The notes under the pieces were generated by a model, which worked only from the letters and a program-made list of their open reading frames with translations, was not told where the DNA came from and made no database searches. From assembly GCA_017504625.1 (NCBI GenBank), contig JAFVQU010000012.1:24518-88517 (forward strand): a DNA stretch of 64,000 nt. The letters run 5' to 3'. This DNA is from Clostridia bacterium. Lineage in GTDB: Bacteria; Bacillota; Clostridia; Oscillospirales; CAG-272. How positions within the stretch are numbered: position 1 is the first letter of the stretch; the number at the start of each line of letters is the position of its first letter. The position numbers were made by a program, and so were the translations under genes. Positions 1 to 64,000 of this stretch are shown in pieces.

Positions 1-57
1 TTTTGATCAAAAATCAAGAATTTTGACGAAACACAACTATTAACAACCGATATTTGA

Positions 58-86
58 TTGACAAACACATGAAAATATGTTAAAAT
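58..86 (+). promoter_or_regulatory. sigma-A promoter of the ABC exporter operon
   Basis: TTGACA at 58-63 and TAAAAT at 81-86 are separated by 17 bp. It lies 60 bp before the first start codon and is the only promoter-like sequence upstream of the exporter pair. Confidence 0.75.
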
Positions 87-112
87 GAAATTTGTATTAT
101 TATTTTTATTGA

Positions 113-129
113 TTATAGATTATCTATAA
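113..129. promoter_or_regulatory. perfect palindrome, candidate operator
   Basis: TTATAGAT, one T, then ATCTATAA form a perfect 8-1-8 inverted repeat. It sits between the promoter and the Shine-Dalgarno sequence (131-138), where a bound dimeric repressor would block transcription. Drug exporter operons are often controlled by MarR, PadR or TetR proteins; any such gene would lie left of the window. Confidence 0.45.
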
Positions 130-146
130 CAAAGGAGGCGAAAAAA

Positions 147-1949
147 TTGATATTCGGTAAGCATATAAACCGCTACTATCTGCGCTATGCGCCAATGCTG
201 ATCCTCGGCGCTTTAGCACTGTTTCTCGTTGACTATATGCAGCTCATTATCCCCGAGCTTTACAGTGCGGTCATCGAGGGACTTGAAACAGGGTTTGTAA
301 CCGACGGATCAAATAGCATTCGCTTTGACATAAGCTATGTTCTTGACGAAATCTGCAGGCCAATGCTCTTTGTTATTCTCTCGCTCGTATTCGGACGCTT
401 TTTGTGGCGCGTCTGCTTCTTCGGCGCAGGAATAAAGCTTGAAACCGATCTCCGCGGCAAAATGTTTGATCGCTGCAAGGATCTCTCTCAGCAATACTAT
501 CAGGTAAACAAGGTCGGAAACATGATGTCCTTCTTTACCAACGACTTAGCCACAGTTCAGGAGTGCTTTGGCTGGGGTATTATGATGTTCTTCGACGCAG
601 TCGTGCTCGGCGCGCTCGCGATCATAAAAATGATCCGCATGAATTACGTATTGGCGCTTCTCTGCATGATACCCATGTCGCTTCTTCTCATATGCTCTCT
701 TATCGTCGGCAAATACATGTCGAAGAAGTGGGAAAAGCGTCAGGAGGCGTTCTCTATGCTCTCCGACTTCTCGCAGGAGAGCTTTGCGGGAATCGCGGTA
801 ATAAAGGCGTTCGTCAAGGAAGCTCACGAGCTTATTGAATTTAAAAAGCTCACGAAAAACAACGAGGACAGAAACGTAGAATATACCAAGCTCTCTACTC
901 TTCTCCACGTTGCGCTCACACTTCTTATCGAGTCTGTCGTCTGCGTAATCCTCGGCTACGGCGGATATCTCGTACACGTTGAGACCTTCAAGGCGGCGCA
1001 GCTCGTTGAATTCATCGGCTATTTTACAGCAGTCATCTGGCCTATTATGGCGGTGTCCGAGCTTATCGGTATGCACGCGCAGGGTAAGGCATCGCTCAAC
1101 CGTATCGGTGAGCTTCTCGACTCCAAGCCCGACGTTTTCGACCGCGAGGGCGTCAGCGACGTTGCCGCAATACGCGGTGATATAGAATTCCGTGACCTCA
1201 CATTCCGCTACCCCGACGGCGAATTTGACGTTCTTCAGAACGTATCCTTCAAGATCAACGCAGGCGAGCGCGTGGGAATCATCGGACGCACGGGATCGGG
1301 TAAAACGACTCTCGTCGACCTTATTCTCCGAACCTATAACGTTCCCGAAAACACGGTATTTATCGATGGCATCGACGTAAACAAGATTCCTATAAAGACC
1401 GTGCGCGCAAACGCCGCATACGTTCCGCAGGACAACTTCCTTTTCAGCGACACCATTGAAAACAATATAAGCTTCGCAACCGACGGCGGTACGCACGACG
1501 ACGTTGAATACGCCGCTAAAATGGCAGACGTTCACGACAACATATCGGAATTCACTCTCCAATATCAGAGTATACTCGGCGAGAGAGGTGTTACCGTTTC
1601 GGGCGGTCAGAAGCAGCGAATCTCAATAGCCCGCGCGCTTATGAAAAACGCGCCTATTCTCATTCTTGACGATTCGGTTTCCGCCGTAGACGTAAAGACC
1701 GAAAAGGCGATACTTGAAAATCTCCGCTCTATGCGAGCAAACCTGACGACGCTTCTTATCGCGCACAGAGTAAGCACCATTGAGCAGATGGACAAGATCA
1801 TCTTCATTGACGAGGGCAAGATCGTTGCGGTCGGCAAGTATAGCGAGCTTTACGAAAGCTGCGCAGACTTTAAGAATCTCGTTGATCTTCAGAAGCTTGA
1901 CGAGGAGCGATCCGCAAATACCTCAGAGGAGGTGAGCGCAAATGCTTGA
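147..1949 (+). CDS. ABC exporter half-transporter, degenerate-site subunit
   Basis: This is a 600-residue type IV exporter half: an N-terminal six-helix membrane domain (about residues 1-330) and a C-terminal ATPase. Walker A GRTGSGKTT lies near residue 380, the signature VSGGQ near 484, Walker B ends LILDDS near 508 and the switch histidine is in IAHRVST. The residue after the Walker B aspartate is Asp instead of the usual catalytic Glu, as in the non-hydrolysing site of heterodimeric exporters. The start is TTG at 147, chosen because AAAGGAGG lies 8 bases upstream and no ATG is suitably placed. The 3' end overlaps the next half-transporter by 8 bp, so the two are almost certainly translated together and pair as a heterodimer. 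The substrate is unknown; multidrug or peptide export is usual for this architecture. Confidence 0.9.
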   Translation: MIFGKHINRYYLRYAPMLILGALALFLVDYMQLIIPELYSAVIEGLETGFVTDGSNSIRFDISYVLDEICRPMLFVILSLVFGRFLWRVCFFGAGIKLETDLRGKMFDRCKDLSQQYYQVNKVGNMMSFFTNDLATVQECFGWGIMMFFDAVVLGALAIIKMIRMNYVLALLCMIPMSLLLICSLIVGKYMSKKWEKRQEAFSMLSDFSQESFAGIAVIKAFVKEAHELIEFKKLTKNNEDRNVEYTKLSTLLHVALTLLIESVVCVILGYGGYLVHVETFKAAQLVEFIGYFTAVIWPIMAVSELIGMHAQGKASLNRIGELLDSKPDVFDREGVSDVAAIRGDIEFRDLTFRYPDGEFDVLQNVSFKINAGERVGIIGRTGSGKTTLVDLILRTYNVPENTVFIDGIDVNKIPIKTVRANAAYVPQDNFLFSDTIENNISFATDGGTHDDVEYAAKMADVHDNISEFTLQYQSILGERGVTVSGGQKQRISIARALMKNAPILILDDSVSAVDVKTEKAILENLRSMRANLTTLLIAHRVSTIEQMDKIIFIDEGKIVAVGKYSELYESCADFKNLVDLQKLDEERSANTSEEVSANA

Positions 1950-3858
1950 TACCATCATGGCGTTTTGGAATAACTACTACCCGATCATAACGGTCGGCGC
2001 AATAATCAGCACCTTTGCCATCATCTTCATTATTGCCTTCGCTACGATGAAGGACAAAAAAGAGGCTATCGGCTTTGACCGAAACATGAAGGACTCCGAG
2101 ATAGTCAGAAGACTTCTCCGCTACGCAAAGCCCTATATTCCCCAGTTCCTTATCGTTCTCGTGCTTATGATATTCTCAATAGCGCACGAGATAATCTCGC
2201 CTATCATTATGGGTAACCTTATTGATATGGTCGGACGCGAGGGAGGCTTTGAGCTCAGCGAGCTTTACGTCAGCATCATTATTTACGCATCTATCCTTGT
2301 AGTTTCACTTATCAGCACCTATTTCCAGGCGATCATACTTCAAAAAACGGGACAGAGAATGGTCGCGCGCATAAGAGAGGACCTCTTTGAGCATATAGAG
2401 AGCCTGTCGCACGATCAGCTCAACAAAATACCCGTAGGAACTCTCGTAACCAGAGTTACCAACGATACCGACGCTATCTCGACGACCTTTACGGGCGTGC
2501 TTGTAAACCTCGTCAAGAATATGTTTATCATCGTCGGCGTTCTCGGAGCTATGCTTACGCTCAACTATATGCTCACGCTTATAGTTCTCTGCTTCGTTCC
2601 CTTCGTTATTCTCTTCACCGTCATCTTCCGTAAGTTCTCGCGCCGCGCGCACAGAAAGGTCAAGGACGGCACGACAGATATCAATATCTTCCTCTCAGAG
2701 AACCTCTCGGGAATGAAGATAATACAGATATTCAACCGCGAAGCAAGAAAGAAGGGCGAATTTGACGAAAAGAATGTCCGTCTTGGAAAGGCTAAGATGG
2801 GTCAGATGTTCGTATTCGGTATATTCAGACCGATGGTTTATATGCTCTATATCTCCTCGGTGCTCTGCCTCTTCTACTTCGGTGCGAAGGGCGCGCTCAA
2901 CAACGTCGCCGTATTCGGTCAGATCATCGGAGTAAACGTCATAGTTTCCTTCTATCAGTATATCAACAAGTTCTTCAACCCGATACAAAACCTTGCCGAG
3001 CAGTTCAATCGTCTGCAGGCTTGCTTTGCCTCGGCTGAAAAGATCTACAAGATATTCGACATTATGCCCGAGGTAGTGGACGAGCCCGACGCTATCGAAA
3101 TTGATCACATCAAAGGTAATATCGAATTCAAAAACGTATGGTTCTCCTATATCAAGGACGAGTGGGTGCTCAAGGACGTTTCTTTTAAGGTAAACGCGGG
3201 TGACACAGTTGCTTTCGTCGGCTCAACCGGCTCGGGTAAGACTACAATACTCTCGCTCATCTGCCGAAACTACGATATACAAAAGGGTGAGATCCTGATC
3301 GACGGTATCAATATCAAGAAGATCAAGATAAGCTCGCTCCGCCGTCACTTCGGTCAGATGCTTCAGGACGTATTCCTCTTCTCGGGAACTATCCGCTCGA
3401 ATATCATTCTCGGTCTTGACGGAGTATCCGACGACGAGATCAACGACGCCTGCAAATACGTCAACGCCGACAAGTTCATCTCGCGCCTTAGCGACGGACT
3501 TGACGAGCCCGTGCGCGAGAGAGGTAACAACTTCTCTGCAGGTCAGCGTCAGCTTATCAGCTTTGCCCGTACCATCATTCACAAGCCCGCCGTTATGATA
3601 CTTGACGAGGCAACGGCAAACATCGACACCGAAACCGAGATTCTCATTCAGGATTCTCTTGAAAAAATGATGAATATCGGCACGATGCTTATGGTCGCGC
3701 ATAGATTATCAACAATACAGCATGCCGATAATATTATCGTACTCTCTCACGGCAAGATACTTGAGCAGGGTACACACAACGAGCTTCTTTTGAAGCGAGG
3801 CAACTATTACCGCCTCTACACGCTCCAGTTCAACAAGGAGCAGCTTACCAAAAAATAA
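1942..3858 (+). CDS. ABC exporter half-transporter, catalytic subunit
   Basis: A 638-residue exporter half, partner of the preceding gene. It has one extra N-terminal hydrophobic stretch, the six-helix exporter domain, and an ATPase with Walker A GSTGSGKTT (about residue 428), Walker B MILDEAT (about 554, canonical catalytic Glu) and switch VAHRLST. Its signature reads FSAGQ rather than LSGGQ. In a dimer this signature would face the partner's Asp-type Walker B, forming the degenerate site, while the canonical Glu here would face the partner's VSGGQ and form the active site. That complementary split is the hallmark of heterodimeric exporters of the TM287/288 and BmrCD kind. The ATG at 1942 overlaps the upstream gene; GGAGGTG lies just before it. 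A MATE pump follows after 18 bp. Confidence 0.9.
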   Translation: MLDTIMAFWNNYYPIITVGAIISTFAIIFIIAFATMKDKKEAIGFDRNMKDSEIVRRLLRYAKPYIPQFLIVLVLMIFSIAHEIISPIIMGNLIDMVGREGGFELSELYVSIIIYASILVVSLISTYFQAIILQKTGQRMVARIREDLFEHIESLSHDQLNKIPVGTLVTRVTNDTDAISTTFTGVLVNLVKNMFIIVGVLGAMLTLNYMLTLIVLCFVPFVILFTVIFRKFSRRAHRKVKDGTTDINIFLSENLSGMKIIQIFNREARKKGEFDEKNVRLGKAKMGQMFVFGIFRPMVYMLYISSVLCLFYFGAKGALNNVAVFGQIIGVNVIVSFYQYINKFFNPIQNLAEQFNRLQACFASAEKIYKIFDIMPEVVDEPDAIEIDHIKGNIEFKNVWFSYIKDEWVLKDVSFKVNAGDTVAFVGSTGSGKTTILSLICRNYDIQKGEILIDGINIKKIKISSLRRHFGQMLQDVFLFSGTIRSNIILGLDGVSDDEINDACKYVNADKFISRLSDGLDEPVRERGNNFSAGQRQLISFARTIIHKPAVMILDEATANIDTETEILIQDSLEKMMNIGTMLMVAHRLSTIQHADNIIVLSHGKILEQGTHNELLLKRGNYYRLYTLQFNKEQLTKK

Positions 3859-3876
3859 TTTTGAATCGGAGATTTT

Positions 3877-5295
3877 ATGCCTTCAATAAATAAGAAAAGC
3901 AATAATCTGCCGCTCTCTTTCGGTGACAAGGGCTTTTGGCGCGTTGCCCTGACCCTTGCCATACCGATAGCTCTCCAGAATATGCTAACCGCATCCTTCA
4001 GCCTTATCGACACACTCATGGTCGGTCAGCTTGGCCCTATTGCCCTTTCCGCCACGGGAATGGCAGGACAGTGGAGCTGGCTGCTCAATATGGTGATATT
4101 CGGTATCGCGTCGGGAGCCGCGGTATTCATATCTCAATATTGGGGCAACAAGGACATTGACGGAATTCACCGCTCGCTCGGTATTGCAACTGTGTCAGCG
4201 CTTTTACTCTCGGTAGTATTTACAGTTATCGCGGCAATTACCCCCGAGGGCGTTATCACGATCTTCAATAAAGACCCCGCAGTCATTGAGTCGGGCGCAA
4301 ATTATCTGCGCTATGCCTGCTACTCCTACCCCGCAATAGCGTTGACGTCGCTTTTAGGCTCGACCTTGCGCTCGACCGAAAAGGTACGCCTTCCTATGAT
4401 CGTATCGGGACTTTCAGCGATCACAAACGGAGTGCTTAACTACCTCCTTATCTTCCCCGCAGGACTCGGCGTCAAGGGCGCGGCTATCGCAACGGTAATA
4501 TCGTCTTGGCTCGGCTTGGCACTTCTTCTCATAATCTCGCTTATACAGAAAAATATTATAATCGCGCCGCCAAGCAAGCTCTTTTGCTTTACGAGGGCAT
4601 CGCTTTCCGAATTCTTCAAAAAGACCTCGCCAGTAATCCTCAACGAAACGATGTGGGGACTTGGCACGGTGGTATATAACGTCATATTCTCAAATATGGG
4701 CTACGAGGAATTTGCGGCAATAACTATTGTCCGCACCTTTGAAAACCTGCTCTTCTGTTTCTTTATCGGTATATGTAACGCATGCTGCGTTATGGTTGGT
4801 AAGGAGATAGGCTCAGGCGAGATACGCGAGGCGGTACGCGACACCAAAAGGTTTAACATTATTATGCCGATACTTTCGGTAGTGTCGGGCATTATCGCGA
4901 TAGCACTTCGCTCTCCCCTCGTTTCGCTTTTCAATATCGGTGACCAATACTCCGCGCACACTCTCGGTATCGCCGAGGCGATACTCATCATTTACGGTGT
5001 GTGGATAGCCATAAGAAATGTTCCCTTCATTCTCATCGTGGGAATATTCCGTCCGGGCGGAGACACCACAACGGGAATGAAGTGGGAGATATTTATCCTC
5101 TGGCTATTTGCCATTCCCGTGACCGCTATCATGGCTTACGTGGTAAAGATCCCCTTCCTCGCCGTCTACGCGACGATGTATCTGTGCGAGGATATCCCGA
5201 AGTCGATAATATTTATGATCCATTACTTCAGCGGCAAGTGGATCCGCCCCGTTACCGACGAGGGCAAAGCCGCGCTTGCGGAATACAATAAATAA
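3877..5295 (+). CDS. MATE family efflux transporter
   Basis: A 472-residue polytopic membrane protein with about twelve hydrophobic segments in two halves, typical of MATE cation/drug antiporters. Family-like features are the N-terminal stretch with PIALQNMLTASFSLIDTLMV and the repeat of the same pattern in the second half. It would export organic cations in exchange for Na+ or H+; the substrate cannot be read from sequence. The start at 3877 is preceded by GGAG at 3868-3871. It follows the ABC exporter by only 18 bp and shares its orientation, so it is probably the last gene of one three-gene export operon, closed by the hairpin at 5306-5334. Confidence 0.88.
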   Translation: MPSINKKSNNLPLSFGDKGFWRVALTLAIPIALQNMLTASFSLIDTLMVGQLGPIALSATGMAGQWSWLLNMVIFGIASGAAVFISQYWGNKDIDGIHRSLGIATVSALLLSVVFTVIAAITPEGVITIFNKDPAVIESGANYLRYACYSYPAIALTSLLGSTLRSTEKVRLPMIVSGLSAITNGVLNYLLIFPAGLGVKGAAIATVISSWLGLALLLIISLIQKNIIIAPPSKLFCFTRASLSEFFKKTSPVILNETMWGLGTVVYNVIFSNMGYEEFAAITIVRTFENLLFCFFIGICNACCVMVGKEIGSGEIREAVRDTKRFNIIMPILSVVSGIIAIALRSPLVSLFNIGDQYSAHTLGIAEAILIIYGVWIAIRNVPFILIVGIFRPGGDTTTGMKWEIFILWLFAIPVTAIMAYVVKIPFLAVYATMYLCEDIPKSIIFMIHYFSGKWIRPVTDEGKAALAEYNK

Positions 5296-5305
5296 AATCA
5301 AAGGA

Positions 5306-5334
5306 AAAAAGACGGCATAAGCCGTCTTTTTTAT
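5306..5334. terminator. bidirectional rho-independent terminator
   Basis: GACGGC-ATAA-GCCGTC flanked by A6 on the left and T6 on the right. It serves the exporter operon on the plus strand and the AraC gene, whose stop codon lies inside it, on the minus strand. Confidence 0.85.
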
Positions 5335-6095
5335 ATTCTCTCGCCATTTTTGCGGATTTCAATCGGTGTTTTACCGGTCACTCGGCGCAGCTGCTTGCGA
5401 AAATATGCTGTATTGCAAAATCCTACGCGGGAGCATATCTCCTCAATTGAGAGATCTGTTGTTGTAAGTAACTCGATCGCCCTTCCGATGAGCATCTTAT
5501 TTTTAAGCTCGATCGGCGTGGTATTTCCGTAGTGCTTGAAAAAAGCGTAAATTCCCGACTCACTCATATTGCAATAGGTCGCAAGCTCTTTTACCTGAAA
5601 ATTCGGGTGCGCAGAGATATAGCTTACTGCCATCTCCCACGTTGCCGCTTTGGGATCTGTGCGGTCTTGGCGCATTTTTTCAAGCGATTTGCCAAGGAAA
5701 AGATACAAAAGTCCGACCGATGAGGGCGAAACCTTAATGTTTTTTGAAAGCTCGTCAAGTATCGCGCTATCCTCGGAAGTCGCGTCGATCTTCTGCATTG
5801 AATAGCGCATCTCACGTGACGTGGGCAGCATTTTAAAGCCATAGGATTCCCAGACGATCTCTCCACCGTCCTCACATGTCCAATACGATTGGTATCGAAG
5901 CCCCTTCGGCAAATAAAAAACGTCACCTTCGCAAAGCTCCATTTCCTCACCCGACACAACCACTATGCGCGCGTGTCCCGATACCATTCGCGCGACATAA
6001 TGATAGGGTATTCCGCAGGTGTTGTCTGTGTAATTATAACAGGTGCGGCGGTGGATATTGAATTGAAAGGATTTGTAGAAAGATATATGCTCCAT
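5331..6095 (-). CDS. AraC family transcriptional regulator
   Basis: A 254-residue protein with an N-terminal cupin-type sensory domain (about residues 1-140) and a C-terminal pair of helix-turn-helix motifs (about 150-250). The second half contains the AraC pattern TTDLSIEEICSRVGF followed by YFRKQLRRVTGKTP. The sensory half carries the histidine-containing motif typical of sugar-responsive members. GGAG sits 9 bases before the ATG. It is divergent from the oxidoreductase operon at 6210-9226, and the two promoters physically interlock (6141-6180), so control of that operon and of itself is the likeliest role. The effector is unknown, probably a sugar or polyol. Confidence 0.9.
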   Translation of the reverse strand: MEHISFYKSFQFNIHRRTCYNYTDNTCGIPYHYVARMVSGHARIVVVSGEEMELCEGDVFYLPKGLRYQSYWTCEDGGEIVWESYGFKMLPTSREMRYSMQKIDATSEDSAILDELSKNIKVSPSSVGLLYLFLGKSLEKMRQDRTDPKAATWEMAVSYISAHPNFQVKELATYCNMSESGIYAFFKHYGNTTPIELKNKMLIGRAIELLTTTDLSIEEICSRVGFCNTAYFRKQLRRVTGKTPIEIRKNGERI

Positions 6096-6140
6096 ACTTG
6101 TTTTCTCCGTTATTTTTAGAGAATAGTGTTCTTTTTTTAC

Positions 6141-6169
6141 AGTATAGCATATTGCAAGGACTCTGTCAA
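6141..6169 (-). promoter_or_regulatory. sigma-A promoter of the AraC gene
   Basis: Read on the minus strand, TTGACA (6169-6164) and TATACT (6146-6141) are 17 bp apart. It overlaps the opposing promoter at 6152-6180 by 18 bp. Confidence 0.7.
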
Positions 6170-6180
6170 CATGATAAAAT
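6152..6180 (+). promoter_or_regulatory. sigma-A promoter of the oxidoreductase operon
   Basis: TTGCAA at 6152-6157 and TAAAAT at 6175-6180 with a 17-bp spacer. It overlaps the divergent AraC promoter, so the two polymerases cannot bind at once. Confidence 0.65.
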
Positions 6181-6209
6181 GAAGAAAAAGGTGAAAGGCG
6201 GTGTCTTTT

Positions 6210-7220
6210 ATGACTCTGAATAAAGGAATTTACTTCACTGCTCCCGGCATTGCGGAGCTTCGCGACAAGGGGATGCCCGACATCAGCGATAAGCCAAATT
6301 TTATTATAGTTAAAACCGCAGTTTCAAGCATCAGTGCGGGCACAGAGCGCGCAAATCTGCTCGGCGATCCATCAAATTCGGCGGGAACCATGCGTTTTCC
6401 CTGCCAGCTTGGATATAGCTTGAGCGGTACTGTCGTAAAGGTCGGTGACGCGGTAACGAAAGTCAAGGTCGGCGATCGTGTGGCGTGCCGCTGGACAACC
6501 CACTCGCTCTATAACGCGATAGATCAGAATCTCGCCGAAATAATCCCCGACAACGTTTCCTTCGAGGACGCGGCGCTTGCAAATATTGCAACCTTTCCTA
6601 TGGCGGCGATCAGAAAATGCCGTCTTGAGCTTGCCGAATCGGCAATCGTCATGGGACTTGGCGTGCTCGGAATCTTTGCGATTGAGGAATTAAAGCTTGC
6701 GGGCGCGACACCTATCGTCGCAGTCGATCCTATCCCCGCCAAAAGAGAGCTTGCACTCAAGCTCGGCGCGGACTACGCGTTTGATCCCTTTGAAGAGGAT
6801 TTTGCAAAAAAGGTCAAGTATGTCACGGGCGGCGGAGCTAATGTCGCAATCGAGGTCACGGGCAAGGGTCAGGGACTTGACATGGTGCTTGACTGCATGG
6901 CAAAATTCGGTCGTGTTGCCCTGCTTGGTTGCACGCGCAACTCCGACTTTACGATCGACTACTACCGTAAGGTACACAACCCCGGCATAACTCTTATCGG
7001 CGCGCACACAAGCGCACGCCCGAATATAGAATCCCACGAGGGCTGGTGGACTCAAAGTGACGACATGAAGGCAACTCTTCGACTCATCTCTTTCGGCAGA
7101 TTTGACGTCAATAAGCTTATTGACGAAACATATACTCCCGATAAATCCCCCGAGGTCTACGCACGTCTTGCAAGTGAGCCCTCCTTCCCGATAGTTCAGT
7201 TCGATTGGAGAGAGCTTTGA
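6210..7220 (+). CDS. zinc-independent medium-chain dehydrogenase
   Basis: A 336-residue MDR-superfamily oxidoreductase: GroES-like N-terminal domain, then a Rossmann fold with the nucleotide-binding motif GLGVLG near residue 150. The position that normally carries the catalytic zinc cysteine reads SSISAGTE, so the usual CGSD motif is missing and a zinc-dependent alcohol dehydrogenase mechanism is unlikely. I chose ATG 6210 (GGCGG 8 bases upstream) because the family starts near this point; GTG 6201, three codons earlier with AAAGGTG upstream, is possible. It is the first gene of a three-gene operon and stops 1 bp before the next start. Pairing with a Gfo/Idh/MocA enzyme suggests stepwise oxidation or reduction of a sugar or cyclitol; the substrate is inference. 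Confidence 0.8.
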   Translation: MTLNKGIYFTAPGIAELRDKGMPDISDKPNFIIVKTAVSSISAGTERANLLGDPSNSAGTMRFPCQLGYSLSGTVVKVGDAVTKVKVGDRVACRWTTHSLYNAIDQNLAEIIPDNVSFEDAALANIATFPMAAIRKCRLELAESAIVMGLGVLGIFAIEELKLAGATPIVAVDPIPAKRELALKLGADYAFDPFEEDFAKKVKYVTGGGANVAIEVTGKGQGLDMVLDCMAKFGRVALLGCTRNSDFTIDYYRKVHNPGITLIGAHTSARPNIESHEGWWTQSDDMKATLRLISFGRFDVNKLIDETYTPDKSPEVYARLASEPSFPIVQFDWREL

Positions 7221-7221
7221 T

Positions 7222-8226
7222 ATGCGGAGGATAAGAATTGCGCAGATAGGCGTAAATCAGTACAGCCACGGGCCTGAGATGTTCACAAATCTCACACAGC
7301 TCAGTGATATTTTCGAGGTGGTCGGCTACGCGCTTGTCGAGGACGAGCGTGAGCGTTGCGCCGACAAGCTCCACGTTTTCGAGGGTTATCCCGAGCTTTC
7401 ACTTGAGGAGATTCTCAATGATGAGACGATCGAGGCAGTCACCGTTGAGGTCGACGAGATACACCTCAACAAATACACTCAGATGGCAGTTGACGCGGGT
7501 AAGCATATCCATATGGAAAAGCCGGGCAGTCAAGATCTTGCCTCATTCGAGAAGCTGATTGACAGTGTCAAGAAAAGCGGCAAGGTATTCCACATCGGCT
7601 ATATGTACCGATATAACGAATTTCTCGATGCGGCAGTCAAGGACGCACAGGACGGAAAATTCGGCACTATATTCAGTGTTGAAGCCCACATGAGCCGCTG
7701 GGATAACAAAACCACGCGCGAGTGGCTCGGCACGTTTAAGGGCGGCATGATGTTCTATCTTGGCTGTCACCTTGTCGACCTTGTTCTACGAATCCAAGGC
7801 ACGCCCGACGAGGTAATACCCGCAAACGTATCTTCGGGAATTGCGGGAGTTGACACGGAGGACGTAAGCTTCGCAATGCTGAAATATCCACACGGTGTTT
7901 CAATTATACGCACGACAGCCTGTGAGGTAGGCGGATTCTTCCGCCGCCAGCTCGTCATCTGTGGCTCGAAGCGCACGCTTGAGATAAAGCCGATCGAGGG
8001 AATCGAAAACGGACTTTACACCGAGCAGACCGATAAGGTCATGAAAGGCTCAAGCGGTAGCTACGGCGAGGTCGAGCACAAGAGAAGCGAGCCCTTCAGC
8101 CGATACTATAAAATGTTAAGTTCCTTTGCCGCTATGGTGCGCGGTGAATGTGATAATCCCTACAGTCCCGATTACGAGCTCGAGCTTTATAAGACGATAC
8201 TCAAGTGCTGTGGGGTAGAAAATTAA
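7222..8226 (+). CDS. Gfo/Idh/MocA family oxidoreductase
   Basis: A 334-residue NAD(P)-dependent oxidoreductase. The N-terminal Rossmann domain opens with IRIAQIGVNQYSHGPE, a variant of the glycine-rich loop, and the family's EKP motif appears as MEKPGSQD near residue 99. The C-terminal half matches the substrate-binding beta-sheet domain, with a GCHLVDLVLR stretch where the family's catalytic His lies. Members oxidise or reduce sugars, inositols and related polyols. It starts 1 bp after the upstream dehydrogenase, so translation is likely coupled. Cytoplasmic. The exact substrate cannot be assigned. Confidence 0.88.
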   Translation: MRRIRIAQIGVNQYSHGPEMFTNLTQLSDIFEVVGYALVEDERERCADKLHVFEGYPELSLEEILNDETIEAVTVEVDEIHLNKYTQMAVDAGKHIHMEKPGSQDLASFEKLIDSVKKSGKVFHIGYMYRYNEFLDAAVKDAQDGKFGTIFSVEAHMSRWDNKTTREWLGTFKGGMMFYLGCHLVDLVLRIQGTPDEVIPANVSSGIAGVDTEDVSFAMLKYPHGVSIIRTTACEVGGFFRRQLVICGSKRTLEIKPIEGIENGLYTEQTDKVMKGSSGSYGEVEHKRSEPFSRYYKMLSSFAAMVRGECDNPYSPDYELELYKTILKCCGVEN

Positions 8227-8242
8227 AACAGGAGATATAAAT

Positions 8243-9226
8243 ATGAAAGCAATACTTGTAAATGACGACAGAAGTCTTCGCTGGGACAACGTGCCCGACG
8301 CGGTATGCGGTGACGAGGACGTTCTTGTAAAAATAGAAGCGGCGGCGCTCAACCGCGCCGACCTTATGCAGAGAGAGGGCGACTATCCCCCTCCCCCCGG
8401 CGCGCCCGAATGGATGGGACTTGAGATTGCGGGAACTATCATCGAGGTTGGAAAACTTGCCGCTGAAAAATCGAATTGGAAGATCGGCGACAAGGTCTGC
8501 GCCCTGCTTGGCGGCGGCGGTTATGCCGAAATGGTCAACGTCAAATACGATATGTGTATGCCCGTGCCCGAAAACTGCTCGGTAGTTGAGGCGGCGGCTA
8601 TCCCCGAGGCGTTCGCAACGGCGTACCTCAACCTCTTTATCGAGGGCAACATTAAGAAGGGCAATACCCTGCTTATGAACGCAGGGGCAAGCGGACTTGC
8701 AAGCGTTATCATCCCTATGGCAAAGGCATTTGGCATCAGAGTTATCACGACGGTTCTATCCGACGAGATCGCCGCATCGATAGATCACTTGAATGCCGAC
8801 GTAGTAGTCAACACTACGAAGGAGGATATTTCCGAGGTTCTCCGTCGAGAAATGGAAAACGGTCACCCAGTTGACGTCGCTATCGACTGTCTTGGCGGCG
8901 AAATCATGGGCAAGTGCCTTCACTACCTCTCGCACGGCGCGAGATGGATCATGATCGCCTCGCTCGCGGGCAGAATGACCGAGATCGACCTCAAGAACAT
9001 CTACGTCCGTAACGTGCGCATCATCGGAAGCACACTCCGTTCCCGCACACCCGAGGTCAAGGCACATATTCTCGCAAGTCTTGTCGAAAAGGTCTGGCCC
9101 AAGGTTGCTACGGGCGAGGTCAAGCCGACTATCTGGGCAACCCTGCCGATAACCGAAGCTGAGGCTGCTCACGATATTCTCTACAAGGGACAAAACGTCG
9201 GAAAAGTCGTTCTGACGGTTGAATAA
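8243..9226 (+). CDS. quinone-oxidoreductase-type MDR protein (PIG3-like)
   Basis: A 327-residue zinc-independent MDR protein. The segment ALNRADLMQREGDYPPPPGA near residue 35 is the diagnostic motif of the PIG3/QOR subgroup, which reduces quinones or enals with NADPH. The Rossmann part has an AGASGLAS nucleotide loop. It is the third gene of the operon, 16 bp after the Gfo/Idh/MocA gene, with AGGAGAT before its ATG. A role in the same catabolic route, for example handling an enone intermediate, is possible but inferred only from position. The operon closes at the hairpin 9231-9264. Confidence 0.85.
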   Translation: MKAILVNDDRSLRWDNVPDAVCGDEDVLVKIEAAALNRADLMQREGDYPPPPGAPEWMGLEIAGTIIEVGKLAAEKSNWKIGDKVCALLGGGGYAEMVNVKYDMCMPVPENCSVVEAAAIPEAFATAYLNLFIEGNIKKGNTLLMNAGASGLASVIIPMAKAFGIRVITTVLSDEIAASIDHLNADVVVNTTKEDISEVLRREMENGHPVDVAIDCLGGEIMGKCLHYLSHGARWIMIASLAGRMTEIDLKNIYVRNVRIIGSTLRSRTPEVKAHILASLVEKVWPKVATGEVKPTIWATLPITEAEAAHDILYKGQNVGKVVLTVE

Positions 9227-9230
9227 AAGA

Positions 9231-9264
9231 AAAGCACCTCAATGCGATGCATTGAGGTGCTTTT
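9231..9264. terminator. bidirectional terminator
   Basis: GCACCTCAATG and CATTGAGGTGC form an 11-bp stem with A4 before and T4 after. It separates the converging oxidoreductase operon and the ABC permease gene. Confidence 0.85.
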
Positions 9265-9265
9265 G

Positions 9266-10327
9266 TCACATCATTCCGATTATAAGCGGTATTACTCCGA
9301 GCGCGGTGATGACAAGATCTCTTGCTTTTAGTTTAAAGCTTCTTCTGTATATAACGTACCCTATTATCATCATCATAAATACGAGAATGGTCACGATCTC
9401 AATAGATCCGATCATTGTAATCAAGCTATATCCGTACAACGGAATAAGTAAACGGTATCCGAGATACGAATCGCTTATCTCTCCTGCTTTGTTAGCTCCT
9501 TTTCGGGCAAATGTTACGAAATATCCTATCAAGCACGCGATACCGATCACTCCCCACGCAATAAAGAAACCAAACTGTGAGCGGTATATTCCCGCATAGG
9601 TAAAGTTGTTCCAACCCGACTGATTTACTTCAATAAGCGACTGGAATATCACGGTAAGATTATTTAGCGGCGCGTACACCATTCCCCATTCGGGAATCTG
9701 AGAAAGCCTGCGGGAAAGCATGTAGATCTCATAATTGCCCTCCTGTATATAAAGCGGTTTTGTCAGCGCGTACACTGCATACATAACCACCCAAAGCACA
9801 AACATCCAAAGCACCGACATAATGATGCCATCCGCAACCGTGTTCGCCTGAATAAATATAAACGAAAAGAACGAATAGATCACAAATCCGAGCAAAATCG
9901 AAAGGAAATAGTACCCAACAAGGTAATAAAGTTCAAAGAAGTCGGTATTTATCGCGAGATATATGCCCGAAATTGCAAAGGTCACGGTGTAGATAAAGAT
10001 GCATTGGATAAATCCGCCGATAAAGTGTGCGGCCGCCATTTTCTCCCTCTTTATTGGGAAAAAATAAAGCGTGTCAAGATTACGGCGGTTTTTAAACCCC
10101 ATATTTTCAAGCATCGGTATAATCGTGCATACTATTCCAAGCACAACAGCAAGAATATATATTCCCGTAGACGCGTATTTTATATGTTCAATATCACCGT
10201 AATACTCTATGCTTTCGGATATGACCGACTGTGTAAGAATCACCGAAAGAACGGTCAGAACGAGCGTGCGAAGCGCGGAATTCTCAAGTCGATACCAAAG
10301 ATATCTTAAAAAATTGCTCTTTTTCAT
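9266..10327 (-). CDS. ABC transporter permease (YtrC/ABC-2-like)
   Basis: A 353-residue integral membrane protein with about eight hydrophobic segments and a short basic N-terminus. It overlaps the ATPase gene upstream by 4 bp (ATGA), and that ATPase overlaps a YtrA-like GntR regulator, so this is the membrane part of a small self-regulated ABC system. In Bacillus the comparable ytr operon responds to cell-envelope antibiotics; applying that here is inference. No extracytoplasmic binding protein is encoded nearby, so export or envelope protection is likelier than uptake. Confidence 0.8.
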   Translation of the reverse strand: MKKSNFLRYLWYRLENSALRTLVLTVLSVILTQSVISESIEYYGDIEHIKYASTGIYILAVVLGIVCTIIPMLENMGFKNRRNLDTLYFFPIKREKMAAAHFIGGFIQCIFIYTVTFAISGIYLAINTDFFELYYLVGYYFLSILLGFVIYSFFSFIFIQANTVADGIIMSVLWMFVLWVVMYAVYALTKPLYIQEGNYEIYMLSRRLSQIPEWGMVYAPLNNLTVIFQSLIEVNQSGWNNFTYAGIYRSQFGFFIAWGVIGIACLIGYFVTFARKGANKAGEISDSYLGYRLLIPLYGYSLITMIGSIEIVTILVFMMMIIGYVIYRRSFKLKARDLVITALGVIPLIIGMM

Positions 10328-11205
10328 ACCTTATACCCCCTTCCCTCGACCTCGCGGATAAACATTTCTTCAAAATCCATAGGCATCTGCTCGACTATCG
10401 CGGGAGAGAGCTTTTCAAGCGCTTTTTTCATATCGTCCTCCTTGCCCTCAAGCACGATACGCGCAAATCTGCCTGTTTTTTCAAGCGATATCACAGGCAA
10501 GCCGAAGAAAATCTGCTCCGAAAAATCCTCAAAGAACGCAAGCTGGAACTTGCAATATCTGTTAACTCGCTCGGCAATATCACCCGACGACGCGATAGTC
10601 ATTTTGTCAATAAGCGCGTACGAATCGCAAAAATCCTCAAGCTCGCGGAGAGAATGGCTCGATATGATAACAGTCGTTCCGTACTCCTCGGCAGCTTGGT
10701 TTATCGCCCTCTTGAACGAAAGTCGCGCCAAGGGATCAAGTCCGTCGAACGCCTCGTCAAGCAAAAGATATTTAGGCTTGACAGAGAGCGCGAGCGCAAT
10801 ATAAAGCTGTCGCCTCATGCCCTTTGAAAAGTTGCGTATAGGCTTCTTTTCGTCAAGCTTAAACTCACTCATATATTCAAGAAAGACCTTGCGGTCAATA
10901 TCGGGATAAAATACGCGATAAAGCTCGAAGAGCGCCTTTCCCGTCGTGTGTCCCGTAAAATATGGATCGTCGGGCAGGAAAAATAGCCTTTCACGCGCTT
11001 TTTCATCGCCGATCGGCAGTCCGTCGCAAAAAATTTCTCCCTCGTCGGCACTGTAAACACCCGAGATAAGACGGAGAAGTGTCGTTTTGCCGGCTCCGTT
11101 GATGCCGACAAGTCCCATAATACTCCCCTCGGGAAGCGTAAGATTTATATCATTAAGTATCAGTTTGCCACCAAGACTGTGGCAGAGATTTTTGATCTCA
11201 ATCAT
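10324..11205 (-). CDS. ABC transporter ATP-binding protein (YtrB-like)
   Basis: A 293-residue stand-alone ATPase. Walker A is GINGAGKTTL near residue 37, Walker B and catalytic Glu are LLLDEAF, the signature is degenerate (NFSKGMRRQ), and the switch histidine is in ISSHSLRE. The C-terminal 80 residues are an extension seen in BcrA/YtrB-like ATPases. Overlaps of 8 bp with the GntR gene and 4 bp with the permease gene indicate a tightly coupled operon. It powers the permease encoded at 9266-10327. Confidence 0.9.
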   Translation of the reverse strand: MIEIKNLCHSLGGKLILNDINLTLPEGSIMGLVGINGAGKTTLLRLISGVYSADEGEIFCDGLPIGDEKARERLFFLPDDPYFTGHTTGKALFELYRVFYPDIDRKVFLEYMSEFKLDEKKPIRNFSKGMRRQLYIALALSVKPKYLLLDEAFDGLDPLARLSFKRAINQAAEEYGTTVIISSHSLRELEDFCDSYALIDKMTIASSGDIAERVNRYCKFQLAFFEDFSEQIFFGLPVISLEKTGRFARIVLEGKEDDMKKALEKLSPAIVEQMPMDFEEMFIREVEGRGYKV

Positions 11206-11554
11206 TTTCTCCGTATACCTCCTCTATCCATTTTTGTAAGGTCGCCTTGCTGATTCCCATGTCGCGAAAGGCGTAGATTATATTCTTTTTGTCGGGCTCG
11301 CTTGCCCTTTCGCTTTGATCTTCGCCGTATGTGACGAACGCGCCCTTCTTCGGCAAGGATTTGATATACCCCTCCTCCTCAAGCTTTGAGTAGGCGCGCG
11401 CCACGGTATTGGGATTTACCGACATCTCGCACGCCGCCTCTCTGACCGAGGGGAGCTTTTCGCCGTTCTTGATGATACCGAGCTTAATATACTCCTTGTA
11501 TTTCTCGGCTATTTCAAGATATACGTCCTGCTTGCCCGAAAAATTCAGCTGCAT
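11198..11554 (-). CDS. GntR family regulator, YtrA subfamily
   Basis: A 118-residue protein with an N-terminal winged helix: the stretch EKLPSVREAACEMSVNPNTV is the GntR DNA-recognition motif. The C-terminus is short, about 45 residues, with no metabolite-binding domain, which marks the YtrA subfamily that represses its own ABC operon. GGAGGAG lies 6 bases before the ATG. The promoter at 11618-11646 is followed by a tandem 9-bp repeat (11587-11622) that is the obvious operator candidate. It is the first gene of the operon with the ATPase and the permease. Confidence 0.9.
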   Translation of the reverse strand: MQLNFSGKQDVYLEIAEKYKEYIKLGIIKNGEKLPSVREAACEMSVNPNTVARAYSKLEEEGYIKSLPKKGAFVTYGEDQSERASEPDKKNIIYAFRDMGISKATLQKWIEEVYGEND

Positions 11555-11586
11555 CTTGCTCCTCCTTTCGTTTCTGTTGTGTCAAA

Positions 11587-11622
11587 CTGTATTATCTGTA
11601 TTAACTGCTCTATCTGTATTAT
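11587..11622 (-). repeat. tandem 9-bp repeat, candidate GntR operator
   Basis: On the plus strand CTGTATTA occurs at 11587, 11596 and 11614, with a degenerate copy CTGCTCTA at 11605, giving four units in a 9-bp register. The array runs from the -10 box into the transcribed leader of the GntR gene, so occupancy would block initiation. Autorepression by the adjacent regulator is inferred. Confidence 0.5.
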
Positions 11623-11646
11623 AACAACTCGCTCACGTCTTGTCAA
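11618..11646 (-). promoter_or_regulatory. sigma-A promoter of the GntR-ABC operon
   Basis: On the minus strand TTGACA (11646-11641) and TATAAT (11623-11618) are separated by 17 bp: a full consensus promoter, which is expected to need a repressor. Confidence 0.85.
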
Positions 11647-11665
11647 TAGGGTTTTTAAAATTTTT

Positions 11666-11698
11666 CAAAAAAATATCGGGCGGATCTCTCCGCCCGAT
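11666..11698 (-). terminator. glnN terminator
   Basis: A perfect 10-bp stem, ATCGGGCGGA with TCCGCCCGAT, loop TCTC, followed on the minus strand by AT and T7. It ends the glnN transcript just before the oppositely placed promoter of the GntR operon. Confidence 0.85.
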
Positions 11699-11758
11699 GT
11701 TTTCTTTTTATCTTGTAAGCTTAAAAACAACACCGTCGTTTTATTGAAGTAAAACGCG

Positions 11759-13852
11759 TTACTGCTTCATCGTCATCTCGCCGTAGGAGGGCAAGGGCCA
11801 GATGTCCGCGGGAACGATTCCCTCCGCCTCGTCAACTGCCGCGCGAAGCTCTCGCATAAGCGGAACTACCTTTTCCTTGTACGAGAATGCTGACGCATCC
11901 GACTCCTTTATTGCCGCCGACTCCTGCGCCTTAAGTGAAAGTCTTTCCGCCTTATCGTATGCGATATGCGCAAGTCTTGAAAGCCTCGTTACTATCGCGC
12001 GCTCAAGCTCTGTTCCCACACTGCCGCCAAATACGCTTGCCTTATCCCTTGCGATCGCGGAAAGCGAGCCGATATACTGCTCTATTGCGGGGATGATTCT
12101 TTTGTTGGTCATATCGACCATCGTTTTTGCCTCGATGTCGATAATGTTGGAGTAATTTTCGTACATTATCTCCTCGCGCGCGTGAAGCTCTACCTCGCTC
12201 ATTACACCGAATTCGGTAAAGAGCGCAACATTCTTCTCCTTGGTCAGATATTCAAGCGCATCGACCGAGGTGCGAAGATTGAGCAGTCCTCTTTTCTCTG
12301 CCTCAATCGGCCAAGCCTTAGAATAACCGTTTCCGTTGAATATTATTCTCTTGTGCGCCTTAAGCGTTTTCTTTATAAGCGCTCTTGCCGCGCTCTCAAT
12401 ATCACTTTTGCCCTCAAGCTCGTTGGCAAAATCCTTTAACACCTTTGCCGTCGCGGTATTGAGCACGATGTTTGACATCGCGATATTCTGCGATGAGCCA
12501 ACCATTCTGAATTCAAACTTATTACCCGTGAACGCAAAGGGCGAGGTTCTGTTTCTGTCGGTCGAGTCGTATCTGAAGGTAGGCACGCTCGGCACGCCGA
12601 GGTCCATAGTTCTTCTCGCCTTGTCCTGATAATCAATATCACCGACTATCGCCTCGATAAGCTCCTCAAGCTCATCTCCAAGAAATATAGATACTATCGC
12701 AGGGGGTGCTTCGTCAGCGCCAAGACGGTGATCGTTTCCGGGGATCGCGACCGACAAGCGAAGAAGATCCTGATAATCGTCGACCGCCTTGATAACAGCC
12801 GAGAGGAAGATCAGAAATCTCGTGTTTGACGCGGGATTTTTACCGGGGCTGAAAAGATTTATACCCGTATCGGTCGCTATCGACCAGTTATTATGCTTGC
12901 CCGAGCCGTTAAGAGTGGCGTAGGGCTTTTCATGGAGGAGCGCGACGAGTCCGTGTCGCTCTGCAACTCGCTTTATCATCTCCATAATGATAAGGTTCTG
13001 GTCAACGGCTACGTTACAGGTAGTAAATATCGGTGCAAGCTCGTGCTGCGATGGAGCGACCTCGTTATGCTTTGTCTTTGAGGTAATTCCAAGCTCCCAA
13101 AGCTCCCTATCAAGCTCTGCCATAAACGCGCCTATCTTGGTCTTAAGCGGGCCGTAGTAGTGATCCTCAAGCTGCTGATTTTTAGGTGCGGGGCAGCCAA
13201 AGAGGGTTCTGCCCGTGTAGAGCAAGTCCTCACGCTGCTCGTAATATTCTTTATTTATAAGGAAATATTCCTGCTCAACTCCCGACGATGCCGCAACTCG
13301 CGACGCGGTGTTATCTCCAAGCAAGGAAAGTATATGCAAGGACTGCTCGCTTATCGCGTCCATCGAGCGCAAAAGCGGAGTTTTGGTATCAAGCGCGTCA
13401 CCCGTGTAGGAGCAGAAAACGGTGGGAATATAGAGAGTTCCGTCCTTAATAAAGGCATAGGACGAGGGATCCCACGCGGTATATCCGCGCGCGTTGCAGG
13501 TTTCACGCAGTCCGCCCGAGGGGAAGGACGATGCGTCAGATTCGCCCTTGATAAGTTCCTTGCCCGAAAACTCCATGACCACCTTATCGCCGCCTATGGG
13601 CGAGATAAAGGAATCGTGCTTTTCAGCCGTCATATTAGTGAGGGGCTGGAACCAATGCGTATAGTGTGTCGCGCCCTTCTCTACCGCCCAGTCCTTCATC
13701 GCGTTTGCAACGACGTTAGCGATAGAAACGTCTATCATCTTACCGGTCTGTATGGTATCAGTCAGGGACTTATACACGTCCTTGGGAAGTCTTTGGCGCA
13801 TAATGGCGTCGTTAAATACCATAGAGCCGAACATCTCGGGAATATTTACCAT
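11759..13852 (-). CDS. glnN: type III glutamine synthetase
   Basis: A 697-residue GSIII enzyme that condenses glutamate and ammonia to glutamine with ATP. Diagnostic segments are the N-terminal PEMFGSMVFND, KGATHYTHWFQPLT, the catalytic HNEVAPSQHELAP and LNGSGKHNNWS. GSIII is about 250 residues longer than GSI and common in Clostridia and Bacteroidetes. I start at ATG 13852 (AAAGGCGG 8 bases upstream). An in-frame ATG at 13897 also has an AAAGGA motif, but the -10 box at 13918-13913 would place the transcript start inside that motif, leaving no usable ribosome site. It has its own promoter and terminator, so it is monocistronic. No GlnR or PII gene is near. Confidence 0.93.
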   Translation of the reverse strand: MVNIPEMFGSMVFNDAIMRQRLPKDVYKSLTDTIQTGKMIDVSIANVVANAMKDWAVEKGATHYTHWFQPLTNMTAEKHDSFISPIGGDKVVMEFSGKELIKGESDASSFPSGGLRETCNARGYTAWDPSSYAFIKDGTLYIPTVFCSYTGDALDTKTPLLRSMDAISEQSLHILSLLGDNTASRVAASSGVEQEYFLINKEYYEQREDLLYTGRTLFGCPAPKNQQLEDHYYGPLKTKIGAFMAELDRELWELGITSKTKHNEVAPSQHELAPIFTTCNVAVDQNLIIMEMIKRVAERHGLVALLHEKPYATLNGSGKHNNWSIATDTGINLFSPGKNPASNTRFLIFLSAVIKAVDDYQDLLRLSVAIPGNDHRLGADEAPPAIVSIFLGDELEELIEAIVGDIDYQDKARRTMDLGVPSVPTFRYDSTDRNRTSPFAFTGNKFEFRMVGSSQNIAMSNIVLNTATAKVLKDFANELEGKSDIESAARALIKKTLKAHKRIIFNGNGYSKAWPIEAEKRGLLNLRTSVDALEYLTKEKNVALFTEFGVMSEVELHAREEIMYENYSNIIDIEAKTMVDMTNKRIIPAIEQYIGSLSAIARDKASVFGGSVGTELERAIVTRLSRLAHIAYDKAERLSLKAQESAAIKESDASAFSYKEKVVPLMRELRAAVDEAEGIVPADIWPLPSYGEMTMKQ

Positions 13853-13912
13853 AAAAACACCGCCTTTCATCAGTCGGTCGTCGCACGAATGCGACATAAA
13901 AAATTCCTTTCT

Positions 13913-13941
13913 ATTATATACCCATTGTCAAATTTTGTCAA
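13913..13941 (-). promoter_or_regulatory. sigma-A promoter of glnN
   Basis: TTGACA (13941-13936) and TATAAT (13918-13913) with a 17-bp spacer on the minus strand. The expected transcript start near 13906 gives a leader of about 55 nt to the ATG at 13852. Confidence 0.8.
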
Positions 13942-13963
13942 GGTAGCGCGTAAGATTTTGAGC

Positions 13964-13993
13964 AAAAAAGAGCCGACGGTGCCGTCGGCTCTC
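13964..13993 (-). terminator. terminator of the XRE regulator gene
   Basis: GAGCCGACGG and CCGTCGGCTC form a 10-bp stem followed on the minus strand by T6. It ends the gene at 14006-14626 before the glnN promoter. Confidence 0.85.
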
Positions 13994-14005
13994 ATTCAAT
14001 ATAAA

Positions 14006-14626
14006 TTACTCTTTATCAAGGCTTAAGACTTTCTTCTGCCAGGACTTTTCTTGGCACTTAGGGCAGCGCATCTTTCTCGTTCTGCCCATATGAGGCGCAA
14101 GATTAACCGCCTTAAATGTCGGAACGTATCTGTGTCCGCATTTTTTACACTCGTAATATCCCGCCTTCTGCTCGATCTTGAGCATAAACGGCATCGCGAC
14201 GAGCAAAGGTACAAGTCCGGCGAGAATAATTACGACTCTCTGCCATTCCGCAAGATTTTCTGCGTACGCCGCAACGACAGCGCCACCGAGCAACATCACT
14301 ATGCCAAGTACGCCTACAAGGATCTCCACACGAAGAAGATTTCTGTCTGCCTCCTCCTTCTGCTTTTTCATTTCAAGCAAGTTTTTTTCAAGCTCTTTGT
14401 TGTAATTTTCCATTGAAACTACCTCCCCACTTAATAAATCGTTTACCGTGATCGAGAGCAGTCCGCAAAGATCAAGCATTATAGACGAATCGGGCAACGA
14501 TCGCCCCGTTTCCCACTTCGACACGGCTCTGTCGGTGATATTCAGCTTTTCGGCAAGCTCTGCCTGAGTTAAGCCCTGCGCTCGACGGCGCTCGGATATG
14601 AACTTTCCGATTTTGATCTGATCCAT
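14006..14626 (-). CDS. XRE family regulator with membrane and zinc-ribbon domains
   Basis: A 206-residue protein. Residues 1-60 are a lambda-repressor-type helix-turn-helix (LTQAELAEKLNITDRAVSKW is the recognition region), followed by a coiled-coil-like charged stretch, two hydrophobic segments (about 100-150), and a C-terminal zinc ribbon with CKKCGHRY and, later, CPKCQEK. The start is ATG 14626 with GGGGTGAG upstream; a longer in-frame ORF from 14686 lacks a ribosome site. DNA-binding, membrane and zinc-ribbon parts in one small protein suggest a membrane-tethered regulator sensing metal or redox state, which is inference. It has its own terminator. A TATACT box at 14656-14651 is the likely -10. 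Confidence 0.85.
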   Translation of the reverse strand: MDQIKIGKFISERRRAQGLTQAELAEKLNITDRAVSKWETGRSLPDSSIMLDLCGLLSITVNDLLSGEVVSMENYNKELEKNLLEMKKQKEEADRNLLRVEILVGVLGIVMLLGGAVVAAYAENLAEWQRVVIILAGLVPLLVAMPFMLKIEQKAGYYECKKCGHRYVPTFKAVNLAPHMGRTRKMRCPKCQEKSWQKKVLSLDKE

Positions 14627-14756
14627 AGCAAACTCACCCCTTTCGCTATCAGTATAACATTTCGTGGGCAAAAATCCACATACCAACGGTTGAGTTGGGA
14701 GAAAAACAACTCGCGGTGTGTATTTTTTAACAGCGTATAACTAATTATACCACAAA

Positions 14757-14784
14757 GTGGCAGAGGGAGCAACCCCTCCGCCAC
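14757..14784 (-). terminator. probable spoIIE terminator
   Basis: GTGGCGGAGGG and CCCTCTGCCAC pair with one G-T wobble, but the following sequence is only TTTGTGG, so the U-tract is weak. Confidence 0.5.
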
Positions 14785-14795
14785 AAATTCACTCA

Positions 14796-17387
14796 TCAAT
14801 CTATCAATATGACCGACACGGATATATCGTCGGGCGTGCGGTCGGCGGGATAATTTTTAGCCGCCTTTGCAAGTAGCTCGTCGCGTATCCTCTCACAAAT
14901 TTTATTTTTGTCCTCGTCGATCTCTCCCGTTTTGCTCTTCGCGCTCTTTTTTGCGTATGCACAAAGGTATTCGACAAGCCAAGCGCAATCCTCGCTGTCG
15001 GGACAGCAGCCATCGCTTATCATAACGACAAGGTCACCCTTTTGAGTGTCAAATCTCGTTATTCGCGCGTCGGCATCCTTGATAATGCCAACCGGCATAG
15101 TGCGCGAGCTTATCTTGTAAACGGTACCGCCGCGCGCCACGTAGGTGGGAGCCGCGCCGCTCTTGATAAAGGATGCGGAGCCGTTCATAAGGTCAAGCTC
15201 AAAAAGATCTACGGTCGCAGAGCATTCAGCCCCAACACCGAGATTTTCCGAGCGTATGACGTTATTGAGCATGCGGAGAGTTATATCGGCTCTGTTACCC
15301 GCGCAAAGCATTTTTTCAATAAACATAGCGCAGACGTTTGACGTAAACGCCGCATCACCGCCGCTTCCCATTCCGTCGCTTATCAATGAATAAAAATATG
15401 AAGCATCTGTCAGAAACGCGCTTGTGGTATCGCCGCAGACCTCCTCTATCTCTGCAGAAAAGGGATCGATCGCAACGTACTCGTCAACCAGATCGTCGCT
15501 TTGCTCCTCCTTTGCCGTATTACCTCCCCCGTGCGCGCAATACGCCTTTATAGACGGCTTTGAATGCATTATCATGATGTTTCCGTCCTTGCCTATCTCA
15601 AAGGTCGGCTCGCCGAGCTCCGCGCCGACGATCTTTGATATCTCTCGGCGAATCTCTGCCGATTTCTCGGAGCTTATCTTATCGCCCGACACAACTCCGC
15701 GCGCGACAACGTGACGGCATCTCTTTCCGTAAACTACGACTCCGCGCGGTCGCATTCCCGCCGTCAACAGTATATCAAACACCTTGCCACTCTCCTCGAT
15801 ATTGCTCTCGTACTCCTCCGAGCCGTTTTCAAGCGCGTCCTTGAGAATCGTGGTAATATCGCCGTAATTCATGGAAAAAATATTCGCCTTTTCGCCTCTG
15901 ATTACCTCCTCGGTCGTTCTTTGTATCGAGCGATTTACCTCGTCAACTATCCTCTCGTGGCGCAAGCAGACCGAGCGGAAGCTCTCGGGCAGGCTATCCT
16001 TATCAACGCTTCCCTTTTTGTGAAGCTCAGAGCTTACTTTATTTATCGCGTCAAGCGTTTTTTCGTATCCCGTTCCAAGACAGATCTCACGGTTTCGGCA
16101 TCCCTCGCAGTGCTTTTCAAACGAGGTCTCGGCAATTCTCTTGATGCCGAGCAAGTCGGTGCGGCGGAATCTGTCGCTGAGCTTGTAAAAGGTCTCGGAG
16201 AGTGATGAAAACGCGCCCGAAAGTGCCTCAAGTCTGTCGTAAGCGACCTCGTTTTTGGTCTTTTCGGTGACCGCCTCGGCAAAATATATGCCGCTGAGCG
16301 CCAATCCGTCGTAAAGATGCGGCGCACTCATCATCTCTCTGTATTTATCGGCTATGTAATAAAACGGTATTGCCAGAAGCATCGGCGGCAGATATGCGAG
16401 CAGCCCTCTCTCCCCTCCTATATAGTAACACCACACGACGATAAGCGCGCAGACCGCGGGAAGTCCCATATTGCGCTTGACCGCGGACACAAGACAGAAA
16501 AGCAGAGCCATCAGAAAAAGCAGAGGAAGATAGATTATTTCAAGCGCCGCTCCGCAAACAAGCGCGGTAAGACCGCCGTACAAAATTCCGTTTCCCGAGC
16601 AGACGAAAAGCGTAATAAGCGTTGCGAGAAAGGGTGCCATCGGCATTCCGAGAAGAGATCTGTCATGCCCCGCCAAAACGCAAAGAAAAAATATTGCTCC
16701 AAGCGAGATAATCCTATGTATCTTGTCAAAGCCTTCCCACTTGCCTATTTTCGCTATCTCTCGCTCCCTGCCGAAAAACCCCGAAAGAGCAAGTGTTATT
16801 ATCGGCACGGCAAAGGTCAGGAGAAGCGTCTGCATCGCGCTGTAAAATGAAAAATCCGCCACGGTGACAAGATAAACTCCAACGATAAGTCCTCCCACCG
16901 CGCCTGAAATAACCCGTATTCCAAGGCTATCGTCAAAAATGTCCTCCTTGCTTAAACGCTCATTTTTGCTCTCGTCTATCGCCTTGTCGCCGTATTTTAC
17001 AATCGCGCGGCTTTGCTTTTCCTCTCTCAAAAGCCGCATCGAAAGAAGCGCGACAACTCGCATAGCAAGTATTGAAACCGCCGCCAGATAATAGATCGCG
17101 GGAATGCTCCCCCCGATCGCGCTTGCCGCCACGCCTGCCACTATCGGCAAAAGAAAGCGCTTGTGTGAGCAAACAAGCGAGAGCATAATCGGATATATCC
17201 CAAGCGGAAGCGCTACTCCCGACAAAAGATAAGCCGTTGCCGCGACGAGAAAAAATCTCACCGTCACGCGCAGTCGCTCCCTTACCTCGTCCTCATTTTT
17301 TTGTTCAAGCCTTTTGGCTATTCTCTTGAATAAACCCTCTTGCTTAGCGCCCTCCTCATAAGCGCGCTTTTTTTCGGTATTCTGCAT
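14796..17387 (-). CDS. spoIIE: stage II sporulation protein E
   Basis: An 863-residue PP2C-type serine phosphatase that dephosphorylates the anti-anti-sigma factor SpoIIAA to release sigma-F in the forespore; it also sits at the polar division septum. The N-terminus has a charged cytoplasmic segment (about 1-45) and about ten hydrophobic segments (to about 320), a central regulatory region containing a CEGCRNREICLG cysteine cluster, and a C-terminal phosphatase with SDGMGSG near residue 668 and VVMISDGCC. Bacillus SpoIIE is 827 residues, so the length fits. I chose ATG 17387 with AGAGGA 7 bases upstream, not the longer ORF start at 17429. It is strong evidence for an endospore former. Confidence 0.93.
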   Translation of the reverse strand: MQNTEKKRAYEEGAKQEGLFKRIAKRLEQKNEDEVRERLRVTVRFFLVAATAYLLSGVALPLGIYPIMLSLVCSHKRFLLPIVAGVAASAIGGSIPAIYYLAAVSILAMRVVALLSMRLLREEKQSRAIVKYGDKAIDESKNERLSKEDIFDDSLGIRVISGAVGGLIVGVYLVTVADFSFYSAMQTLLLTFAVPIITLALSGFFGREREIAKIGKWEGFDKIHRIISLGAIFFLCVLAGHDRSLLGMPMAPFLATLITLFVCSGNGILYGGLTALVCGAALEIIYLPLLFLMALLFCLVSAVKRNMGLPAVCALIVVWCYYIGGERGLLAYLPPMLLAIPFYYIADKYREMMSAPHLYDGLALSGIYFAEAVTEKTKNEVAYDRLEALSGAFSSLSETFYKLSDRFRRTDLLGIKRIAETSFEKHCEGCRNREICLGTGYEKTLDAINKVSSELHKKGSVDKDSLPESFRSVCLRHERIVDEVNRSIQRTTEEVIRGEKANIFSMNYGDITTILKDALENGSEEYESNIEESGKVFDILLTAGMRPRGVVVYGKRCRHVVARGVVSGDKISSEKSAEIRREISKIVGAELGEPTFEIGKDGNIMIMHSKPSIKAYCAHGGGNTAKEEQSDDLVDEYVAIDPFSAEIEEVCGDTTSAFLTDASYFYSLISDGMGSGGDAAFTSNVCAMFIEKMLCAGNRADITLRMLNNVIRSENLGVGAECSATVDLFELDLMNGSASFIKSGAAPTYVARGGTVYKISSRTMPVGIIKDADARITRFDTQKGDLVVMISDGCCPDSEDCAWLVEYLCAYAKKSAKSKTGEIDEDKNKICERIRDELLAKAAKNYPADRTPDDISVSVILID

Positions 17388-17439
17388 TTTACATTCCTCT
17401 TTTTTTGCAAATTCCACGACACGCCCCAAGGAGCGTTAA

Positions 17440-17518
17440 CGTCTTAATTAAATTATAAACGTCTTACTTTAAAAATTTAGTCGGAACTTATGAGCGCATT
17501 TTTTCTTTTTTCGTCTTA
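17440..17518 (-). promoter_or_regulatory. spoIIE promoter region with repeated TAAGACG
   Basis: On the minus strand TATAAT lies at 17457-17452, but no TTGACA-like -35 is present at 17 or 21 bp, suggesting activator dependence. The heptamer TAAGACG occurs at 17446-17440, 17466-17460 and 17518-17512 (and again at 17657-17651). The upstream copy reads GACGAAAA at 17515-17508, one base from the Spo0A-box core GTCGAAAA. Spo0A activation of spoIIE is known in Bacillus; the assignment here is inference. Confidence 0.45.
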
Positions 17519-17688
17519 TTTTCGCATCACTCGGTAAAGAAGATCGTAATATGTCAACGCCATGGCAGATTAAGGTCGCAAACGAGGGAAAGCTATCGCT
17601 TGCAGTCGACCGATTTTTGCAAATCGGTAAAAAAATCGGTCAGATTTTGACGTCTTAAAAAATTCACAAATTATTTTTCAAAAAGCTA
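17519..17688. other. intergenic stretch with hairpin, no gene seen
   Basis: This is the middle of the 362-bp gap between the divergent spoIIE and SLOG genes. It holds an 8-bp stem, ACCGATTT-TTGC-AAATCGGT (17609-17628), followed by a third copy of the ATCGGT arm at 17635-17640. There is no ORF over 20 codons with a ribosome site and no riboswitch pattern I could match. Confidence 0.4.
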
Positions 17689-17717
17689 TTTACTTATGCG
17701 AACATTTGTGCTATAAT
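17689..17717 (+). promoter_or_regulatory. sigma-A promoter of the first SLOG gene
   Basis: TTTACT at 17689-17694 and TATAAT at 17712-17717 with a 17-bp spacer, 33 bp before the ATG. Confidence 0.7.
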
Positions 17718-17749
17718 TGTAATGCACAAAAAAGAAAGGGGTGCAAATC

Positions 17750-18241
17750 ATGGCAGAAGAAAAGAAAATAAGCACAGTTTGCTTTACAGGGCATCGAGAT
17801 ATAGACAAAAAATCGGCATTTAAGATACCCGCTCTGCTTAAGGCGCACCTCCGCAAATATATCGAGATGGGCGCATACCGTTTCCGCGTTGGCGGCGCGC
17901 TCGGCTTTGACACGGTAGCCGCGCTCTGCGTGCTTGAATTATTGCCCGAATATCCGCACCTTGAGCTTGAGCTGGTCATCCCCTGCCCCGAGCAGACGAA
18001 GGGCTGGAGTGACGAGTGCCGCAAGGTATACAATTACGTTATGGCAAACGCCAAAAAAGTAGAATGCGTAAGCGACCGATATACAAGCCACTGTATGTAC
18101 GACCGCAACCGCGCGCTCGTCGATAAAAGTCAGGTCTGCATCGCCTTTCTGCAAAAAAACACGGGCGGCACGGCGTATACCTTCGCCTACGCGCTGAAAA
18201 AAGGTCTTGAGGTAATAAATATTTACGACGAAATAAAATAA
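17750..18241 (+). CDS. SLOG family protein (YpsA/DUF1273-like)
   Basis: A 163-residue Rossmann-like SLOG protein. It opens with the strand VCFTGHRDI, has the nucleotide-loop-like GGALGFDTVAA near residue 50, and ends with CIAFLQKNTGGTAYTFAYAL, the second glycine-rich motif. SLOG proteins bind nucleotides or nucleotide derivatives, and many are predicted sensors in stress or conflict systems; YpsA itself is tied to cell division in Bacillus. The precise role here is unknown. ATG 17750 is preferred to GTG 17741 because AAGGGG lies at a proper distance. It is monocistronic, with a strong promoter and the terminator at 18240-18268. A second, divergent SLOG protein is at 55165-55632. Confidence 0.82.
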   Translation: MAEEKKISTVCFTGHRDIDKKSAFKIPALLKAHLRKYIEMGAYRFRVGGALGFDTVAALCVLELLPEYPHLELELVIPCPEQTKGWSDECRKVYNYVMANAKKVECVSDRYTSHCMYDRNRALVDKSQVCIAFLQKNTGGTAYTFAYALKKGLEVINIYDEIK

Positions 18242-18268
18242 AGGAGATACGTCCGTATCTCCTTTTTT
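18240..18268. terminator. bidirectional terminator
   Basis: AAAGGAGATAC-GTCC-GTATCTCCTTT followed by T-rich sequence. It separates the converging SLOG and FliB-like genes. Confidence 0.85.
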
Positions 18269-19184
18269 ATCTGAATGCAAATTCAAGCTTTATTTCTTCC
18301 GCGTTTTCCTCGGAATATTCAAGCTCCTCGGAAATTATCCTCGCGGGTAGGATAATATCGTCAACCGTCCTCGCGCCGTTCTTTGCGCAGAGTGAGGCAA
18401 GCAGACGCTCAAGCACAAGGCAAAGACCAAGCGATGACATAAAATCGTCAATATCCTCCGCCTCGGTACAGTGTCGGTATATGAAATATGCAAGCGCACG
18501 CTCAAGATAAACCTCGATTTTGCCATCTGTTGCGGGCGATAGTGAAAACGCTTCAAAATCATTTTTGTGGCTCTTGTCAAGATATTCAAGAGAGGCAAAA
18601 AGCTCACGCCAGCCGCGCTCGTCAAGAATATCGGGCGACACGCCGTATTCGCGCGAGAGCGCTTTCAATCTTTCAAGATACGGCAGGCTTTTATCGGAAA
18701 GAATTAAAAAAACCTTTTCCCTTTCGGCAAGCGCATCAAAACCGCGCTCCGAGCGGCATACGTCGCCGTCAAGCTCACCTATCTCGATAATATCAGAGTA
18801 GTTTTCCGAGGTCAACACCAATCTGCAAGCCTCCTCGCAGGCAATTCCAAGCCCTACCTCTTTGCCGCGCGAGGTGTCGTTATAAAAGCGCGGATGTTCA
18901 CGGCAAATATCACAGATATAGTCCTCGCCAAGACCTAAAATTATTTTACAAAGACCGTTCCCTGTGAGGTGCGGACATCTGTCACCGTCGCAAAGTCTGA
19001 AATGCGGAACCTCGCCGTCCTCAATGCTCGCTCTTATCGCGCCGCCAAGCTCGCCTTCAAGTGACTTATACTTTTCAAGGGTATTCTCGTCAACGTCGAT
19101 CTCCCAGCCGACACAGCAGCTGTGCTTGCATCTGTCGGCAACACACTTGAAGTCCTTATAATATTCGGGTGCGTAAAGCTTCAT
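18267..19184 (-). CDS. FliB-like lysine-N-methylase family protein
   Basis: A 305-residue protein with the cysteine-rich start of the FliB family: CVADRCKHSCCVGWEID near residue 15, then GDRCPHLTGNGLCKI and CDICREHPRFY by residue 100. This pattern resembles YkgJ-type metal (Fe-S or zinc) clusters. The family is named for Salmonella FliB, which methylates flagellin lysines, but no flagellar gene is in the window and many clostridial members occur in non-flagellated species, so the substrate is open. The start is ATG 19184 with GGAGAG upstream; a TTG at 19199 is less likely. The ribosome site overlaps the birA stop, so the two genes are coupled. Confidence 0.8.
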   Translation of the reverse strand: MKLYAPEYYKDFKCVADRCKHSCCVGWEIDVDENTLEKYKSLEGELGGAIRASIEDGEVPHFRLCDGDRCPHLTGNGLCKIILGLGEDYICDICREHPRFYNDTSRGKEVGLGIACEEACRLVLTSENYSDIIEIGELDGDVCRSERGFDALAEREKVFLILSDKSLPYLERLKALSREYGVSPDILDERGWRELFASLEYLDKSHKNDFEAFSLSPATDGKIEVYLERALAYFIYRHCTEAEDIDDFMSSLGLCLVLERLLASLCAKNGARTVDDIILPARIISEELEYSEENAEEIKLEFAFR

Positions 19185-19188
19185 TTCA

Positions 19189-19965
19189 TCACTCTCCAAT
19201 TATCCGCACGCTGACAGAACCGCTTACTATCACCTCTCTGCTGCAGTCGGTGTCGATAATCAGTCCTCCGTCGTCACTAACGCCGAAAACCCTGCCAAAT
19301 CTCTCGCCGCCGTCAGCCATAGACAAAACAACGTCCTTGCCTTCAAGCATAAATCTTGCTCTGTATTCGTCCATATAGCTCTTGTCATCGGGATTTTTCG
19401 CGTGCGCAAGCAACTTTTTTACTATCAGAGAAATCAGAGTGGCATCCTTTGCCTCAAGCTCACCTATCGACGACGCTATCTCTTTTATTTCATCAGGGAA
19501 ATCACCGTCACCGATATTAATTCCAACTCCAACCGCAACGGCGTATCCAACGCTCGTTTGCCATCCCTCGACCAAGATGCCCGACACCTTGCCTGATTCG
19601 TCAAAGATATCGTTTACCCACTTTATTCGCATTTTTTTGCCGCATATTTTCTCAATAGAGGTGGCAACCGCAACCGCGGCGTGAGTCGTGACACAGACCG
19701 CATTGCCGATCCCGTCGGCAAAATAAAGCAATGTCATATATATCCCTTTGTCACGGCGGCTTACAAAGCTTCTGCCCACTCTGCCCCTGCCCGCGCTCTG
19801 CTCGTTCGCAACGAATAGCACGGGGGCACTATTCTCTGCCTTTGCGGCATATCTTTTTGCCTCATTATTGGTCGAATCAATAACGTCGTATATCTTTATT
19901 TCAAGCGCACCGTCCGAGATCTGCTCTTTGATGCTTTTTTCAAGCTTTATGTAAGATAAGCTCAC
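19189..19965 (-). CDS. birA: biotin--[acetyl-CoA-carboxylase] ligase
   Basis: A 258-residue class I biotin protein ligase that activates biotin as biotinyl-AMP and attaches it to carboxyl-carrier domains. Visible motifs are the N-terminal VIDSTNNEAKRYA, the adenylate-binding GRGRVGRSFVS, and KWVNDIF in the core, followed by a small C-terminal beta domain. There is no N-terminal helix-turn-helix, so it cannot act as a biotin repressor. The start is GTG 19965, supported by GGAGG 7 bases upstream. It has a consensus promoter at 19999-20027 and leads into the FliB-like gene. Confidence 0.9.
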   Translation of the reverse strand: MSLSYIKLEKSIKEQISDGALEIKIYDVIDSTNNEAKRYAAKAENSAPVLFVANEQSAGRGRVGRSFVSRRDKGIYMTLLYFADGIGNAVCVTTHAAVAVATSIEKICGKKMRIKWVNDIFDESGKVSGILVEGWQTSVGYAVAVGVGINIGDGDFPDEIKEIASSIGELEAKDATLISLIVKKLLAHAKNPDDKSYMDEYRARFMLEGKDVVLSMADGGERFGRVFGVSDDGGLIIDTDCSREVIVSGSVSVRIIGE

Positions 19966-19998
19966 AACCGCGCCTCCGTTTCCAAAAATTATAAGAGT

Positions 19999-20027
19999 AT
20001 TATATCATTTCCTCCCCGTTTTGTCAA
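19999..20027 (-). promoter_or_regulatory. sigma-A promoter of birA
   Basis: TTGACA (20027-20022) and TATAAT (20004-19999) on the minus strand with a 17-bp spacer. Confidence 0.85.
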
Positions 20028-20063
20028 ATCTGCAGAAAGATGCGAAAAGTTTTCAATTTGGAC

Positions 20064-20092
20064 TTGATTTTAAAGACTAAATCCATTATTAT
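20064..20092 (+). promoter_or_regulatory. sigma-A promoter of the secreted PPIase gene
   Basis: TTGATT at 20064-20069 and TATTAT at 20087-20092 with a 17-bp spacer. Confidence 0.6.
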
Positions 20093-20144
20093 ATAGTAGT
20101 GACGTTTTGAAATATAACTTTTAAATACAGAAAGGTAAAATCCA

Positions 20145-21446
20145 ATGAACAAGTTTTTAAAAATTATAGCGCTTCTTCTCTCGATAGTGCTTTGCGCGGC
20201 ATCACTTGTGTCCTGCTTTGACAAAGGATCAGATGAAACCGGCTCGAATAGCGAATCAAGCTCGGTCGGCGAGAGTGAGTCCGAGAGCGAATCCTCAAGC
20301 GAAAGCGAATCAACCAACAACGAAGGCAGCACTACAGACGAAAGATTTGACTACGCTAACACCGATCTTTCAAAATATATCACGGTTGATCCCGAGATAT
20401 ACAAGAATCTCACGCTCAATATTGACGCAAAATATGAGGTTACAACCGAATTGCTTGAAAAATACATAGCCGAGATCGTATCGAATTACCCCGACATAAA
20501 AGAGGTTACCGACCGTCCCGTTGTCGAGGGCGACACGGTATACATCTACTACGAGGGCTACATTGACGGAGAGCTTTTCGCGGGCGGATCAAATATGTCC
20601 GACTCAGCCCCCTATCCGCTCACCATCGGCTCGGGCGATTTTATTCCCGGGTTTGAGGACGGACTTATCGGCGTTATCCCCTCCGAAACCTCAAGAGAAA
20701 ATCCCACAAAGGTGTTCACCAAGTTCCCCGACAACTACGGCAATGCCGGCGTTGCGGGCAAGGAAGCGATCTTCAAGGTAGTCGTTGAGTATATCGGCGA
20801 GGAGGTTCCCGCAGAATTTGGCGAGGAGTTCGTGATTAAGAATTTCAAATTAGATCCTGCAAACGGCGACGTGGTAGAGCAGTTCAGAAATCTCGCCATT
20901 GAGGACTTGGCCGCATCGTTCCGCAGCGTTGCGCTTCAGGAGATATACAAAAATCTTGACGGCAAGTTTGAGGTTATCGAATACCCGCAGACAGAGGTTG
21001 ATTACCATTTTGATTACTACAAGTCGCAGTTTGAGGCTACATACCAGCAGTATCTTCCCTATTTCTCATCAATGGGTCTGAGCTTTGAGAATTTTGACGA
21101 ATTTGCCTGCTACTACGTAGGTATTGAGGCTGGCGGAGATTGGCAAGCTGCGGTGCTAAATCAGTGCCGTCTGTACGTTGAAGAGTCACTTTACGTTTAC
21201 GGCATCGTTCAAAAAGAGGGCTCCGTTATTGACCAGAAGAGATACGACCAGAGCCTTGAATACTTGACCAACTACTATATCATGTATTATCAGAACGCAT
21301 ACGGCTACACCTTCTCCGCCGAGCAAATACAGTCCATGATAAGCGTAGAGGCCGTCATCGAGCACGCGACAAACGAGCTTTTCCTTGACATCATCCTTGA
21401 AAACGCGACTATAAATTACGTGACCTACGTTGAAGGACTTAATTAA
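20145..21446 (+). CDS. FKBP/trigger-factor-like peptidyl-prolyl isomerase lipoprotein
   Basis: A 433-residue exported lipoprotein. Residues 1-23 are a lipoprotein signal peptide (basic start, LLLSIVLCAASLVSC, lipobox Cys at about 24). A low-complexity Ser/Glu linker follows (to about 60). Residues about 125-215 form an FKBP-type domain (EGDTVYIYYEGYIDG, then PLTIGSGDFIPGFEDGLIGV), and the C-terminal 200 residues are helical, as in trigger factor. Trigger factor is cytosolic and ribosome-bound; this version should work outside the membrane, assisting folding of secreted proteins much as PrsA does. That role is inference. AGAAAGGT lies before the ATG; it is monocistronic. Confidence 0.82.
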   Translation: MNKFLKIIALLLSIVLCAASLVSCFDKGSDETGSNSESSSVGESESESESSSESESTNNEGSTTDERFDYANTDLSKYITVDPEIYKNLTLNIDAKYEVTTELLEKYIAEIVSNYPDIKEVTDRPVVEGDTVYIYYEGYIDGELFAGGSNMSDSAPYPLTIGSGDFIPGFEDGLIGVIPSETSRENPTKVFTKFPDNYGNAGVAGKEAIFKVVVEYIGEEVPAEFGEEFVIKNFKLDPANGDVVEQFRNLAIEDLAASFRSVALQEIYKNLDGKFEVIEYPQTEVDYHFDYYKSQFEATYQQYLPYFSSMGLSFENFDEFACYYVGIEAGGDWQAAVLNQCRLYVEESLYVYGIVQKEGSVIDQKRYDQSLEYLTNYYIMYYQNAYGYTFSAEQIQSMISVEAVIEHATNELFLDIILENATINYVTYVEGLN

Positions 21447-21448
21447 AT

Positions 21449-21476
21449 AAAAAAAGCGGCTGTGCCGCTTTTTTTA
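21449..21476. terminator. bidirectional terminator
   Basis: AAAAAGCGGC-TGT-GCCGCTTTTT with flanking A and T tracts, between the converging PPIase and queT genes. Confidence 0.88.
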
Positions 21477-22013
21477 TTTGAATATTTTACGCAAGGCATT
21501 CTCTGTTCCAAGCAAAAGGATCGCGCCGAGTATTCCCGACGAGATTATCTCGCCTATACCGACCATGAGAAAATAGAATGGCAAAATCGCCGCAGTCTGC
21601 TCGCTTGGTACGGTGTAGCAAACATACACCACAAAGGAAACTATCACTGTGTTTGCGATTATGTTTGGAAGTGTGCAGAATATTTTTGCCGCCTTACCCT
21701 TGCTCAATCTGCCGATCAGATATGCTCCGAGCGCGCCTATAAAGGTCGCGACGGGGCCAAGCAGAATGTCAAGCGGCGCACAGCCTGTCAGAAGGTTTGC
21801 AAGCAAGCAGCCAAGAGTGACTCCCGGTATCGCCGCAGGCGTTATAAACGCGAGGGATACGAGTGTTTCGGAAAAGCGTATCTGTATCGCGCCCTTGTCA
21901 AGTCCGAGCGCCATTGCAAGATATGTAAGCCGAACGTAAAGGACGGCGATTATCGCCGCGCAGCACAGCCATAAAATACGCTTGTGTGTGTTGTTGGTTT
22001 TCAAGCTTTTCAT
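21474..22013 (-). CDS. queT: ECF transporter S component, QueT family
   Basis: A 179-residue membrane protein with about six hydrophobic segments. The pieces IQIRFSETL and AAIPGVTLGCLLANLLTG, followed by PLDILLGPVATFIGA, match the QueT (DUF988) S components that bind queuosine precursors for uptake by an energy-coupling-factor transporter. The preQ1-I riboswitch directly upstream (22067-22110) supports this independently. No EcfA, EcfA' or EcfT gene is in the window, so it must share a module encoded elsewhere. The ATG at 22013 lacks a clear ribosome site; an in-frame TAG lies 9 bases before it, so the start cannot be further upstream. It follows folC by about 107 bp. Confidence 0.88.
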   Translation of the reverse strand: MKSLKTNNTHKRILWLCCAAIIAVLYVRLTYLAMALGLDKGAIQIRFSETLVSLAFITPAAIPGVTLGCLLANLLTGCAPLDILLGPVATFIGALGAYLIGRLSKGKAAKIFCTLPNIIANTVIVSFVVYVCYTVPSEQTAAILPFYFLMVGIGEIISSGILGAILLLGTENALRKIFK

Positions 22014-22066
22014 TTGTTTTTTCTACGGAATTTTATTCCGCGCTACCTGCGCGACGGCAGACAGCT

Positions 22067-22110
22067 CTCCTTAGTTTTATTTATAGTGAGGATGGTTTCG
22101 AACTCACTTT
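22067..22110 (-). promoter_or_regulatory. preQ1-I riboswitch
   Basis: On the minus strand, stem GTGAG/CTCAC (22107-22086) encloses the loop TTCGAAACCATC, followed by TATAAATAAAACTAAGGAG (22085-22067). The GTTC and ACCATC loop parts and the A-rich AAAACTAAGG tail match the class I preQ1 pseudoknot: the loop GTT can pair with AAC of the tail. It begins about 10 nt after the folC stop and precedes queT. The GGAG that the fold would hide is more than 50 nt from the queT ATG, so the control mechanism is not obvious. Confidence 0.85.
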
Positions 22111-22120
22111 ATTTATATAT

Positions 22121-23953
22121 TTATAGGTTTTTTAGTGCCTCGACGACCTCGCCGTACATGTAAAGCGAGCCAAGCGCAACGACGGGAAGATTTGTGTTCT
22201 CTGCCTCAGCCTTTGCCAATGCCATCGCGTCAGACACGCTCTCACAAGCGACGGCGTCAATCCCGAGCGAGATAAACTCGTCTGCATACTCCTTTGCAGG
22301 AAGCGCACGGGGATTGTCAGGCGCAAGGCAGAATACCTTTTGCGCGACCGTGGCGATTCGTGATGCCATATATCCGTGATCCTTGTCCGCCATAACTCCC
22401 GTTACAATAAGCACCTTGCCGTCTGAAAAATATTTTTCTATGCTCTCAACCGCCGCATCGATCCCCTCGGGATTATGTCCTCCGTCGGCAATAATAAGCG
22501 GCTCCTTCGATATTACCTCAAATCTTGCATGCCAGACGACCTTTTCAAGTCCCTCGCGTATTGCCCCCTCGCATACAGGAAATCCAAGCTCTCCGATCAA
22601 CGAAAGCGCGGTCAGCGAATTTCTCGCATTTATCGGCTGATAAGAGCCGAGAAGCGCAAGGCGCAGATTTTTATAACTCATATAGTCAAAATCCGTGCCT
22701 TCAAGCGAAATAGCATTTATTTTAAGGCTATCACGGTCTACCGTATGCATCGGCGCGCCCTTGTCGGCGGCAACGGCTCTTACAACACTCTCCGCCCTCT
22801 CGTCGTTTCCGCACCAGAGAACAGGAGCTCCCGCCTTGATTATCCCCGCCTTTTCCGCGGCGATCTCCTCAATCGTGTTTCCAAGTATTGATGTATGGTC
22901 GAGAGCTATGCCCGTGATGACCGACAAGATCGGAGTTTTTATTATATTGGTCGCGTCAAGTCTGCCGCCAAGACCGCATTCAAGCACTACTATATCGCAG
23001 TTATTTTTTGCAAAATAAAGGAAAGCAAGCGCGGTAATAAGCTCAAACTCGGTAGGCTTGTCCTTCATTTTATCGGCGATCGGCTTTATCACCTCGACAA
23101 GCTCGCAAAGCTCTGCCTTTGAAATGTTCTCGCCGTTAATTCTCATTCTCTCGCCAAATTCAAGGATATACGGCGAGGTGAAAAGTCCAACCTTATATCC
23201 CTGCGCTCTCAGGATCGCCTCAGTCATAGCGCAGAACGAGCCCTTGCCGTTAGTTCCCGCAACGTGAACGAATTTCAGCGAATCCTGCGGATTTCCAAGC
23301 TTTTCGCAAAGCTCTCTCACTCTCTCAAGACCGGGGTTACAGAACTGCCAGTTTGTCGAGTGGATGTATTCTATCGCTTCGTCGTATCTCATACGTCCTA
23401 CAAAAAGGTTGCCGTCCATAACCCGTCTTACAGATGCGTTCCTGTACATAATGCAGATAAGCGTTATCTCAAGCGGCGCGATAACCAAATAAAGAGGTAT
23501 TCTCCAAAGGACGAGAGCACCGTAATATGAATAAAGTCCTATCGGCTTGATTATCATCGAGCAGATGATATGAGCTATTGCCGCCGATACGATTATTCTC
23601 GCGCGCCCTCTTTTTTTGAAAACGTAGTGCGAAAGTGTACCCGAGATAACACCCATCATCGTCGCGCCCACCGTAACGATCAGGTTTATCGGGTATGCCT
23701 GCGGCGTCATAAGATAGCTGACTATATCACTTGCCGCGCCGACCACACCGCCGACGGCAGGGCCAAACATAATGCCTGCTAACAGTATCGGCAGATTTTC
23801 AAAGGTCACTCTGAAAAGTCCTACCCCAAAATTGAGAAAGCTTTTGCAAAAGATACCTATAACAACGCTCATAGCCGTGAGCATCGCCGCGATCGTCATT
23901 ACCGCAAGACTTCCAAAAAGCCCAATGCGGCTTCTTTTTCTGCTTTTTTGCAT
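22121..23953 (-). CDS. folC: fused folate ECF S component and folylpolyglutamate synthase (FolT-FolC)
   Basis: A 610-residue fusion. Residues about 1-170 are a six-helix ECF S component of the FolT type. From about residue 188 (MRYDEAIEYIH) to the end it is a full FolC (dihydrofolate/folylpolyglutamate synthase), with the P-loop HVAGTNGKGS near 229, then TSPYILEFGERM and DHTSILGNTIEEIAAEKAGI. FolT captures folate; FolC adds glutamates, which traps folate in the cell. Joining them couples entry to retention. The start is ATG 23953, with AAAGGAG 8 bases upstream; the ORF remains open to 24139, but that part is the riboswitch leader. It is controlled by the tetrahydrofolate riboswitch at 24025-24182. 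No ECF energising genes are near. Confidence 0.9.
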   Translation of the reverse strand: MQKSRKRSRIGLFGSLAVMTIAAMLTAMSVVIGIFCKSFLNFGVGLFRVTFENLPILLAGIMFGPAVGGVVGAASDIVSYLMTPQAYPINLIVTVGATMMGVISGTLSHYVFKKRGRARIIVSAAIAHIICSMIIKPIGLYSYYGALVLWRIPLYLVIAPLEITLICIMYRNASVRRVMDGNLFVGRMRYDEAIEYIHSTNWQFCNPGLERVRELCEKLGNPQDSLKFVHVAGTNGKGSFCAMTEAILRAQGYKVGLFTSPYILEFGERMRINGENISKAELCELVEVIKPIADKMKDKPTEFELITALAFLYFAKNNCDIVVLECGLGGRLDATNIIKTPILSVITGIALDHTSILGNTIEEIAAEKAGIIKAGAPVLWCGNDERAESVVRAVAADKGAPMHTVDRDSLKINAISLEGTDFDYMSYKNLRLALLGSYQPINARNSLTALSLIGELGFPVCEGAIREGLEKVVWHARFEVISKEPLIIADGGHNPEGIDAAVESIEKYFSDGKVLIVTGVMADKDHGYMASRIATVAQKVFCLAPDNPRALPAKEYADEFISLGIDAVACESVSDAMALAKAEAENTNLPVVALGSLYMYGEVVEALKNL

Positions 23954-24024
23954 AAAAAAACTCCTTTCCTCACAGCATAGGGCGGGAAAGAAGAAACAAG
24001 CAAAGCATATTTCTTGCGCCGTAT

Positions 24025-24182
24025 GAAGCGGGATGCAAGACCTTGACCGCAGTTGTTTGTTCGCAAGGCAGAATTTTGAAAAATTTTTGCCGTTTTCAAA
24101 CCGCCCGCGGTTTGAAAACAACCTTCGTCCGACAAGCAACTCCCCGTCCCGTCGGCACTTTACGCCAAAGTCTTTACTCTTC
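24025..24182 (-). promoter_or_regulatory. tetrahydrofolate (THF-I, folT) riboswitch
   Basis: On the minus strand the leader contains the conserved THF elements in order: GGCGTAAAGTGCC, GGGACGGGGAG, GGACGAAGG, then GGTCAAGGTC and TTGCATCCCGCTTC. Outer stem GAAG/CTTC closes it, GACTTTG pairs with CAAGGTC, and CCGAC pairs with GTCGG. Between GACGAAGG and the 3' part lies an unusually long arm (GTTGT/ACAAC base with an inner hairpin TTTTCAAACCGC/GCGGTTTGAAAA). Its position before a FolT domain agrees with the ligand. The ribosome site of folT-folC is about 60 nt downstream. Confidence 0.87.
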
Positions 24183-24202
24183 TTTTTAAAATTTATACAT
24201 CA

Positions 24203-24230
24203 ATTATATCACTTTTTTATTCTTTGTCAA
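24203..24230 (-). promoter_or_regulatory. sigma-A promoter of folT-folC
   Basis: TTGACA (24230-24225) and TATAAT (24208-24203), spacer 16 bp, on the minus strand. The transcript start should fall about 15 nt before the riboswitch. Confidence 0.8.
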
Positions 24231-24291
24231 GAGCGTGATAAAAAATCTGTCTGTCCTCGAAAAATTTTTATCAAAATCACAGGTTTTGTTA

Positions 24292-24320
24292 TTGAAGACA
24301 CGCGGCGAATGTGTTATAAT
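24292..24320 (+). promoter_or_regulatory. sigma-A promoter of the MBOAT-DHHW operon
   Basis: TTGAAG at 24292-24297 and TATAAT at 24315-24320 with a 17-bp spacer, divergent from folT-folC. Confidence 0.75.
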
Positions 24321-24359
24321 TAATTCAGTGTTTTTACTTTAGCTTTTGGAGGATATTCA

Positions 24360-25805
24360 ATGGTATTTTCAAGTCTTCTTTTCGTCTTTTTGTTTCTCGT
24401 GGCGTCTTACTCCATATATTTGCTGTGCGGCAAGACGATAAACGCGAAAAACGTTATACTTTTGGTATCATCGTTGATATTTTACGCATGGGGCGGCCCC
24501 GCGCTCGTGTCACTTCTCTGCCTTATGGCGTTTATCTGCTGGGCGGGTGCCATAATCATTGATAACGCCGAGCGAAAGAAGCTCCGTTTGGCTCTCTGCT
24601 GGGCTACCGTCGCCGTTTGCATAGCTATTCTCATTATTTTCAAGTACACGGTATTCGCGATTACAAACGTATACGCGCTTTTCAATATTGATTCACCAAT
24701 TCCCTCTATCGCTCTCCCAATAGGTATATCGTTTTACACCTTCCAGCTCATCTCCTACGTTATCGACGTATATCGCAGCGAAGTCAAGGCGCAGAGAAAA
24801 TACTGGCATCTTTTGCTCTACGCATCGCTTTTCCATCAGTGCATAGCAGGCCCCATCGTGCGCTATGCCGACGTTGAAAACGACATTGAAAACAGAGTGA
24901 TGAAGCGCGAGGAGATAAGCCGCGGTATTACTCGGTTTGCCTTCGGTCTTGCGAAAAAAGCCGTTCTTGCAAACGGATGCGGCGCAATAGTCGACGCATT
25001 CTTCACTAATTCCGATACGGGTGCTTTGATGACGGCAGGTGAAATATCGGCGCTTCCCGCGCTTGCGGTCGTAATAGGTGTATTCACCTATATGCTTCAG
25101 CTCTATCTCGATTTCTCGGCATATTCCGATATGGCTATTGGTATGGGCCTTATGATAGGCTTCCACTACAAAGAAAACTTCAACTACCCCTACGTTGCCA
25201 CCTCGGTCACTGATTTCTGGAGAAGATGGCACATCTCGCTCTCAACATTCTTCCGCGATTACGTATACATTCCCCTCGGAGGAAATAGAGTGACCGTTCC
25301 GCGTCATATCATAAATATGTTCGTCGTTTGGGCGCTTACTGGATTCTGGCACGGAGCAAGCTGGAATTATCTTTTCTGGGGACTTTATTGGTTTGTCTTT
25401 CTCGTGCTTGAAAAGTATCTTATCAAGCCGAAGAAGAACCCCCGAGGCCTTATTCGTATAGGCCGCACCGCGCTCACTCTCGTGATCGTATTTTTCGCCT
25501 CAATGCTCTTTAAATTCGAGGATCTCTCCTCTCTCGGACAAGCATTCCTCAATCTGTTCGGCAGAAACGGATTTACCGACGCGGCAACCAATCTTGTGCT
25601 TAAGAACAATATGTTCTTTATAATATTCGCTTCGATAGTATCTACTCCCATCGTGCCTGCGGTTGCAGCTCTTGCAAGCAAAACTCGCGCAACGGCGGCA
25701 GTTTCAAAGGTCGTCGGCGCGCTTATCCCCGCCGCGCTTGTAGTCGTATCGGCTATCTGCCTTGCGGGTAACAGCTACAACCCCTTCCTCTACTTCCAAT
25801 TCTGA
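24360..25805 (+). CDS. MBOAT family O-acyltransferase (AlgI/DltB-like)
   Basis: A 481-residue membrane-bound O-acyltransferase with about eleven hydrophobic segments. The family signature is present: NYPYVATSVTDFWRRWHISL, then the catalytic histidine region TGFWHGASWNYLFWG. AlgI-type proteins pass acetyl groups across the membrane for O-acetylation of an exported polysaccharide. GGAGG lies 9 bases before the ATG. The next gene starts 17 bp later and encodes a DHHW protein, the usual extracytoplasmic partner, so the pair probably acetylates a cell-surface polymer. No glycosyltransferase genes adjoin, so the polymer is unknown. Confidence 0.9.
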   Translation: MVFSSLLFVFLFLVASYSIYLLCGKTINAKNVILLVSSLIFYAWGGPALVSLLCLMAFICWAGAIIIDNAERKKLRLALCWATVAVCIAILIIFKYTVFAITNVYALFNIDSPIPSIALPIGISFYTFQLISYVIDVYRSEVKAQRKYWHLLLYASLFHQCIAGPIVRYADVENDIENRVMKREEISRGITRFAFGLAKKAVLANGCGAIVDAFFTNSDTGALMTAGEISALPALAVVIGVFTYMLQLYLDFSAYSDMAIGMGLMIGFHYKENFNYPYVATSVTDFWRRWHISLSTFFRDYVYIPLGGNRVTVPRHIINMFVVWALTGFWHGASWNYLFWGLYWFVFLVLEKYLIKPKKNPRGLIRIGRTALTLVIVFFASMLFKFEDLSSLGQAFLNLFGRNGFTDAATNLVLKNNMFFIIFASIVSTPIVPAVAALASKTRATAAVSKVVGALIPAALVVVSAICLAGNSYNPFLYFQF

Positions 25806-25822
25806 TGAAAGGAGAATTATTT

Positions 25823-27109
25823 ATGAACGAGCAAAGCAAATTTTCAAGAATAATCGACGGCGTAAAAATTCTCCTTTTCGTTACGGTGATGATTGCGGGA
25901 TTTATTATCGGCCTTGCGTTTTTCGCCCGACCCGACAAGTCTGAAAATGAAAAGCGAGAGCTTACAAAATTCCCGGAATTCACGCTTTCAAGCTTTCTCT
26001 CGGGTGATTTTACAAGTCAGGTCAGCCTTTGGTATTCCGACACCTATCCCTTGCGCGAGCCGATGATTCTCGCGAGCAACGCTCTTGAACAGAATCTTTA
26101 CGGCATCCGTGACGAGCAGTATATCGGCGGCGGAGAGGGCGACGATATTCCCGACGAGCCTATTAACTCCGACAAGGAGGTAATCTTCAACCCCACCGAC
26201 GACGGTAAGGGTGAGCGCTTTGAGGGCTTGTACCTAAACGGCAGCACCGCATATCAGCTCTACTTCTTCAACAAGCAGAATTCTGACTCCTACGCCGCTC
26301 TTATAAATCAGTTCGCATCACAGGTCAAGGGAAAAGCAACTGTTTACGACATGATCGTGCCCTTGCACTATCAGATCGCGCTCCCCGAGGAAACACGCGA
26401 CAAGTACGGCGCATCGGATTGCGAAGATGCTATCGACTATATGTACTCGCTTCTATCCAATGAGATCGTAACGGTCGACACGCTTCCGAATCTTATTTCT
26501 CACAACGACGAATACCTTTATTTCCGTACCGACCACCATTGGACTGCGCGAGGCGCATATTACGCCTACGAGGCGTTTTGTAACCGCAAGGGTATTTCCC
26601 CCACACCGCTTGAAAACTACCAGAGAGTAGAATTTGACGGCTTCCTCGGCACATTCTACGAGCAAGCGAAGTCGCCCGTGGCTATGAAAGACAATCCCGA
26701 CTACGTTGAAGCCTTCGTACCGATCGGCGTCAACGAGGAAACGGTATACGATTCCGAAGGAAACGTGATCGGCGAATACGCGGTAGTCTACAAGGGCGCA
26801 GGAAAATACACCGCGGGAAACAAATATCTCTGCTTCATTGCGGGCGACCAGCCGCTCACAAAGATCGAAAACCCCAACATTAACAACGGTTCGTCGATAG
26901 TGGTAGTCAAGGAATCCTACGGAAACGCATTCGTTCCCTTCCTCGTTGACTCTTATCAGACCGTATACGTTATAGATTACAGAAAGTGGGACGGCAAGCT
27001 TGCTGATTTCGTGCTTGAAAACTCGGTTGACGACGTTCTTTTCCTCAACGTAGTAAACACCACCTCAACCGGCGCGCGCCTGCTTGAGCTTCAGTCTATA
27101 ATTGAATAA
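25823..27109 (+). CDS. DHHW family protein (AlgJ/AlgX-like)
   Basis: A 428-residue protein with one N-terminal transmembrane segment (about 15-37) and an extracytoplasmic SGNH-hydrolase-like domain. The name motif is visible as RTDHHWTARGAYYAYEAF near residue 238, and KESYGNAFVPFL near 370 supplies the catalytic-serine-like block. It is the expected partner of the MBOAT protein in O-acetylation of exported polysaccharide. ATG 25823 has AAAGGAG upstream and is preferred over 25805, which overlaps the MBOAT stop. The acceptor polymer is not identifiable from this window. Confidence 0.88.
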   Translation: MNEQSKFSRIIDGVKILLFVTVMIAGFIIGLAFFARPDKSENEKRELTKFPEFTLSSFLSGDFTSQVSLWYSDTYPLREPMILASNALEQNLYGIRDEQYIGGGEGDDIPDEPINSDKEVIFNPTDDGKGERFEGLYLNGSTAYQLYFFNKQNSDSYAALINQFASQVKGKATVYDMIVPLHYQIALPEETRDKYGASDCEDAIDYMYSLLSNEIVTVDTLPNLISHNDEYLYFRTDHHWTARGAYYAYEAFCNRKGISPTPLENYQRVEFDGFLGTFYEQAKSPVAMKDNPDYVEAFVPIGVNEETVYDSEGNVIGEYAVVYKGAGKYTAGNKYLCFIAGDQPLTKIENPNINNGSSIVVVKESYGNAFVPFLVDSYQTVYVIDYRKWDGKLADFVLENSVDDVLFLNVVNTTSTGARLLELQSIIE

Positions 27110-27142
27110 AAAAATCTCCGCGATATTCGCGGAGATTTTTTT
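27110..27142. terminator. bidirectional terminator
   Basis: AAAAATCTCCGCG-ATATT-CGCGGAGATTTTT, a long stem with A and T tracts, between the converging DHHW gene and first solute-binding gene. Confidence 0.9.
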
Positions 27143-27154
27143 GCTTCCTGCTTA

Positions 27155-28609
27155 TTACTTTACGTTCTTGAAGAACCTCTTAAGCTTATTGTTAATAGAT
27201 GTCTGGCAACCTGCTACGTAGGAAGAAAGATTTGCATTGGTTCCCTCCTGGGTGAGCTTACTCAAGCAGTACAGGTACTCGTTGCTGTCCTTGATTACCG
27301 AATAGTAGGTAAGCGCAAGCTCGGAGCAAACGCTGTCCCATACTATATCAAGCATCTTCTTATCCTCGGGCATATCTGCAACCTGCTTACCAAGCATCTT
27401 CTCATAGAATGCGGTGTTTACCTCGTCGCTGTAGTAGGAAAGCATCTCAAGCGTTTCACCGATCATCTGAGGACGGTCATTCTCTCCCATATACGAGGGT
27501 ACGCAAATATATCCGCCCCACTGAAGCGAGCGATATTCCTTCTGCGCCTCGTTATACATAGGATAAGGAAGAACACCGAAATCAACGCCGGTAGAAAGAA
27601 TGTTGGAAAGCCAATATGTACCGTTTATAGTCATAAGCGCTCTGCCATTACCCATATTGGGAGCGGGCTGTTTATCAATAGGCATATACGCAAAATCACT
27701 TCTTACGAGATTATAGAGCTTCTTTACCGCTTCATCGGTCTTTTGCTTATTCTTCTCAGTAAAGATCGCCATAACGTAATTGCCTCTGTCATCCTGCTCT
27801 ATAAGTTGGATTCCAAGTCCCTGGATCATTCCCGCATATCCGATATAGTCGGTAGAGGTAACGAATCCAAAGGTATCGTCGTCGGTCTTACCGTTAGACT
27901 CGGCGTCGATATAAACAAGCTCTGCTACCGAGATCATCTTGTCAAGTGTCCAGCGGTAATTCTCAACAGTCTCATAAAGGCTTTCATCAAGCTGATCCTC
28001 GTATCTTGCAAGCAGCTCCTTGTTAAAGGTAATAACGTGAGTGTAGAAAATGTTAAAATCGCTAAAGCCGAGGTAGAAATGACCGTTAGCGGAGATCTCA
28101 TCCATAACGTCGTACTTCCAATAATCTGCGTATAGGTCAAGCTCGGGCATATCCTGAAAGTCGGTAAGGTAGTTACCGGTAATAAAACCGTCTATACCGT
28201 AATAAACGTGGGATACGAGCGTATCGACAGAGCCATCCTTGATCTTAACCGCGTTCTTGAAGGGCTCAACGTATCTGTTCTCACCGTCGGTCTTAACTCC
28301 GACGATCTCAACGCCAAGATATTTTCTGACGTTCTCCTGACGGTTATAAAGAGCATTTGAAAGCACAGCGTCGCCTGCTTCCTCTACCCAATAAAAGTCC
28401 ATGGGGTTAACGTCGGGAAGAATGTTGAGGTAGAACTCCTCGCCGTAGTTATTTTTTTCAATTTCGGGCAAATACTCGTCTTCGGGCACATCGCTTGCAT
28501 CGGGAGCAGAAGTAGTTACCTCGGGATCAGTCTCACCGCAACCCACGAAAACCGAAACCGACATTACAAAAATTAGCAAAATCGCCAAAATTCTTACATA
28601 GCTTTTCAT
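27155..28609 (-). CDS. ABC-type solute-binding lipoprotein, paralogue 1
   Basis: A 484-residue exported lipoprotein: signal peptide with lipobox FVGC (Cys about 23), an acidic Thr/Ser linker, then a two-lobe binding fold. Aligned by eye with the next two genes it shares the blocks NVRKYLGVEIVG, HVYYGIDGFITGNYLTD, NYRWTLDKMIS, SLQWGGYICVPSYMG and MLGKQVADMPEDKKM, so the three are clear paralogues. An NGKTDDDTFG loop resembles the Ca-binding loops of sugar-binding proteins. No permease or ATPase gene is near. ATG 28609 has AAAGGAT upstream; the ORF's upstream extension lacks a ribosome site. A carbohydrate or glycan-fragment ligand is the usual role for this class, but is not shown. Confidence 0.83.
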   Translation of the reverse strand: MKSYVRILAILLIFVMSVSVFVGCGETDPEVTTSAPDASDVPEDEYLPEIEKNNYGEEFYLNILPDVNPMDFYWVEEAGDAVLSNALYNRQENVRKYLGVEIVGVKTDGENRYVEPFKNAVKIKDGSVDTLVSHVYYGIDGFITGNYLTDFQDMPELDLYADYWKYDVMDEISANGHFYLGFSDFNIFYTHVITFNKELLARYEDQLDESLYETVENYRWTLDKMISVAELVYIDAESNGKTDDDTFGFVTSTDYIGYAGMIQGLGIQLIEQDDRGNYVMAIFTEKNKQKTDEAVKKLYNLVRSDFAYMPIDKQPAPNMGNGRALMTINGTYWLSNILSTGVDFGVLPYPMYNEAQKEYRSLQWGGYICVPSYMGENDRPQMIGETLEMLSYYSDEVNTAFYEKMLGKQVADMPEDKKMLDIVWDSVCSELALTYYSVIKDSNEYLYCLSKLTQEGTNANLSSYVAGCQTSINNKLKRFFKNVK

Positions 28610-28653
28610 ACTTACTATCCTTTCATAATGAAAAATCACAACATATCTATTAC

Positions 28654-28682
28654 ATTTTATCATACATCATAGTAAGTGTCAA
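28654..28682 (-). promoter_or_regulatory. sigma-A promoter of solute-binding paralogue 1
   Basis: TTGACA (28682-28677) and TAAAAT (28659-28654), spacer 17 bp, minus strand. Confidence 0.75.
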
Positions 28683-28741
28683 GTATATTCCCCCAAATCT
28701 CCCAATTCACACAAAATTTGCAATAGCAATTTTTGCAATAT

Positions 28742-28768
28742 AAAAGCGGCAGAAAATTCTGCCGCTTT
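28742..28768 (-). terminator. terminator of solute-binding paralogue 2
   Basis: AAAGCGGCAGAA and TTCTGCCGCTTT pair as a 12-bp stem, followed on the minus strand by TATATTGC. It isolates paralogue 2 from paralogue 1. Confidence 0.7.
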
Positions 28769-28778
28769 GCTTTTTAAA

Positions 28779-30236
28779 TTATTTTACTTCCTTAACAAAT
28801 TGCTTGAAGTTCTTCTGAATGGTGCTCTCGCAACCGCCTACGAAGGATGCAAGATTGGTGGTAGAATCTGCCTTGGTTACTCTGGGAAGAACGTAAAGCA
28901 CGTCGGTCTTGAGAACTACCGAGAAGTAGGTCTGTCCGGCATCAGAGCATACGCTGTCCCAAATAACGTCAAACATTCTTCTATCCTCGGGAGCATCCGC
29001 AACCTGCTTACCGAGAAGCTTCTCGTAGTATGCGGTTGCAACGTCGTCACTGTAATAGCAGAGCATCTCAAGCGTTTCACCGATCATCTGAGGACGGTCG
29101 CCCTCACCCATGTAGGAAGGAACGCAAAGGTATCCACCCCACTGAAGCGAACGGTAACCAACATTCTTCTGCGCCTCATTGTACATCGGGAAAGGAAGAA
29201 CTCCGAACTCTACTCCGCTCGAGAGATATCCCTTAAGCCAGGGAGTTCCCGAAACCTCCATAAGTGCTCTTCCGGAGGTCATCTGTGGGTAAGAATAGTC
29301 ATTTCTGAAGCAAGCGTAATCGCTGAGAGCAAGATTCTTGATCTTATCGCAAAGATCACTCATCTTCTGCTTGTTAGCTTCGTTATAGAAGGAAATGCCG
29401 TAAATTCCTCTCTCATCCTGCTCGATAATGTTTATATCGCTCGCCTGCATAAAGCCGATAAAGGGAACGCTCTGGAATCCTACTATACCGTACTGGTCAT
29501 CGTCGGTCTTACCGTCGGAGTTATTGTCGATATATCCAAGGCTTGCGATGCTGATCATCTGATCAAGAGTCCAATGGTAGTTATCAACCATCTCGTAGAT
29601 GCTCTCGTCAAACTGATCCTCGTACTTTGCAAGGATCTCCTTGTTAAAGGTAATAACGTGAGTATAGAGAATATTGAGGTCACCGAATCCAAGATAGAGA
29701 CGGCCGTTGATACCGATATCCTCCATGAATTGAAGCTTCCAATAATCAGCGTTAAGATTAATCTCGGGAATATCGTTAAAATCCATAATATAATTTCCCG
29801 TGATAAAGCCGTCTATTCCGTAATAAACGTGCGACACGAGAAGGTCAACCGAGCCGTCCTTGATCTGAACCGCGCTCTTGAAGGGCTGAACGTATCTGTC
29901 CTCGCTCTCGGTATCACTACCTACGACCTCAACGCCGAGATATTTTCTTACGTTTTCCTGACGGTTATAAACCGCCTCGGACAAAGCGTCATTCTTACTT
30001 TCTGCCACCCAATAAGTATCAACGGGGTTAGAATCTCCCATGATCCAGAAGAAGAACTCCTCGTTGTAGTTATTCTTCTCAACGTCGGGCTTAAATTCTC
30101 TATCTTCGTCAATTTCCACGGAGTCACTGTTGCCTGAACCGTCTTCTACCACTGATTCATTTCCGCAAGCGGCGAATACGGACACAAGCATCACGATTGC
30201 AATTAAGAATGCGATCAACTTGAAATAATTTTTCAT
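28779..30236 (-). CDS. ABC-type solute-binding lipoprotein, paralogue 2
   Basis: A 485-residue paralogue of the neighbours: signal peptide with lipobox FAAC, Ser/Gly/Asp linker, then the shared blocks NVRKYLGVEVVG, HVYYGIDGFITGNYIMDF, SLQWGGYLCVPSYMG and LLGKQVADAPEDRRM. It differs most from paralogue 1 in the middle region (about 250-330), where ligand contacts would lie. The start is ATG 30236, with AAAGG upstream. It has its own promoter, carrying a 12-bp inverted repeat (30280-30313), and its own terminator, so it can be regulated separately. A long plus-strand ORF opposite this gene (28767-30137) is a reading-frame shadow. Confidence 0.83.
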   Translation of the reverse strand: MKNYFKLIAFLIAIVMLVSVFAACGNESVVEDGSGNSDSVEIDEDREFKPDVEKNNYNEEFFFWIMGDSNPVDTYWVAESKNDALSEAVYNRQENVRKYLGVEVVGSDTESEDRYVQPFKSAVQIKDGSVDLLVSHVYYGIDGFITGNYIMDFNDIPEINLNADYWKLQFMEDIGINGRLYLGFGDLNILYTHVITFNKEILAKYEDQFDESIYEMVDNYHWTLDQMISIASLGYIDNNSDGKTDDDQYGIVGFQSVPFIGFMQASDINIIEQDERGIYGISFYNEANKQKMSDLCDKIKNLALSDYACFRNDYSYPQMTSGRALMEVSGTPWLKGYLSSGVEFGVLPFPMYNEAQKNVGYRSLQWGGYLCVPSYMGEGDRPQMIGETLEMLCYYSDDVATAYYEKLLGKQVADAPEDRRMFDVIWDSVCSDAGQTYFSVVLKTDVLYVLPRVTKADSTTNLASFVGGCESTIQKNFKQFVKEVK

Positions 30237-30279
30237 TTCATTCAACCTTTCCTGAAAACAATAATTCCCTGTAAAACAA

Positions 30280-30313
30280 GAGGGCGTACGCATTAATTTT
30301 AGCATACACCCTC
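30280..30313. promoter_or_regulatory. imperfect 12-bp inverted repeat, candidate operator
   Basis: GAGGGCGTACGC (30280-30291) and GCATACACCCTC (30302-30313) match in 10 of 12 positions around a 10-bp centre. The repeat brackets the -10 box of paralogue 2 and reaches into the spacer. Confidence 0.5.
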
Positions 30314-30324
30314 AAAATTGTCAA
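30296..30324 (-). promoter_or_regulatory. sigma-A promoter of solute-binding paralogue 2
   Basis: TTGACA (30324-30319) and TAAAAT (30301-30296), spacer 17 bp, minus strand. Confidence 0.75.
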
Positions 30325-30385
30325 GTTGTAAGCGGAAATTTTTACAACTATATATTAAATATTAACATTTATATCACAATTAACG

Positions 30386-31840
30386 TCACTTTATGCTATT
30401 GAAAAACTTTTTCAATCCGTTGTTTGCAGATGCTTCATTAGTTGCATTAAAGGATGCGAGATTCTGCGTGGAGCCCTCTCTTATGATAGATGGAATCATA
30501 AATGAGTATCCCGTCTTGTTCATTGCAGAGCCATATGTCAGACCAAAGTCGGAACACACACTATCCCAAACGATATTCAGCATCTCCTTATCAAGAGGAG
30601 CATCCGCAACCTGCTTTCCAAGAAGCTTTTCATAGTACGCAACGTTTACCTTGTCGCTGAAAAAGGCAAGCATTTCTACGGTCTCTCCAACCATAACGGG
30701 ATCTTTGAGATAGGAGGGGATGCAGATATATCCGCCCCACCCGAGTGAGCGATATCCTACGTTTTTCTGGTTTTCATCGTACATAGGATAAGGAATTACA
30801 CCAAAGTCAATATTGTTATCAAGGAATCCGGGAAGGCTGGTGGTTCTGGAAAGGTACATAAGGCCTTTATTTTCAACGAACATCCTCGCAGGAAGCGGGA
30901 TATTATCCGTGAAAAACGCGCTCTCGCTTCTGACAAGATCGTACAGCTTATCGACGAGGTCGCTTGTCTTTTGCTTATTGGTCGCGTTGTAGCACGATAC
31001 CTTATACGCTCCTCTTTCGTCCATCTCGACGATATTTATGCCGCTTGACTGTAGTAAGGACGCGGAGGGCACCTCGAGGTCGGCAAGAAGTCCAAAGGTA
31101 TCATTCTCCGTCTTGCCCATTTCTCCCTCGTCAATATAAACGAGGTTAGCTATTGAGATCATTTTGTCAAGCGTCCAAGTATAATTCTGAACCATCGTAT
31201 AGAAGTCTTCGCCTATAGCGTCACTGTAACGATCAAACATCTCCTTGTTGAACGCAACAACATTGGTTCTGAGAATGTTGTACTCACTGAAGCCAAGGTA
31301 CATACGTCCCTTTACGGACAGCTCATCCATAAAGTCATACTTCCAATAATCCGCGCTAAGATCTATTTCGGGAATATCGTTATAGTCGGTGAGATAATTG
31401 CCGGTGATAAAGCCGTCAATACCGTAAAAAACATGGGTAAGCAGCATATGGACGGAATCGTCCTTGTTCATTACCGCTGCCTTGAAGGGCGCAACGTATC
31501 TATCCTCTCCGTCGGTTGTCTTGGCAAATATTTCAGTACCAAGATACTTGCGGACTCTTTCCTGACGGGTGTATACAGCCTCGGACATAGCGTCGCTTCT
31601 GCTCTCCGCTACCCAATAAAGATCAGGTTGGTTAGTATCAGGTGAGATCGAAATATAAAATTCTGTGTCATAATTCTTTTTTGCAATGGATGGATGAACT
31701 TCGCGAGAAGTCGAATCAGATGACTGAGTTTCGCTTTCCGCTGTGGTAATCTCCTCGTTCACACCGCCACACGACGCAAGTATACTGAGCGACATCATTA
31801 ATGCCAGAACAAGTACGGCTATCTTTATGACAGATTTCAT
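30386..31840 (-). CDS. ABC-type solute-binding lipoprotein, paralogue 3
   Basis: A 484-residue member of the same trio: signal peptide with lipobox LASC, Ser/Thr/Glu linker, then RVRKYLGTEIFA, HVFYGIDGFITGNYLTDYND, SLGWGGYICIPSYL and LLGKQVADAPLDKEM. The start is ATG 31840 with AAGGGGGAG upstream. It has its own TTGACA/TAAAAT promoter, but I see no strong terminator between it and paralogue 2, only a 7-bp stem GTTGTAA/TTACAAC. The trio is likely the product of tandem duplication, with divergence in the ligand-binding middle. The matching membrane components must be elsewhere, if they exist. Confidence 0.83.
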   Translation of the reverse strand: MKSVIKIAVLVLALMMSLSILASCGGVNEEITTAESETQSSDSTSREVHPSIAKKNYDTEFYISISPDTNQPDLYWVAESRSDAMSEAVYTRQERVRKYLGTEIFAKTTDGEDRYVAPFKAAVMNKDDSVHMLLTHVFYGIDGFITGNYLTDYNDIPEIDLSADYWKYDFMDELSVKGRMYLGFSEYNILRTNVVAFNKEMFDRYSDAIGEDFYTMVQNYTWTLDKMISIANLVYIDEGEMGKTENDTFGLLADLEVPSASLLQSSGINIVEMDERGAYKVSCYNATNKQKTSDLVDKLYDLVRSESAFFTDNIPLPARMFVENKGLMYLSRTTSLPGFLDNNIDFGVIPYPMYDENQKNVGYRSLGWGGYICIPSYLKDPVMVGETVEMLAFFSDKVNVAYYEKLLGKQVADAPLDKEMLNIVWDSVCSDFGLTYGSAMNKTGYSFMIPSIIREGSTQNLASFNATNEASANNGLKKFFNSIK

Positions 31841-31896
31841 AGTACTCCCCCTTAAAAAGTTTATCAGAAACAATATAGTGTTCTCTACTAATACAC

Positions 31897-31925
31897 ATTT
31901 TATCACCACAAAAAAATCTTGTCAA
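31897..31925 (-). promoter_or_regulatory. sigma-A promoter of solute-binding paralogue 3
   Basis: TTGACA (31925-31920) and TAAAAT (31902-31897), spacer 17 bp, minus strand. The hexamers are identical to those of the other two paralogues. The rest of the roughly 300-bp gap to 32140 shows only the divergent promoter at 32080. Confidence 0.75.
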
Positions 31926-32079
31926 GCGGAGTTTTACACTTAGGTAATTTTTAGCAGTTTGTATTATTTGTTTTACCAATTTTCATAGTGCGCTACTCTT
32001 TATACAACCGCTTTTTACAGTTTCTATGCACCATATATTTATTTTTTCATACTATTTTAACAGCGAGTGCATATCACGC

Positions 32080-32108
32080 TTGAAAAAACATAAAAAATGT
32101 GCTATAAT
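32080..32108 (+). promoter_or_regulatory. sigma-A promoter of the flavin reductase gene
   Basis: TTGAAA at 32080-32085 and TATAAT at 32103-32108 with a 17-bp spacer. Confidence 0.8.
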
Positions 32109-32139
32109 TCGCATATACGGAAAGATGAGGTGTAATTTT

Positions 32140-32655
32140 ATGAATAACTACCGCGAAATTTCTCCCGAGGAGCTTTCCTGCTCCCCCATCAAGCTTATCG
32201 GAAAGGATTGGCTGCTCATAACCGCCCCCGACTCGACCAAGGAGTGCGGCGCAAACGCTATGACGGCAAGCTGGGGTGGACTCGGCGTGCTTTGGAGCTT
32301 ACCAGTTGCCACGATTTACGTTCGTCCTCAAAGATATACCTACTCTCTTGTCGAAAACGAGGACGAAATATCGCTCTGCTTCCCCTCAGAAAAATATCGC
32401 AAGGCGCTCGGTCTCTGCGGCACGAAATCGGGACGCGATTGCGATAAAATAGCAGAGGCGGGACTAACGGTAAAAAAGGTGGACGGTGTACCCGTGATCG
32501 ATGATTCAGAGCTTATCCTGATCTGTAAAAAGCTCTACGCCGACGATATCAAAAAAGAAAATTTCGTTGACGAGCATCCGCTTTCTCACTACGAAAAAAA
32601 TGATTTTCACCGCTTCTACGTGCTTGAAATAAAGAAGGTTCTCGTTAAGGACTGA
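32140..32655 (+). CDS. flavin reductase family protein
   Basis: A 171-residue FMN-binding split-barrel protein of the flavin reductase-like family. The segments KDWLLITAPDSTKECGANAM and VATIYVRPQRYTYSLVE match the flavin-binding core. Members reduce flavin with NAD(P)H or serve as flavoredoxin-like electron carriers; the partner here is unknown. The start is ATG 32140 with GAGGTG 8 bases upstream. An ORF extension back to 32026 runs through the promoter and is not translated. The phosphodiesterase follows in the same direction after a hairpin element. Confidence 0.85.
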   Translation: MNNYREISPEELSCSPIKLIGKDWLLITAPDSTKECGANAMTASWGGLGVLWSLPVATIYVRPQRYTYSLVENEDEISLCFPSEKYRKALGLCGTKSGRDCDKIAEAGLTVKKVDGVPVIDDSELILICKKLYADDIKKENFVDEHPLSHYEKNDFHRFYVLEIKKVLVKD

Positions 32656-32710
32656 CCTTCCGCCATTTAAATTCACCGCACGGCTACAAATCAATAAATT
32701 CTATCCTGAA

Positions 32711-32745
32711 AGGTTTTTGGTGCCGCCTTTTTGCAAAAAGGCGGC
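32711..32745 (+). repeat. dispersed hairpin element, copy 1
   Basis: AGGTTTTTGGT followed by a perfect hairpin, GCCGCCTTTTT-GC-AAAAAGGCGGC (32722-32745). Same architecture as the copies at 39275, 45888, 46000, 54774, 55633 and 59521. It may also act as a terminator for the flavin reductase gene. Confidence 0.65.
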
Positions 32746-32767
32746 AAAATCCCAAATAAAAACAACT

Positions 32768-33316
32768 ATGAAACTAATAATTGCATCTGATATCCACGGC
32801 GGAGCAGAATGCTGCCGTGCTCTGCTTGACGCGGCGGAGCGCGAGCGCGCGGACAAAATACTCCTGCTTGGAGATATACTCTATCACGGCCCTCGCAACG
32901 ATCTGCCCGCCGATTACGCACCCAAAAAGGTCATCGAAATGCTCAACTCTATAAAGGACAAGCTCATATGTGTCAAGGGCAACTGCGAGAGCGAGGTAGA
33001 CCAGATGGTGCTTGATTTCCCGATCATGCAGGAAAGCGCGCTCGTTTACGACGGCGAGTCCGACCTTACCTTATTCATGTCACACGGGCACAAATTTTCG
33101 CCCGCCATTCTCCCTCCCCTGCCCGCAAGATCGGTGTTCCTCTATGGCCATACTCACGTAAAAAAGGTCGAAAGAGTCGGTGATACGGTTTGTCTTAATC
33201 CCGGATCGGTAACACTGCCTAAGGAAAATAACCCAAAGACCTACGCGACCTATCAAAGCGGAAAAATTGAAATAAAAACACTCGACGGCGACATTTGTGA
33301 CACTGTTTCATTATGA
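32768..33316 (+). CDS. metallophosphoesterase, YfcE/MJ0936 family
   Basis: A 182-residue calcineurin-like phosphodiesterase. The metal-ligand motifs are all visible: SDIHGG, LLLGDILYHGPR, VKGNCESE, SHGHKF and YGHTHVK. YfcE hydrolyses model phosphodiesters with Mn; its natural substrate is uncertain. I chose ATG 32768 because the family begins at MKLIIASD, although no ribosome site is visible before it; the TTG at 32717 lies in the hairpin element. It precedes efp, which has its own promoter. Confidence 0.88.
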   Translation: MKLIIASDIHGGAECCRALLDAAERERADKILLLGDILYHGPRNDLPADYAPKKVIEMLNSIKDKLICVKGNCESEVDQMVLDFPIMQESALVYDGESDLTLFMSHGHKFSPAILPPLPARSVFLYGHTHVKKVERVGDTVCLNPGSVTLPKENNPKTYATYQSGKIEIKTLDGDICDTVSL

Positions 33317-33384
33317 TTTGAGCATAAAAACGCCCATTTTCGCTTCAAGTAACAAAAAATTTACAAAATCAAGGTTTGTCCCCC

Positions 33385-33413
33385 TTGCAAAAAGCGAGTT
33401 TTTGTTATATAAT
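33385..33413 (+). promoter_or_regulatory. sigma-A promoter of efp
   Basis: TTGCAA at 33385-33390 and TATAAT at 33408-33413 with a 17-bp spacer. The leader contains a small hairpin, TGTCCG/CGGACA (33437-33454). Confidence 0.75.
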
Positions 33414-33486
33414 GAAATGTAAACTATGCAAAGTGTGTCCGCACAAACGGACAAGCAACAAAAAAGTATCTTTGGAGGTATTTATT

Positions 33487-34044
33487 ATGGTAGTAGCCGG
33501 CGATTTTAAGAACGGTATAACTTTTGAAATGGACGGTAACGTATATCAGGTTATCGAATTCCAGCACGTTAAGCCCGGTAAGGGTGCAGCTTTCGTTCGT
33601 ACGAAGCTTAAGAACGTAATTTCGGGCGCAGTAGTTGAAAAGACCTTCAGCCCTACTGATAAGTATGAGAACGCATACATCGAAAGAAAGGATATGCAGT
33701 ACTCCTACAACGATGGTGACCTTTACTACTTCATGGATATGGAAACCTTCGATATGCTTCCTCTTAACTCTGACAAGCTTGGCGACGCGTTCAAGTTCGT
33801 TAAGGAAGAGATGATGTGCAAGATCATTTCCTACAAGGGCAACGTATTTGGCGTAGAGCCTCCCACATTCGTTGAGCTTGAGGTTACCGAGACCGACCCC
33901 GGCTTTGCTGGCAACACCGCTACTAACGCGCTCAAGCCCGCAACTCTTGAGACCGGCGCGATCATCAAGGTTCCGCTCTTCATCAATGTTGGCGATACCC
34001 TTAAGATCGACACTCGTACGGGCGAATATCTCTCCCGCGCATAA
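33487..34044 (+). CDS. efp: elongation factor P
   Basis: A 185-residue EF-P with three beta-barrel domains (KOW-like N-terminal, then two OB domains). It binds ribosomes stalled on polyproline stretches between the P and E sites and speeds peptide-bond formation. The tip loop reads [10 protein letters not shown], so the modifiable lysine position is present. [17 protein letters not shown] at the end is the usual C-terminal signature. The length is typical. The start is ATG 33487 with GGAGG 8 bases upstream. It has its own promoter and terminator. Confidence 0.96.
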
Positions 34045-34054
34045 TTGAATCTAT

Positions 34055-34097
34055 AAAACGGGAGGCTTTTACAATTCGTATAAAGACTCCCGTTTTG
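34055..34097 (+). terminator. efp terminator
   Basis: AAAACGGGAG (34055-34064) pairs with CTCCCGTTTT (34087-34096), with a second short pairing inside the 22-nt loop. Confidence 0.75.
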
Positions 34098-34127
34098 CTT
34101 AATCTATAAAAAGTGAGGATTTTGAAA

Positions 34128-34622
34128 ATGACACTTACCGAAAAGACTGCTTACATTAAGGGACTTTGCGACGGACTCCAGCTTGAAGGCAACACTCCCG
34201 AGGCAAAGGTTATAAAGGCTCTCGTTGATCTCGTTAACGATATGGCTGAGGAGATCGCAGAGCTTGAAGCTGACGTTGAAAACGTTTACGACTACTGTGA
34301 CGAGCTTGACGAGGATCTCGGCGCGGTTGAGGAATACCTCATCGACGAGGCTGAGGACGACGAGTGCGATTGCTGTGGCGATTGTGACGAATGCGATTGC
34401 GAGGGCGATTGCGACGAGTGCGAGTACGGATGTGGATGCGACTGTGACTGCGATTGTGACGACTATGACGACGAGGAATACTTCGAGATAATCTGCCCCT
34501 CTTGCGGCGAAACCGTTTGCTTTGACGAATCGGTAAACGCTGAAGACCTCATCTGCCCTGCTTGCCAGAGCGAGATCGGCTGCATCGTTGACGATGACGA
34601 CGTTGATCCCGTTGAAGACTGA
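34128..34622 (+). CDS. CD1247-type protein with Cys/Asp-rich tract and zinc ribbon
   Basis: A 164-residue acidic protein. Residues 1-40 (LTEKTAYIKGLCDGLQL) match the conserved CD1247 N-terminal domain found in Clostridia, followed by an acidic coiled-coil-like stretch. Around residues 78-113 comes an unusual tract with 13 cysteines alternating with Asp, Glu and Gly (units such as CDCCGDCDEC and GCDCDCDCDD). Then a zinc ribbon: ICPSCGE and ICPACQS. The tract looks like a metal-binding tail; its function is unknown. I chose ATG 34128 with GAGG upstream, not GTG 34113. The DNA of the tract (34360-34465) is itself a run of near-tandem GATTGC-like units, so its length may vary between strains. It lies just downstream of efp. 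Confidence 0.8.
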   Translation: MTLTEKTAYIKGLCDGLQLEGNTPEAKVIKALVDLVNDMAEEIAELEADVENVYDYCDELDEDLGAVEEYLIDEAEDDECDCCGDCDECDCEGDCDECEYGCGCDCDCDCDDYDDEEYFEIICPSCGETVCFDESVNAEDLICPACQSEIGCIVDDDDVDPVED

Positions 34623-34633
34623 TAAAGCAACAA

Positions 34634-34680
34634 AATAAATAAAGCGCAAACGCCAATGGCGTTTGCGCTTTATTTATTTC
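34634..34680. terminator. bidirectional terminator
   Basis: AATAAAGCGCAAACGCC and GGCGTTTGCGCTTTATT form a very long perfect stem around a short AAT loop, between the converging CD1247-type and permease genes. Confidence 0.9.
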
Positions 34681-35402
34681 TTCATCTGCCGCAAGAAGAG
34701 CAGCACGGCAACCGCAAGCGCGGCAACCGAGTATCCCAAAACCCACCAAAAATGAGGAAGGATATCTGAGAAGCTACCCGAAAGAACCGCCCTTTCAAGC
34801 TCCACCGCATGGACGAACGGGAGCGCGTACGCGATCTCTTTAAATACACCGCCCACAAGCTCAAGATCAAACCAAGTGCCCGAAAGCCACGCCGAAAGAT
34901 TCGTCAGCAACGCTCCGCATATTCCGCCGACCTGCTTATCGTTCAGAATACTGCCGAAAAGTAAGCCAAGGGCAATAAAAAGAACCGATATCGGAACGAT
35001 AAAAAGAATAGCAAGAAAAACGTTTACCGTAACCTCAAGCCCAATAGCAACAGCGACGGCATAGCAGGCTACGCTTTGCGCTACGGCGATCGGAACGATA
35101 GGCAACGTATAACCAAGTATAAAATCAAGAGCCGTCATGGGTGTAGTATACAGTCGTTGAAGCAAGGCGCTTTCTCTGTCCTTGGCAATCAACGTCGCAG
35201 AAAAGAGCGTCATAAATGACAATCCAAACACCGTTATACCGGGTGTCAGTTGCGCGATTTCAAAAAGCGGCACAGGAACGTTTGCTTGTATCGCGCTCAA
35301 GAGCAAGAGCAATACGATCGGGAATCCCAATCCAAAAAGCAACGTCAACGGATCGCGAATTATCTCTTTGGTGTTTCTTTTTGCAAACGAGAGCATTTTC
35401 AT
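34674..35402 (-). CDS. ABC-2 type transporter permease
   Basis: A 242-residue membrane protein with six hydrophobic segments and the ABC-2 pattern (FAKRNTKEIIRDPLTLLFGL at the start, ALGLLFGSILNDKQVGGI in the middle). It overlaps the ATPase gene by 4 bp (ATGA) and is the last gene of the LytTR-DUF3021-ABC operon. This arrangement is usually linked to export of, or defence against, peptides or other toxic compounds; the substrate is not known. ATG 35402 was chosen because of this overlap; the ORF's 69-codon upstream extension lies wholly inside the ATPase gene. Confidence 0.87.
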   Translation of the reverse strand: MKMLSFAKRNTKEIIRDPLTLLFGLGFPIVLLLLLSAIQANVPVPLFEIAQLTPGITVFGLSFMTLFSATLIAKDRESALLQRLYTTPMTALDFILGYTLPIVPIAVAQSVACYAVAVAIGLEVTVNVFLAILFIVPISVLFIALGLLFGSILNDKQVGGICGALLTNLSAWLSGTWFDLELVGGVFKEIAYALPFVHAVELERAVLSGSFSDILPHFWWVLGYSVAALAVAVLLFLRQMKK

Positions 35403-36127
35403 AATTTCATCTCCTTTACAATGCGAACAAAGGCTTGCTCGAAGTTGTCCGTCCCCGCTTTTTCTTTTATTTTCTCCACAGTATCGCACACAAGAAGCCT
35501 GCCATCCCGCATTATCGCGACTCTGTCTGATAGCGCATCGGCCTCCTCCATATAGTGCGTGGTCAGAATGATCGTTACCTTGCCCGAAAGCGAGCGTATA
35601 AGCTCCCAAAGCTCACTTCTTGCGATAACGTCAAGTCCGAGTGTCGGCTCATCAAGAAATAGAATTTTAGGCTCGCTGATAAGAGCCATAGCTATGCTCA
35701 ATCTCCTCTGCCAGCCGCCCGACAGCTTTCCCGTCTTTCTGTCGATAACGCTTTCAAGCCCCAAGAGATTGCTGATTTCTTTTATCTTAAGAACAGTTTT
35801 CGTCTTAGCAAATCCGTGAGCGCCGCAGATAAGCTCAAGGTTTTCCCGCACGCTGAGCTTTGGTGCAACGGCAGTTTCCTGAGGGGAAAGAGCTATGAGC
35901 GATCTCACCTCCGCCGTGTCCTTGCGGATGCTTTTTCCAAAAATATATGCGTCACCCTCACTCGGCTCGGTAAGGCAAGACAGCATTTTAACCGTGGTCG
36001 TTTTACCCGCACCGTTTACACCAAGTAAAGAAAACAGTTCTCCCTCTCTGATGCTGAGCGATAAATTATCCACCGCCGTGACGTCACGATATCGCTTTGT
36101 AAGATTTTCTATGGTAATTGCGTCCAT
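35399..36127 (-). CDS. ABC transporter ATP-binding protein
   Basis: A 242-residue ATPase with Walker A GVNGAGKTTT (about residue 38), signature LSGGWQRR, Walker B and catalytic Glu LFLDEPTLGLD, and switch LTTHYMEE. All key residues are intact. The class is the CcmA/NatA-like group that drives ABC-2 permeases. The start is ATG 36127 with GGGAGGA just upstream, preferred to an ORF start at 36145. It is 39 bp after DUF3021 and overlaps the permease gene by 4 bp, so all four genes likely form one operon. Confidence 0.92.
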   Translation of the reverse strand: MDAITIENLTKRYRDVTAVDNLSLSIREGELFSLLGVNGAGKTTTVKMLSCLTEPSEGDAYIFGKSIRKDTAEVRSLIALSPQETAVAPKLSVRENLELICGAHGFAKTKTVLKIKEISNLLGLESVIDRKTGKLSGGWQRRLSIAMALISEPKILFLDEPTLGLDVIARSELWELIRSLSGKVTIILTTHYMEEADALSDRVAIMRDGRLLVCDTVEKIKEKAGTDNFEQAFVRIVKEMKL

Positions 36128-36166
36128 TTTTCCTCCCTCAATCACACCGTACTATATTCGTTAGGT

Positions 36167-36583
36167 TTATTTTATTTTCGCGTTGAGCTTCTTGCTTACC
36201 GCTTTAATTGAAACGAAGACGGCAAGCCAGACGACAAAATATCCTGCCGCAAATATTGCCGTGAAGATAAGCACAACGTTGATATCAAACGGTATCCAAC
36301 TGTTGACGAGATAACAAAGCACGTACGCTAAATAGAGTGTCAAAAAATGAACGAAGGTACATTTTGCCAGTGGCCACTCCTCTATCTGATTGAACACGCT
36401 CGCTCCCGCCTGCACGAATGCGAGGATATAGGTAGACAAAATTGCAAGGAACACCTCGCCACCACCAAGCGAAAACCCTTCAAGCGTAAGCGAAAGAATA
36501 TAAAAAACTATACCCACAATTATCGGGCCCAAGCCCCCGAACGCGATGCCGCGCTGTAAAAATCTCTTTAAGTAGATATTCAT
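36167..36583 (-). CDS. DUF3021 family membrane protein
   Basis: A 138-residue protein with four hydrophobic segments, matching DUF3021 (N-terminal LKRFLQRGIAFGGLGPI, central FVHFLTLYLAYVL). These proteins are nearly always encoded beside a LytTR regulator and, in the Streptococcus LytTR regulatory systems, act as membrane-bound inhibitors of it. It overlaps the LytTR gene by 4 bp (ATGA), which ensures balanced synthesis. The inhibitor role here is inferred from that known pairing. Confidence 0.9.
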   Translation of the reverse strand: MNIYLKRFLQRGIAFGGLGPIIVGIVFYILSLTLEGFSLGGGEVFLAILSTYILAFVQAGASVFNQIEEWPLAKCTFVHFLTLYLAYVLCYLVNSWIPFDINVVLIFTAIFAAGYFVVWLAVFVSIKAVSKKLNAKIK

Positions 36584-37029
36584 ATTTTCAAACCCAACCT
36601 TTCCTTAACCGACTTGATCTGTCTGCGCGACACGTAGTCACGATAGCCGTTTTTAAGCGTCACCATAAGCGCGCCGCCTATCGACGCGTCAAAGCTCTCT
36701 ATCATTTTGATATTAGCCACACAAGATTGATTAAGCTTGACAAAGTCGCTACCCTCAAGAATCTCTTCAATTTTATATAGCCTATCCTTTATCTGATATT
36801 TCTCGCTTTCGCTAATAGCATACACCTTGCCGTCCTCAACAATAAAGCAATATATCTCGCTCGGCACAAGCACCCTGGCTCCCCGTTCGCTATATCCGAC
36901 AAGCTTCTGCTCGGACAAGCTCTCGACAAACTCGCGGATCTTTTCGGCGTTGACATCTCCCTTTGGCGCGTATATAAAAACGCCTTCCTCGTGATCACTG
37001 TCATTTATAATTTCACATTTAAGCTTCAT
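36580..37029 (-). CDS. LytTR-domain DNA-binding regulator
   Basis: A 149-residue protein made of a short N-terminal region (about 1-50) and a LytTR DNA-binding domain (about 55-149: VEDGKVYAISESEKYQIKDR, FVKLNQSCVANIKMIESFD, TLKNGYRDYVSRRQIKSVKE). It has no receiver domain, so it is not a classical response regulator. GGAGGAG lies 4 bases before ATG 37029; the TTG at 37041 is part of that ribosome site. A paired 10-bp direct repeat 21 bp apart just above its own promoter is the probable binding site. Activity is probably held back by the adjacent DUF3021 protein. Confidence 0.9.
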   Translation of the reverse strand: MKLKCEIINDSDHEEGVFIYAPKGDVNAEKIREFVESLSEQKLVGYSERGARVLVPSEIYCFIVEDGKVYAISESEKYQIKDRLYKIEEILEGSDFVKLNQSCVANIKMIESFDASIGGALMVTLKNGYRDYVSRRQIKSVKERLGLKI

Positions 37030-37089
37030 TTTCTCCTCCAACGTAAGCCTTGCGACTACAATCGCGCAAAAACAATTACTTACATTTAT

Positions 37090-37118
37090 ATTTTACACAA
37101 CAAGCAGTAAAAAATCAA
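37090..37118 (-). promoter_or_regulatory. sigma-A promoter of the LytTR-DUF3021-ABC operon
   Basis: TTGATT (37118-37113) and TAAAAT (37095-37090), spacer 17 bp, minus strand, about 50 nt before the regulator start. Confidence 0.7.
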
Positions 37119-37128
37119 TAGTCTTCGC

Positions 37129-37159
37129 CTATTCGGCAATTTGCGAACACTATTCGGCA
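37129..37159 (-). promoter_or_regulatory. paired direct repeat, probable LytTR operator
   Basis: TGCCGAATAG occurs twice on the minus strand (37138-37129 and 37159-37150), start to start 21 bp, two helical turns. The proximal copy ends 10 bp above the -35 box. Two direct repeats at this spacing are the known site layout of LytTR regulators such as ComE and AgrA. Confidence 0.7.
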
Positions 37160-37161
37160 TC

Positions 37162-37195
37162 AAAAAAGCCCTCTCAACACCGAGAAGGCTTTTTT
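37162..37195 (-). terminator. ygiQ terminator
   Basis: AAAAAAGCC-CTCTC and GAGAAG-GCTTTTTT pair around AACACC, with T-rich sequence on the minus strand. It lies immediately upstream of the LytTR operator. Confidence 0.75.
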
Positions 37196-37199
37196 CTTA

Positions 37200-39263
37200 T
37201 TATTTTTTACCCTTTTTGGCAGCCTTGGGCTTTGCCCAACCCGCCTTGCGCACTACCTTTTGCTTGGGTGCCGATAAAGCTCCCGATTTGCTCTGCGCTG
37301 GCGCGCTTTTAGTCGCAGGCTTGCCCGATTTGGTCGCGGGCTTAGGCTTGGATTTGTCATTTCCCTTGCCCGACGTCTTATTTGCATCGCGTACGGAATT
37401 TTTCGTTCCCGACCTGCCGGATGCGCTCTTGTTTGCGCCGGGCTTGCCCGAAAATCCCTTTCCCGACTGTGCGGGGCGCACAAGGCACTCCTCACCGTAG
37501 CCGATGAGGTCTTCTCTGCCCGCCTTTGTAAGCGCTTCACGCACGAGGTCGGCATTTTGCGGTCTGTTATACTGCAAAAGCGCTCTCTGCAGCTGCTTTT
37601 CGTGATAGTCGGTTGCAACATAGACAGGCTTCATATCAAGCGGATTTATTCCAGTGTAATACATTACCGTCGATGCCGTACCCGGCGTGGGATAGTAATC
37701 CTGCACCTGCTCGGGCGCGTAATGGTCGCGCTTTAAGCAAACGGCAAGATTTATCGCGTCGTCAAACGTTGAGCCGGGATGACTCGACATAAGATAAGGC
37801 ACAAGATACTGCTCCTTGCCAATCTCCTTGGTTATCTCGAAGAATCTCTTGCGGAAGCTCTGATATACGTCAAAATCAGGCTTACCCATACAGCGAAGCA
37901 CGGGACTTGAGCAATGCTCGGGCGCGACCTTGAGCTGTCCCGACACGTTATCGCGGACGAGCTTTTTAAAGAACGCCTCGTTTTTATCCGCCATCACGTA
38001 GTCAAATCTGATACCCGAGCGCACGAAAACGCGCTTGACCTTAGGTATCTTCTCGATCTCCTCAAGGAGCTTGATGTATTCGGTATGGTCGACCTTAAGA
38101 TTTTTGCAGGGTGTGGGAGCAAGACATTTTCTGCCCGGACATACTCCGTCCTTAAGCTGTTTGTCACAGGACGGGTATCGGAAATTTGCCGTCGGGCCGC
38201 CGACGTCGTGTATGTATCCCTTGAAATCAGGCATTGCGGCGATGATCTTCGCTTCCTCCACAACGCTCTTGATACTGCGCGAGCGCACCGTTCTTCCCTG
38301 GTGGAAGGCAAGCGCGCAGAAATTACACGCGCCAAAGCAGCCGCGGTTATGCGTAAGCGAGAACTTGACCTCCTCAATTGCGGGAACACCGCCCTCAGCT
38401 TCGTATATCGGGTGATACGCTCTCATATACGGCAAGGAATAAACGTGGTCAAGCTCTTCTCTTTCAAGAGGGGGCATAGGAGGATTCTGCACGAGCATCT
38501 TGCCGTCGTATATCTCGCAGATCGCTTTACCGTTTATGCTATCCTGATTTTTATACTGAATACCGAACGCCTCGGCGTATTTTCTCTTGTCAACCTTCAA
38601 TTCGTTATAGTCAAAGGTTGCTGCAATCGGATAGTTGACCTTATCCTCGGGCGCACAAAGATATACCGTTCCGCGCACGTCACGGATCTTCTTTATCGGC
38701 ACTCCACGGTCGAGAAGCTCGGCAATCCTCACGAGTATCTTCTCCCCCATACCGTATGTAAGGATATCGGCACGGCTGTCGACAAGCACGCTTCGGCGCA
38801 CCTTATCATCCCAATAATCGTAATGCGCAAAGCGGCGAAGCGACGCTTCAAGTCCGCCGAGAATGATCGGCACGTCGCCGTAAGCCTCGCGTATGCGGTT
38901 TGAGTAAACTATCGTCGCGCGGTCAGGGCGCTTGCCGATCTTGCCTCCCGCCGAGTAATAATCGTAGGTTCTTTTCTTCTTTGCGGCAGTGTAATGCGCG
39001 ACCATCGAGTCAATATTGCCCGCGCTTACCAAAAATCCAAGTCGCGGACGTCCAAACCTCTTGAAATCCTCGCAGGATTTATAGTCAGGCTGTGACAAAA
39101 ACGCGATCCTGAAGCCCTTATCCTCAAGGACGCGGCAAATTATAGTCGCGCCAAAGGACGGGTGATCGACGTAGGCGTCACCGCAAACGTATATAAAGTC
39201 GGGGCGATCCCAACCTCTTTCTTGCATTTCCTCCCGTGTTATCGGGAAAAATTGTTTTTCCAT
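37200..39263 (-). CDS. YgiQ family radical SAM protein
   Basis: A 687-residue radical SAM enzyme of the UPF0313/YgiQ type. The N-terminal part (FIYVCGDAYVDHPSFG) matches the family's start, and the iron-sulfur cluster motif is CFGACNFCALAFHQG (CxxxCxxC) near residue 300. After about residue 590 comes a low-complexity basic tail rich in Lys, Ala, Gly, Ser and Pro, which suggests nucleic-acid contact. The reaction is unknown. ATG 39263 is the family start but has only a weak ribosome site; the ORF extension to 39311 runs through a hairpin element. It is monocistronic with its own terminator. Confidence 0.88.
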   Translation of the reverse strand: MEKQFFPITREEMQERGWDRPDFIYVCGDAYVDHPSFGATIICRVLEDKGFRIAFLSQPDYKSCEDFKRFGRPRLGFLVSAGNIDSMVAHYTAAKKKRTYDYYSAGGKIGKRPDRATIVYSNRIREAYGDVPIILGGLEASLRRFAHYDYWDDKVRRSVLVDSRADILTYGMGEKILVRIAELLDRGVPIKKIRDVRGTVYLCAPEDKVNYPIAATFDYNELKVDKRKYAEAFGIQYKNQDSINGKAICEIYDGKMLVQNPPMPPLEREELDHVYSLPYMRAYHPIYEAEGGVPAIEEVKFSLTHNRGCFGACNFCALAFHQGRTVRSRSIKSVVEEAKIIAAMPDFKGYIHDVGGPTANFRYPSCDKQLKDGVCPGRKCLAPTPCKNLKVDHTEYIKLLEEIEKIPKVKRVFVRSGIRFDYVMADKNEAFFKKLVRDNVSGQLKVAPEHCSSPVLRCMGKPDFDVYQSFRKRFFEITKEIGKEQYLVPYLMSSHPGSTFDDAINLAVCLKRDHYAPEQVQDYYPTPGTASTVMYYTGINPLDMKPVYVATDYHEKQLQRALLQYNRPQNADLVREALTKAGREDLIGYGEECLVRPAQSGKGFSGKPGANKSASGRSGTKNSVRDANKTSGKGNDKSKPKPATKSGKPATKSAPAQSKSGALSAPKQKVVRKAGWAKPKAAKKGKK

Positions 39264-39274
39264 AGATGTTTTTT

Positions 39275-39320
39275 CGCAGAACCTTTTTGAAAAAAGGTTC
39301 CGCACCTCCAAAAACTTTCC
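39275..39320 (-). repeat. dispersed hairpin element, copy 2
   Basis: Read on the minus strand, AAAGTTTTTGGAGGTGC leads into GAACCTTTTT-TC-AAAAAGGTTC (39300-39279), the same order as copies 1 and 3b. It lies between spoVM and ygiQ. Confidence 0.65.
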
Positions 39321-39375
39321 CGCAGAGAAAATAAAAAATCCTACGGTTTATTCTTATAGATTTTTAAGTGAAAAT

Positions 39376-39465
39376 CTATCTCTTTTTCTTTTCCTTTTTA
39401 ATACCAAATATCTTTCTCAAAATCGGTGAGAGAAAGCTCGGTGAGCGGACAAGCACTATTTTCAT
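39376..39465 (-). CDS. spoVM: stage V sporulation protein M
   Basis: A 29-residue amphipathic peptide starting MKIVLVRSPSFL and ending in a KKEKKKR basic tail. Compared with Bacillus SpoVM (26 residues, MKFYTIKLPKFL) it keeps Met1, Lys2, the helix-shaping Pro9, Phe11, Leu12, Ile15 and Arg17. SpoVM inserts into the convex forespore membrane and recruits the coat ATPase SpoIVA. It is next after thiN, exactly its place in Bacillus (thiN-spoVM-rpmB), though rpmB is not here. The ribosome site AAAGGGG lies about 11 bases before the ATG. Very short, but the residue pattern and the position agree. Confidence 0.85.
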   Translation of the reverse strand: MKIVLVRSPSFLSPILRKIFGIKKEKKKR

Positions 39466-39529
39466 AATATTAAAAACCCCTTTCGTGTTTTTTAATATTA
39501 TATGCGACACTCGCCCCGAGGTTTAATTC

Positions 39530-40156
39530 TCAGATATCTCTTGATTCTATGATATAAACCCCGCCCTTTTTGACGGTTATCAGCGCGGCGTTCTTGACTA
39601 TCTCGTTTGAAACCGCGAACTGTGAGCGACGTGTGATCGTCCTGTCTTTAAGAGGATACTTTGCTCCCTCAACGCTTACCCCCTTTACCTTTTCATCGGC
39701 GGCGATAAGTGAGAAATACTTGAAATTTGGATCGCGTATAACGATATGTCCCGAATTTCTTATAAAATTGATCCTGTTCTGACCGTTGACGATATACGCG
39801 CGGATCTTTCTTGCGTTAAGATCCTCAAGAATTGCCATCAGCGAGACCGCGTGATCGAATCTTCCCGACGTGCTTGCAATAATTACAAGCTCGCCTGCTC
39901 CCTGCTTGATCGCAAGCTCAACTGCGTACTGCGCGTCGGTAACGTCCTTTTCCTGAGGCAATCTCACTACCTCTCCAACTCCGTCGGGGATGTCGCCGAG
40001 CGAATCAAAATCTCCGACGAGGATGTCAATAGGAAAGTCCAATGCCCTTGCGTTCTTATATCCCGAATCGGCGGCAATAACGAGATCGCCGCTCTCTCGT
40101 GTTTCTTTTATGTACTGCGGAAAGACCTCTCCGCCGCAAAAAATAAATGCCTTCAT
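39530..40156 (-). CDS. thiN: thiamine pyrophosphokinase
   Basis: A 208-residue enzyme that converts thiamine and ATP to thiamine diphosphate. Family motifs are visible: IAADSGYKNA, VGDFDSLGD, RLPQEKDVTDAQYAVELA, and STSGRFDHAVSLMAIL; the C-terminal half is the small thiamine-binding beta domain. AAGGA precedes the ATG by 8 bases. It follows rsgA by 16 bp, the usual clostridial and bacillar order except that rpe is missing between them, and spoVM comes next. Confidence 0.93.
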   Translation of the reverse strand: MKAFIFCGGEVFPQYIKETRESGDLVIAADSGYKNARALDFPIDILVGDFDSLGDIPDGVGEVVRLPQEKDVTDAQYAVELAIKQGAGELVIIASTSGRFDHAVSLMAILEDLNARKIRAYIVNGQNRINFIRNSGHIVIRDPNFKYFSLIAADEKVKGVSVEGAKYPLKDRTITRRSQFAVSNEIVKNAALITVKKGGVYIIESRDI

Positions 40157-40172
40157 TTGTTTTGTCCTTGTT

Positions 40173-41084
40173 TTATTTGTCCCACTTGTGCTTATTCTTC
40201 AAAACATCGTAGAGCATAACGTAGCTTTCGTGTCTGCTCTTCGGTATCTCCCCGCCCTTTACCGCGTCGACGATAGCGCAGCCTTCTTCTTTTCTGTGGG
40301 TACATTTGGTATATTTACACTGACCGATGCGCTCGTTTATCTCACGGAACGCAAGCGGAAGATCGTCAAGCGAGAAAAAGTCGAAGCGGTCAAAATCAAG
40401 CATCGAAAATCCCGGTGTGTCTGCAAGATAAGCGTCCTTGCCTATTGGATATAGCGTGACCGCGCGCGTGGTATGTCTGCCTCGCTCAGTCTTTCGGCTG
40501 ACACCGCCCGTGCCAAGCTCAAGACTTGGGAAAAGGCTATTGAGCAAGGTTGATTTTCCAACTCCCGAAGCGCCCGCAAAGGCAGCTATCTTGCCTTCAA
40601 GCTCGGTATCTATATATTCTTTTACCGCATCAATTCCCTCGCCCGTCACCGACGAGATTTTAAAGGTGGTATATCCGACCTTTTTGTATATCTCGGCAAT
40701 TCTGTCCGCCTCGGCATCGTTAAGCTCACACTTGCCGACGACGATCACAGGCTCAATATCGTTATGCTCAAGTATCGCCGTCATCTTGTCGGTCATATCG
40801 AGCATCGGAGCGGGAGATCTCGACGCCATAGTCACGAAAACAACGTCAAGGTTAGCAAGCGCGGGGCGGATAAGCGAATTCCTTCTCTCCTCAATTGCCT
40901 CAATTACGGGATCACCCTCCGAAAAATCAAGAGTGGCAATATCACCGACCACTATTTTAATATTGCTGTGACGGAATATTCCTCTTGCCTGACAGGCATA
41001 TTCCGTTACGGCACCGTCCTCGGTAACGCGCACCGTATAAAGTCCTCCGACCGACGATATTACCCTTCCCTTTTTCTTCTCCAT
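40173..41084 (-). CDS. rsgA: ribosome small subunit-dependent GTPase A
   Basis: A 303-residue circularly permuted GTPase that proofreads late 30S maturation. N-terminal OB fold (about 1-65), then the permuted G motifs with the P-loop FAGASGVGKSTLLN near residue 170 and DTPGFSML, and a C-terminal zinc domain with CKYTKCTHRKEEGC. The length is normal. The ribosome site GGAG overlaps the stop of the PASTA gene, so translation is probably coupled. It normally follows prkC; here it follows a kinase-less PASTA protein. Confidence 0.95.
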   Translation of the reverse strand: MEKKKGRVISSVGGLYTVRVTEDGAVTEYACQARGIFRHSNIKIVVGDIATLDFSEGDPVIEAIEERRNSLIRPALANLDVVFVTMASRSPAPMLDMTDKMTAILEHNDIEPVIVVGKCELNDAEADRIAEIYKKVGYTTFKISSVTGEGIDAVKEYIDTELEGKIAAFAGASGVGKSTLLNSLFPSLELGTGGVSRKTERGRHTTRAVTLYPIGKDAYLADTPGFSMLDFDRFDFFSLDDLPLAFREINERIGQCKYTKCTHRKEEGCAIVDAVKGGEIPKSRHESYVMLYDVLKNKHKWDK

Positions 41085-41090
41085 TAAATT

Positions 41091-41942
41091 TTATTCTCCG
41101 TTTTCAGTATTGTTTTCGGTTTTGTTTTGTATTGTGCCGTCTTCCTCATATATGTCCAGATCACCGTCACCCATATAAAAGCCCGACGTCTCGCCACTCT
41201 CGGCAACCGTAATATCAATTATAGTTCCCCATTTTACAATCGCGCCGCGGGGAATGCTTTGCCCTATAACGCGTCCGTCGTATTCATCGGACGACGGCAG
41301 GGTAATAACGCGACCAAGCACCAGTCCGTCGCTCATAAGCGTTCTGACAGCATCCTCGCGACTCATACCCGTAAGATCCCGCACACTCACGGGCTGCTTT
41401 ATATGCTCACGGCAGACGAAAAGAGTGACCTTTTCCCCTCTCTCTATCGGCGTATCGGGCAGGGGTGAGCTTTTGATGACCTCGTCGGGCGAATAGCTAT
41501 TATCGTACAGATAGACGAATCTGACGAGTGCGCCAAGCTCACGGAGTCGGCACGCCGCCTCGTAGCAATCAAAGCCGTATAGGTTCGGGATCGTCAGCTT
41601 TTCCTTGCCTATGCTTACTTTTACCTTGACCGTCATTTCCCCGCCGCGAATGACCTTTTTTGACCGTCCGCGCGGCTGTTGTGATATAATAACTCCGCTT
41701 TCGTATTCGTCGGAATACGCGGGCTCCTTTTCAATTTTAAAATGATCAAAATTTCTCCGCTCAACCTCGGTTATGCTTTTTCCGACAAGATCGGGCACCT
41801 CTGCTACGGTTTTCTTGCCACCAAAGTCAATAAAAAGGTATACGAACGCTCCAATGCCCAATGCAAGCGTCAAAAGGCAGGAGCAGATCGCCCATATAAG
41901 CGGCTTTTTGAGGGAAATATTTTCTTTTTTGTTATTTGACAC
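41091..41942 (-). CDS. membrane-anchored PASTA protein lacking a kinase domain
   Basis: A 283-residue protein with a 12-residue basic cytoplasmic tail, one transmembrane helix (about 13-36), three extracellular PASTA domains (about 47-115, 116-182, 185-252; starts EVPDLVGKSI, TIPNLYGFDC, SVRDLTGMSR) and an acidic tail. PASTA domains bind peptidoglycan fragments or lipid II. In most Firmicutes this locus, between rlmN and rsgA, encodes PrkC/PknB, whose C-terminal half looks exactly like this, preceded by a PrpC/Stp phosphatase. Here both the kinase domain and the phosphatase gene are absent: only 66 bp separate it from rlmN. GTG 41942 has GAGGTGAT 6 bases upstream, so it is an intact gene. It may be a decoy, scaffold or sensor; function unproven. 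Confidence 0.87.
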   Translation of the reverse strand: MSNNKKENISLKKPLIWAICSCLLTLALGIGAFVYLFIDFGGKKTVAEVPDLVGKSITEVERRNFDHFKIEKEPAYSDEYESGVIISQQPRGRSKKVIRGGEMTVKVKVSIGKEKLTIPNLYGFDCYEAACRLRELGALVRFVYLYDNSYSPDEVIKSSPLPDTPIERGEKVTLFVCREHIKQPVSVRDLTGMSREDAVRTLMSDGLVLGRVITLPSSDEYDGRVIGQSIPRGAIVKWGTIIDITVAESGETSGFYMGDGDLDIYEEDGTIQNKTENNTENGE

Positions 41943-42008
41943 GGTATCACCTCACAAACTGTGCTATGTAAACCGTGTTTTTGCTTTTGGTATATGTTAC
42001 GCTTATTA

Positions 42009-43052
42009 TTATGCGTCCGCATCCTCGCGGCGAAGTTGACCGCAGGAGGCATTGATATCCGAGCCGAGAGTTCGGCGGATCGTCGCTCTTATTCCCTTGC
42101 TCTCCAAGGTTGCGGCAAACTTTTTCACTGCCGCTCTGTCCGAGCTCTTAAATCCCGATTCGGTAACCTCGTTTACGGGGATGAGATTGACGTGTATAGG
42201 CATATTTTCGGTCCTCGTGCGGAGCTTGCGGTTTAGTACCTCGGCAAGCTTGAGCGCATTCGGAACGGTGTCATTTTTGCCCGAAATAAGCGTATATTCA
42301 AAGGAAATTCGTCTACCCGTCGCCTTGTAGTATTCGCGGCAGGCATCAAGGAGCTTGTCAACTCCGTAGCTCTTATTTACAGGCATTATCTCCGACCTCG
42401 TTTCATCGTCGGGAGCGTGGAGAGATACCGAGAGAGTTATCTGCATATCGAGCTTAGCAAGCTCGTATATTTTCGGCACAAGACCGCAGGTCGAGAGTGA
42501 GATGTGTCTGTACCCGATATTTATTCCCTCGGGAAGATTGACGAGCTTTAAAAACTTGACCGTGTTATCGTAATTGTCAAGCGGCTCGCCTATTCCCATC
42601 ATAACAACGTTTGAAATTCTGATACCGAGATCTCTTTGCGCCGCGATTATCTGACCGAGTATCTCACCCGATTCAAGATCGCGCACTCTGCCCGCAACGG
42701 TTGAAGCGCAGAACTTACAGCCCATCCTGCAACCGACCTGGCTCGACACGCAGATAGTATATCCATGCTCGTATTTCATTACGACCGACTCGATGCAGTT
42801 TCCGTCGGCAAGCGAAAAAAGATATTTTACCGTGCCGTCAAGAGCAGAGGTCAGCTTTCTTTTGACCGTCGGGAGCGAGCAATCAAGCCTGCCCTCAAGC
42901 TTTTCCTTGGTCGCCTTTCCGACGTTTGTCATCTCGGAAAGCGTTATTCCCTTGTGAAGCTGTGAAAATATCTGCCCCGCGCGGTATTTAGGCTCACCAA
43001 GCTCTTGGAGCAGTGCCGTCAGCTCCTCGGGGAGAAGTGATAATATATTCAT
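42009..43052 (-). CDS. rlmN: 23S rRNA (adenine2503-C2)/tRNA methyltransferase RlmN
   Basis: A 347-residue radical SAM methyltransferase that methylates A2503 of 23S rRNA and A37 of some tRNAs. The cluster motif CRMGCKFCAST lies near residue 109, GEPLDNYDN follows, and a C-terminal region includes the conserved catalytic Cys near the end (SDINASCGQLRR). ATG 43052 is preferred over TTG 43058; AAGGA lies 6 bases upstream, overlapping the rsmB stop region. It is the fifth gene of the priA-def-fmt-rsmB-rlmN run. Confidence 0.95.
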   Translation of the reverse strand: MNILSLLPEELTALLQELGEPKYRAGQIFSQLHKGITLSEMTNVGKATKEKLEGRLDCSLPTVKRKLTSALDGTVKYLFSLADGNCIESVVMKYEHGYTICVSSQVGCRMGCKFCASTVAGRVRDLESGEILGQIIAAQRDLGIRISNVVMMGIGEPLDNYDNTVKFLKLVNLPEGINIGYRHISLSTCGLVPKIYELAKLDMQITLSVSLHAPDDETRSEIMPVNKSYGVDKLLDACREYYKATGRRISFEYTLISGKNDTVPNALKLAEVLNRKLRTRTENMPIHVNLIPVNEVTESGFKSSDRAAVKKFAATLESKGIRATIRRTLGSDINASCGQLRREDADA

Positions 43053-43061
43053 AAGCAATCC

Positions 43062-44375
43062 TTACTTTATTTTTCTCATTTTTGCGACGAAAAATCCGTC
43101 CGTTCCGTCCTTATCGGGCGAAAGATCAAGCATACCGCCCAAAGATTTCTTTTCCCCTACGGCAAAATCAAGCGGCTCAAACTCGGGGTGGCAGGAGAGG
43201 AACTTTTTAACGTTTTCACCATTCTCCTCGGGCAACACCGTGCAGGTCGAATAGACAAGCACGCCGCCCTCCTTGACGTAATTTGCGCTTGCCTCGAGTA
43301 TGGCGTACTGTATTTCGGGAAGTCGCGCAAGCTCGGACAGATCCTTGTATCTTATCTCGGGCTTTTTCGCAACGACTCCAAGCCCCGAGCAGGGTACGTC
43401 GCAAAGCACTCTGTCGGCTTTGCCGAGAAGGCTATCGTCGGGATTTCTGCCGTCGCGCACCGCGGCGGTGATTATATCTATCCCCAGTCGGCTTGCGCCC
43501 GAATCTATTAATTTAAGCTTACTTGCGTGAAGATCAAAAGAGTATATCTTACCCTTGTTACGCATTCTTATCGCGCTTCCAAAGGATTTTGAACCGGGAC
43601 ACGAGCAGGTGTCGATCAAAATATCGCCCTCCTCTGCGCCGAGTGCCTCAACGCATATTTGCGATGCCTCGTCTTGAACGAAGAAATATCCCTCGTCAAA
43701 GCCCGGTAAAGCCGAAAACGCGACCTTATTAAGCTTTATCGCATTTGGAAGATTAGCGGACAGTTCGTATTCAATACCTTTTTCGTCAAGCAATTTCGCG
43801 TAATCGTCGCGAGAGATTTTAAGCGTATTGATCCTCAAGGTAAGCGCGGGTGCGCGGTTAAAGATATCAAGTATCTTCTTTGTGCGCTCAAATCCGTAGA
43901 TCGAAATGAACCTCTCACAAAAAGCCTTTGGGAAAGAATATTTGACCGACAAATGCGCTATTGCGTCGCTCTCGTCGGGGAAGATCGTGTCAAGCTTGCC
44001 GCTATCTCTCGCACGCAAAAGAGAGCGTAGGATGGCGTTTACAAAGCCTCGGCTTCTTCTCGGCGCCAAGTCAACGCTCTCGTTGACCGCCGCGTAGTCG
44101 GGAATCTTGTCAAGACAATAAAGCTGATAAATGCCCATACGAAGCAAAACTCGCGTATCTTGATCAATCTTATTGGGATCGCTTGCGAGCTTGTCGATGA
44201 TATAATCAAGCGTCAGCTCTCTCTCGGTCACGCCCATAACGACGGCGGTGACGAATCCGCGGTCAAGCTCGTTCAGCTCGTATTTTTTCAGCGCGTTATC
44301 GACGGCAATGTTAGAATAGGTCGCGCCCGTCGCCGCGTTTTTGAGTATTTTGTATGCGATTTCTCTGGCACTCAT
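43062..44375 (-). CDS. rsmB: 16S rRNA (cytosine967-C5)-methyltransferase RsmB
   Basis: A 437-residue enzyme with an N-terminal NusB-like RNA-binding domain (about 1-140) and a C-terminal Rossmann methyltransferase. Motif IV and the two catalytic cysteines appear as DVPCSGLGV and YSTCTVLPEEN; the SAM-binding start is DTCSCPGSKSFG. GGAGGAA lies before the ATG. It is followed by rlmN with a 9-bp gap and preceded by fmt, the classic order. There is nothing unusual in the key residues. Confidence 0.94.
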   Translation of the reverse strand: MSAREIAYKILKNAATGATYSNIAVDNALKKYELNELDRGFVTAVVMGVTERELTLDYIIDKLASDPNKIDQDTRVLLRMGIYQLYCLDKIPDYAAVNESVDLAPRRSRGFVNAILRSLLRARDSGKLDTIFPDESDAIAHLSVKYSFPKAFCERFISIYGFERTKKILDIFNRAPALTLRINTLKISRDDYAKLLDEKGIEYELSANLPNAIKLNKVAFSALPGFDEGYFFVQDEASQICVEALGAEEGDILIDTCSCPGSKSFGSAIRMRNKGKIYSFDLHASKLKLIDSGASRLGIDIITAAVRDGRNPDDSLLGKADRVLCDVPCSGLGVVAKKPEIRYKDLSELARLPEIQYAILEASANYVKEGGVLVYSTCTVLPEENGENVKKFLSCHPEFEPLDFAVGEKKSLGGMLDLSPDKDGTDGFFVAKMRKIK

Positions 44376-44439
44376 GCCTATTCCTCCTTAAATTAGTTTT
44401 TGCCGAATTACAAAATTAATGTTTTCTAAATTTTTGATT

Positions 44440-45375
44440 TTATCTGAGCAGAGCGCCCTCGGCGATCTTTCTTCCGCGCACGAAGTCGGCGGCGCTCATT
44501 CTTCCCTTGCCCTCGGGGACAACTGTCAACAAGGACAAAATTCCCTTGCCGCAGACGACCTTAATATCCTCTCCGACCGACAGAACCGTGCCGGGAAGTG
44601 CCTTAACCGTCTTTTCCGCGTCAAAAATGCGACTTTCAACTACCTTTAAGAGCTTTCCGTCGGGAGTGTGGGTAAACGAAAGCGGAATAGGCGAAAGACC
44701 TCTTATAAGATCGTGAAGCGTTTTCGCGTCAAGAGAAAAATCAAGCAGACAATCACTCTTTTCAATCTTTGCGGCATAGGTTGCCTTGCTATCGTCCTGC
44801 TTTTCGGGTGTGATTTCACCCTTTTCAAGCTTTTCTACGGTTTTGACAAGCAATTTTGCGCCCGCCTCGGAAAGTCTGTCGTGTATATCCTCAAAATTAT
44901 CGTTCTCGCCGATCTCAACTTCACATTTAAGGAGCATATCTCCCGTGTCAAGTCCCGCCGCCATAAGCATGGTCGTAATTCCCGTCACGGTCTTGCCGTC
45001 GATTATTGCTCTCTGCATCGGCGCCGCGCCTCTGTATTCGGGAAGAAGTGAGCCATGCACGTTTACGCATCCGTATTTCGGGTAATCAAGCACGTTCTGT
45101 GGCAAGATCTTGCCGTACGCGACCACTACGATCATCTCGGGATCAAGGCTCTTGAGCGTTTGTTCAAACTCCTCGCCGCGCAGAGTGAGCGGCTGATATA
45201 CGGGGATGCTTTTCTCTATCGCAAAGACCTTGATAGGCGGGGGCGTGAGATGATGTCCTCTGCCCTTCGGCTTGTCGGGCTGGGTGACAACTCCCACAAT
45301 TTCGTGTCCCGCAAGGCAAAGCTCACGCAAGGTGGGCAATGCAAAATCGGGAGTTCCCATAAACAATATCTTCAT
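44440..45375 (-). CDS. fmt: methionyl-tRNA formyltransferase
   Basis: A 311-residue enzyme that formylates initiator Met-tRNA with 10-formyl-THF. The formyl-donor site motif is HGSLLPEYRGAAPMQRAI near residue 108, and MGTPDFALPTLREL is the usual start. It has the N-terminal hydrolase-like domain and the C-terminal OB-fold. It begins 3 bp after def ends, so formylation and deformylation genes are translated together. A weak AAAGAG serves as ribosome site. Confidence 0.95.
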   Translation of the reverse strand: MKILFMGTPDFALPTLRELCLAGHEIVGVVTQPDKPKGRGHHLTPPPIKVFAIEKSIPVYQPLTLRGEEFEQTLKSLDPEMIVVVAYGKILPQNVLDYPKYGCVNVHGSLLPEYRGAAPMQRAIIDGKTVTGITTMLMAAGLDTGDMLLKCEVEIGENDNFEDIHDRLSEAGAKLLVKTVEKLEKGEITPEKQDDSKATYAAKIEKSDCLLDFSLDAKTLHDLIRGLSPIPLSFTHTPDGKLLKVVESRIFDAEKTVKALPGTVLSVGEDIKVVCGKGILSLLTVVPEGKGRMSAADFVRGRKIAEGALLR

Positions 45376-45378
45376 CTG

Positions 45379-45861
45379 TTAATCTCTTTCTATTTCTTTG
45401 ATTTCTTCAGGAGAAAGCATTCTTTCCGCTACGTCGGGATAGAGCTTTCCGTCAAGGTGATCAAGCTCGTGGCAGAATGCACGCGCAAGAAGATCAGAGC
45501 CCGTATAATCAACGATCTCGCCGTGTCTGTTCATTGCTCTTACAGTCACGTGCATAGGACGTGTTACGATTCCCCACTGACCCGGGAGTGAAAGACATCC
45601 CTCAAGTCCCTCGTTCTCGCCCGAATATGCGATGATCTTGGGGTTGATAAGCTCGATAAGCTCACCCTCCTCGCACTCGATTACAACTATTCTGCGAAGC
45701 ACACCAACCTGCGGCGCGGCAAGTCCTACGCCACCGGCAGCTCTCATGGTCTCTGCCATATCGTCAAGGAGCGTAAGCACTCTGGGTGTTATTTTGTCAA
45801 CAGGACGGCACTCCTTGCGAAGCACATCGTCACCTACTTTTACTATCTTTAACTTTGCCAT
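45379..45861 (-). CDS. def: peptide deformylase
   Basis: A 160-residue metalloenzyme that removes the formyl group from nascent proteins. All three motifs are present: GVGLAAPQVG (I), EGCLSLPG (II, metal Cys) and HELDHLDGKLY (III, the HExxH equivalent). Type I length. AAAGGAT precedes the ATG. It lies between priA and fmt, but the gap to priA (200 bp) is filled by an inverted pair of hairpin elements. Confidence 0.95.
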   Translation of the reverse strand: MAKLKIVKVGDDVLRKECRPVDKITPRVLTLLDDMAETMRAAGGVGLAAPQVGVLRRIVVIECEEGELIELINPKIIAYSGENEGLEGCLSLPGQWGIVTRPMHVTVRAMNRHGEIVDYTGSDLLARAFCHELDHLDGKLYPDVAERMLSPEEIKEIERD

Positions 45862-45887
45862 AATATATCCTTTCTTGCCTTCGGCGA

Positions 45888-46023
45888 CTTAAAACCTTTT
45901 TGGAAAAAGGTTTTAAGAATTCCAAAAACCTTAAATAACGGTTTTTACAGAGGCTATCTATCTTTTATTTTCTTTTTCAAGGAAGTTTTTGGAGGTGCAG
46001 GAACCTTTTTTCAAAAAGGTTCC
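45888..46023. repeat. inverted pair of hairpin elements, copies 3a and 3b
   Basis: Copy 3a (45888-45932, minus orientation) has a perfect 14-bp stem CTTAAAACCTTTTT-GG-AAAAAGGTTTTAAG, followed by TCCAAAAACCTT. Copy 3b (45981-46023, plus orientation) has GGAAGTTTTTGGAGGTGCA before an 11-bp stem GGAACCTTTTT-TC-AAAAAGGTTCC. The outer ends are thus inverted repeats of each other around a 48-bp T-rich core, an arrangement like a REPIN or a small MITE. They lie between the co-directional priA and def genes. Confidence 0.65.
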
Positions 46024-46061
46024 GCAAGCGCTCCCCCGCATCTCCGCCCCCTCGCGTCCCC

Positions 46062-48554
46062 TTACAGTCCGCTGGGGTTAAAATCCACCGATAGCGTGAC
46101 CTGATCGCGACTGCCCTTTGAGAAATCGGTCAAAAGATCAGCGAAAAGCGCGCGGCTGCGCTTGTTAAGTCGGCACTTGACGACTATTCTCATTCTGTAT
46201 TTTCCATCGACCTTATATACAGGCGACTCAAATGGGCCGAACACTATCATCTGCACGTCGGAAAATTCCTTAGCCGCAAGTCTGTCAAGCGACTCTCTGA
46301 GTCTTTTCGCGCCTTGAAGTGCCTGCTTTTCGTCCGCACTCGTTAAGTTAAGCAGCGCGATATCGCAATAGGGCGGGAAAACGAGCGCCTTGCGCAATCT
46401 TATCTCGGCGTTATAAAACGCCTCGTAGTCTTGCTTGCAGGCAAGCCTTATCGTGTCGTTATCGGGATTAGTCGTCTGAATTATCGCAACACCCTTGTTT
46501 TTTGAACGTCCCGCACGGCCGATAACCTGCGTGAGCATTGAAAAGGTACGCTCTGCGGCGTGGTAATCGTCCATGTAAAGCGACATATCCGCCTGAAGCA
46601 CTCCGACGAGCGTGACCTTCGGGAAATCGTGTCCCTTAGTCACCATCTGCGTGCCGAGCAGAATGTCTGCCTTGCCGTCCTTAAAATCGGAGAGCATCGA
46701 GTCAAAGGAATTCTTTGCCGCCGTGCTGTCCGCGTCCATTCTGATTATCTTTTTGTCGGGGAGAAGCGTGCTTATCTTCTCCTCTATCCTCTGCGTGCCG
46801 TAGCCTAGCTTTACAAGATGCTCTGACGAGCAGGATGGACAGGTCTTGGGCATTATCTTCTTATATCCGCACCAATGACAGAACAAAAATCCGTTCTCGT
46901 ATCCGCGCTTGGTGTGATAATTCATTGATATCGAGCATTTAGGACAGGTGATAATCTCGCCGCACGAGCGACAGCTGACCGAGGTGTTATATCCTCGTCT
47001 GTTTAAAAACAGTATCGCCTGCTCGCCGCGGTCTGTGACCTCCTTAAGCTCGTTTAAAAGGCGCGCTCCTATCGGAGAAATATTGCCCGCAAGCGCTTCC
47101 TTTCTCATATCGTAAATGTCGACCTCAGGAAGCGTTGCGCCGCCGTAGCGCTCTTTAAGCTCAAGCAGAGTGTATTTCCCTTCCTTTGCCTTGGTGTAGC
47201 TCTCTATTGACGGAGTTGCCGACGAAAGCAGCATCACCGCCTCACTCTTGGCGCATCTGTATCTTGCAATATCTCTCGTATGATATCTCGGAGAGGAATC
47301 CGACTTGTAGGTCGTTTCGTGCTCCTCGTCGATAACTATAAGTCCAAGCTCCTTTACGGGCGCAAAGACAGCCGAGCGCGTGCCAACGGCAAGTCTTGCC
47401 TCTCCCGAGCGAAGTCTTGTGTACGAATCAAATCTCTCGCCCGCGGAGAGTCCCGAATGGATCAGGGCAACCTTATCACCGTAGCGCGAGTTGAATATTT
47501 TAAGCGTTTGGGGTGTTAGCGCGATCTCGGGCAGAAGCATTATTGCCCCCTTGCCACACTCAAGCGCGCGGTCGATTGCTTTGATAATGACGCTCGTCTT
47601 TCCGCTTCCGGTAACTCCATGTAAAAGAAATGCCGAAGCACCGCCCGCATCGAGCTTGTCCTTTATCTGAAGGTAAGCCTTATTTTGCTCGTCATTGAGA
47701 ATTATCTCTCCGCTATCATGCTCGCCATCCCCCGCGCCGTCACGGAAAACTCGCTTTTCGTAGCGGTTTATAAGACCTTTTTCAACGAGAGCCTTGAGCT
47801 GTGTGTTCTCAACCTCACACTCACGTCGTATTTCATCCGCAGACGTTTCTTCACCGCTATCAATCAAATATCTGATTATAGCCTTGTGCTTCTCGCTTCT
47901 GAGCTTAGTCTTGCCCTCACCCGAAAGCATCGCCTCTGCCTCCGCATTGTCTATCGCAAGCGTGTAGTAAATCTCGTAAAGCTCACGCGATTTGCCTGCG
48001 GCAACCCTGTCCTTTACGACGAGATTCTTTGATTGAAGAACCTTTATTGATTCAACCGCTACCGACGCGCCGAATTTCGCTTTTACAGCGTCAAGCGTTC
48101 TTCCGTCAGCCGCCGCGATATAATCGTAGACCAATATATCGGCGGGCGCAAGCCCATCAAGGCGCAAGCCGCTATCGTTTGCCGCCTTATAAAACTCGGT
48201 CATCCTGCCTATTGCCGCCGTGGGAACGACGCACCTTACCGCCTCGCCTATCGAGCACAGGAAATTCTCCTTCATATACTCGCAAAGCGCCATCTCACCC
48301 TCGTCAAGCGCGGGACGGTCGGAGCATATCTCCGCCACCGTCTTTACGTCCTTATATTCGCTCGTATGTCCAAGCGACCAGACGACTCCCATCTGCTTGC
48401 GGTTTCCTCTGCCAAACGGCACGGTAACAAAGCTTCCTCGCCTTATTTCACCGCGCATTGACAGCGGAATAAAATAGGTATAGACGTTGTCAATACAGAA
48501 GGGATTGTCAAGCAGATACATTGACGCATATTCATAGCTTATATTTTCTTCCAT
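46062..48554 (-). CDS. priA: primosomal protein N' (PriA helicase)
   Basis: An 830-residue 3'-5' helicase that reloads the replisome at stalled forks. It has an N-terminal DNA-binding domain, Walker A HGVTGSGKTSV near residue 310, the DEAH-type box VIDEEHE, and a zinc-binding insert with CRSCGEIITCPKCSI and CHWCGYKKIMPKTCPSC. The C-terminal half includes QVIGRAGR (motif VI). The length is normal. AAGGGA lies before the ATG. coaBC, which usually stands between rpoZ and priA, is absent. Confidence 0.95.
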   Translation of the reverse strand: MEENISYEYASMYLLDNPFCIDNVYTYFIPLSMRGEIRRGSFVTVPFGRGNRKQMGVVWSLGHTSEYKDVKTVAEICSDRPALDEGEMALCEYMKENFLCSIGEAVRCVVPTAAIGRMTEFYKAANDSGLRLDGLAPADILVYDYIAAADGRTLDAVKAKFGASVAVESIKVLQSKNLVVKDRVAAGKSRELYEIYYTLAIDNAEAEAMLSGEGKTKLRSEKHKAIIRYLIDSGEETSADEIRRECEVENTQLKALVEKGLINRYEKRVFRDGAGDGEHDSGEIILNDEQNKAYLQIKDKLDAGGASAFLLHGVTGSGKTSVIIKAIDRALECGKGAIMLLPEIALTPQTLKIFNSRYGDKVALIHSGLSAGERFDSYTRLRSGEARLAVGTRSAVFAPVKELGLIVIDEEHETTYKSDSSPRYHTRDIARYRCAKSEAVMLLSSATPSIESYTKAKEGKYTLLELKERYGGATLPEVDIYDMRKEALAGNISPIGARLLNELKEVTDRGEQAILFLNRRGYNTSVSCRSCGEIITCPKCSISMNYHTKRGYENGFLFCHWCGYKKIMPKTCPSCSSEHLVKLGYGTQRIEEKISTLLPDKKIIRMDADSTAAKNSFDSMLSDFKDGKADILLGTQMVTKGHDFPKVTLVGVLQADMSLYMDDYHAAERTFSMLTQVIGRAGRSKNKGVAIIQTTNPDNDTIRLACKQDYEAFYNAEIRLRKALVFPPYCDIALLNLTSADEKQALQGAKRLRESLDRLAAKEFSDVQMIVFGPFESPVYKVDGKYRMRIVVKCRLNKRSRALFADLLTDFSKGSRDQVTLSVDFNPSGL

Positions 48555-48653
48555 AGCTTAATTATCCCTTCCTTTCCATAAAAGTAAAACTGTCTAAAAA
48601 CCGCTTAGGCGCCGCCCCTGAAATTCGGGACCGCGCCGCAGCTTGTTATTATC

Positions 48654-49037
48654 TTATACCAATTCTTCGCCTTCGTCAGACTCGTCCTCGTCAGAGTCGT
48701 CCGCAAAAAGCTTCTTTAAGTCTACCGTTTCCTCAACAGGCTCCTCTGCCTCCTCGGTTGCGGCAACGTAGCCCTCGGGACGACGAACGATCACATACTC
48801 ACCGTCGTGTATTCTCTTGATGGCGGTCTTTACCGCCTTCTCGTCACGAAGCTCCTTGTTGATGAGCGTGTTAATGGGCTTGTCGGTCTCCTTGTTTCCT
48901 GTCTGGGACTTCTCTGCGTCCTCTCTCTGCTTTACGTACTCGTCAGTAACGATTCTCGCGCATCTTGCGGTTGCGAGAGAAAGCTCGTAACGGTTGAAAT
49001 TACCCTTTGTAAGATCGTTGATGGTTGGATAAAGCAT
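48654..49037 (-). CDS. rpoZ: RNA polymerase omega subunit
   Basis: A 127-residue omega protein. The N-terminal third matches the conserved fold (LYPTINDLTKGNFNRYELSL, ATARCARIVTDE), then a charged insertion and a very acidic C-terminal tail that is longer than in Bacillus (67 residues). Omega supports assembly and stability of RNA polymerase. ATG 49037 with GGGAGAT upstream is chosen; the ORF extension to 49124 overlaps remA. It follows remA directly; gmk, the normal gene between them, is missing. Confidence 0.87.
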   Translation of the reverse strand: MLYPTINDLTKGNFNRYELSLATARCARIVTDEYVKQREDAEKSQTGNKETDKPINTLINKELRDEKAVKTAIKRIHDGEYVIVRRPEGYVAATEEAEEPVEETVDLKKLFADDSDEDESDEGEELV

Positions 49038-49077
49038 TTTTATATATCTCCCTGTAAAAATTTTCTTTGTTGTGTAT

Positions 49078-49347
49078 TTACTCTTCGTCTTCCTCGCCAA
49101 CGTCCTCGTCGGAGTCGCTGACAAGTCTGTGCGCTATCGTTTCAGCCTGCAAGGCAGACAGTATAACGTGATCGGAGTCGGTGATAATAACCGCTCTCGT
49201 TTTTCTTCCGCAGGATACGTCGATAACCCTGCCCGAGTCCTTTGCATCCTGAACTATTCTCTTTATCGGCGCGCTCTCGGGGCTTGTAAGAGTGATTATT
49301 CTGTGCGCGGCAACCATATTGCCGTAGCCTACGTTGATAAATTTCAT
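49078..49347 (-). CDS. remA: RemA-like regulatory protein (DUF370)
   Basis: An 89-residue protein of the RemA/DUF370 family. The stretches [36 protein letters not shown] and [15 protein letters not shown] are nearly invariant family blocks. In Bacillus, RemA is a ring-forming DNA-binding protein that activates biofilm-matrix and osmoprotection genes. In Clostridia the targets are unknown. GGGGGGAAGGT precedes the ATG. It sits between yicC and rpoZ as usual. The C-terminal end is acidic ([11 protein letters not shown]). Confidence 0.92.
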
Positions 49348-49361
49348 ACCTTCCCCCCGAT

Positions 49362-50249
49362 TTATTCGATGTTCTGTATCTGCTCGCGGATCTTTTCCAT
49401 CTCGGTCTTACATTCGACGACGAGATGAGCGATCTTTGAATTCTGGCACTTTGAGCCGATAGTGTTTATCTCTCGGTTCATTTCCTGGATCAAGAAGTCA
49501 AGGCTTCTGCCGACCGCTTCTTCCTTTTCAAGATATTCGTAGAAGGCGCAGAAGTGCGAGCGAAGTCTTACGATCTCCTCGTCAATCGCCGCCTTGTCCG
49601 CGTAGATCGCGCACTCGGTCAGTATTCTGTTCTCGTCGATCGTAATGCTGTTATCTGCAAGCGCCGCCCTGAGCTTTTCCTCAAGTCGCTTGCGGTATCC
49701 GCCTATATCGCCCTCCGAGCTTTCCTCAATAACCTCGACCACGCTCTTTATATGCTCAACCTTAGCGGTAAGATCGTCCGCAATTCTCTTTCCCTCGTTA
49801 GCCCTACCCTGAAGGAAGCTCTCAATTGCCGCATTCAGCACGACCTCAAGATCGCACCAATCGGCTTCAACGTCACCGTCGGGCTTCTTTATAGAGAAGA
49901 CCTCTCTGTCACGCGCGACCTCCATCACGTTTATCTCACCGTCTAGCGAAAACTGCTCCTTGAGTGAGCGCAAAGCCGCGATATACTTCGCCGCGTATTC
50001 GGTATTGATCAAAATCTCGGAATCGGTAGCCTCCTCGAATTCAACGAAAATGGCAACGTCAACCTTTCCTCTCGTTATTCCCTTTGATTGAAGATAGGGC
50101 TTTACTCTCTGCTCAAGCGCCGCCCACGCGTGCGGAATTCTGACCTGACAGTCGAAATATCGGTTATTTACCGACTTTATCTCAACCGTAATATCCTTGC
50201 CACCAACGCTCTGTCTACTTCTGCCAAAGGCAGTCATACTTTTAAACAT
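49362..50249 (-). CDS. yicC: YicC/YloC family endoribonuclease
   Basis: A 295-residue YicC-family protein. The start [10 protein letters not shown] and the C-terminal [20 protein letters not shown] are the family's two conserved blocks. YicC-type proteins have been reported as endoribonucleases that act in RNA decay. The start is ATG 50249, with GGAG 6 bases upstream. It is the first gene of the remA-rpoZ run, with a consensus promoter at 50360-50388 and a leader of about 105 nt containing a possible small ORF (50242-50340). Confidence 0.9.
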
Positions 50250-50340
50250 AATATTCTCCACGGTGCGAAAAACGTCGTTTTTCCTTTGACTGTGACGGCT
50301 TTTGCAACGAAAATCCACTCATCGCAGCACCGCCTCGCAT
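50242..50340 (-). CDS. possible 32-codon upstream ORF overlapping yicC
   Basis: An ATG at 50340 opens a 32-codon frame (MRGGAAMSGFSLQKPSQSKE and so on) that ends with TAA 50244-50242, overlapping the yicC start by 8 bp. There is no ribosome site, but the ATG would be about 13 nt from the expected 5' end. It could couple translation to yicC or be chance. I do not recognise the peptide. Confidence 0.2.
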   Translation of the reverse strand: MRGGAAMSGFSLQKPSQSKEKRRFSHRGEYYV

Positions 50341-50359
50341 CAAAAGGGCATATATAATC

Positions 50360-50388
50360 ATTTTAATACATTTTGCCCTCTTTGTCAA
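50360..50388 (-). promoter_or_regulatory. sigma-A promoter of yicC-remA-rpoZ
   Basis: TTGACA (50388-50383) and TAAAAT (50365-50360), spacer 17 bp, minus strand. Confidence 0.8.
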
Positions 50389-50429
50389 GATTTTTTTCGC
50401 AAGAGTTATATATAATCTAAATAATAAGC

Positions 50430-50457
50430 TAATAAAGGGGCTTCAACGAAGCCCCGA
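50430..50457 (-). terminator. gtrA-family gene terminator
   Basis: GGGGCTTC-AAC-GAAGCCCC hairpin followed on the minus strand by TTTATTAG. The U-tract is short. Confidence 0.6.
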
Positions 50458-50463
50458 AAGGTT

Positions 50464-50973
50464 TTATTTCTTTTTAAAAACAAAAGTCTTGCTAAAAATA
50501 TAGTTTGCGATAATAACTATAACCGCGGCAAGCACCTTTGCGCCTATCTCACAGAGATTCCACTCTTTTCCGAGGAAAAGCACCGAGGCAAGACTCGGCA
50601 ACAATGCCGCAAGTCCGAGCGCGACAAATATAGTTACAAAATAGTCGACAAAGAATGTCGCAACTCTGCCAAGCGCAAATTTCCCGAGCTGAATATATAC
50701 GGAAGCGCTTTTATCTGCATCGGTGAACACCCATTTGCGATTCGTAAAGAATGCAAATAACACGGCGGCGATCCATTGAACCACCTGCGCGACAGTGTAG
50801 CCTACAAGGTAAGTCTGACTTGCGGTATCGTCAACGGGGAGCGAAAAAGCGCCCTTCCATATCCAAAGCACCGCGAAATATACTCCCCAGCCAACAAAGG
50901 TGGTAAGCACGCCGAAAATAAGATAGGTCACTATCTCACGGTGCTTCTTTAAAAAATCCTTTATGCTTTGCAT
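50464..50973 (-). CDS. GtrA family membrane protein
   Basis: A 169-residue protein with four hydrophobic segments and the GtrA pattern (YLIFGVLTTFVGWGVYF near the start, FFTNRKWVFTD in the middle, AVIVIIANYIFSKTFVFKKK at the end). GtrA-like proteins take part in moving lipid-linked sugars for surface polysaccharides; for this member no glycosyltransferase neighbour is seen. It starts 6 bp after cysS ends, so it is probably co-transcribed with cysS. Confidence 0.88.
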   Translation of the reverse strand: MQSIKDFLKKHREIVTYLIFGVLTTFVGWGVYFAVLWIWKGAFSLPVDDTASQTYLVGYTVAQVVQWIAAVLFAFFTNRKWVFTDADKSASVYIQLGKFALGRVATFFVDYFVTIFVALGLAALLPSLASVLFLGKEWNLCEIGAKVLAAVIVIIANYIFSKTFVFKKK

Positions 50974-50979
50974 TTTAAA

Positions 50980-52434
50980 TCAACCGATCTTGAAGGTAGT
51001 ACCCGTGCGGTCGTCAATGAGAGTTACGCCCTTATCGGCAAGATACTGGCGGATGCGGTCAGCCTCGGCAAAGTCCTTGTTCTTCTTAGCCGCCTTTCTC
51101 TGCTCGATAAGGTCGAGTATCTCCACAACGAAGGGATCGCTCATATCGTAAGCGGGAGTCTGCGCAGCCTTCTGCTCCTCCTCCGCTTTCTTCTCTGCTC
51201 TTATCTTTGCCGCAGCCTCGATAAGTCCGATCGAAAGAACGCGGTCAAAATCAGCAACGAGCGCAAGCTTGGTCTTGCCGTTGGTCTTGAGCTTCAACAC
51301 ATCGTAAAGCGCAGTAACCGCAAGAGAGGTGTTAAGGTCGTTGTCAAGAGCGTCGGTAAACTTCTTCTTGCCCTCGGCAAACGCCGCATCGTCAAGCTCG
51401 CCGTCGTTCTCGTCAAGCTGAGCAAGACGGGCTACGAGCTTGTTGTATGCAACAGTCGCGTTATCAAGATTTTCATAAGTGAAAACAAGCGATTTGCGAT
51501 AATGAGACTGCAAGCAGAAATATCTGTACGCCAAAGGATTATATCCCTTGCTTTCAAGCAAGGAAACGGTCAGAAATTCACCGCTGGACTTTGACATCTT
51601 ACCCGAATTTGTATTAAGGTGATAAACGTGGAACCAATAGTTACACCACTTGTGACCGACAAAGGACTCGGTCTGCGCGATCTCGTTGGTGTGGTGGGGG
51701 AACTGATTGTCTATACCGCCGCAGTGGATATCAAGATACTCGCCGAGATACTTCATCGAAATACCCGAGCACTCAATATGCCAGCCGGGATAACCGATGC
51801 CCCAAGGGGATTCCCACTTAAGCTCCTGATCGTCAAACTTCGACTTGGTGAACCAAAGCACGAAGTCTGCCTTATTTCTCTTATTCTCGTCGCCCTCAAC
51901 GCCCTCGCGGACACCGACCTCAAGGTCTTCCTCGGTAAAGTCGTTGAACTTGTAATACTCGTCAAGCTTAGAGGTATCAAAGTATACGTTTCCGCCCGCT
52001 TCGTAAGCAAAGCCCTTGTCAAGAAGTCCCTGAACGAGCGCGATAAACTCTGCAATACAACCCGTAGCGGGCTGAACCGCATTCGGTATCTTTATATTGA
52101 GCTTTGCGCAATCGGTAAAGAAAGCGTCGGTATAGAACTGCGCTATCTCAAGCACGGTCTTCTTCTCTCTCTTTGCGCCCTTGAGCATCTTATCTTCGCC
52201 CGTATCTCCGTCGCTTGAAAGATGACCTACGTCGGTGATATTCATTACTCTGTTTACGTCATATCCCGAATAGGAAAGGTACTTTTCAAGCACGTCCTCC
52301 ATAATATAGGTACGCAGATTTCCTATATGCGCGAAGTGATAAACGGTAGGTCCGCAGGTATACATGCTGACCTTTCCCTCCTCGCGAGGCACGAATTCTT
52401 CTCTTTTTCTTGTAAGTGAATTATAAAGTAACAT
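50980..52434 (-). CDS. cysS: cysteinyl-tRNA synthetase
   Basis: A 484-residue class I synthetase. The zinc Cys and signature region are MYTCGPTVYHFAHIGNLRTY (variant HIGH as HIGN), and GKMSKSSGEF is the KMSKS loop. The C-terminal DALR-type domain and short end are normal. GGAG precedes the ATG. There is no T-box leader: only 33 bp separate it from the upstream isomerase gene. cysE, mrnC and rlmB, frequent neighbours in Firmicutes, are not present. Confidence 0.96.
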   Translation of the reverse strand: MLLYNSLTRKREEFVPREEGKVSMYTCGPTVYHFAHIGNLRTYIMEDVLEKYLSYSGYDVNRVMNITDVGHLSSDGDTGEDKMLKGAKREKKTVLEIAQFYTDAFFTDCAKLNIKIPNAVQPATGCIAEFIALVQGLLDKGFAYEAGGNVYFDTSKLDEYYKFNDFTEEDLEVGVREGVEGDENKRNKADFVLWFTKSKFDDQELKWESPWGIGYPGWHIECSGISMKYLGEYLDIHCGGIDNQFPHHTNEIAQTESFVGHKWCNYWFHVYHLNTNSGKMSKSSGEFLTVSLLESKGYNPLAYRYFCLQSHYRKSLVFTYENLDNATVAYNKLVARLAQLDENDGELDDAAFAEGKKKFTDALDNDLNTSLAVTALYDVLKLKTNGKTKLALVADFDRVLSIGLIEAAAKIRAEKKAEEEQKAAQTPAYDMSDPFVVEILDLIEQRKAAKKNKDFAEADRIRQYLADKGVTLIDDRTGTTFKIG

Positions 52435-52467
52435 ATTTATTCTCCAATGGGCAATCGCCCGTAAAAT

Positions 52468-53340
52468 TTAATCTATAAGCTCTGCCGCGGCGATAATTCT
52501 GCGCGCGCGCATAAGTATCTTGCCGCCAAAATCAAGTCTTGTTCTTCTGTCTGACGGAAGCGCCCATGCCGTGACCTCAACGTCAAGCACGCCGCCAAAA
52601 TCGGCTTTTTTAATGCTCTGTGCAACGTCATCCCAGTCAACCGTGCCGTCAAACGGAAGCATATGCGCGTCCTTTTGCCCCTTGCCCATATTGTCGTGAA
52701 TATGCAGAATATCTATCCTTCCCTTGAGAAATTCAAGCTGCTCGCTTATCTTATATCCACTTACGTTGGCGTGACCGACGTCATAACAGATACCTGCGCC
52801 GAGCTTCTCGGCAAGCTTTGAAATATTGAGCGCGCACGAGCCGTAAAGGTGATTGTCGGGCGCTTCCTTCTCGGATGGCATATTCTCAATGCAGATCTTA
52901 ACACCCTTTCCCTTTGCGTATTCAACTATAGGTGTAAGGAATTTGAGATTTGCTCTTACCCAATCTCCGTAGCTTGACTCTTTTGAATAAAGGGCGATCG
53001 GATGCGCTACCGCAAGCGGTATTTCCATGAGCGCCGCCGCGTCGATACCGCGCATAAGCTCACGCGAATATTTCGCCATAAGCTCCTCGTTGTGCGGGTC
53101 GGGCATATAAAAGGACAAATGACACGCGGGAATAGTTATTCCCTTTTCTCTTGCCCGTCTTGCCGCGCTGTAAAGCACGCTCTGATATCCTTCTCCAATC
53201 GATTCAAGGCACTCAAACGACATATCTATCGCGCCTATTCCAACTTCCGAAAAGTAATCGACCATCGCGGTGTGCGGAAAACGGCCCGTGGGGCTGTCAA
53301 AATATATTCTTGACGGTGCGCAAAGCGTTATTTTTCGCAT
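52468..53340 (-). CDS. sugar phosphate isomerase/epimerase family protein
   Basis: A 290-residue TIM-barrel protein of the xylose-isomerase-like/AP-endonuclease-2 superfamily. Metal-ligand blocks are ICIENMPSEKEA, CYDVGHANVSGY, ILHIHDNMG and DGTVDWDDVAQ. Members isomerise sugars or act on myo-inositol derivatives with a divalent metal; the substrate is unknown. The start is ATG 53340 with AAGGAGGA upstream. It leads the operon with cysS and GtrA under a consensus promoter at 53381-53409. Confidence 0.87.
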   Translation of the reverse strand: MRKITLCAPSRIYFDSPTGRFPHTAMVDYFSEVGIGAIDMSFECLESIGEGYQSVLYSAARRAREKGITIPACHLSFYMPDPHNEELMAKYSRELMRGIDAAALMEIPLAVAHPIALYSKESSYGDWVRANLKFLTPIVEYAKGKGVKICIENMPSEKEAPDNHLYGSCALNISKLAEKLGAGICYDVGHANVSGYKISEQLEFLKGRIDILHIHDNMGKGQKDAHMLPFDGTVDWDDVAQSIKKADFGGVLDVEVTAWALPSDRRTRLDFGGKILMRARRIIAAAELID

Positions 53341-53380
53341 ATCTGTCCTCCTTCCCGTCAAAATGACAATATCTCTTTAT

Positions 53381-53409
53381 ATTATATCAAATATACGACA
53401 CCTTGTCAA
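53381..53409 (-). promoter_or_regulatory. sigma-A promoter of the isomerase-cysS-gtrA operon
   Basis: TTGACA (53409-53404) and TATAAT (53386-53381), spacer 17 bp, minus strand. Confidence 0.85.
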
Positions 53410-53513
53410 CGGTCGCGCAAAATTTTAAGCTCTAATATGCTTTTTTGATTTTTTTGTCAAAACAGATGCTGATTTTCAATACAAACTTTGATTAAAATTT
53501 TCCAACCACCCTC

Positions 53514-53542
53514 TTTACACGGCAGTTTTTTTGTGATATAAT
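53514..53542 (+). promoter_or_regulatory. sigma-A promoter of the Fe-alcohol dehydrogenase
   Basis: TTTACA at 53514-53519 and TATAAT at 53537-53542 with a 17-bp spacer. A palindrome, GCGAC-AAT-GTCGC (53560-53572), follows about 10 bp after the expected start site and could be an operator or an mRNA hairpin. Confidence 0.75.
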
Positions 53543-53605
53543 ATATTATGTCAAATAATGCGACAATGTCGCTGTTGATAATTCCTCTCACGAAAGGAAT
53601 ATACC

Positions 53606-54760
53606 ATGCAAAGCTTTAATCTTCATACGTCTATCCACTTCGGCGCAGACGCTCTCTCGCGTCTTGCCACTCTTGAATATAAAAACGTATTTATCGTCGC
53701 AGATCCTTTTATAGTGTCAGGCGGACTTATAAAGAACGTTACAAAGTATCTTGACGCTGCCGGCGCAAAGTACACCATATACTCTGACGTTGCTCCCGAT
53801 CCCTCGGTTGAAAAGGTAGGCGCGGGTGTCACCGCACTTCTTCGCGACAAGGCTCCTTGCATTATCACGGTTGGCGGCGGCTCGGCTATCGACCTTACAA
53901 AGTGCATCCGTCAGTTTGCAAACCAGATCGAGCCTACATATTTCCCCTACTTTATCGCAGTTCCCACCACAAGCGGAACGGGTAGCGAGGTAACTGCATT
54001 TGCGGTAATCACCGACACCGAAAAGAACGTCAAGCACGCCATTGTAGACAACAAGCTTCTCCCCGAGGAAGCGATCCTTGACGTTGAGATGGTAAAATCC
54101 ATCCCTGCAGGTATCACCGCCGACACGGGTATGGACGTGCTTACCCACGCTATCGAGGCTTACGTAAGCACCAACGCGACCGCGTTCTCGGATATCTACT
54201 CCAAGAAGGCCGCTCAGGTCTGCAAGGATTATCTTATAAGCTCCTACAATTACGAATTTACCCGTGACGTTATCCCGAGAGAGAAGATGCACTTCGCATC
54301 CAACCTCGCAGGCGTTGCCTTCAACGCGGCTTCGCTCGGTCTTAATCACGGTATGGCTCACCAGCTCGGCGCGCAGTTCCACATTCCTCACGGACGCGCA
54401 AACGCGATTCTTCTCCCGACCGTTATCAGCTATAACACGGGCATTGAGAGCCATACGATGTCGCTCGTCAACCCCGCTCCCTGCGTTCACAAGTACGCAA
54501 AGCTCGCGCGTTACATCGGTGTAGGAAGCTATAACGACATCGCATCGGTCAAGACGCTTATAAACTACATAGACGAGCTTCGTATTCAGATGAAGGTACC
54601 CCGTTGCATTCGTGAGGCGGCTCCCACCATCACCAAGGACGAATATATGTGCAAGGTTGAGGCTATGGCAGAGGCGGCGATCAATGACCGTTGCACTCCC
54701 ACCAATCCCCGCGTTCCCAAGAAGCAGGAAGTCGTCGATATGTTTGAGAAGATTTTTTAA
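53606..54760 (+). CDS. iron-containing alcohol dehydrogenase
   Basis: A 384-residue group III (Fe-dependent) dehydrogenase. The NAD-binding turn is GGGSAIDLTKC near residue 95, TTSGTGSEVT follows, and the metal ligands lie in DVLTHAIEAYVS and LNHGMAHQLG with IPHGRANA. The sequence resembles the PduQ/EutG group that reduces propanal or acetaldehyde while reoxidising NADH, but no microcompartment gene is near, so a fermentative alcohol dehydrogenase is all that can be said. GAAAGGAAT lies before the ATG. It is monocistronic, with a strong promoter. Confidence 0.92.
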   Translation: MQSFNLHTSIHFGADALSRLATLEYKNVFIVADPFIVSGGLIKNVTKYLDAAGAKYTIYSDVAPDPSVEKVGAGVTALLRDKAPCIITVGGGSAIDLTKCIRQFANQIEPTYFPYFIAVPTTSGTGSEVTAFAVITDTEKNVKHAIVDNKLLPEEAILDVEMVKSIPAGITADTGMDVLTHAIEAYVSTNATAFSDIYSKKAAQVCKDYLISSYNYEFTRDVIPREKMHFASNLAGVAFNAASLGLNHGMAHQLGAQFHIPHGRANAILLPTVISYNTGIESHTMSLVNPAPCVHKYAKLARYIGVGSYNDIASVKTLINYIDELRIQMKVPRCIREAAPTITKDEYMCKVEAMAEAAINDRCTPTNPRVPKKQEVVDMFEKIF

Positions 54761-54773
54761 TGTTATATAGCCG

Positions 54774-54844
54774 CATGGGGAGAAGAAACCTTTTTGTGAA
54801 AAAGTTTTCTTCTCCCCATGCCCCCTTGTCTTCCAAAAAACTCA
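54774..54844 (-). repeat. hairpin element, copy 4 (left end of the SLOG cassette)
   Basis: A perfect 15-bp stem CATGGGGAGAAGAAA/TTTCTTCTCCCCATG (54774-54820) encloses CTTTTT-GTG-AAAAAG; then comes a C-rich spacer and TTCCAAAAAACTC. It is an approximate inverted repeat of copy 5 at 55633-55704. It could also terminate the alcohol dehydrogenase transcript. Confidence 0.65.
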
Positions 54845-54849
54845 CAAAA

Positions 54850-54887
54850 AGAAAAAAGTAAACCGCCTTATCATTTAAGGCGGTTTT
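54850..54887 (-). terminator. terminator of the ribbon-helix-helix gene
   Basis: AACCGCCTTA and TAAGGCGGTT pair around TCATT, followed on the minus strand by TACTTTTTTC. Confidence 0.8.
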
Positions 54888-54888
54888 G

Positions 54889-55038
54889 TTATTTGTTATC
54901 GTTTTTCTTCAAATACTCTTTCAAAATAAGATTGATATATTGCGACAACGATCTGTCGTCTTTTTCTGCTTGATCCTTTAATCTTTCCAAAATATCACCA
55001 TCTATCGTTATGCTGATCTTTTCCTTCAAAGGCTTCAC
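54889..55038 (-). CDS. ribbon-helix-helix (Arc/CopG-like) DNA-binding protein
   Basis: A 49-residue protein reading KEKISITIDGDILERLKDQA and then SLSQYINLILKEYLKK: a beta strand followed by two helices, the minimal ribbon-helix-helix repressor fold. The start is GTG 55038, with GGGGGT about 8 bases upstream; the ORF continues open to 55188 across the divergent promoter, which is not coding. An extended -10 (TGGTATAAT, 55089-55081) drives it. It is divergent from a SLOG gene whose promoter holds three tandem 10-bp repeats, so it is the likely repressor of both. Such small proteins are also common as antitoxins, but the partner here does not resemble a known toxin. Confidence 0.8.
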   Translation of the reverse strand: MKPLKEKISITIDGDILERLKDQAEKDDRSLSQYINLILKEYLKKNDNK

Positions 55039-55106
55039 ACTTATACCCCCTTTATCGCTATCTTGTTCCTCAACACAAAAATTATACCAAATTATCCTTC
55101 TCAGTA

Positions 55107-55142
55107 TTGACAAGTAGTATAAAGTAGTATAAAATAGGATAA
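55107..55142 (+). promoter_or_regulatory. promoter of the second SLOG gene with tandem 10-bp operator
   Basis: TTGACA at 55107-55112 and TAAAAT at 55130-55135, spacer 17 bp. The spacer and -10 are made of three units in a 10-bp register: AGTAGTATAA (55113), AGTAGTATAA (55123) and AATAGGATAA (55133, two mismatches). Tandem sites on one helix face suit cooperative binding by ribbon-helix-helix dimers. Confidence 0.7.
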
Positions 55143-55164
55143 ATTCATTATGGGGGATAAAGCC

Positions 55165-55632
55165 ATGATAATATCCTTTTTCGGACACTCAAATTTATTA
55201 TACACTGCGGATGTTGAGTATAAATTGTTGTCGGTGCTTGAAGAAACCGTTGGAAATAAGAAGGCGGATTTTTATCTTGGAGGATACGGCGCATTTGATG
55301 CATTCGCTTACTCGTGCTGTAAAAAATATAAGCAATCTCATCCCAATTCATCTCTTGTATTTGTAACACCGTATATTACATCGGAATATCAAAACAATCA
55401 CCTTGAGAATCTAAGGAATCTGTACGATAGCATTGTATACCCCAATATAGAGGATAAGCCTTTAAAATTCGCAATAACATATCGCAATAAATATATGTCA
55501 GAAGCATCAGATTTTGTTATTGCGTATATTACTCATAGCTACGGCGGTGCATATCAGGCAGTCAATCACGCAAAAAGAAAAGGCAAGGTGATTTTTAACC
55601 TTGCGAATTCATCTTGCTCTATTCCATTTTGA
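55165..55632 (+). CDS. SLOG-like nucleotide-binding protein (second copy)
   Basis: A 155-residue protein with the same layout as the SLOG protein at 17750-18241: opening strand ISFFGHSNL, central YLGGYGAFDAFAYSC, and late SDFVIAYITHSYGGAYQAVNH. The overall similarity is low, so it is a separate lineage. The SLOG fold suggests it binds a nucleotide or derivative; the reaction is unknown. ATG 55165 has GGGGGA upstream, better than ATG 55150. It is visibly richer in A and T than the genes on both sides, with AAA, AAT, TTA and ATA codons frequent. With the divergent ribbon-helix-helix gene and flanking inverted repeats it looks like a transferred two-gene cassette. Confidence 0.72.
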   Translation: MIISFFGHSNLLYTADVEYKLLSVLEETVGNKKADFYLGGYGAFDAFAYSCCKKYKQSHPNSSLVFVTPYITSEYQNNHLENLRNLYDSIVYPNIEDKPLKFAITYRNKYMSEASDFVIAYITHSYGGAYQAVNHAKRKGKVIFNLANSSCSIPF

Positions 55633-55704
55633 GAGTTTTTTAGAAAGTAGAGGGAGTGCAGAGGGAGGAGAAAACCTATTTTACAAAAATGGTTTTCTCC
55701 TCCC
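55633..55704 (+). repeat. hairpin element, copy 5 (right end of the SLOG cassette)
   Basis: GAGTTTTTTAGAAAGTAGAG leads to a perfect 14-bp stem GGGAGGAGAAAACC/GGTTTTCTCCTCCC (55663-55704) around an A/T core. It is the inverted counterpart of copy 4 about 860 bp to the left, with the same order of parts. Confidence 0.65.
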
Positions 55705-55722
55705 TTTGCTATTCTTTTTCTG

Positions 55723-56982
55723 TTATCTTATCTTCCTACACTCAATGTAATATCTCTTGTCCTCGGCGTGACCCATTGAAAAGGTCTTGCGGGGGAGTGC
55801 GCCGTCGCAGATGACGGTTTTGTAGAGCATATTCTTTTCCATGCCGTCAAATAGGAGACCGACGGCATTTTCTTTTTTAGCGAGGTTTTTCGTAACCTCA
55901 ACTCCGTGGATATAATCGACCGTAGCTGACGGGTGGGTTTTCAGATATTCGTCAATAAAATTCTGCGCCGTACCTACCGCAAGCTGAGCCGTGGGTGTAC
56001 GTGCGATAAGCTTTTTACATTCGTCGCCAAATACGATCTCAAAGCTCTGCTCGTCGGCGTCACCGTCAAGCGAATCTAAATAATCCTCAAATTCGGCAAC
56101 GAATTTCTCGGGCTCAACTCCGAATATGACGCGATAGATAGGCTCGAAATCAAGGGCCTCGTCGTGAAGATTGACTATCTCGCAAAGCGCGTATCTTGCA
56201 GGGTGATCTTTAGCCGCTTCCTCGCCTATTTCAGCCTTTATCTCCTCATAAAGCGATTTTGCGGTTGCAAGCGAGTGGTTTCCGTCACCTATCGCAAAAA
56301 GGAGCGCGGGCGCGTCAACGCCGTATTTTTTCATCATAGCATCGGGCGTTGCAAGCGCAGATAAAGCTTCGTTTATACCGTCAAAATCTTCTTTGTCGAT
56401 AAAGTATCCCGTCGCGTGACCGCCGCCTGCCATAAGGTCAAAATCGTATGCAAGCTTATACTGCTTTGCCTTTTGAGCAACAGGCTCGATAACCGTCTTG
56501 TCGGGATCATCAATAAGTATCATGATATGCGGCATCTCAATGACCGCGTCGCGCCTTATGGCAACTCTGGGCGGAATTCTCTCAAGAACCGTGCCCTCAG
56601 TCGCTCGCGTGCAAGTAGTCGCGCCCCTGCGATAATCGTATTCCTCAAGATCGATCGCTCCTATTATACCGTTTCGCTCTCTGCCGTCAGACTGTACTCG
56701 CTCAAGGTATATCATCGAATCCTTGTGCTCTACGAGCACGTCGGACAGATATTTTTTCATATGATCATTTATCACGGGTATAAGTTCTTCCTTGCGGTCA
56801 AGATACGCCTCGGGAAGCATCAGATCAAGCGTAGAGGGCATATCACCGACGAATTCGCGCGCCTCTGCCCAATATTCAGGCTGGCTTGTAAACTGATCGC
56901 AGGCAACGCTTGCCCATTTTTGTCCGTCAACCCGTGAAAAATCGGGCAGACATATATTTGCACTAAAAAGGTATTTCTTCAT
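55723..56982 (-). CDS. DUF1015 family protein
   Basis: A 419-residue protein of the DUF1015 family (HpaP-like, SerC-associated). Family blocks are DGQKWASVACDQFTSQPEYW near the start, VIEMPHIMILIDDP, and AIGDGNHSLATAKSLYEE near residue 225. It has no known reaction. In other bacteria the family is often near serine-synthesis genes; here it has its own promoter and faces away from an aspartokinase gene. CGGTGAAAGGC precedes the ATG. Confidence 0.88.
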   Translation of the reverse strand: MKKYLFSANICLPDFSRVDGQKWASVACDQFTSQPEYWAEAREFVGDMPSTLDLMLPEAYLDRKEELIPVINDHMKKYLSDVLVEHKDSMIYLERVQSDGRERNGIIGAIDLEEYDYRRGATTCTRATEGTVLERIPPRVAIRRDAVIEMPHIMILIDDPDKTVIEPVAQKAKQYKLAYDFDLMAGGGHATGYFIDKEDFDGINEALSALATPDAMMKKYGVDAPALLFAIGDGNHSLATAKSLYEEIKAEIGEEAAKDHPARYALCEIVNLHDEALDFEPIYRVIFGVEPEKFVAEFEDYLDSLDGDADEQSFEIVFGDECKKLIARTPTAQLAVGTAQNFIDEYLKTHPSATVDYIHGVEVTKNLAKKENAVGLLFDGMEKNMLYKTVICDGALPRKTFSMGHAEDKRYYIECRKIR

Positions 56983-57028
56983 AATATAAAAAGCCTTTCA
57001 CCGCATTGCGATTGTAAATTATACAGAC

Positions 57029-57057
57029 ATTTTATCACGAAAATCCAAAATAATCAA
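57029..57057 (-). promoter_or_regulatory. sigma-A promoter of the DUF1015 gene
   Basis: TTGATT (57057-57052) and TAAAAT (57034-57029), spacer 17 bp, minus strand. Confidence 0.65.
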
Positions 57058-57151
57058 TACCCTCGCCGCTTTTTTGATAAAAGTTAACCTTTTTTGTGCG
57101 TTATAATGCTATTTTGAAGGCAAAAATGCTCCCTTTTATGAAATCTCCCTA

Positions 57152-57180
57152 TTGACAAAATCCGCGCATTTACATATAAT
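57152..57180 (+). promoter_or_regulatory. consensus sigma-A promoter of aspartate kinase
   Basis: TTGACA at 57152-57157 and TATAAT at 57175-57180 with a 17-bp spacer: a perfect consensus. The leader is only about 35 nt, so no lysine riboswitch is present. Confidence 0.88.
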
Positions 57181-57220
57181 AAGAATATATTTTTGAATTT
57201 TACCGAAAGGAAAATATATT

Positions 57221-58546
57221 ATGAGCATCAAGGTTGTCAAATTCGGCGGCTCGTCACTCGCTGACGCAAAGCAATTCCGCCGTGTTGCCGAAATAATAAA
57301 GGCTGATCCAAGCCGTCGCTACGTTGTTCCCAGCGCTCCCGGAAAGAGATTTTCCGACGACGTCAAGGTCACGGACATGCTTTACACGCTTTACGAGCTT
57401 GTAAAATCGCGCGCAGACGCTTCCGTAATCGACGCGCATTACGACAAGATAAAGGAAAGATATAACGGAATCATTGCAGAGCTCGGTCTTAACTTCGACC
57501 TCAGCGGCGAATACGAATATATCAAGAACGCAGTCCTTCACAATGCGGGACGCGACTTCGCGGCAAGCCGCGGAGAATACTTAAACGGACTTATCCTCGC
57601 TAAATATCTTGGATTTGACTTCGTCGACGCCGAAAACGTGATCTACTTCAAGGACAACGGAAGCTTCGATGAGGAAAAGACCAACGACATGCTCTCAATG
57701 GAGCTTAAGGATCACAAATACGCCGTTATCCCCGGCTTCTACGGCACTTCTCCCAACGGTCACATAGTAACCTTTTCGCGCGGCGGCTCGGATATTACCG
57801 GCTCTATCGTTGCCCGCGCCGCAGAGGCAGACCTTTACGAGAACTGGACTGACGTTTCGGGCTTTATGATGGCTGACCCCAGAATTATCAAGAACCCCCA
57901 GGCGATAGATACGATCACCTACCGCGAGCTTCGTGAGCTTTCCTACATGGGCGCGACGGTTCTCCACGAGGACGCGATATTCCCCGTTCGCTACGCGGGA
58001 ATTCCGATCAACATAAAGAATACCAACAGCCCCGAGGACAGAGGAACTATGATCGTTTCTCAGGCATCGGGATACGACACCGAGCACGTTATCACGGGTA
58101 TTGCGGGCAAGAAGGGCTTCTCGGTCATCACTATTGAAAAGGATATGATGAACTCCGAGATCGGCTTTGGCCGCAAGGTGCTTGAGGCGCTTGAGGACTT
58201 CTCCATCTCCTTTGAGCATCTTCCCTCTGGCATCGACACGATGAGCGTAGTCGTATCGACCGCAAATCTTGAGCCGAGTCGCGAGCGCTTGCTTCAGGCT
58301 ATCACCCGCAGAGTCAAGCCCGACAGCCTTACCGTCGAGGACGGTATAGCTCTTATCGCGGTCGTTGGACGCGGTATGGTAAAGGCGAGAGGTACGGCGG
58401 CAAGAGTTTGTCTTGCGGCTTCAAACGCGGGCGTCAACATCCGCATGATAGATCAGGGCTCGAGCGAGCTTAACATCATCATGGGCATTGACGAGGAAGA
58501 TTTCAACACTGCCCTCAATGCTATATACAATGAATTCGTAAAGTAA
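57221..58546 (+). CDS. aspartate kinase
   Basis: A 441-residue enzyme that phosphorylates aspartate, the first step to lysine, threonine and methionine. The start KVVKFGGSSLADAKQF is the diagnostic kinase motif; FSRGGSDITGSIVA near residue 187 binds aspartate, and two ACT-type regulatory domains follow from about residue 290. Feedback inhibition by an end-product amino acid is therefore likely, but the ligand is not readable. GAAAGGAAA lies before the ATG. It is monocistronic, closed by the hairpin at 58554-58583. The short leader rules out lysine-riboswitch control. Confidence 0.93.
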   Translation: MSIKVVKFGGSSLADAKQFRRVAEIIKADPSRRYVVPSAPGKRFSDDVKVTDMLYTLYELVKSRADASVIDAHYDKIKERYNGIIAELGLNFDLSGEYEYIKNAVLHNAGRDFAASRGEYLNGLILAKYLGFDFVDAENVIYFKDNGSFDEEKTNDMLSMELKDHKYAVIPGFYGTSPNGHIVTFSRGGSDITGSIVARAAEADLYENWTDVSGFMMADPRIIKNPQAIDTITYRELRELSYMGATVLHEDAIFPVRYAGIPINIKNTNSPEDRGTMIVSQASGYDTEHVITGIAGKKGFSVITIEKDMMNSEIGFGRKVLEALEDFSISFEHLPSGIDTMSVVVSTANLEPSRERLLQAITRRVKPDSLTVEDGIALIAVVGRGMVKARGTAARVCLAASNAGVNIRMIDQGSSELNIIMGIDEEDFNTALNAIYNEFVK

Positions 58547-58553
58547 TTTAAAC

Positions 58554-58583
58554 TGAAAAACGGTGCGCAATGCGCACCGTTTT
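58554..58583. terminator. bidirectional terminator
   Basis: AAAACGGTGCGCA and TGCGCACCGTTTT form a 13-bp stem between the converging aspartate kinase and truB genes. Confidence 0.88.
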
Positions 58584-58585
58584 CT

Positions 58586-59509
58586 TTATAGCTCAAAGAT
58601 TTTAATTGATTTTATAGCCGTTTCGCCGTCTTGCTCTATCACCTCGCCGAGCGCGAAAAACGAGCCGTCCGCGCGGCATATTTTTACACGCGAGCCGACA
58701 GAAAAATCGGTTCGTATTTTCTTTTGGTATATAGGACATCCTCCGCGGAAGAGCTTTTCAAAAAATTCGGGCAAGCTGACCTCTCCGATATCCGAGAAAA
58801 GCCTTTCGGTCGGCACGAGTAAGCTCTGTCGTTCGTCCTCGCTCATCGCCTCGATCTCATCAAGCGTATGGCACTCGTCAAGCTTTATTCCGCAAGCCTC
58901 GATGCGCTCAAGAGTCGCCATAACACCGCCGCAGCCAAGCGCGTTTCCTATATCCGCGCAAAGCGTGCGTATATACGTACCGCCGCTGCATTCTATCGTC
59001 AGAATATACTCGTCAGCTCTGTCAGTAGGCTGACAATCAAGTGAATAAACCTTGATTTTTCTCGCCTCGCGCTTGATGACAACTCCTCGTCTTGCAAGAT
59101 CGTATAGCTTTTGTCCGTTTACCTTTAGCGCTGAATACATTGGCGGTATCTGCTCGATTTCTCCGACAAAGCGTTCACACGCCGCCATAACCGCCTCGCG
59201 CGTGGGTATATCGTCGCATCGTGACAGCACCTCGCCCGTTATGTCCTCCGTGTCGGTCATAAGCCCGAGCCGCAAGGTCGCCCTGTACCCCTTTCGGTCA
59301 GACGATATATATTCACAAGCCTTTGCCGCTCTGCCGACAAGCACCACAAGCACTCCCGTTGCCATCGGATCAAGCGTTCCCGCGTGTCCGACTCGCTTCG
59401 TGCCGTAAAGTCTGCGCACGCGGTTGACTACGTCGTGAGAGGTCATTCCCTCCCCCTTATGCACCGCCAGCACGCCGCCGGGGAGGTTATCAGTTTCATT
59501 GTGTTTCAT
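58586..59509 (-). CDS. truB: tRNA pseudouridine(55) synthase
   Basis: A 307-residue TruB. The catalytic aspartate lies in KRVGHAGTLDPMATGVL near residue 42. The supporting blocks KGYRATLRLG and GGTYIRTLCADIG are also present, and a C-terminal PUA-like part follows. It converts U55 of tRNA to pseudouridine in the T-loop. The start is ATG 59509; the ORF extension to 59581 crosses a hairpin element. It usually neighbours rbfA, nusA and infB, but not here. Confidence 0.93.
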   Translation of the reverse strand: MKHNETDNLPGGVLAVHKGEGMTSHDVVNRVRRLYGTKRVGHAGTLDPMATGVLVVLVGRAAKACEYISSDRKGYRATLRLGLMTDTEDITGEVLSRCDDIPTREAVMAACERFVGEIEQIPPMYSALKVNGQKLYDLARRGVVIKREARKIKVYSLDCQPTDRADEYILTIECSGGTYIRTLCADIGNALGCGGVMATLERIEACGIKLDECHTLDEIEAMSEDERQSLLVPTERLFSDIGEVSLPEFFEKLFRGGCPIYQKKIRTDFSVGSRVKICRADGSFFALGEVIEQDGETAIKSIKIFEL

Positions 59510-59520
59510 ATTTTTTGTTA

Positions 59521-59642
59521 CCTTTTTGGAAAAAGGCAGCACCAAAAGCTTTCCCGCAAAAAAGGATTTTGGTGTAGCCATTTTCCCTATTTTTATTTAA
59601 AGTTTTGAGGGACCAAGGGGAACTTTTTCAAAAGTTCCCCTT
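59521..59642. repeat. inverted pair of hairpin elements, copies 6a and 6b
   Basis: Copy 6a (59521-59558, minus orientation) is CCTTTTT-GG-AAAAAGG followed by CAGCACCAAAAGCTTTC, close to copy 1. Copy 6b (59600-59642, plus orientation) is AAAGTTTTGAGGGACC followed by a 12-bp stem AAGGGGAACTTT/AAAGTTCCCCTT. They are head to head as in copies 3a/3b and lie between the co-directional trmB and truB genes. Confidence 0.62.
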
Positions 59643-59652
59643 GCGCATTCCC

Positions 59653-60303
59653 TCAGAATCTAACTATTGCAGAATTAATAGTAAAGCCCTTTTCGGAGAA
59701 GTTTTTCTCGTACTCGGTCATCACGTTGCCCTCGGCACGCTCGCTATTATGGAGATCGCGCGTCTGCCAGAGGATCTCAAGTCCAAACTCGGCAAATTCC
59801 TCAAGCGAGAAGTCGAAAAGTCCGACGTTGTCGGTCTTGAAGATGAGAAGTCCGCCCTCCTTGAGCATTCTCTTGTATCTCGCGAGATAGTTGCGATGTG
59901 TAAGACGGCGCTTTGCGTGTCCCGCCTTAGGCCACGGGTCGCTGAAATTGAGGTAAAGGCGGTCAACGCTTCCCTCGGGGAACCACTCGTCAAGATTGTC
60001 GGCATCGCCGATGATAAAACGAAGGTTATCAGGTCTTGTTTCCTTGCACGCCATCGCCTTTTCAAGCGCGATGCAGCAAACGTCACGGACTCTCTCCATT
60101 GCAATGAAATTGCAATCGGGATTCTTTTCTGCCATACCGACGGCGAAGTTTCCCTTGCCGCAGCCGATCTCAAGGCAAAGCTCCTTTTCCTTGTCGGAAA
60201 AAGGAATTCGGGGATCGTCCTTAAGAACGGTAGGGTCGCTTATAAGCAACTCTGCACAGGCAAGAATTCTCTCCTCGCCGTGCTTCTTTTTTCTCATTCT
60301 CAT
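59653..60303 (-). CDS. trmB: tRNA (guanine46-N7)-methyltransferase
   Basis: A 216-residue TrmB that methylates G46 in the variable loop of tRNA. The SAM-binding strand is LCLEIGCGKGNFAVGMAE near residue 50, and YLNFSDPWPKAGHAKRRLTH near 125 is the family's catalytic and tRNA-binding signature. The length is normal for the group. It begins 15 bp after the serine hydrolase gene ends, so it is probably co-transcribed with it. Confidence 0.94.
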   Translation of the reverse strand: MRMRKKKHGEERILACAELLISDPTVLKDDPRIPFSDKEKELCLEIGCGKGNFAVGMAEKNPDCNFIAMERVRDVCCIALEKAMACKETRPDNLRFIIGDADNLDEWFPEGSVDRLYLNFSDPWPKAGHAKRRLTHRNYLARYKRMLKEGGLLIFKTDNVGLFDFSLEEFAEFGLEILWQTRDLHNSERAEGNVMTEYEKNFSEKGFTINSAIVRF

Positions 60304-60318
60304 ACTTTTTACCCTTTA

Positions 60319-61449
60319 TTATTTATAAACGTCTATTTCAAAATTGCGCGACGTACGAGCCTCAGAGCCGCCGTCGTAATGGGAATTCTTCATGTAAATT
60401 CCAACTATCTCGTTTTCGGGATCAATCCAGAAATGTGTTCCAAACGCGCCGCTCCAGCCGTATGCGCCGCAAGGCAGATGATAATCGTGAATATTTACAA
60501 CTCTCACACCAAGCCCCCATATATCAAAAGGACTTCTCCTTAATTCAGCAGGAACCGACGGAGCTTGCAAGCGCTTGACCGACTCCTCACTCAATATCCG
60601 TACCCCGTCAGCACCAACGCCGCCCGCAAGTAGCATATCTGCAAACCTTTCATAGTCGGAAATTGTTGAAACAAGTCCAGCACCGCCGCAGAAATATGTC
60701 AAAGGAAGCTTTAAGAAGATGTGCTCCCTGTCAAGCGGCAAAAATATAGCCTCGCCGTCTTGGACACTATGCATAAGTGTCATTCTCTCCCACTGCTCGT
60801 CGGACGGAACGAAGGTAGTGTCAACCATACCGAGAGGCTCGAAGATCTCTTTTTTAAGGAATTTATCAAAGGTCATACCCGACGTGATCTCAACCACGAG
60901 TGCAAGCAGATCGAATGCCTTAAGCGGAGAATAAAGCTGTGCGCTGAAAGGCTCGAACGTGATCGGCTTGCTTGCATACTCCGCCGCCACGCTCTGAAGA
61001 TCATATTCGTTATCGGGAGAAAAGTCTGCCCCAAGCACCTCGCCAAGCACTCCCGTGCCAACGCCGCTTGTGTGCGTTAAAAGATGCATTATTTTGATCT
61101 TGTTCTGCGCCTTTCCGACGATCTGGATCTTGCCGTCAACGATCCTTCCGATCTCCATATCGGCATACTCGGGGATAAATTTATCAAGAGTGTCGTCAAG
61201 AGAAACAAGACCGCGCTCGATCTGCTTCATAATAGCCACCGCTGTAATCGGCTTGGTCATCGACGCAAGTCTGAATATCGTGTCATAAGTGAGTTCTCTG
61301 CCTTCTGCCGCCTTGCCGAAGCAATTTTGATAAATGACCTCTCCGCGCTGCTTTACGAGTACCAATGCGCCGCCGATCCTGCCTGCCGCGAGATCCTCCG
61401 ATATTCTTTTTTCTATATTTTCGCGAACCCTGTCCTTATCAAGAACCAT
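60319..61449 (-). CDS. serine hydrolase, beta-lactamase/class C family
   Basis: A 376-residue protein of the beta-lactamase-related (class C/esterase) fold. The catalytic SxxK is in FRLASMTKPITAVAI near residue 68, and the HTSG block (HLLTHTSGVGTG) is present. There is no signal peptide, so it should be cytoplasmic and more likely an esterase or peptidase than an antibiotic-degrading enzyme; I cannot name the substrate. The start is ATG 61449 with GGGGAG upstream; the ORF start at 61476 has no ribosome site. It lies between ychF and trmB in the same direction. Confidence 0.87.
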   Translation of the reverse strand: MVLDKDRVRENIEKRISEDLAAGRIGGALVLVKQRGEVIYQNCFGKAAEGRELTYDTIFRLASMTKPITAVAIMKQIERGLVSLDDTLDKFIPEYADMEIGRIVDGKIQIVGKAQNKIKIMHLLTHTSGVGTGVLGEVLGADFSPDNEYDLQSVAAEYASKPITFEPFSAQLYSPLKAFDLLALVVEITSGMTFDKFLKKEIFEPLGMVDTTFVPSDEQWERMTLMHSVQDGEAIFLPLDREHIFLKLPLTYFCGGAGLVSTISDYERFADMLLAGGVGADGVRILSEESVKRLQAPSVPAELRRSPFDIWGLGVRVVNIHDYHLPCGAYGWSGAFGTHFWIDPENEIVGIYMKNSHYDGGSEARTSRNFEIDVYK

Positions 61450-61479
61450 AAATGCTTCTCCCCTCTTTGCATTCAACTC

Positions 61480-62574
61480 TTATACGTTAAATCTAAAGAG
61501 AACGATGTCGCCGTCCTTCATTACGTATTCCTTACCCTCGGATCTGACGAGTCCCTGCTCCTTTGCGGCGACCATATTGCCGCAAGCGACGAGATCGTCA
61601 AATGCGATGACCTCCGCGCGAATAAATCCGCGCTCGAAGTCGGAGTGTATCTTACCTGCCGCCTGAGGTGCTTTCGTGCCGCGGGTGATGGTCCAAGCTC
61701 TGACCTCCTCAGGCCCTGCGGTGAGGTAGGAGATAAGGCCAAGAAGCGAATAGCTTGCCTTGATAAGCTTGTCAAGACCGCTCTCCTCAATACCCATGTC
61801 AGATAGGAACATTGCTTTTTCCTCGGGATCAAGCTCCGCGATCTCGGACTCGATGCCCGCGCAAACTGCGATAACCGCGCTGTTCTCGGTTGCCGCAAAT
61901 TCCTTGACCTTCATGTAAGCCGCATTGTTCACGGGCTCCTCTGCCGCCTCGTCCTCTGCTACGTTTGCAACGTAGATTACGGGCTTCATCGTAAGCAAGG
62001 GTGTGTCGAAAAGAACCGCGCGCTCGTCGTCGCTCAGATCCATAGTTCTTGCGCAAAGGCCCGACTCAAGAGTTTCCTTGATGCGCTCAAAGATCGCAAG
62101 CTCGCCTGCAAGCGTCTTGTCACCCTTCATAGCCTTCTTGGTTCTGTCTATTCTTCTCTCAACCATTTCGATGTCCGAGAAGATAAGCTCCATGTTGATA
62201 GTTTCAAGATCGCGCATAGGATCGACCGATCCGTCAACGTGGATAATATTTTCGTCCTCAAAGCAACGGACGACGTGAATTATAGCGTCACATTCTCTGA
62301 TGTTGGAGAGGAACTTGTTGCCAAGTCCTTCGCCCTGCGACGCGCCCTTAACAAGACCCGCGATATCAACGAACTGAATGATTGCGGGAGTGTACTTTTT
62401 AGGATCGTACATTTTCGCAAGCACGTCAAGACGGCTGTCGGGCACGGTTACAACACCGACGTTAGGCTCGATCGTGCAGAAGGGATAGTTTGCGCTTTCC
62501 GCGCCCGCGTTTGTCAACGCGTTAAAAAGTGTGGATTTTCCAACGTTGGGAAGTCCTACGATACCGAGTTTCAT
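61480..62574 (-). CDS. ychF: redox-regulated ATPase YchF
   Basis: A 364-residue Obg-family ATPase. G1 reads [17 protein letters not shown] (residues 4-20), G3 [17 protein letters not shown], and the G4 position has NVAE instead of NKxD, the change that gives YchF its ATP preference. A coiled-coil insert (about 125-200) and a C-terminal TGS domain ending [16 protein letters not shown] are intact. It binds ribosomes and affects the oxidative-stress response. It has its own promoter (62626-62654) and AGGA ribosome site. Confidence 0.95.
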
Positions 62575-62625
62575 TTTTTATTCCTGCTTTCTCTAAAAAT
62601 GCGCATAATTATCTATTGTAGATAC

Positions 62626-62654
62626 ATTATAATATATTCTCATCGATTTTTCAA
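62626..62654 (-). promoter_or_regulatory. sigma-A promoter of ychF
   Basis: TTGAAA (62654-62649) and TATAAT (62631-62626), spacer 17 bp, minus strand. Confidence 0.8.
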
Positions 62655-62686
62655 CTGTTTTTAGAAATTTGTCGTCCGAATTGTGC

Positions 62687-62726
62687 AAAAAGAGAGCTTT
62701 TGCGTTATGCAAAAGCCCTCTTTTTG
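62687..62726 (-). terminator. terminator of the DUF1963 gene
   Basis: AAAAAGAGGGCTTTTGC and GCAAAAGCTCTCTTTTT pair with one mismatch around ATAAC; T5 follows on the minus strand. Confidence 0.85.
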
Positions 62727-62746
62727 TTTTTCGGTTTCGTTGCTCG

Positions 62747-63301
62747 TCAGCTGTATTCCTCCTGCAAGGTAACGCTACTAAAGTCCTTTTCGTCCTTGCC
62801 GAAGAAGAAATAAAGAAATCCGTCAAGGTGGTCGAGAAATTCCATTTCACTGTCGAGGGGATCAAATTGCAAAAGAAGCTTTGGTGGAGCATCTTCGTAA
62901 TTCCAATCGCTCGGTACGCCTAAAAGGCGCGTGCAGGCTTCGTCATCGTCGACCTCGCAGAACTCCATTAAGTACGCATCGTTGAATCTTTCATAGCCCT
63001 CGACCTCAAGGTTGAAATCGTCAATGGCAAGCTCGGGCTCGCCGTCAAAGCAGCGCACGTCTGCCTCTAAATTATAATCTCCTCCGTCAATATGTAAGAA
63101 GATATAGAGATAGCCTGTGTGGGGAAGGCGGTTTTCCTTATCAAGACGCGCGATATCGGCAAGGTTGATTTGACAAAGGAAAATTTCATCCTCATAGAAG
63201 TCGCCTTCCCACGCAAGGGGAACGGTGGGAGTGCCAAAAAACTTTGACGCACCGAGATCGTAATCTGCAAGTGCTTTTTTTACTTTAATTCCAATTGCCA
63301 T
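62747..63301 (-). CDS. DUF1963 (YwqG-like) family protein
   Basis: A 184-residue protein matching the DUF1963 pattern: FFGTPTVPLAWEGDFYEDE at the start, FLCQINLADIARLDKENRLP with a GYLYIFLH strand, and LLQFDPLDSEMEFLDHLDG near the end. The fold resembles bacterial immunity-type SMI1/YwqG proteins, and the biochemical role is unknown. It follows two small uncharacterised genes with 23- and 28-bp gaps, so the three form an operon that continues beyond the right edge. AAAGGAG lies 14 bases before the ATG, a long spacing. Confidence 0.8.
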   Translation of the reverse strand: MAIGIKVKKALADYDLGASKFFGTPTVPLAWEGDFYEDEIFLCQINLADIARLDKENRLPHTGYLYIFLHIDGGDYNLEADVRCFDGEPELAIDDFNLEVEGYERFNDAYLMEFCEVDDDEACTRLLGVPSDWNYEDAPPKLLLQFDPLDSEMEFLDHLDGFLYFFFGKDEKDFSSVTLQEEYS

Positions 63302-63324
63302 AGCAGTTTTGGCGCTCCTTTCCT

Positions 63325-63681
63325 TTATTCTTGCTTGCCTTTTTCCTCAAGCATCAAAATCACGTGATCGCTGCGCGACCATGCGTATTCATTTCTGCCG
63401 CCCTGCGCATTCTCGCCACGCAGACACACGCGGAGCTTGTCAAGAGAAATAACATCCTCGATGCCCCTCTGCGCTTTTTCATCAAAGAAGGTGAATTTGA
63501 TCTCGTTCTCGGTCAATTCATCAATCCTGATTCTCTCGCCGCGGCTTGTTTGGTCTGCACCTTCAAAGATGTCATAGACCTCGTTCCAATAGTGGTCATA
63601 CCAGCTGCCATAGGTATATTCGTGCGTTTCGCGATCAAGACGGAGAATGTAGCTCGACCATTTTTCGTTTATATTACTCAT
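63325..63681 (-). CDS. hypothetical protein
   Basis: A 118-residue acidic soluble protein rich in Tyr, Trp, Asp and Glu (THEYTYGSWYDHYWNEVYDI near residue 20). No signal peptide, no transmembrane helix and no cysteine motif. I do not recognise a family. AGAGG lies 6 bases before the ATG. It is the middle gene of an operon with a DUF1963 gene downstream and a partial gene upstream. Confidence 0.72.
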   Translation of the reverse strand: MSNINEKWSSYILRLDRETHEYTYGSWYDHYWNEVYDIFEGADQTSRGERIRIDELTENEIKFTFFDEKAQRGIEDVISLDKLRVCLRGENAQGGRNEYAWSRSDHVILMLEEKGKQE

Positions 63682-63709
63682 TTTTCAACCTCTGCTATTT
63701 TATGCGACG

Positions 63710-64000
63710 TTATGATATGGAATAGTGGATTTTATCTTCTCGCTCGGGCTCGGTCTTTTCGGTAACGACCGTTGCGCTGAATGCATAATGCGAATTATAG
63801 CAGCCCTCGAGATAGGACCATTTTTGATAGGAATATACTCCTCTGCATTCCTCGCCCACTCTGACCACGCGCTCATATTCCACAGGTACTATCTCTGATT
63901 CCTTGTTATTGGGATCTTTTCTTTCGCTGGAATAGGAATGAACCGTAAACGTGCCGTCGCCGTTGTCCTTACAGCTTATCCAAAAGCTATAGCCCGCAAC
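63710..64000 (-). CDS. hypothetical protein, C-terminal part
   Basis: The last 96 codons of a gene that runs off the right edge, ending with TAA at 63712-63710. The visible part (SYSFWI-like start GYSFWISCKDNGDGTFTVHS, then VEYERVVRVGEECRGVYSY) is soluble and beta-rich in character, with aromatic strands. No family recognised. It lies 28 bp before the next gene, so it is in the same operon. Confidence 0.7.
   Translation of the reverse strand, partial: VAGYSFWISCKDNGDGTFTVHSYSSERKDPNNKESEIVPVEYERVVRVGEECRGVYSYQKWSYLEGCYNSHYAFSATVVTEKTEPEREDKIHYSIS

Follow-up and report, generated by a model that had tools for sequence, protein, structure and literature searches.

A FolT-family S component fused to folylpolyglutamate synthase under a THF riboswitch in a Clostridia bacterium and its relatives

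In the DNA studied here, a membrane subunit of the kind that binds folate for ECF transporters and folylpolyglutamate synthase (FolC) seem to be written as one gene. The questions this raises are whether the join is real, how often it has arisen, and whether it would serve the uptake and retention of folate or is a neutral outcome of two genes lying close together.

The fused frame and its control region

We identified a stop-free frame of 610 codons on the minus strand of the window (the whole stretch of 64,000 nucleotides analysed), running from an ATG at 23953 to a stop ending at 22121. The same frame is open farther upstream and would give 672 aa if counted from a TTG at 24139; the ATG at 23953 is preceded by the ribosome site AGGAAAGGAG. 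In transcription order, the features are as follows.

24203..24230 (-): promoter of the sigma-70 type by consensus match (12/12), TTGACA-16-TATAAT, a TG standing ahead of the second hexamer
24027..24183 (-): aptamer of a class I THF riboswitch (RF01831), scoring 62.7 bits in the whole-genome scan
24089..24122 (-): palindromic 34-nt hairpin within the THF aptamer, treated as an insert in the longer RF01831 span
23954..23993 (-): likely expression platform, in which a hairpin (23993..23961) pairs the Shine-Dalgarno sequence, with U7 between it and the ATG
23396..23953 (-): N-terminal half, an ECF S component of the FolT family (residues 1-186), with most of the linker
22121..23392 (-): C-terminal half, folylpolyglutamate synthase (FolC; residues 188-610), and the stop codon, 23392 being the A of a retained internal ATG

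Both halves are recognised by family models. The FolT-family model TIGR04518 matches residues 18-172 (E 2e-26, 92.7 bits, cut-off 60) over positions 6-160 of its 163, which is nearly its full length, and the FolC model TIGR01499 matches residues 209-606 (E 1e-115, 387.3 bits, cut-off 162.65). Pfam agrees, placing ECF_trnsprt, Mur_ligase_M and Mur_ligase_C on the 610-aa protein. A linker of about 15 residues (about residues 173-187) lies between the halves. Residues 188-606 can be aligned to the solved FolC/FPGS chains 1o5z (T. maritima-type) and 1fgs (L. casei), and GTNGKGS (the P-loop), ECGLGGRLDATN, DHTSILGNTIEEIAAEKAGI and DGGHNPEG, signatures with catalytic roles in FolC, are all intact in the alignment. 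The window enzyme differs from these chains in being tethered to a membrane S component, so that its N-terminus is not free.

The frame, the two models and the signatures confirm that the window gene truly joins an S component of the FolT family, in frame, to an intact FolC, in agreement with the first-pass annotation. That annotation had also described the FolT half as six-helical; the family match supports this, while a hydropathy scan alone shows, up to residue 170, five to six peaks with heights of 1.25 to 2.32. In the FolC half, the scan gives four weak, isolated peaks of 1.23 to 1.37.

A promoter, a THF riboswitch and a ribosome site had likewise been said to fit a start at 23953, and a match to each was found. 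Promoter-like sites number 2 in the stretch, against 0.9 expected from shuffles. Over a shorter span, 24183..24067, RF01831 scores 47.5 bits; both spans exceed the gathering threshold of 36, and the aptamer probably ends near 24027 rather than 24067, because the longer span scores 62.7 bits. The palindromic insert was rejected as a genome repeat, its 26-nt core occurring at one genome site only (with up to 3 mismatches allowed). The expression platform would be terminator-like or hide the ribosome site, and the 101 nt from 24040 to 23940, whose predicted fold contains the platform hairpin, fold as well or better in only 1 of 200 shuffles (z -3.07).

We additionally noted features of the neighbouring genes. 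Downstream of the folTC stop lies a QueT gene (21474-22013, minus strand; PF06177, E 4.1e-32), with a PreQ1 riboswitch match between the two (22065-22113, minus strand) that reaches 29.9 bits against a gathering threshold of 39 (E 1.4e-4 over 201 bases). folTC and QueT are accordingly two successive S-component genes, each behind its own riboswitch, the PreQ1 match being sub-threshold. Divergently from folTC, positions 24360-27109 (+) encode an MBOAT acyltransferase and then a DHHW/AlgX-like protein, likely a polymer O-acetylation pair. Farther off, a frame at 18267-19199 (-) matches a FliB-like lysine methylase (NF038110, 172.9 bits) and overlaps the end of a BirA-like ligase gene (19189-19965).

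Recurrence in relatives and the state of the junction

The first-pass annotation had treated the fusion as singular, which is not borne out: mapping the two-domain architecture over the family, we found about eight fused groups. A fused frame is present in 8 of 146 sampled family genomes and in 3 of 12 genomes of the window's genus, the window being counted in both. The other fused genomes are G146 and G151 in the genus and G027, G089, G074, G020, G127, G072 and G132 in the family; a scan of named-record contigs added L022, from an uncultured Clostridium sp., the only fusion met outside the family. Relatives in named records are metagenome-assembled genomes that bear the label Oscillospiraceae or Clostridia bacterium, and gut samples of goat, sheep or deer yielded several of them.

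The query matched at least 131 of the 146 family genomes, loci being classed only for the stronger FolC matches (to about E 6e-47) and by the stop-to-stop frames of each locus. The open-frame length reported by the search was rejected as proof of fusion, since in several genomes (G117, G133, G102 and G130, for example) it disagrees with the stop-to-stop frames. Among 130 loci with FolC above 350 bits, 11 are fused and 119 are not, 13 of the latter having no FolT in the stretch.

In a tree of FolC built from 123 distinct rows, 7 identical ones having been removed (a quick search, with SH-aLRT support only), the 11 fused rows require at least 9 state changes by parsimony, a count that is blind to gain versus loss. 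Two fused species pairs form clades (rows L134/L135 and L093/L097; genomes G146/G151 and G020/G127), and the window is the only fused row of its 10-row group (support 98). The fused rows L030 and L031 share a genus code, yet a separate row, L012, lies between them, and one change there may be a re-separation. In L021, which is sister to the fused L022, the FolT half is spread over two frames, one part lying in the FolC frame; this is perhaps a fused gene with a frameshift, and it was counted as separate.

The usual arrangement in the family is folT and folC as separate, nearly overlapping genes behind the same riboswitch: the genes, their order and the riboswitch are those of the window, with two proteins made in place of one. 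Most of these pairs lie within 20 bases, a 4-base overlap being commonest, and in the closest relatives of the window the genes overlap by 4 bases or stand a few bases apart (113 in one). The THF riboswitch is present in 128 of 146 family genomes and directly upstream of all 11 fused genes. Its control is an inheritance from the folT-folC operon and no trait of the fusion itself; folC and folT are named, with folE, among THF-I targets in Firmicutes in PMC9881143.

The linkers of the fused genes differ in length and sequence. In the three fused pairs compared, pN is below pS in both halves, with pS near saturation. Separately, we noted two loci (L141 in G147 and L034 in G031) whose FolC is 66-67% identical to that of the window and whose FolT is only 34-37% identical; here, folC may have been kept and the S component exchanged.

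The junction itself bears on two further explanations. Ahead of separate folC genes, the Shine-Dalgarno energy has a median of -8.4 kcal/mol (n=88, counting starts where folT and folC lie -50 to 60 apart), whereas at the junction of fused genes the median is -2.95 kcal/mol (n=10; window -3.3), close to the background of -2.9 kcal/mol at internal folC ATG codons (n=1058). The fused and separate values differ with a Mann-Whitney p of 1.8e-6, kinship being ignored. Ten of the 11 fused genes could be scored, L097 having no start codon near the junction. In five of the ten, a start codon stands at the usual FolC place (window -3.3, L030 -2.2, L031 -5.5, L134 -3.3, L135 0.1), and in the other five the nearest is 3 to 9 codons off.

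The window fusion might, under one of these explanations, be an assembly or base-calling error. Its exact junction is known from one genome only, its nine nearest neighbours within the tree group carry separate genes, and a +1 reading meets a TAG just ahead of the FolC ATG, next to a run of five T. However, the FolC ribosome site is lost in the window as it is in the other fusions (only 4 of the 88 separate folC genes have a site as weak or weaker), and ten other genes of the set are also fused. Single errors would not produce two fused species pairs that form clades. A frameshift artefact is thus unlikely and was largely rejected, because the ribosome site is gone and other species carry fused genes; we consider an error at the junction very improbable.

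Alternatively, a separate FolC could still be made, from the internal ATG at 23392 or by cleavage in the linker. The start codon retained at the usual FolC place in the window, L030, L031, L134 and L135 speaks for this, as does an AGGA 3 bases ahead of the ATG in the window. In contrast, the Shine-Dalgarno energy there is that of the background, and the remaining six fused genes lack a start codon at the usual FolC place. We regard a separate FolC product as unlikely.

Probable folate scavenging and the S-component pocket

We investigated the folate setting by profile searches of 20 draft genomes, 10 with fused and 10 with separate genes, that of the window being about 97% complete. FolK matched in none of the 20, and FolP passed its cut-off in none; five weak FolP matches sit in long frames and seem to be other pterin-binding proteins. 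EcfT was found in 19 of the 20, the exception being the fused genome G151, which is 68% complete. The window's genome has one EcfT match (E 1.2e-49), EcfT being the motor component by which the search was made; it also has five PF12822 S-component matches, four of them over the cut-off, plus QueT. One EcfT with several S components fits a shared ECF motor. By the models used, which covered folA-type DHFR and ThyX, neither was found in this genome. DHFR matches occur in 31 of 146 family genomes, including G020 and G127 (two of the eight fused family genomes).

With FolK, FolP and folA-type DHFR not found and EcfT present, the window's organism is probably a folate scavenger, and on the simplest reading of its gene content reduced folate would be the likeliest useful form.

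The window's genome also holds a second FolC-like gene (contig G000:C22, L133:1113-2426, plus strand), in which KSTAGHA replaces the P-loop GTNGKGS. As a remote FolC relative it was rejected, on sequence grounds, as a spare FPGS, the P-loop being lost and the score to TIGR01499 being 28.5 bits against the cut-off of 162.65, and is possibly a FolC-derived non-enzyme. Second FolC-like genes on L013 and L015 keep GSNGKT and have no catalytic lysine stretch, and weak matches to the FolC half, of 22-26%, occur in 10 of the 12 genus genomes.

We compared the FolT half with E. faecalis FolT (EfFolT, 4Z7F) in two alignments, one multiple (109 rows) and one pairwise. The likeness to EfFolT and the L. 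delbrueckii ECF-FolT2 lies in the family match and in the retained positions 36 (Lys/Arg), 64 (Asp) and 81 (Thr): EfFolT Lys36, Asp64 and Thr81 correspond in both alignments to window Arg48, Asp76 and Thr94, which are found in 89, 105 and 89 of the 109 rows, respectively. Other positions differ. Phe80 is Val93 in both alignments (Ile or Val in 83/109 rows), Thr121 is Lys136 (Lys in 80/109) and Asn117 is Ser132. The placement of Arg142 depends on the alignment, being Arg151 in the multiple alignment (Arg in 90/109 rows) and Leu154 in the pairwise one; Lys145 falls just outside the aligned fragment and extrapolates to Leu154, and Arg26 has no confident placement in the window protein. In EfFolT, replacement of Phe80 by Ala abolishes binding and K36R is mild (PMC4525288).

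Residues 93 (about 23675, minus strand) and 136 (about 23546, minus strand) are coupled across the 109 rows. Ile or Val mostly goes with Lys, and Phe or Trp never does: an aliphatic residue stands with Lys in 80 rows and without it in 8, and an aromatic one without it in 21 and with it in none. At least two types of FolT pocket therefore seem to exist in the family, that of the window lacking the stacking ring, and both types are present among the fused genes. The residue at the Phe80 position does not correlate with DHFR in the 87 rows from whole genomes (aromatic in 2/14 with DHFR and 16/73 without; p 0.72), which speaks against the simple form of the idea that a genome without DHFR has, for that reason, a pocket for reduced folate.

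Folate binding as in EfFolT is not assured, because Phe80 has become Val93, Thr121 Lys136 and Asn117 Ser132, and Lys145 is Leu154 by extrapolation. The S component might even carry another cargo, such as a different pterin or an unrelated vitamin, its join to FolC being incidental. The changed pocket, above all the Val in place of Phe80 (residue roles as given in PMC4525288), would fit this. Against it stand the TIGR04518 match, which exceeds its cut-off, the THF riboswitch in 128 of the 146 family genomes, the position of folT beside folC in most loci read, and the absence of FolK and of any FolP over the cut-off in the 20 genomes checked. We judge a non-folate cargo quite unlikely.

A proposed tethered polyglutamylase and a neutral rival

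The reading that we prefer, with somewhat better than even confidence, is that the fusion would act as an importer-tethered polyglutamylase at the cytoplasmic face, made 1:1 under THF feedback, that catches and retains folate. The N-terminal S component would catch external folate and pass it on through the shared ECF motor of the genome, docking, toppling and being expelled as in group II ECF transporters, for which PMC10368641 describes these steps. FolC would hang at the cytoplasmic side on a short, variable linker, so that released folate would meet the polyglutamylase at once and be retained by the added glutamates; polyglutamylation is generally regarded as favouring the retention of folate (PMC1971073). 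One promoter and one THF riboswitch would fix both activities at 1:1, and plentiful reduced folate would shut both down. Expression as one protein, folate as the ligand, ECF docking despite the attached enzyme, catalysis and any gain from proximity are inferred.

The first-pass annotation had placed FolC on the cytoplasmic face. E. faecalis FolT has both its termini in the cytoplasm (PMC4525288), and a cytoplasmic C-terminus is expected in the fusion too, so that FolC would sit on this face; the fusion differs in bearing a 420-residue enzyme at this end. Channelled uptake and locking of folate by the fusion, as the annotation had proposed, is plausible. The variation of the linkers in length and sequence speaks against a specific channel and suggests proximity and a fixed stoichiometry over a built channel. 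Any advantage of the fusion would not be universal, since fused and separate species share one genus (3 of 12 fused).

A stronger version of the tethered-enzyme reading, which we put forward only tentatively and think rather doubtful, is vectorial capture, in which the S component would hand folate to its own tethered polyglutamylase, uptake through a shared and promiscuous ECF motor would become effectively irreversible in folate scavengers, and the arrangement would have arisen about eight times independently through gene fusion. As part of this version, the altered pterin pocket would suit reduced folate, which would be needed if DHFR is really lacking.

The serious rival is a neutral step from operon to fusion, in which a small indel or the loss of a stop joined the near-overlapping folT and folC, leaving independent domains with no gain beyond shared expression. 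It is a strong one, given that folT and folC all but overlap and that a single genus holds both fused and separate relatives; we think it possible, at something short of an even prospect. Consistent with such a step, the separate genes mostly lie within 20 bases, with the 4-base overlap commonest; fusions are scattered over the tree, several of them on single rows, and occur beside separate relatives of the same genus; the linker sequence is not conserved; and both pocket types occur in fused genes. The other junction of folC argues in the opposite direction, as no folC C-terminal tail longer than 60 aa was found against 34 tight pairs of folC and the next gene, compared with 11 fused genes against 85 tight pairs of separate folT and folC. 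This control, on 116 loci with enough downstream sequence, is small, uses unlike criteria and ignores kinship, a tight folC-next-gene pair having a Shine-Dalgarno energy of -5 or better and an ORF of at least 100 aa. The two species pairs that share their fusion by descent on the tree also count against a purely neutral step.

The tethered-enzyme reading may be set beside other S-component-like proteins. The 5TMR receptors (PMC11109136) resemble the fusion in joining an S-component-like membrane fold to a cytoplasmic partner domain; the partners given in the available part of that paper are signalling domains and an NRAMP transporter, and that part names no vitamin-processing enzyme on a transporter S component. 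Among the matches listed in our literature search, judged by title and the start of the abstract, none reports a FolT-FolC fusion and no functional study of one was found; the founding ECF and THF riboswitch papers and the supplement of PMC3766115 were outside this search. The supplementary operon tables of that last paper mark fused genes by parentheses, and the FolT-FolC fusion may already be recorded somewhere.

The fusion joins two known families in a real two-domain protein that has evolved repeatedly. Should the tether matter, the fusion would be a natural case, evolved several times, in which a transporter's substrate-binding subunit is linked to the enzyme that traps the imported cargo, and would give a direct handle on whether uptake or polyglutamylation limits folate retention in scavengers. 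Even if the step was neutral, fused and separate sister species under one riboswitch form a series in which the evolution of an operon into a fusion may be followed.
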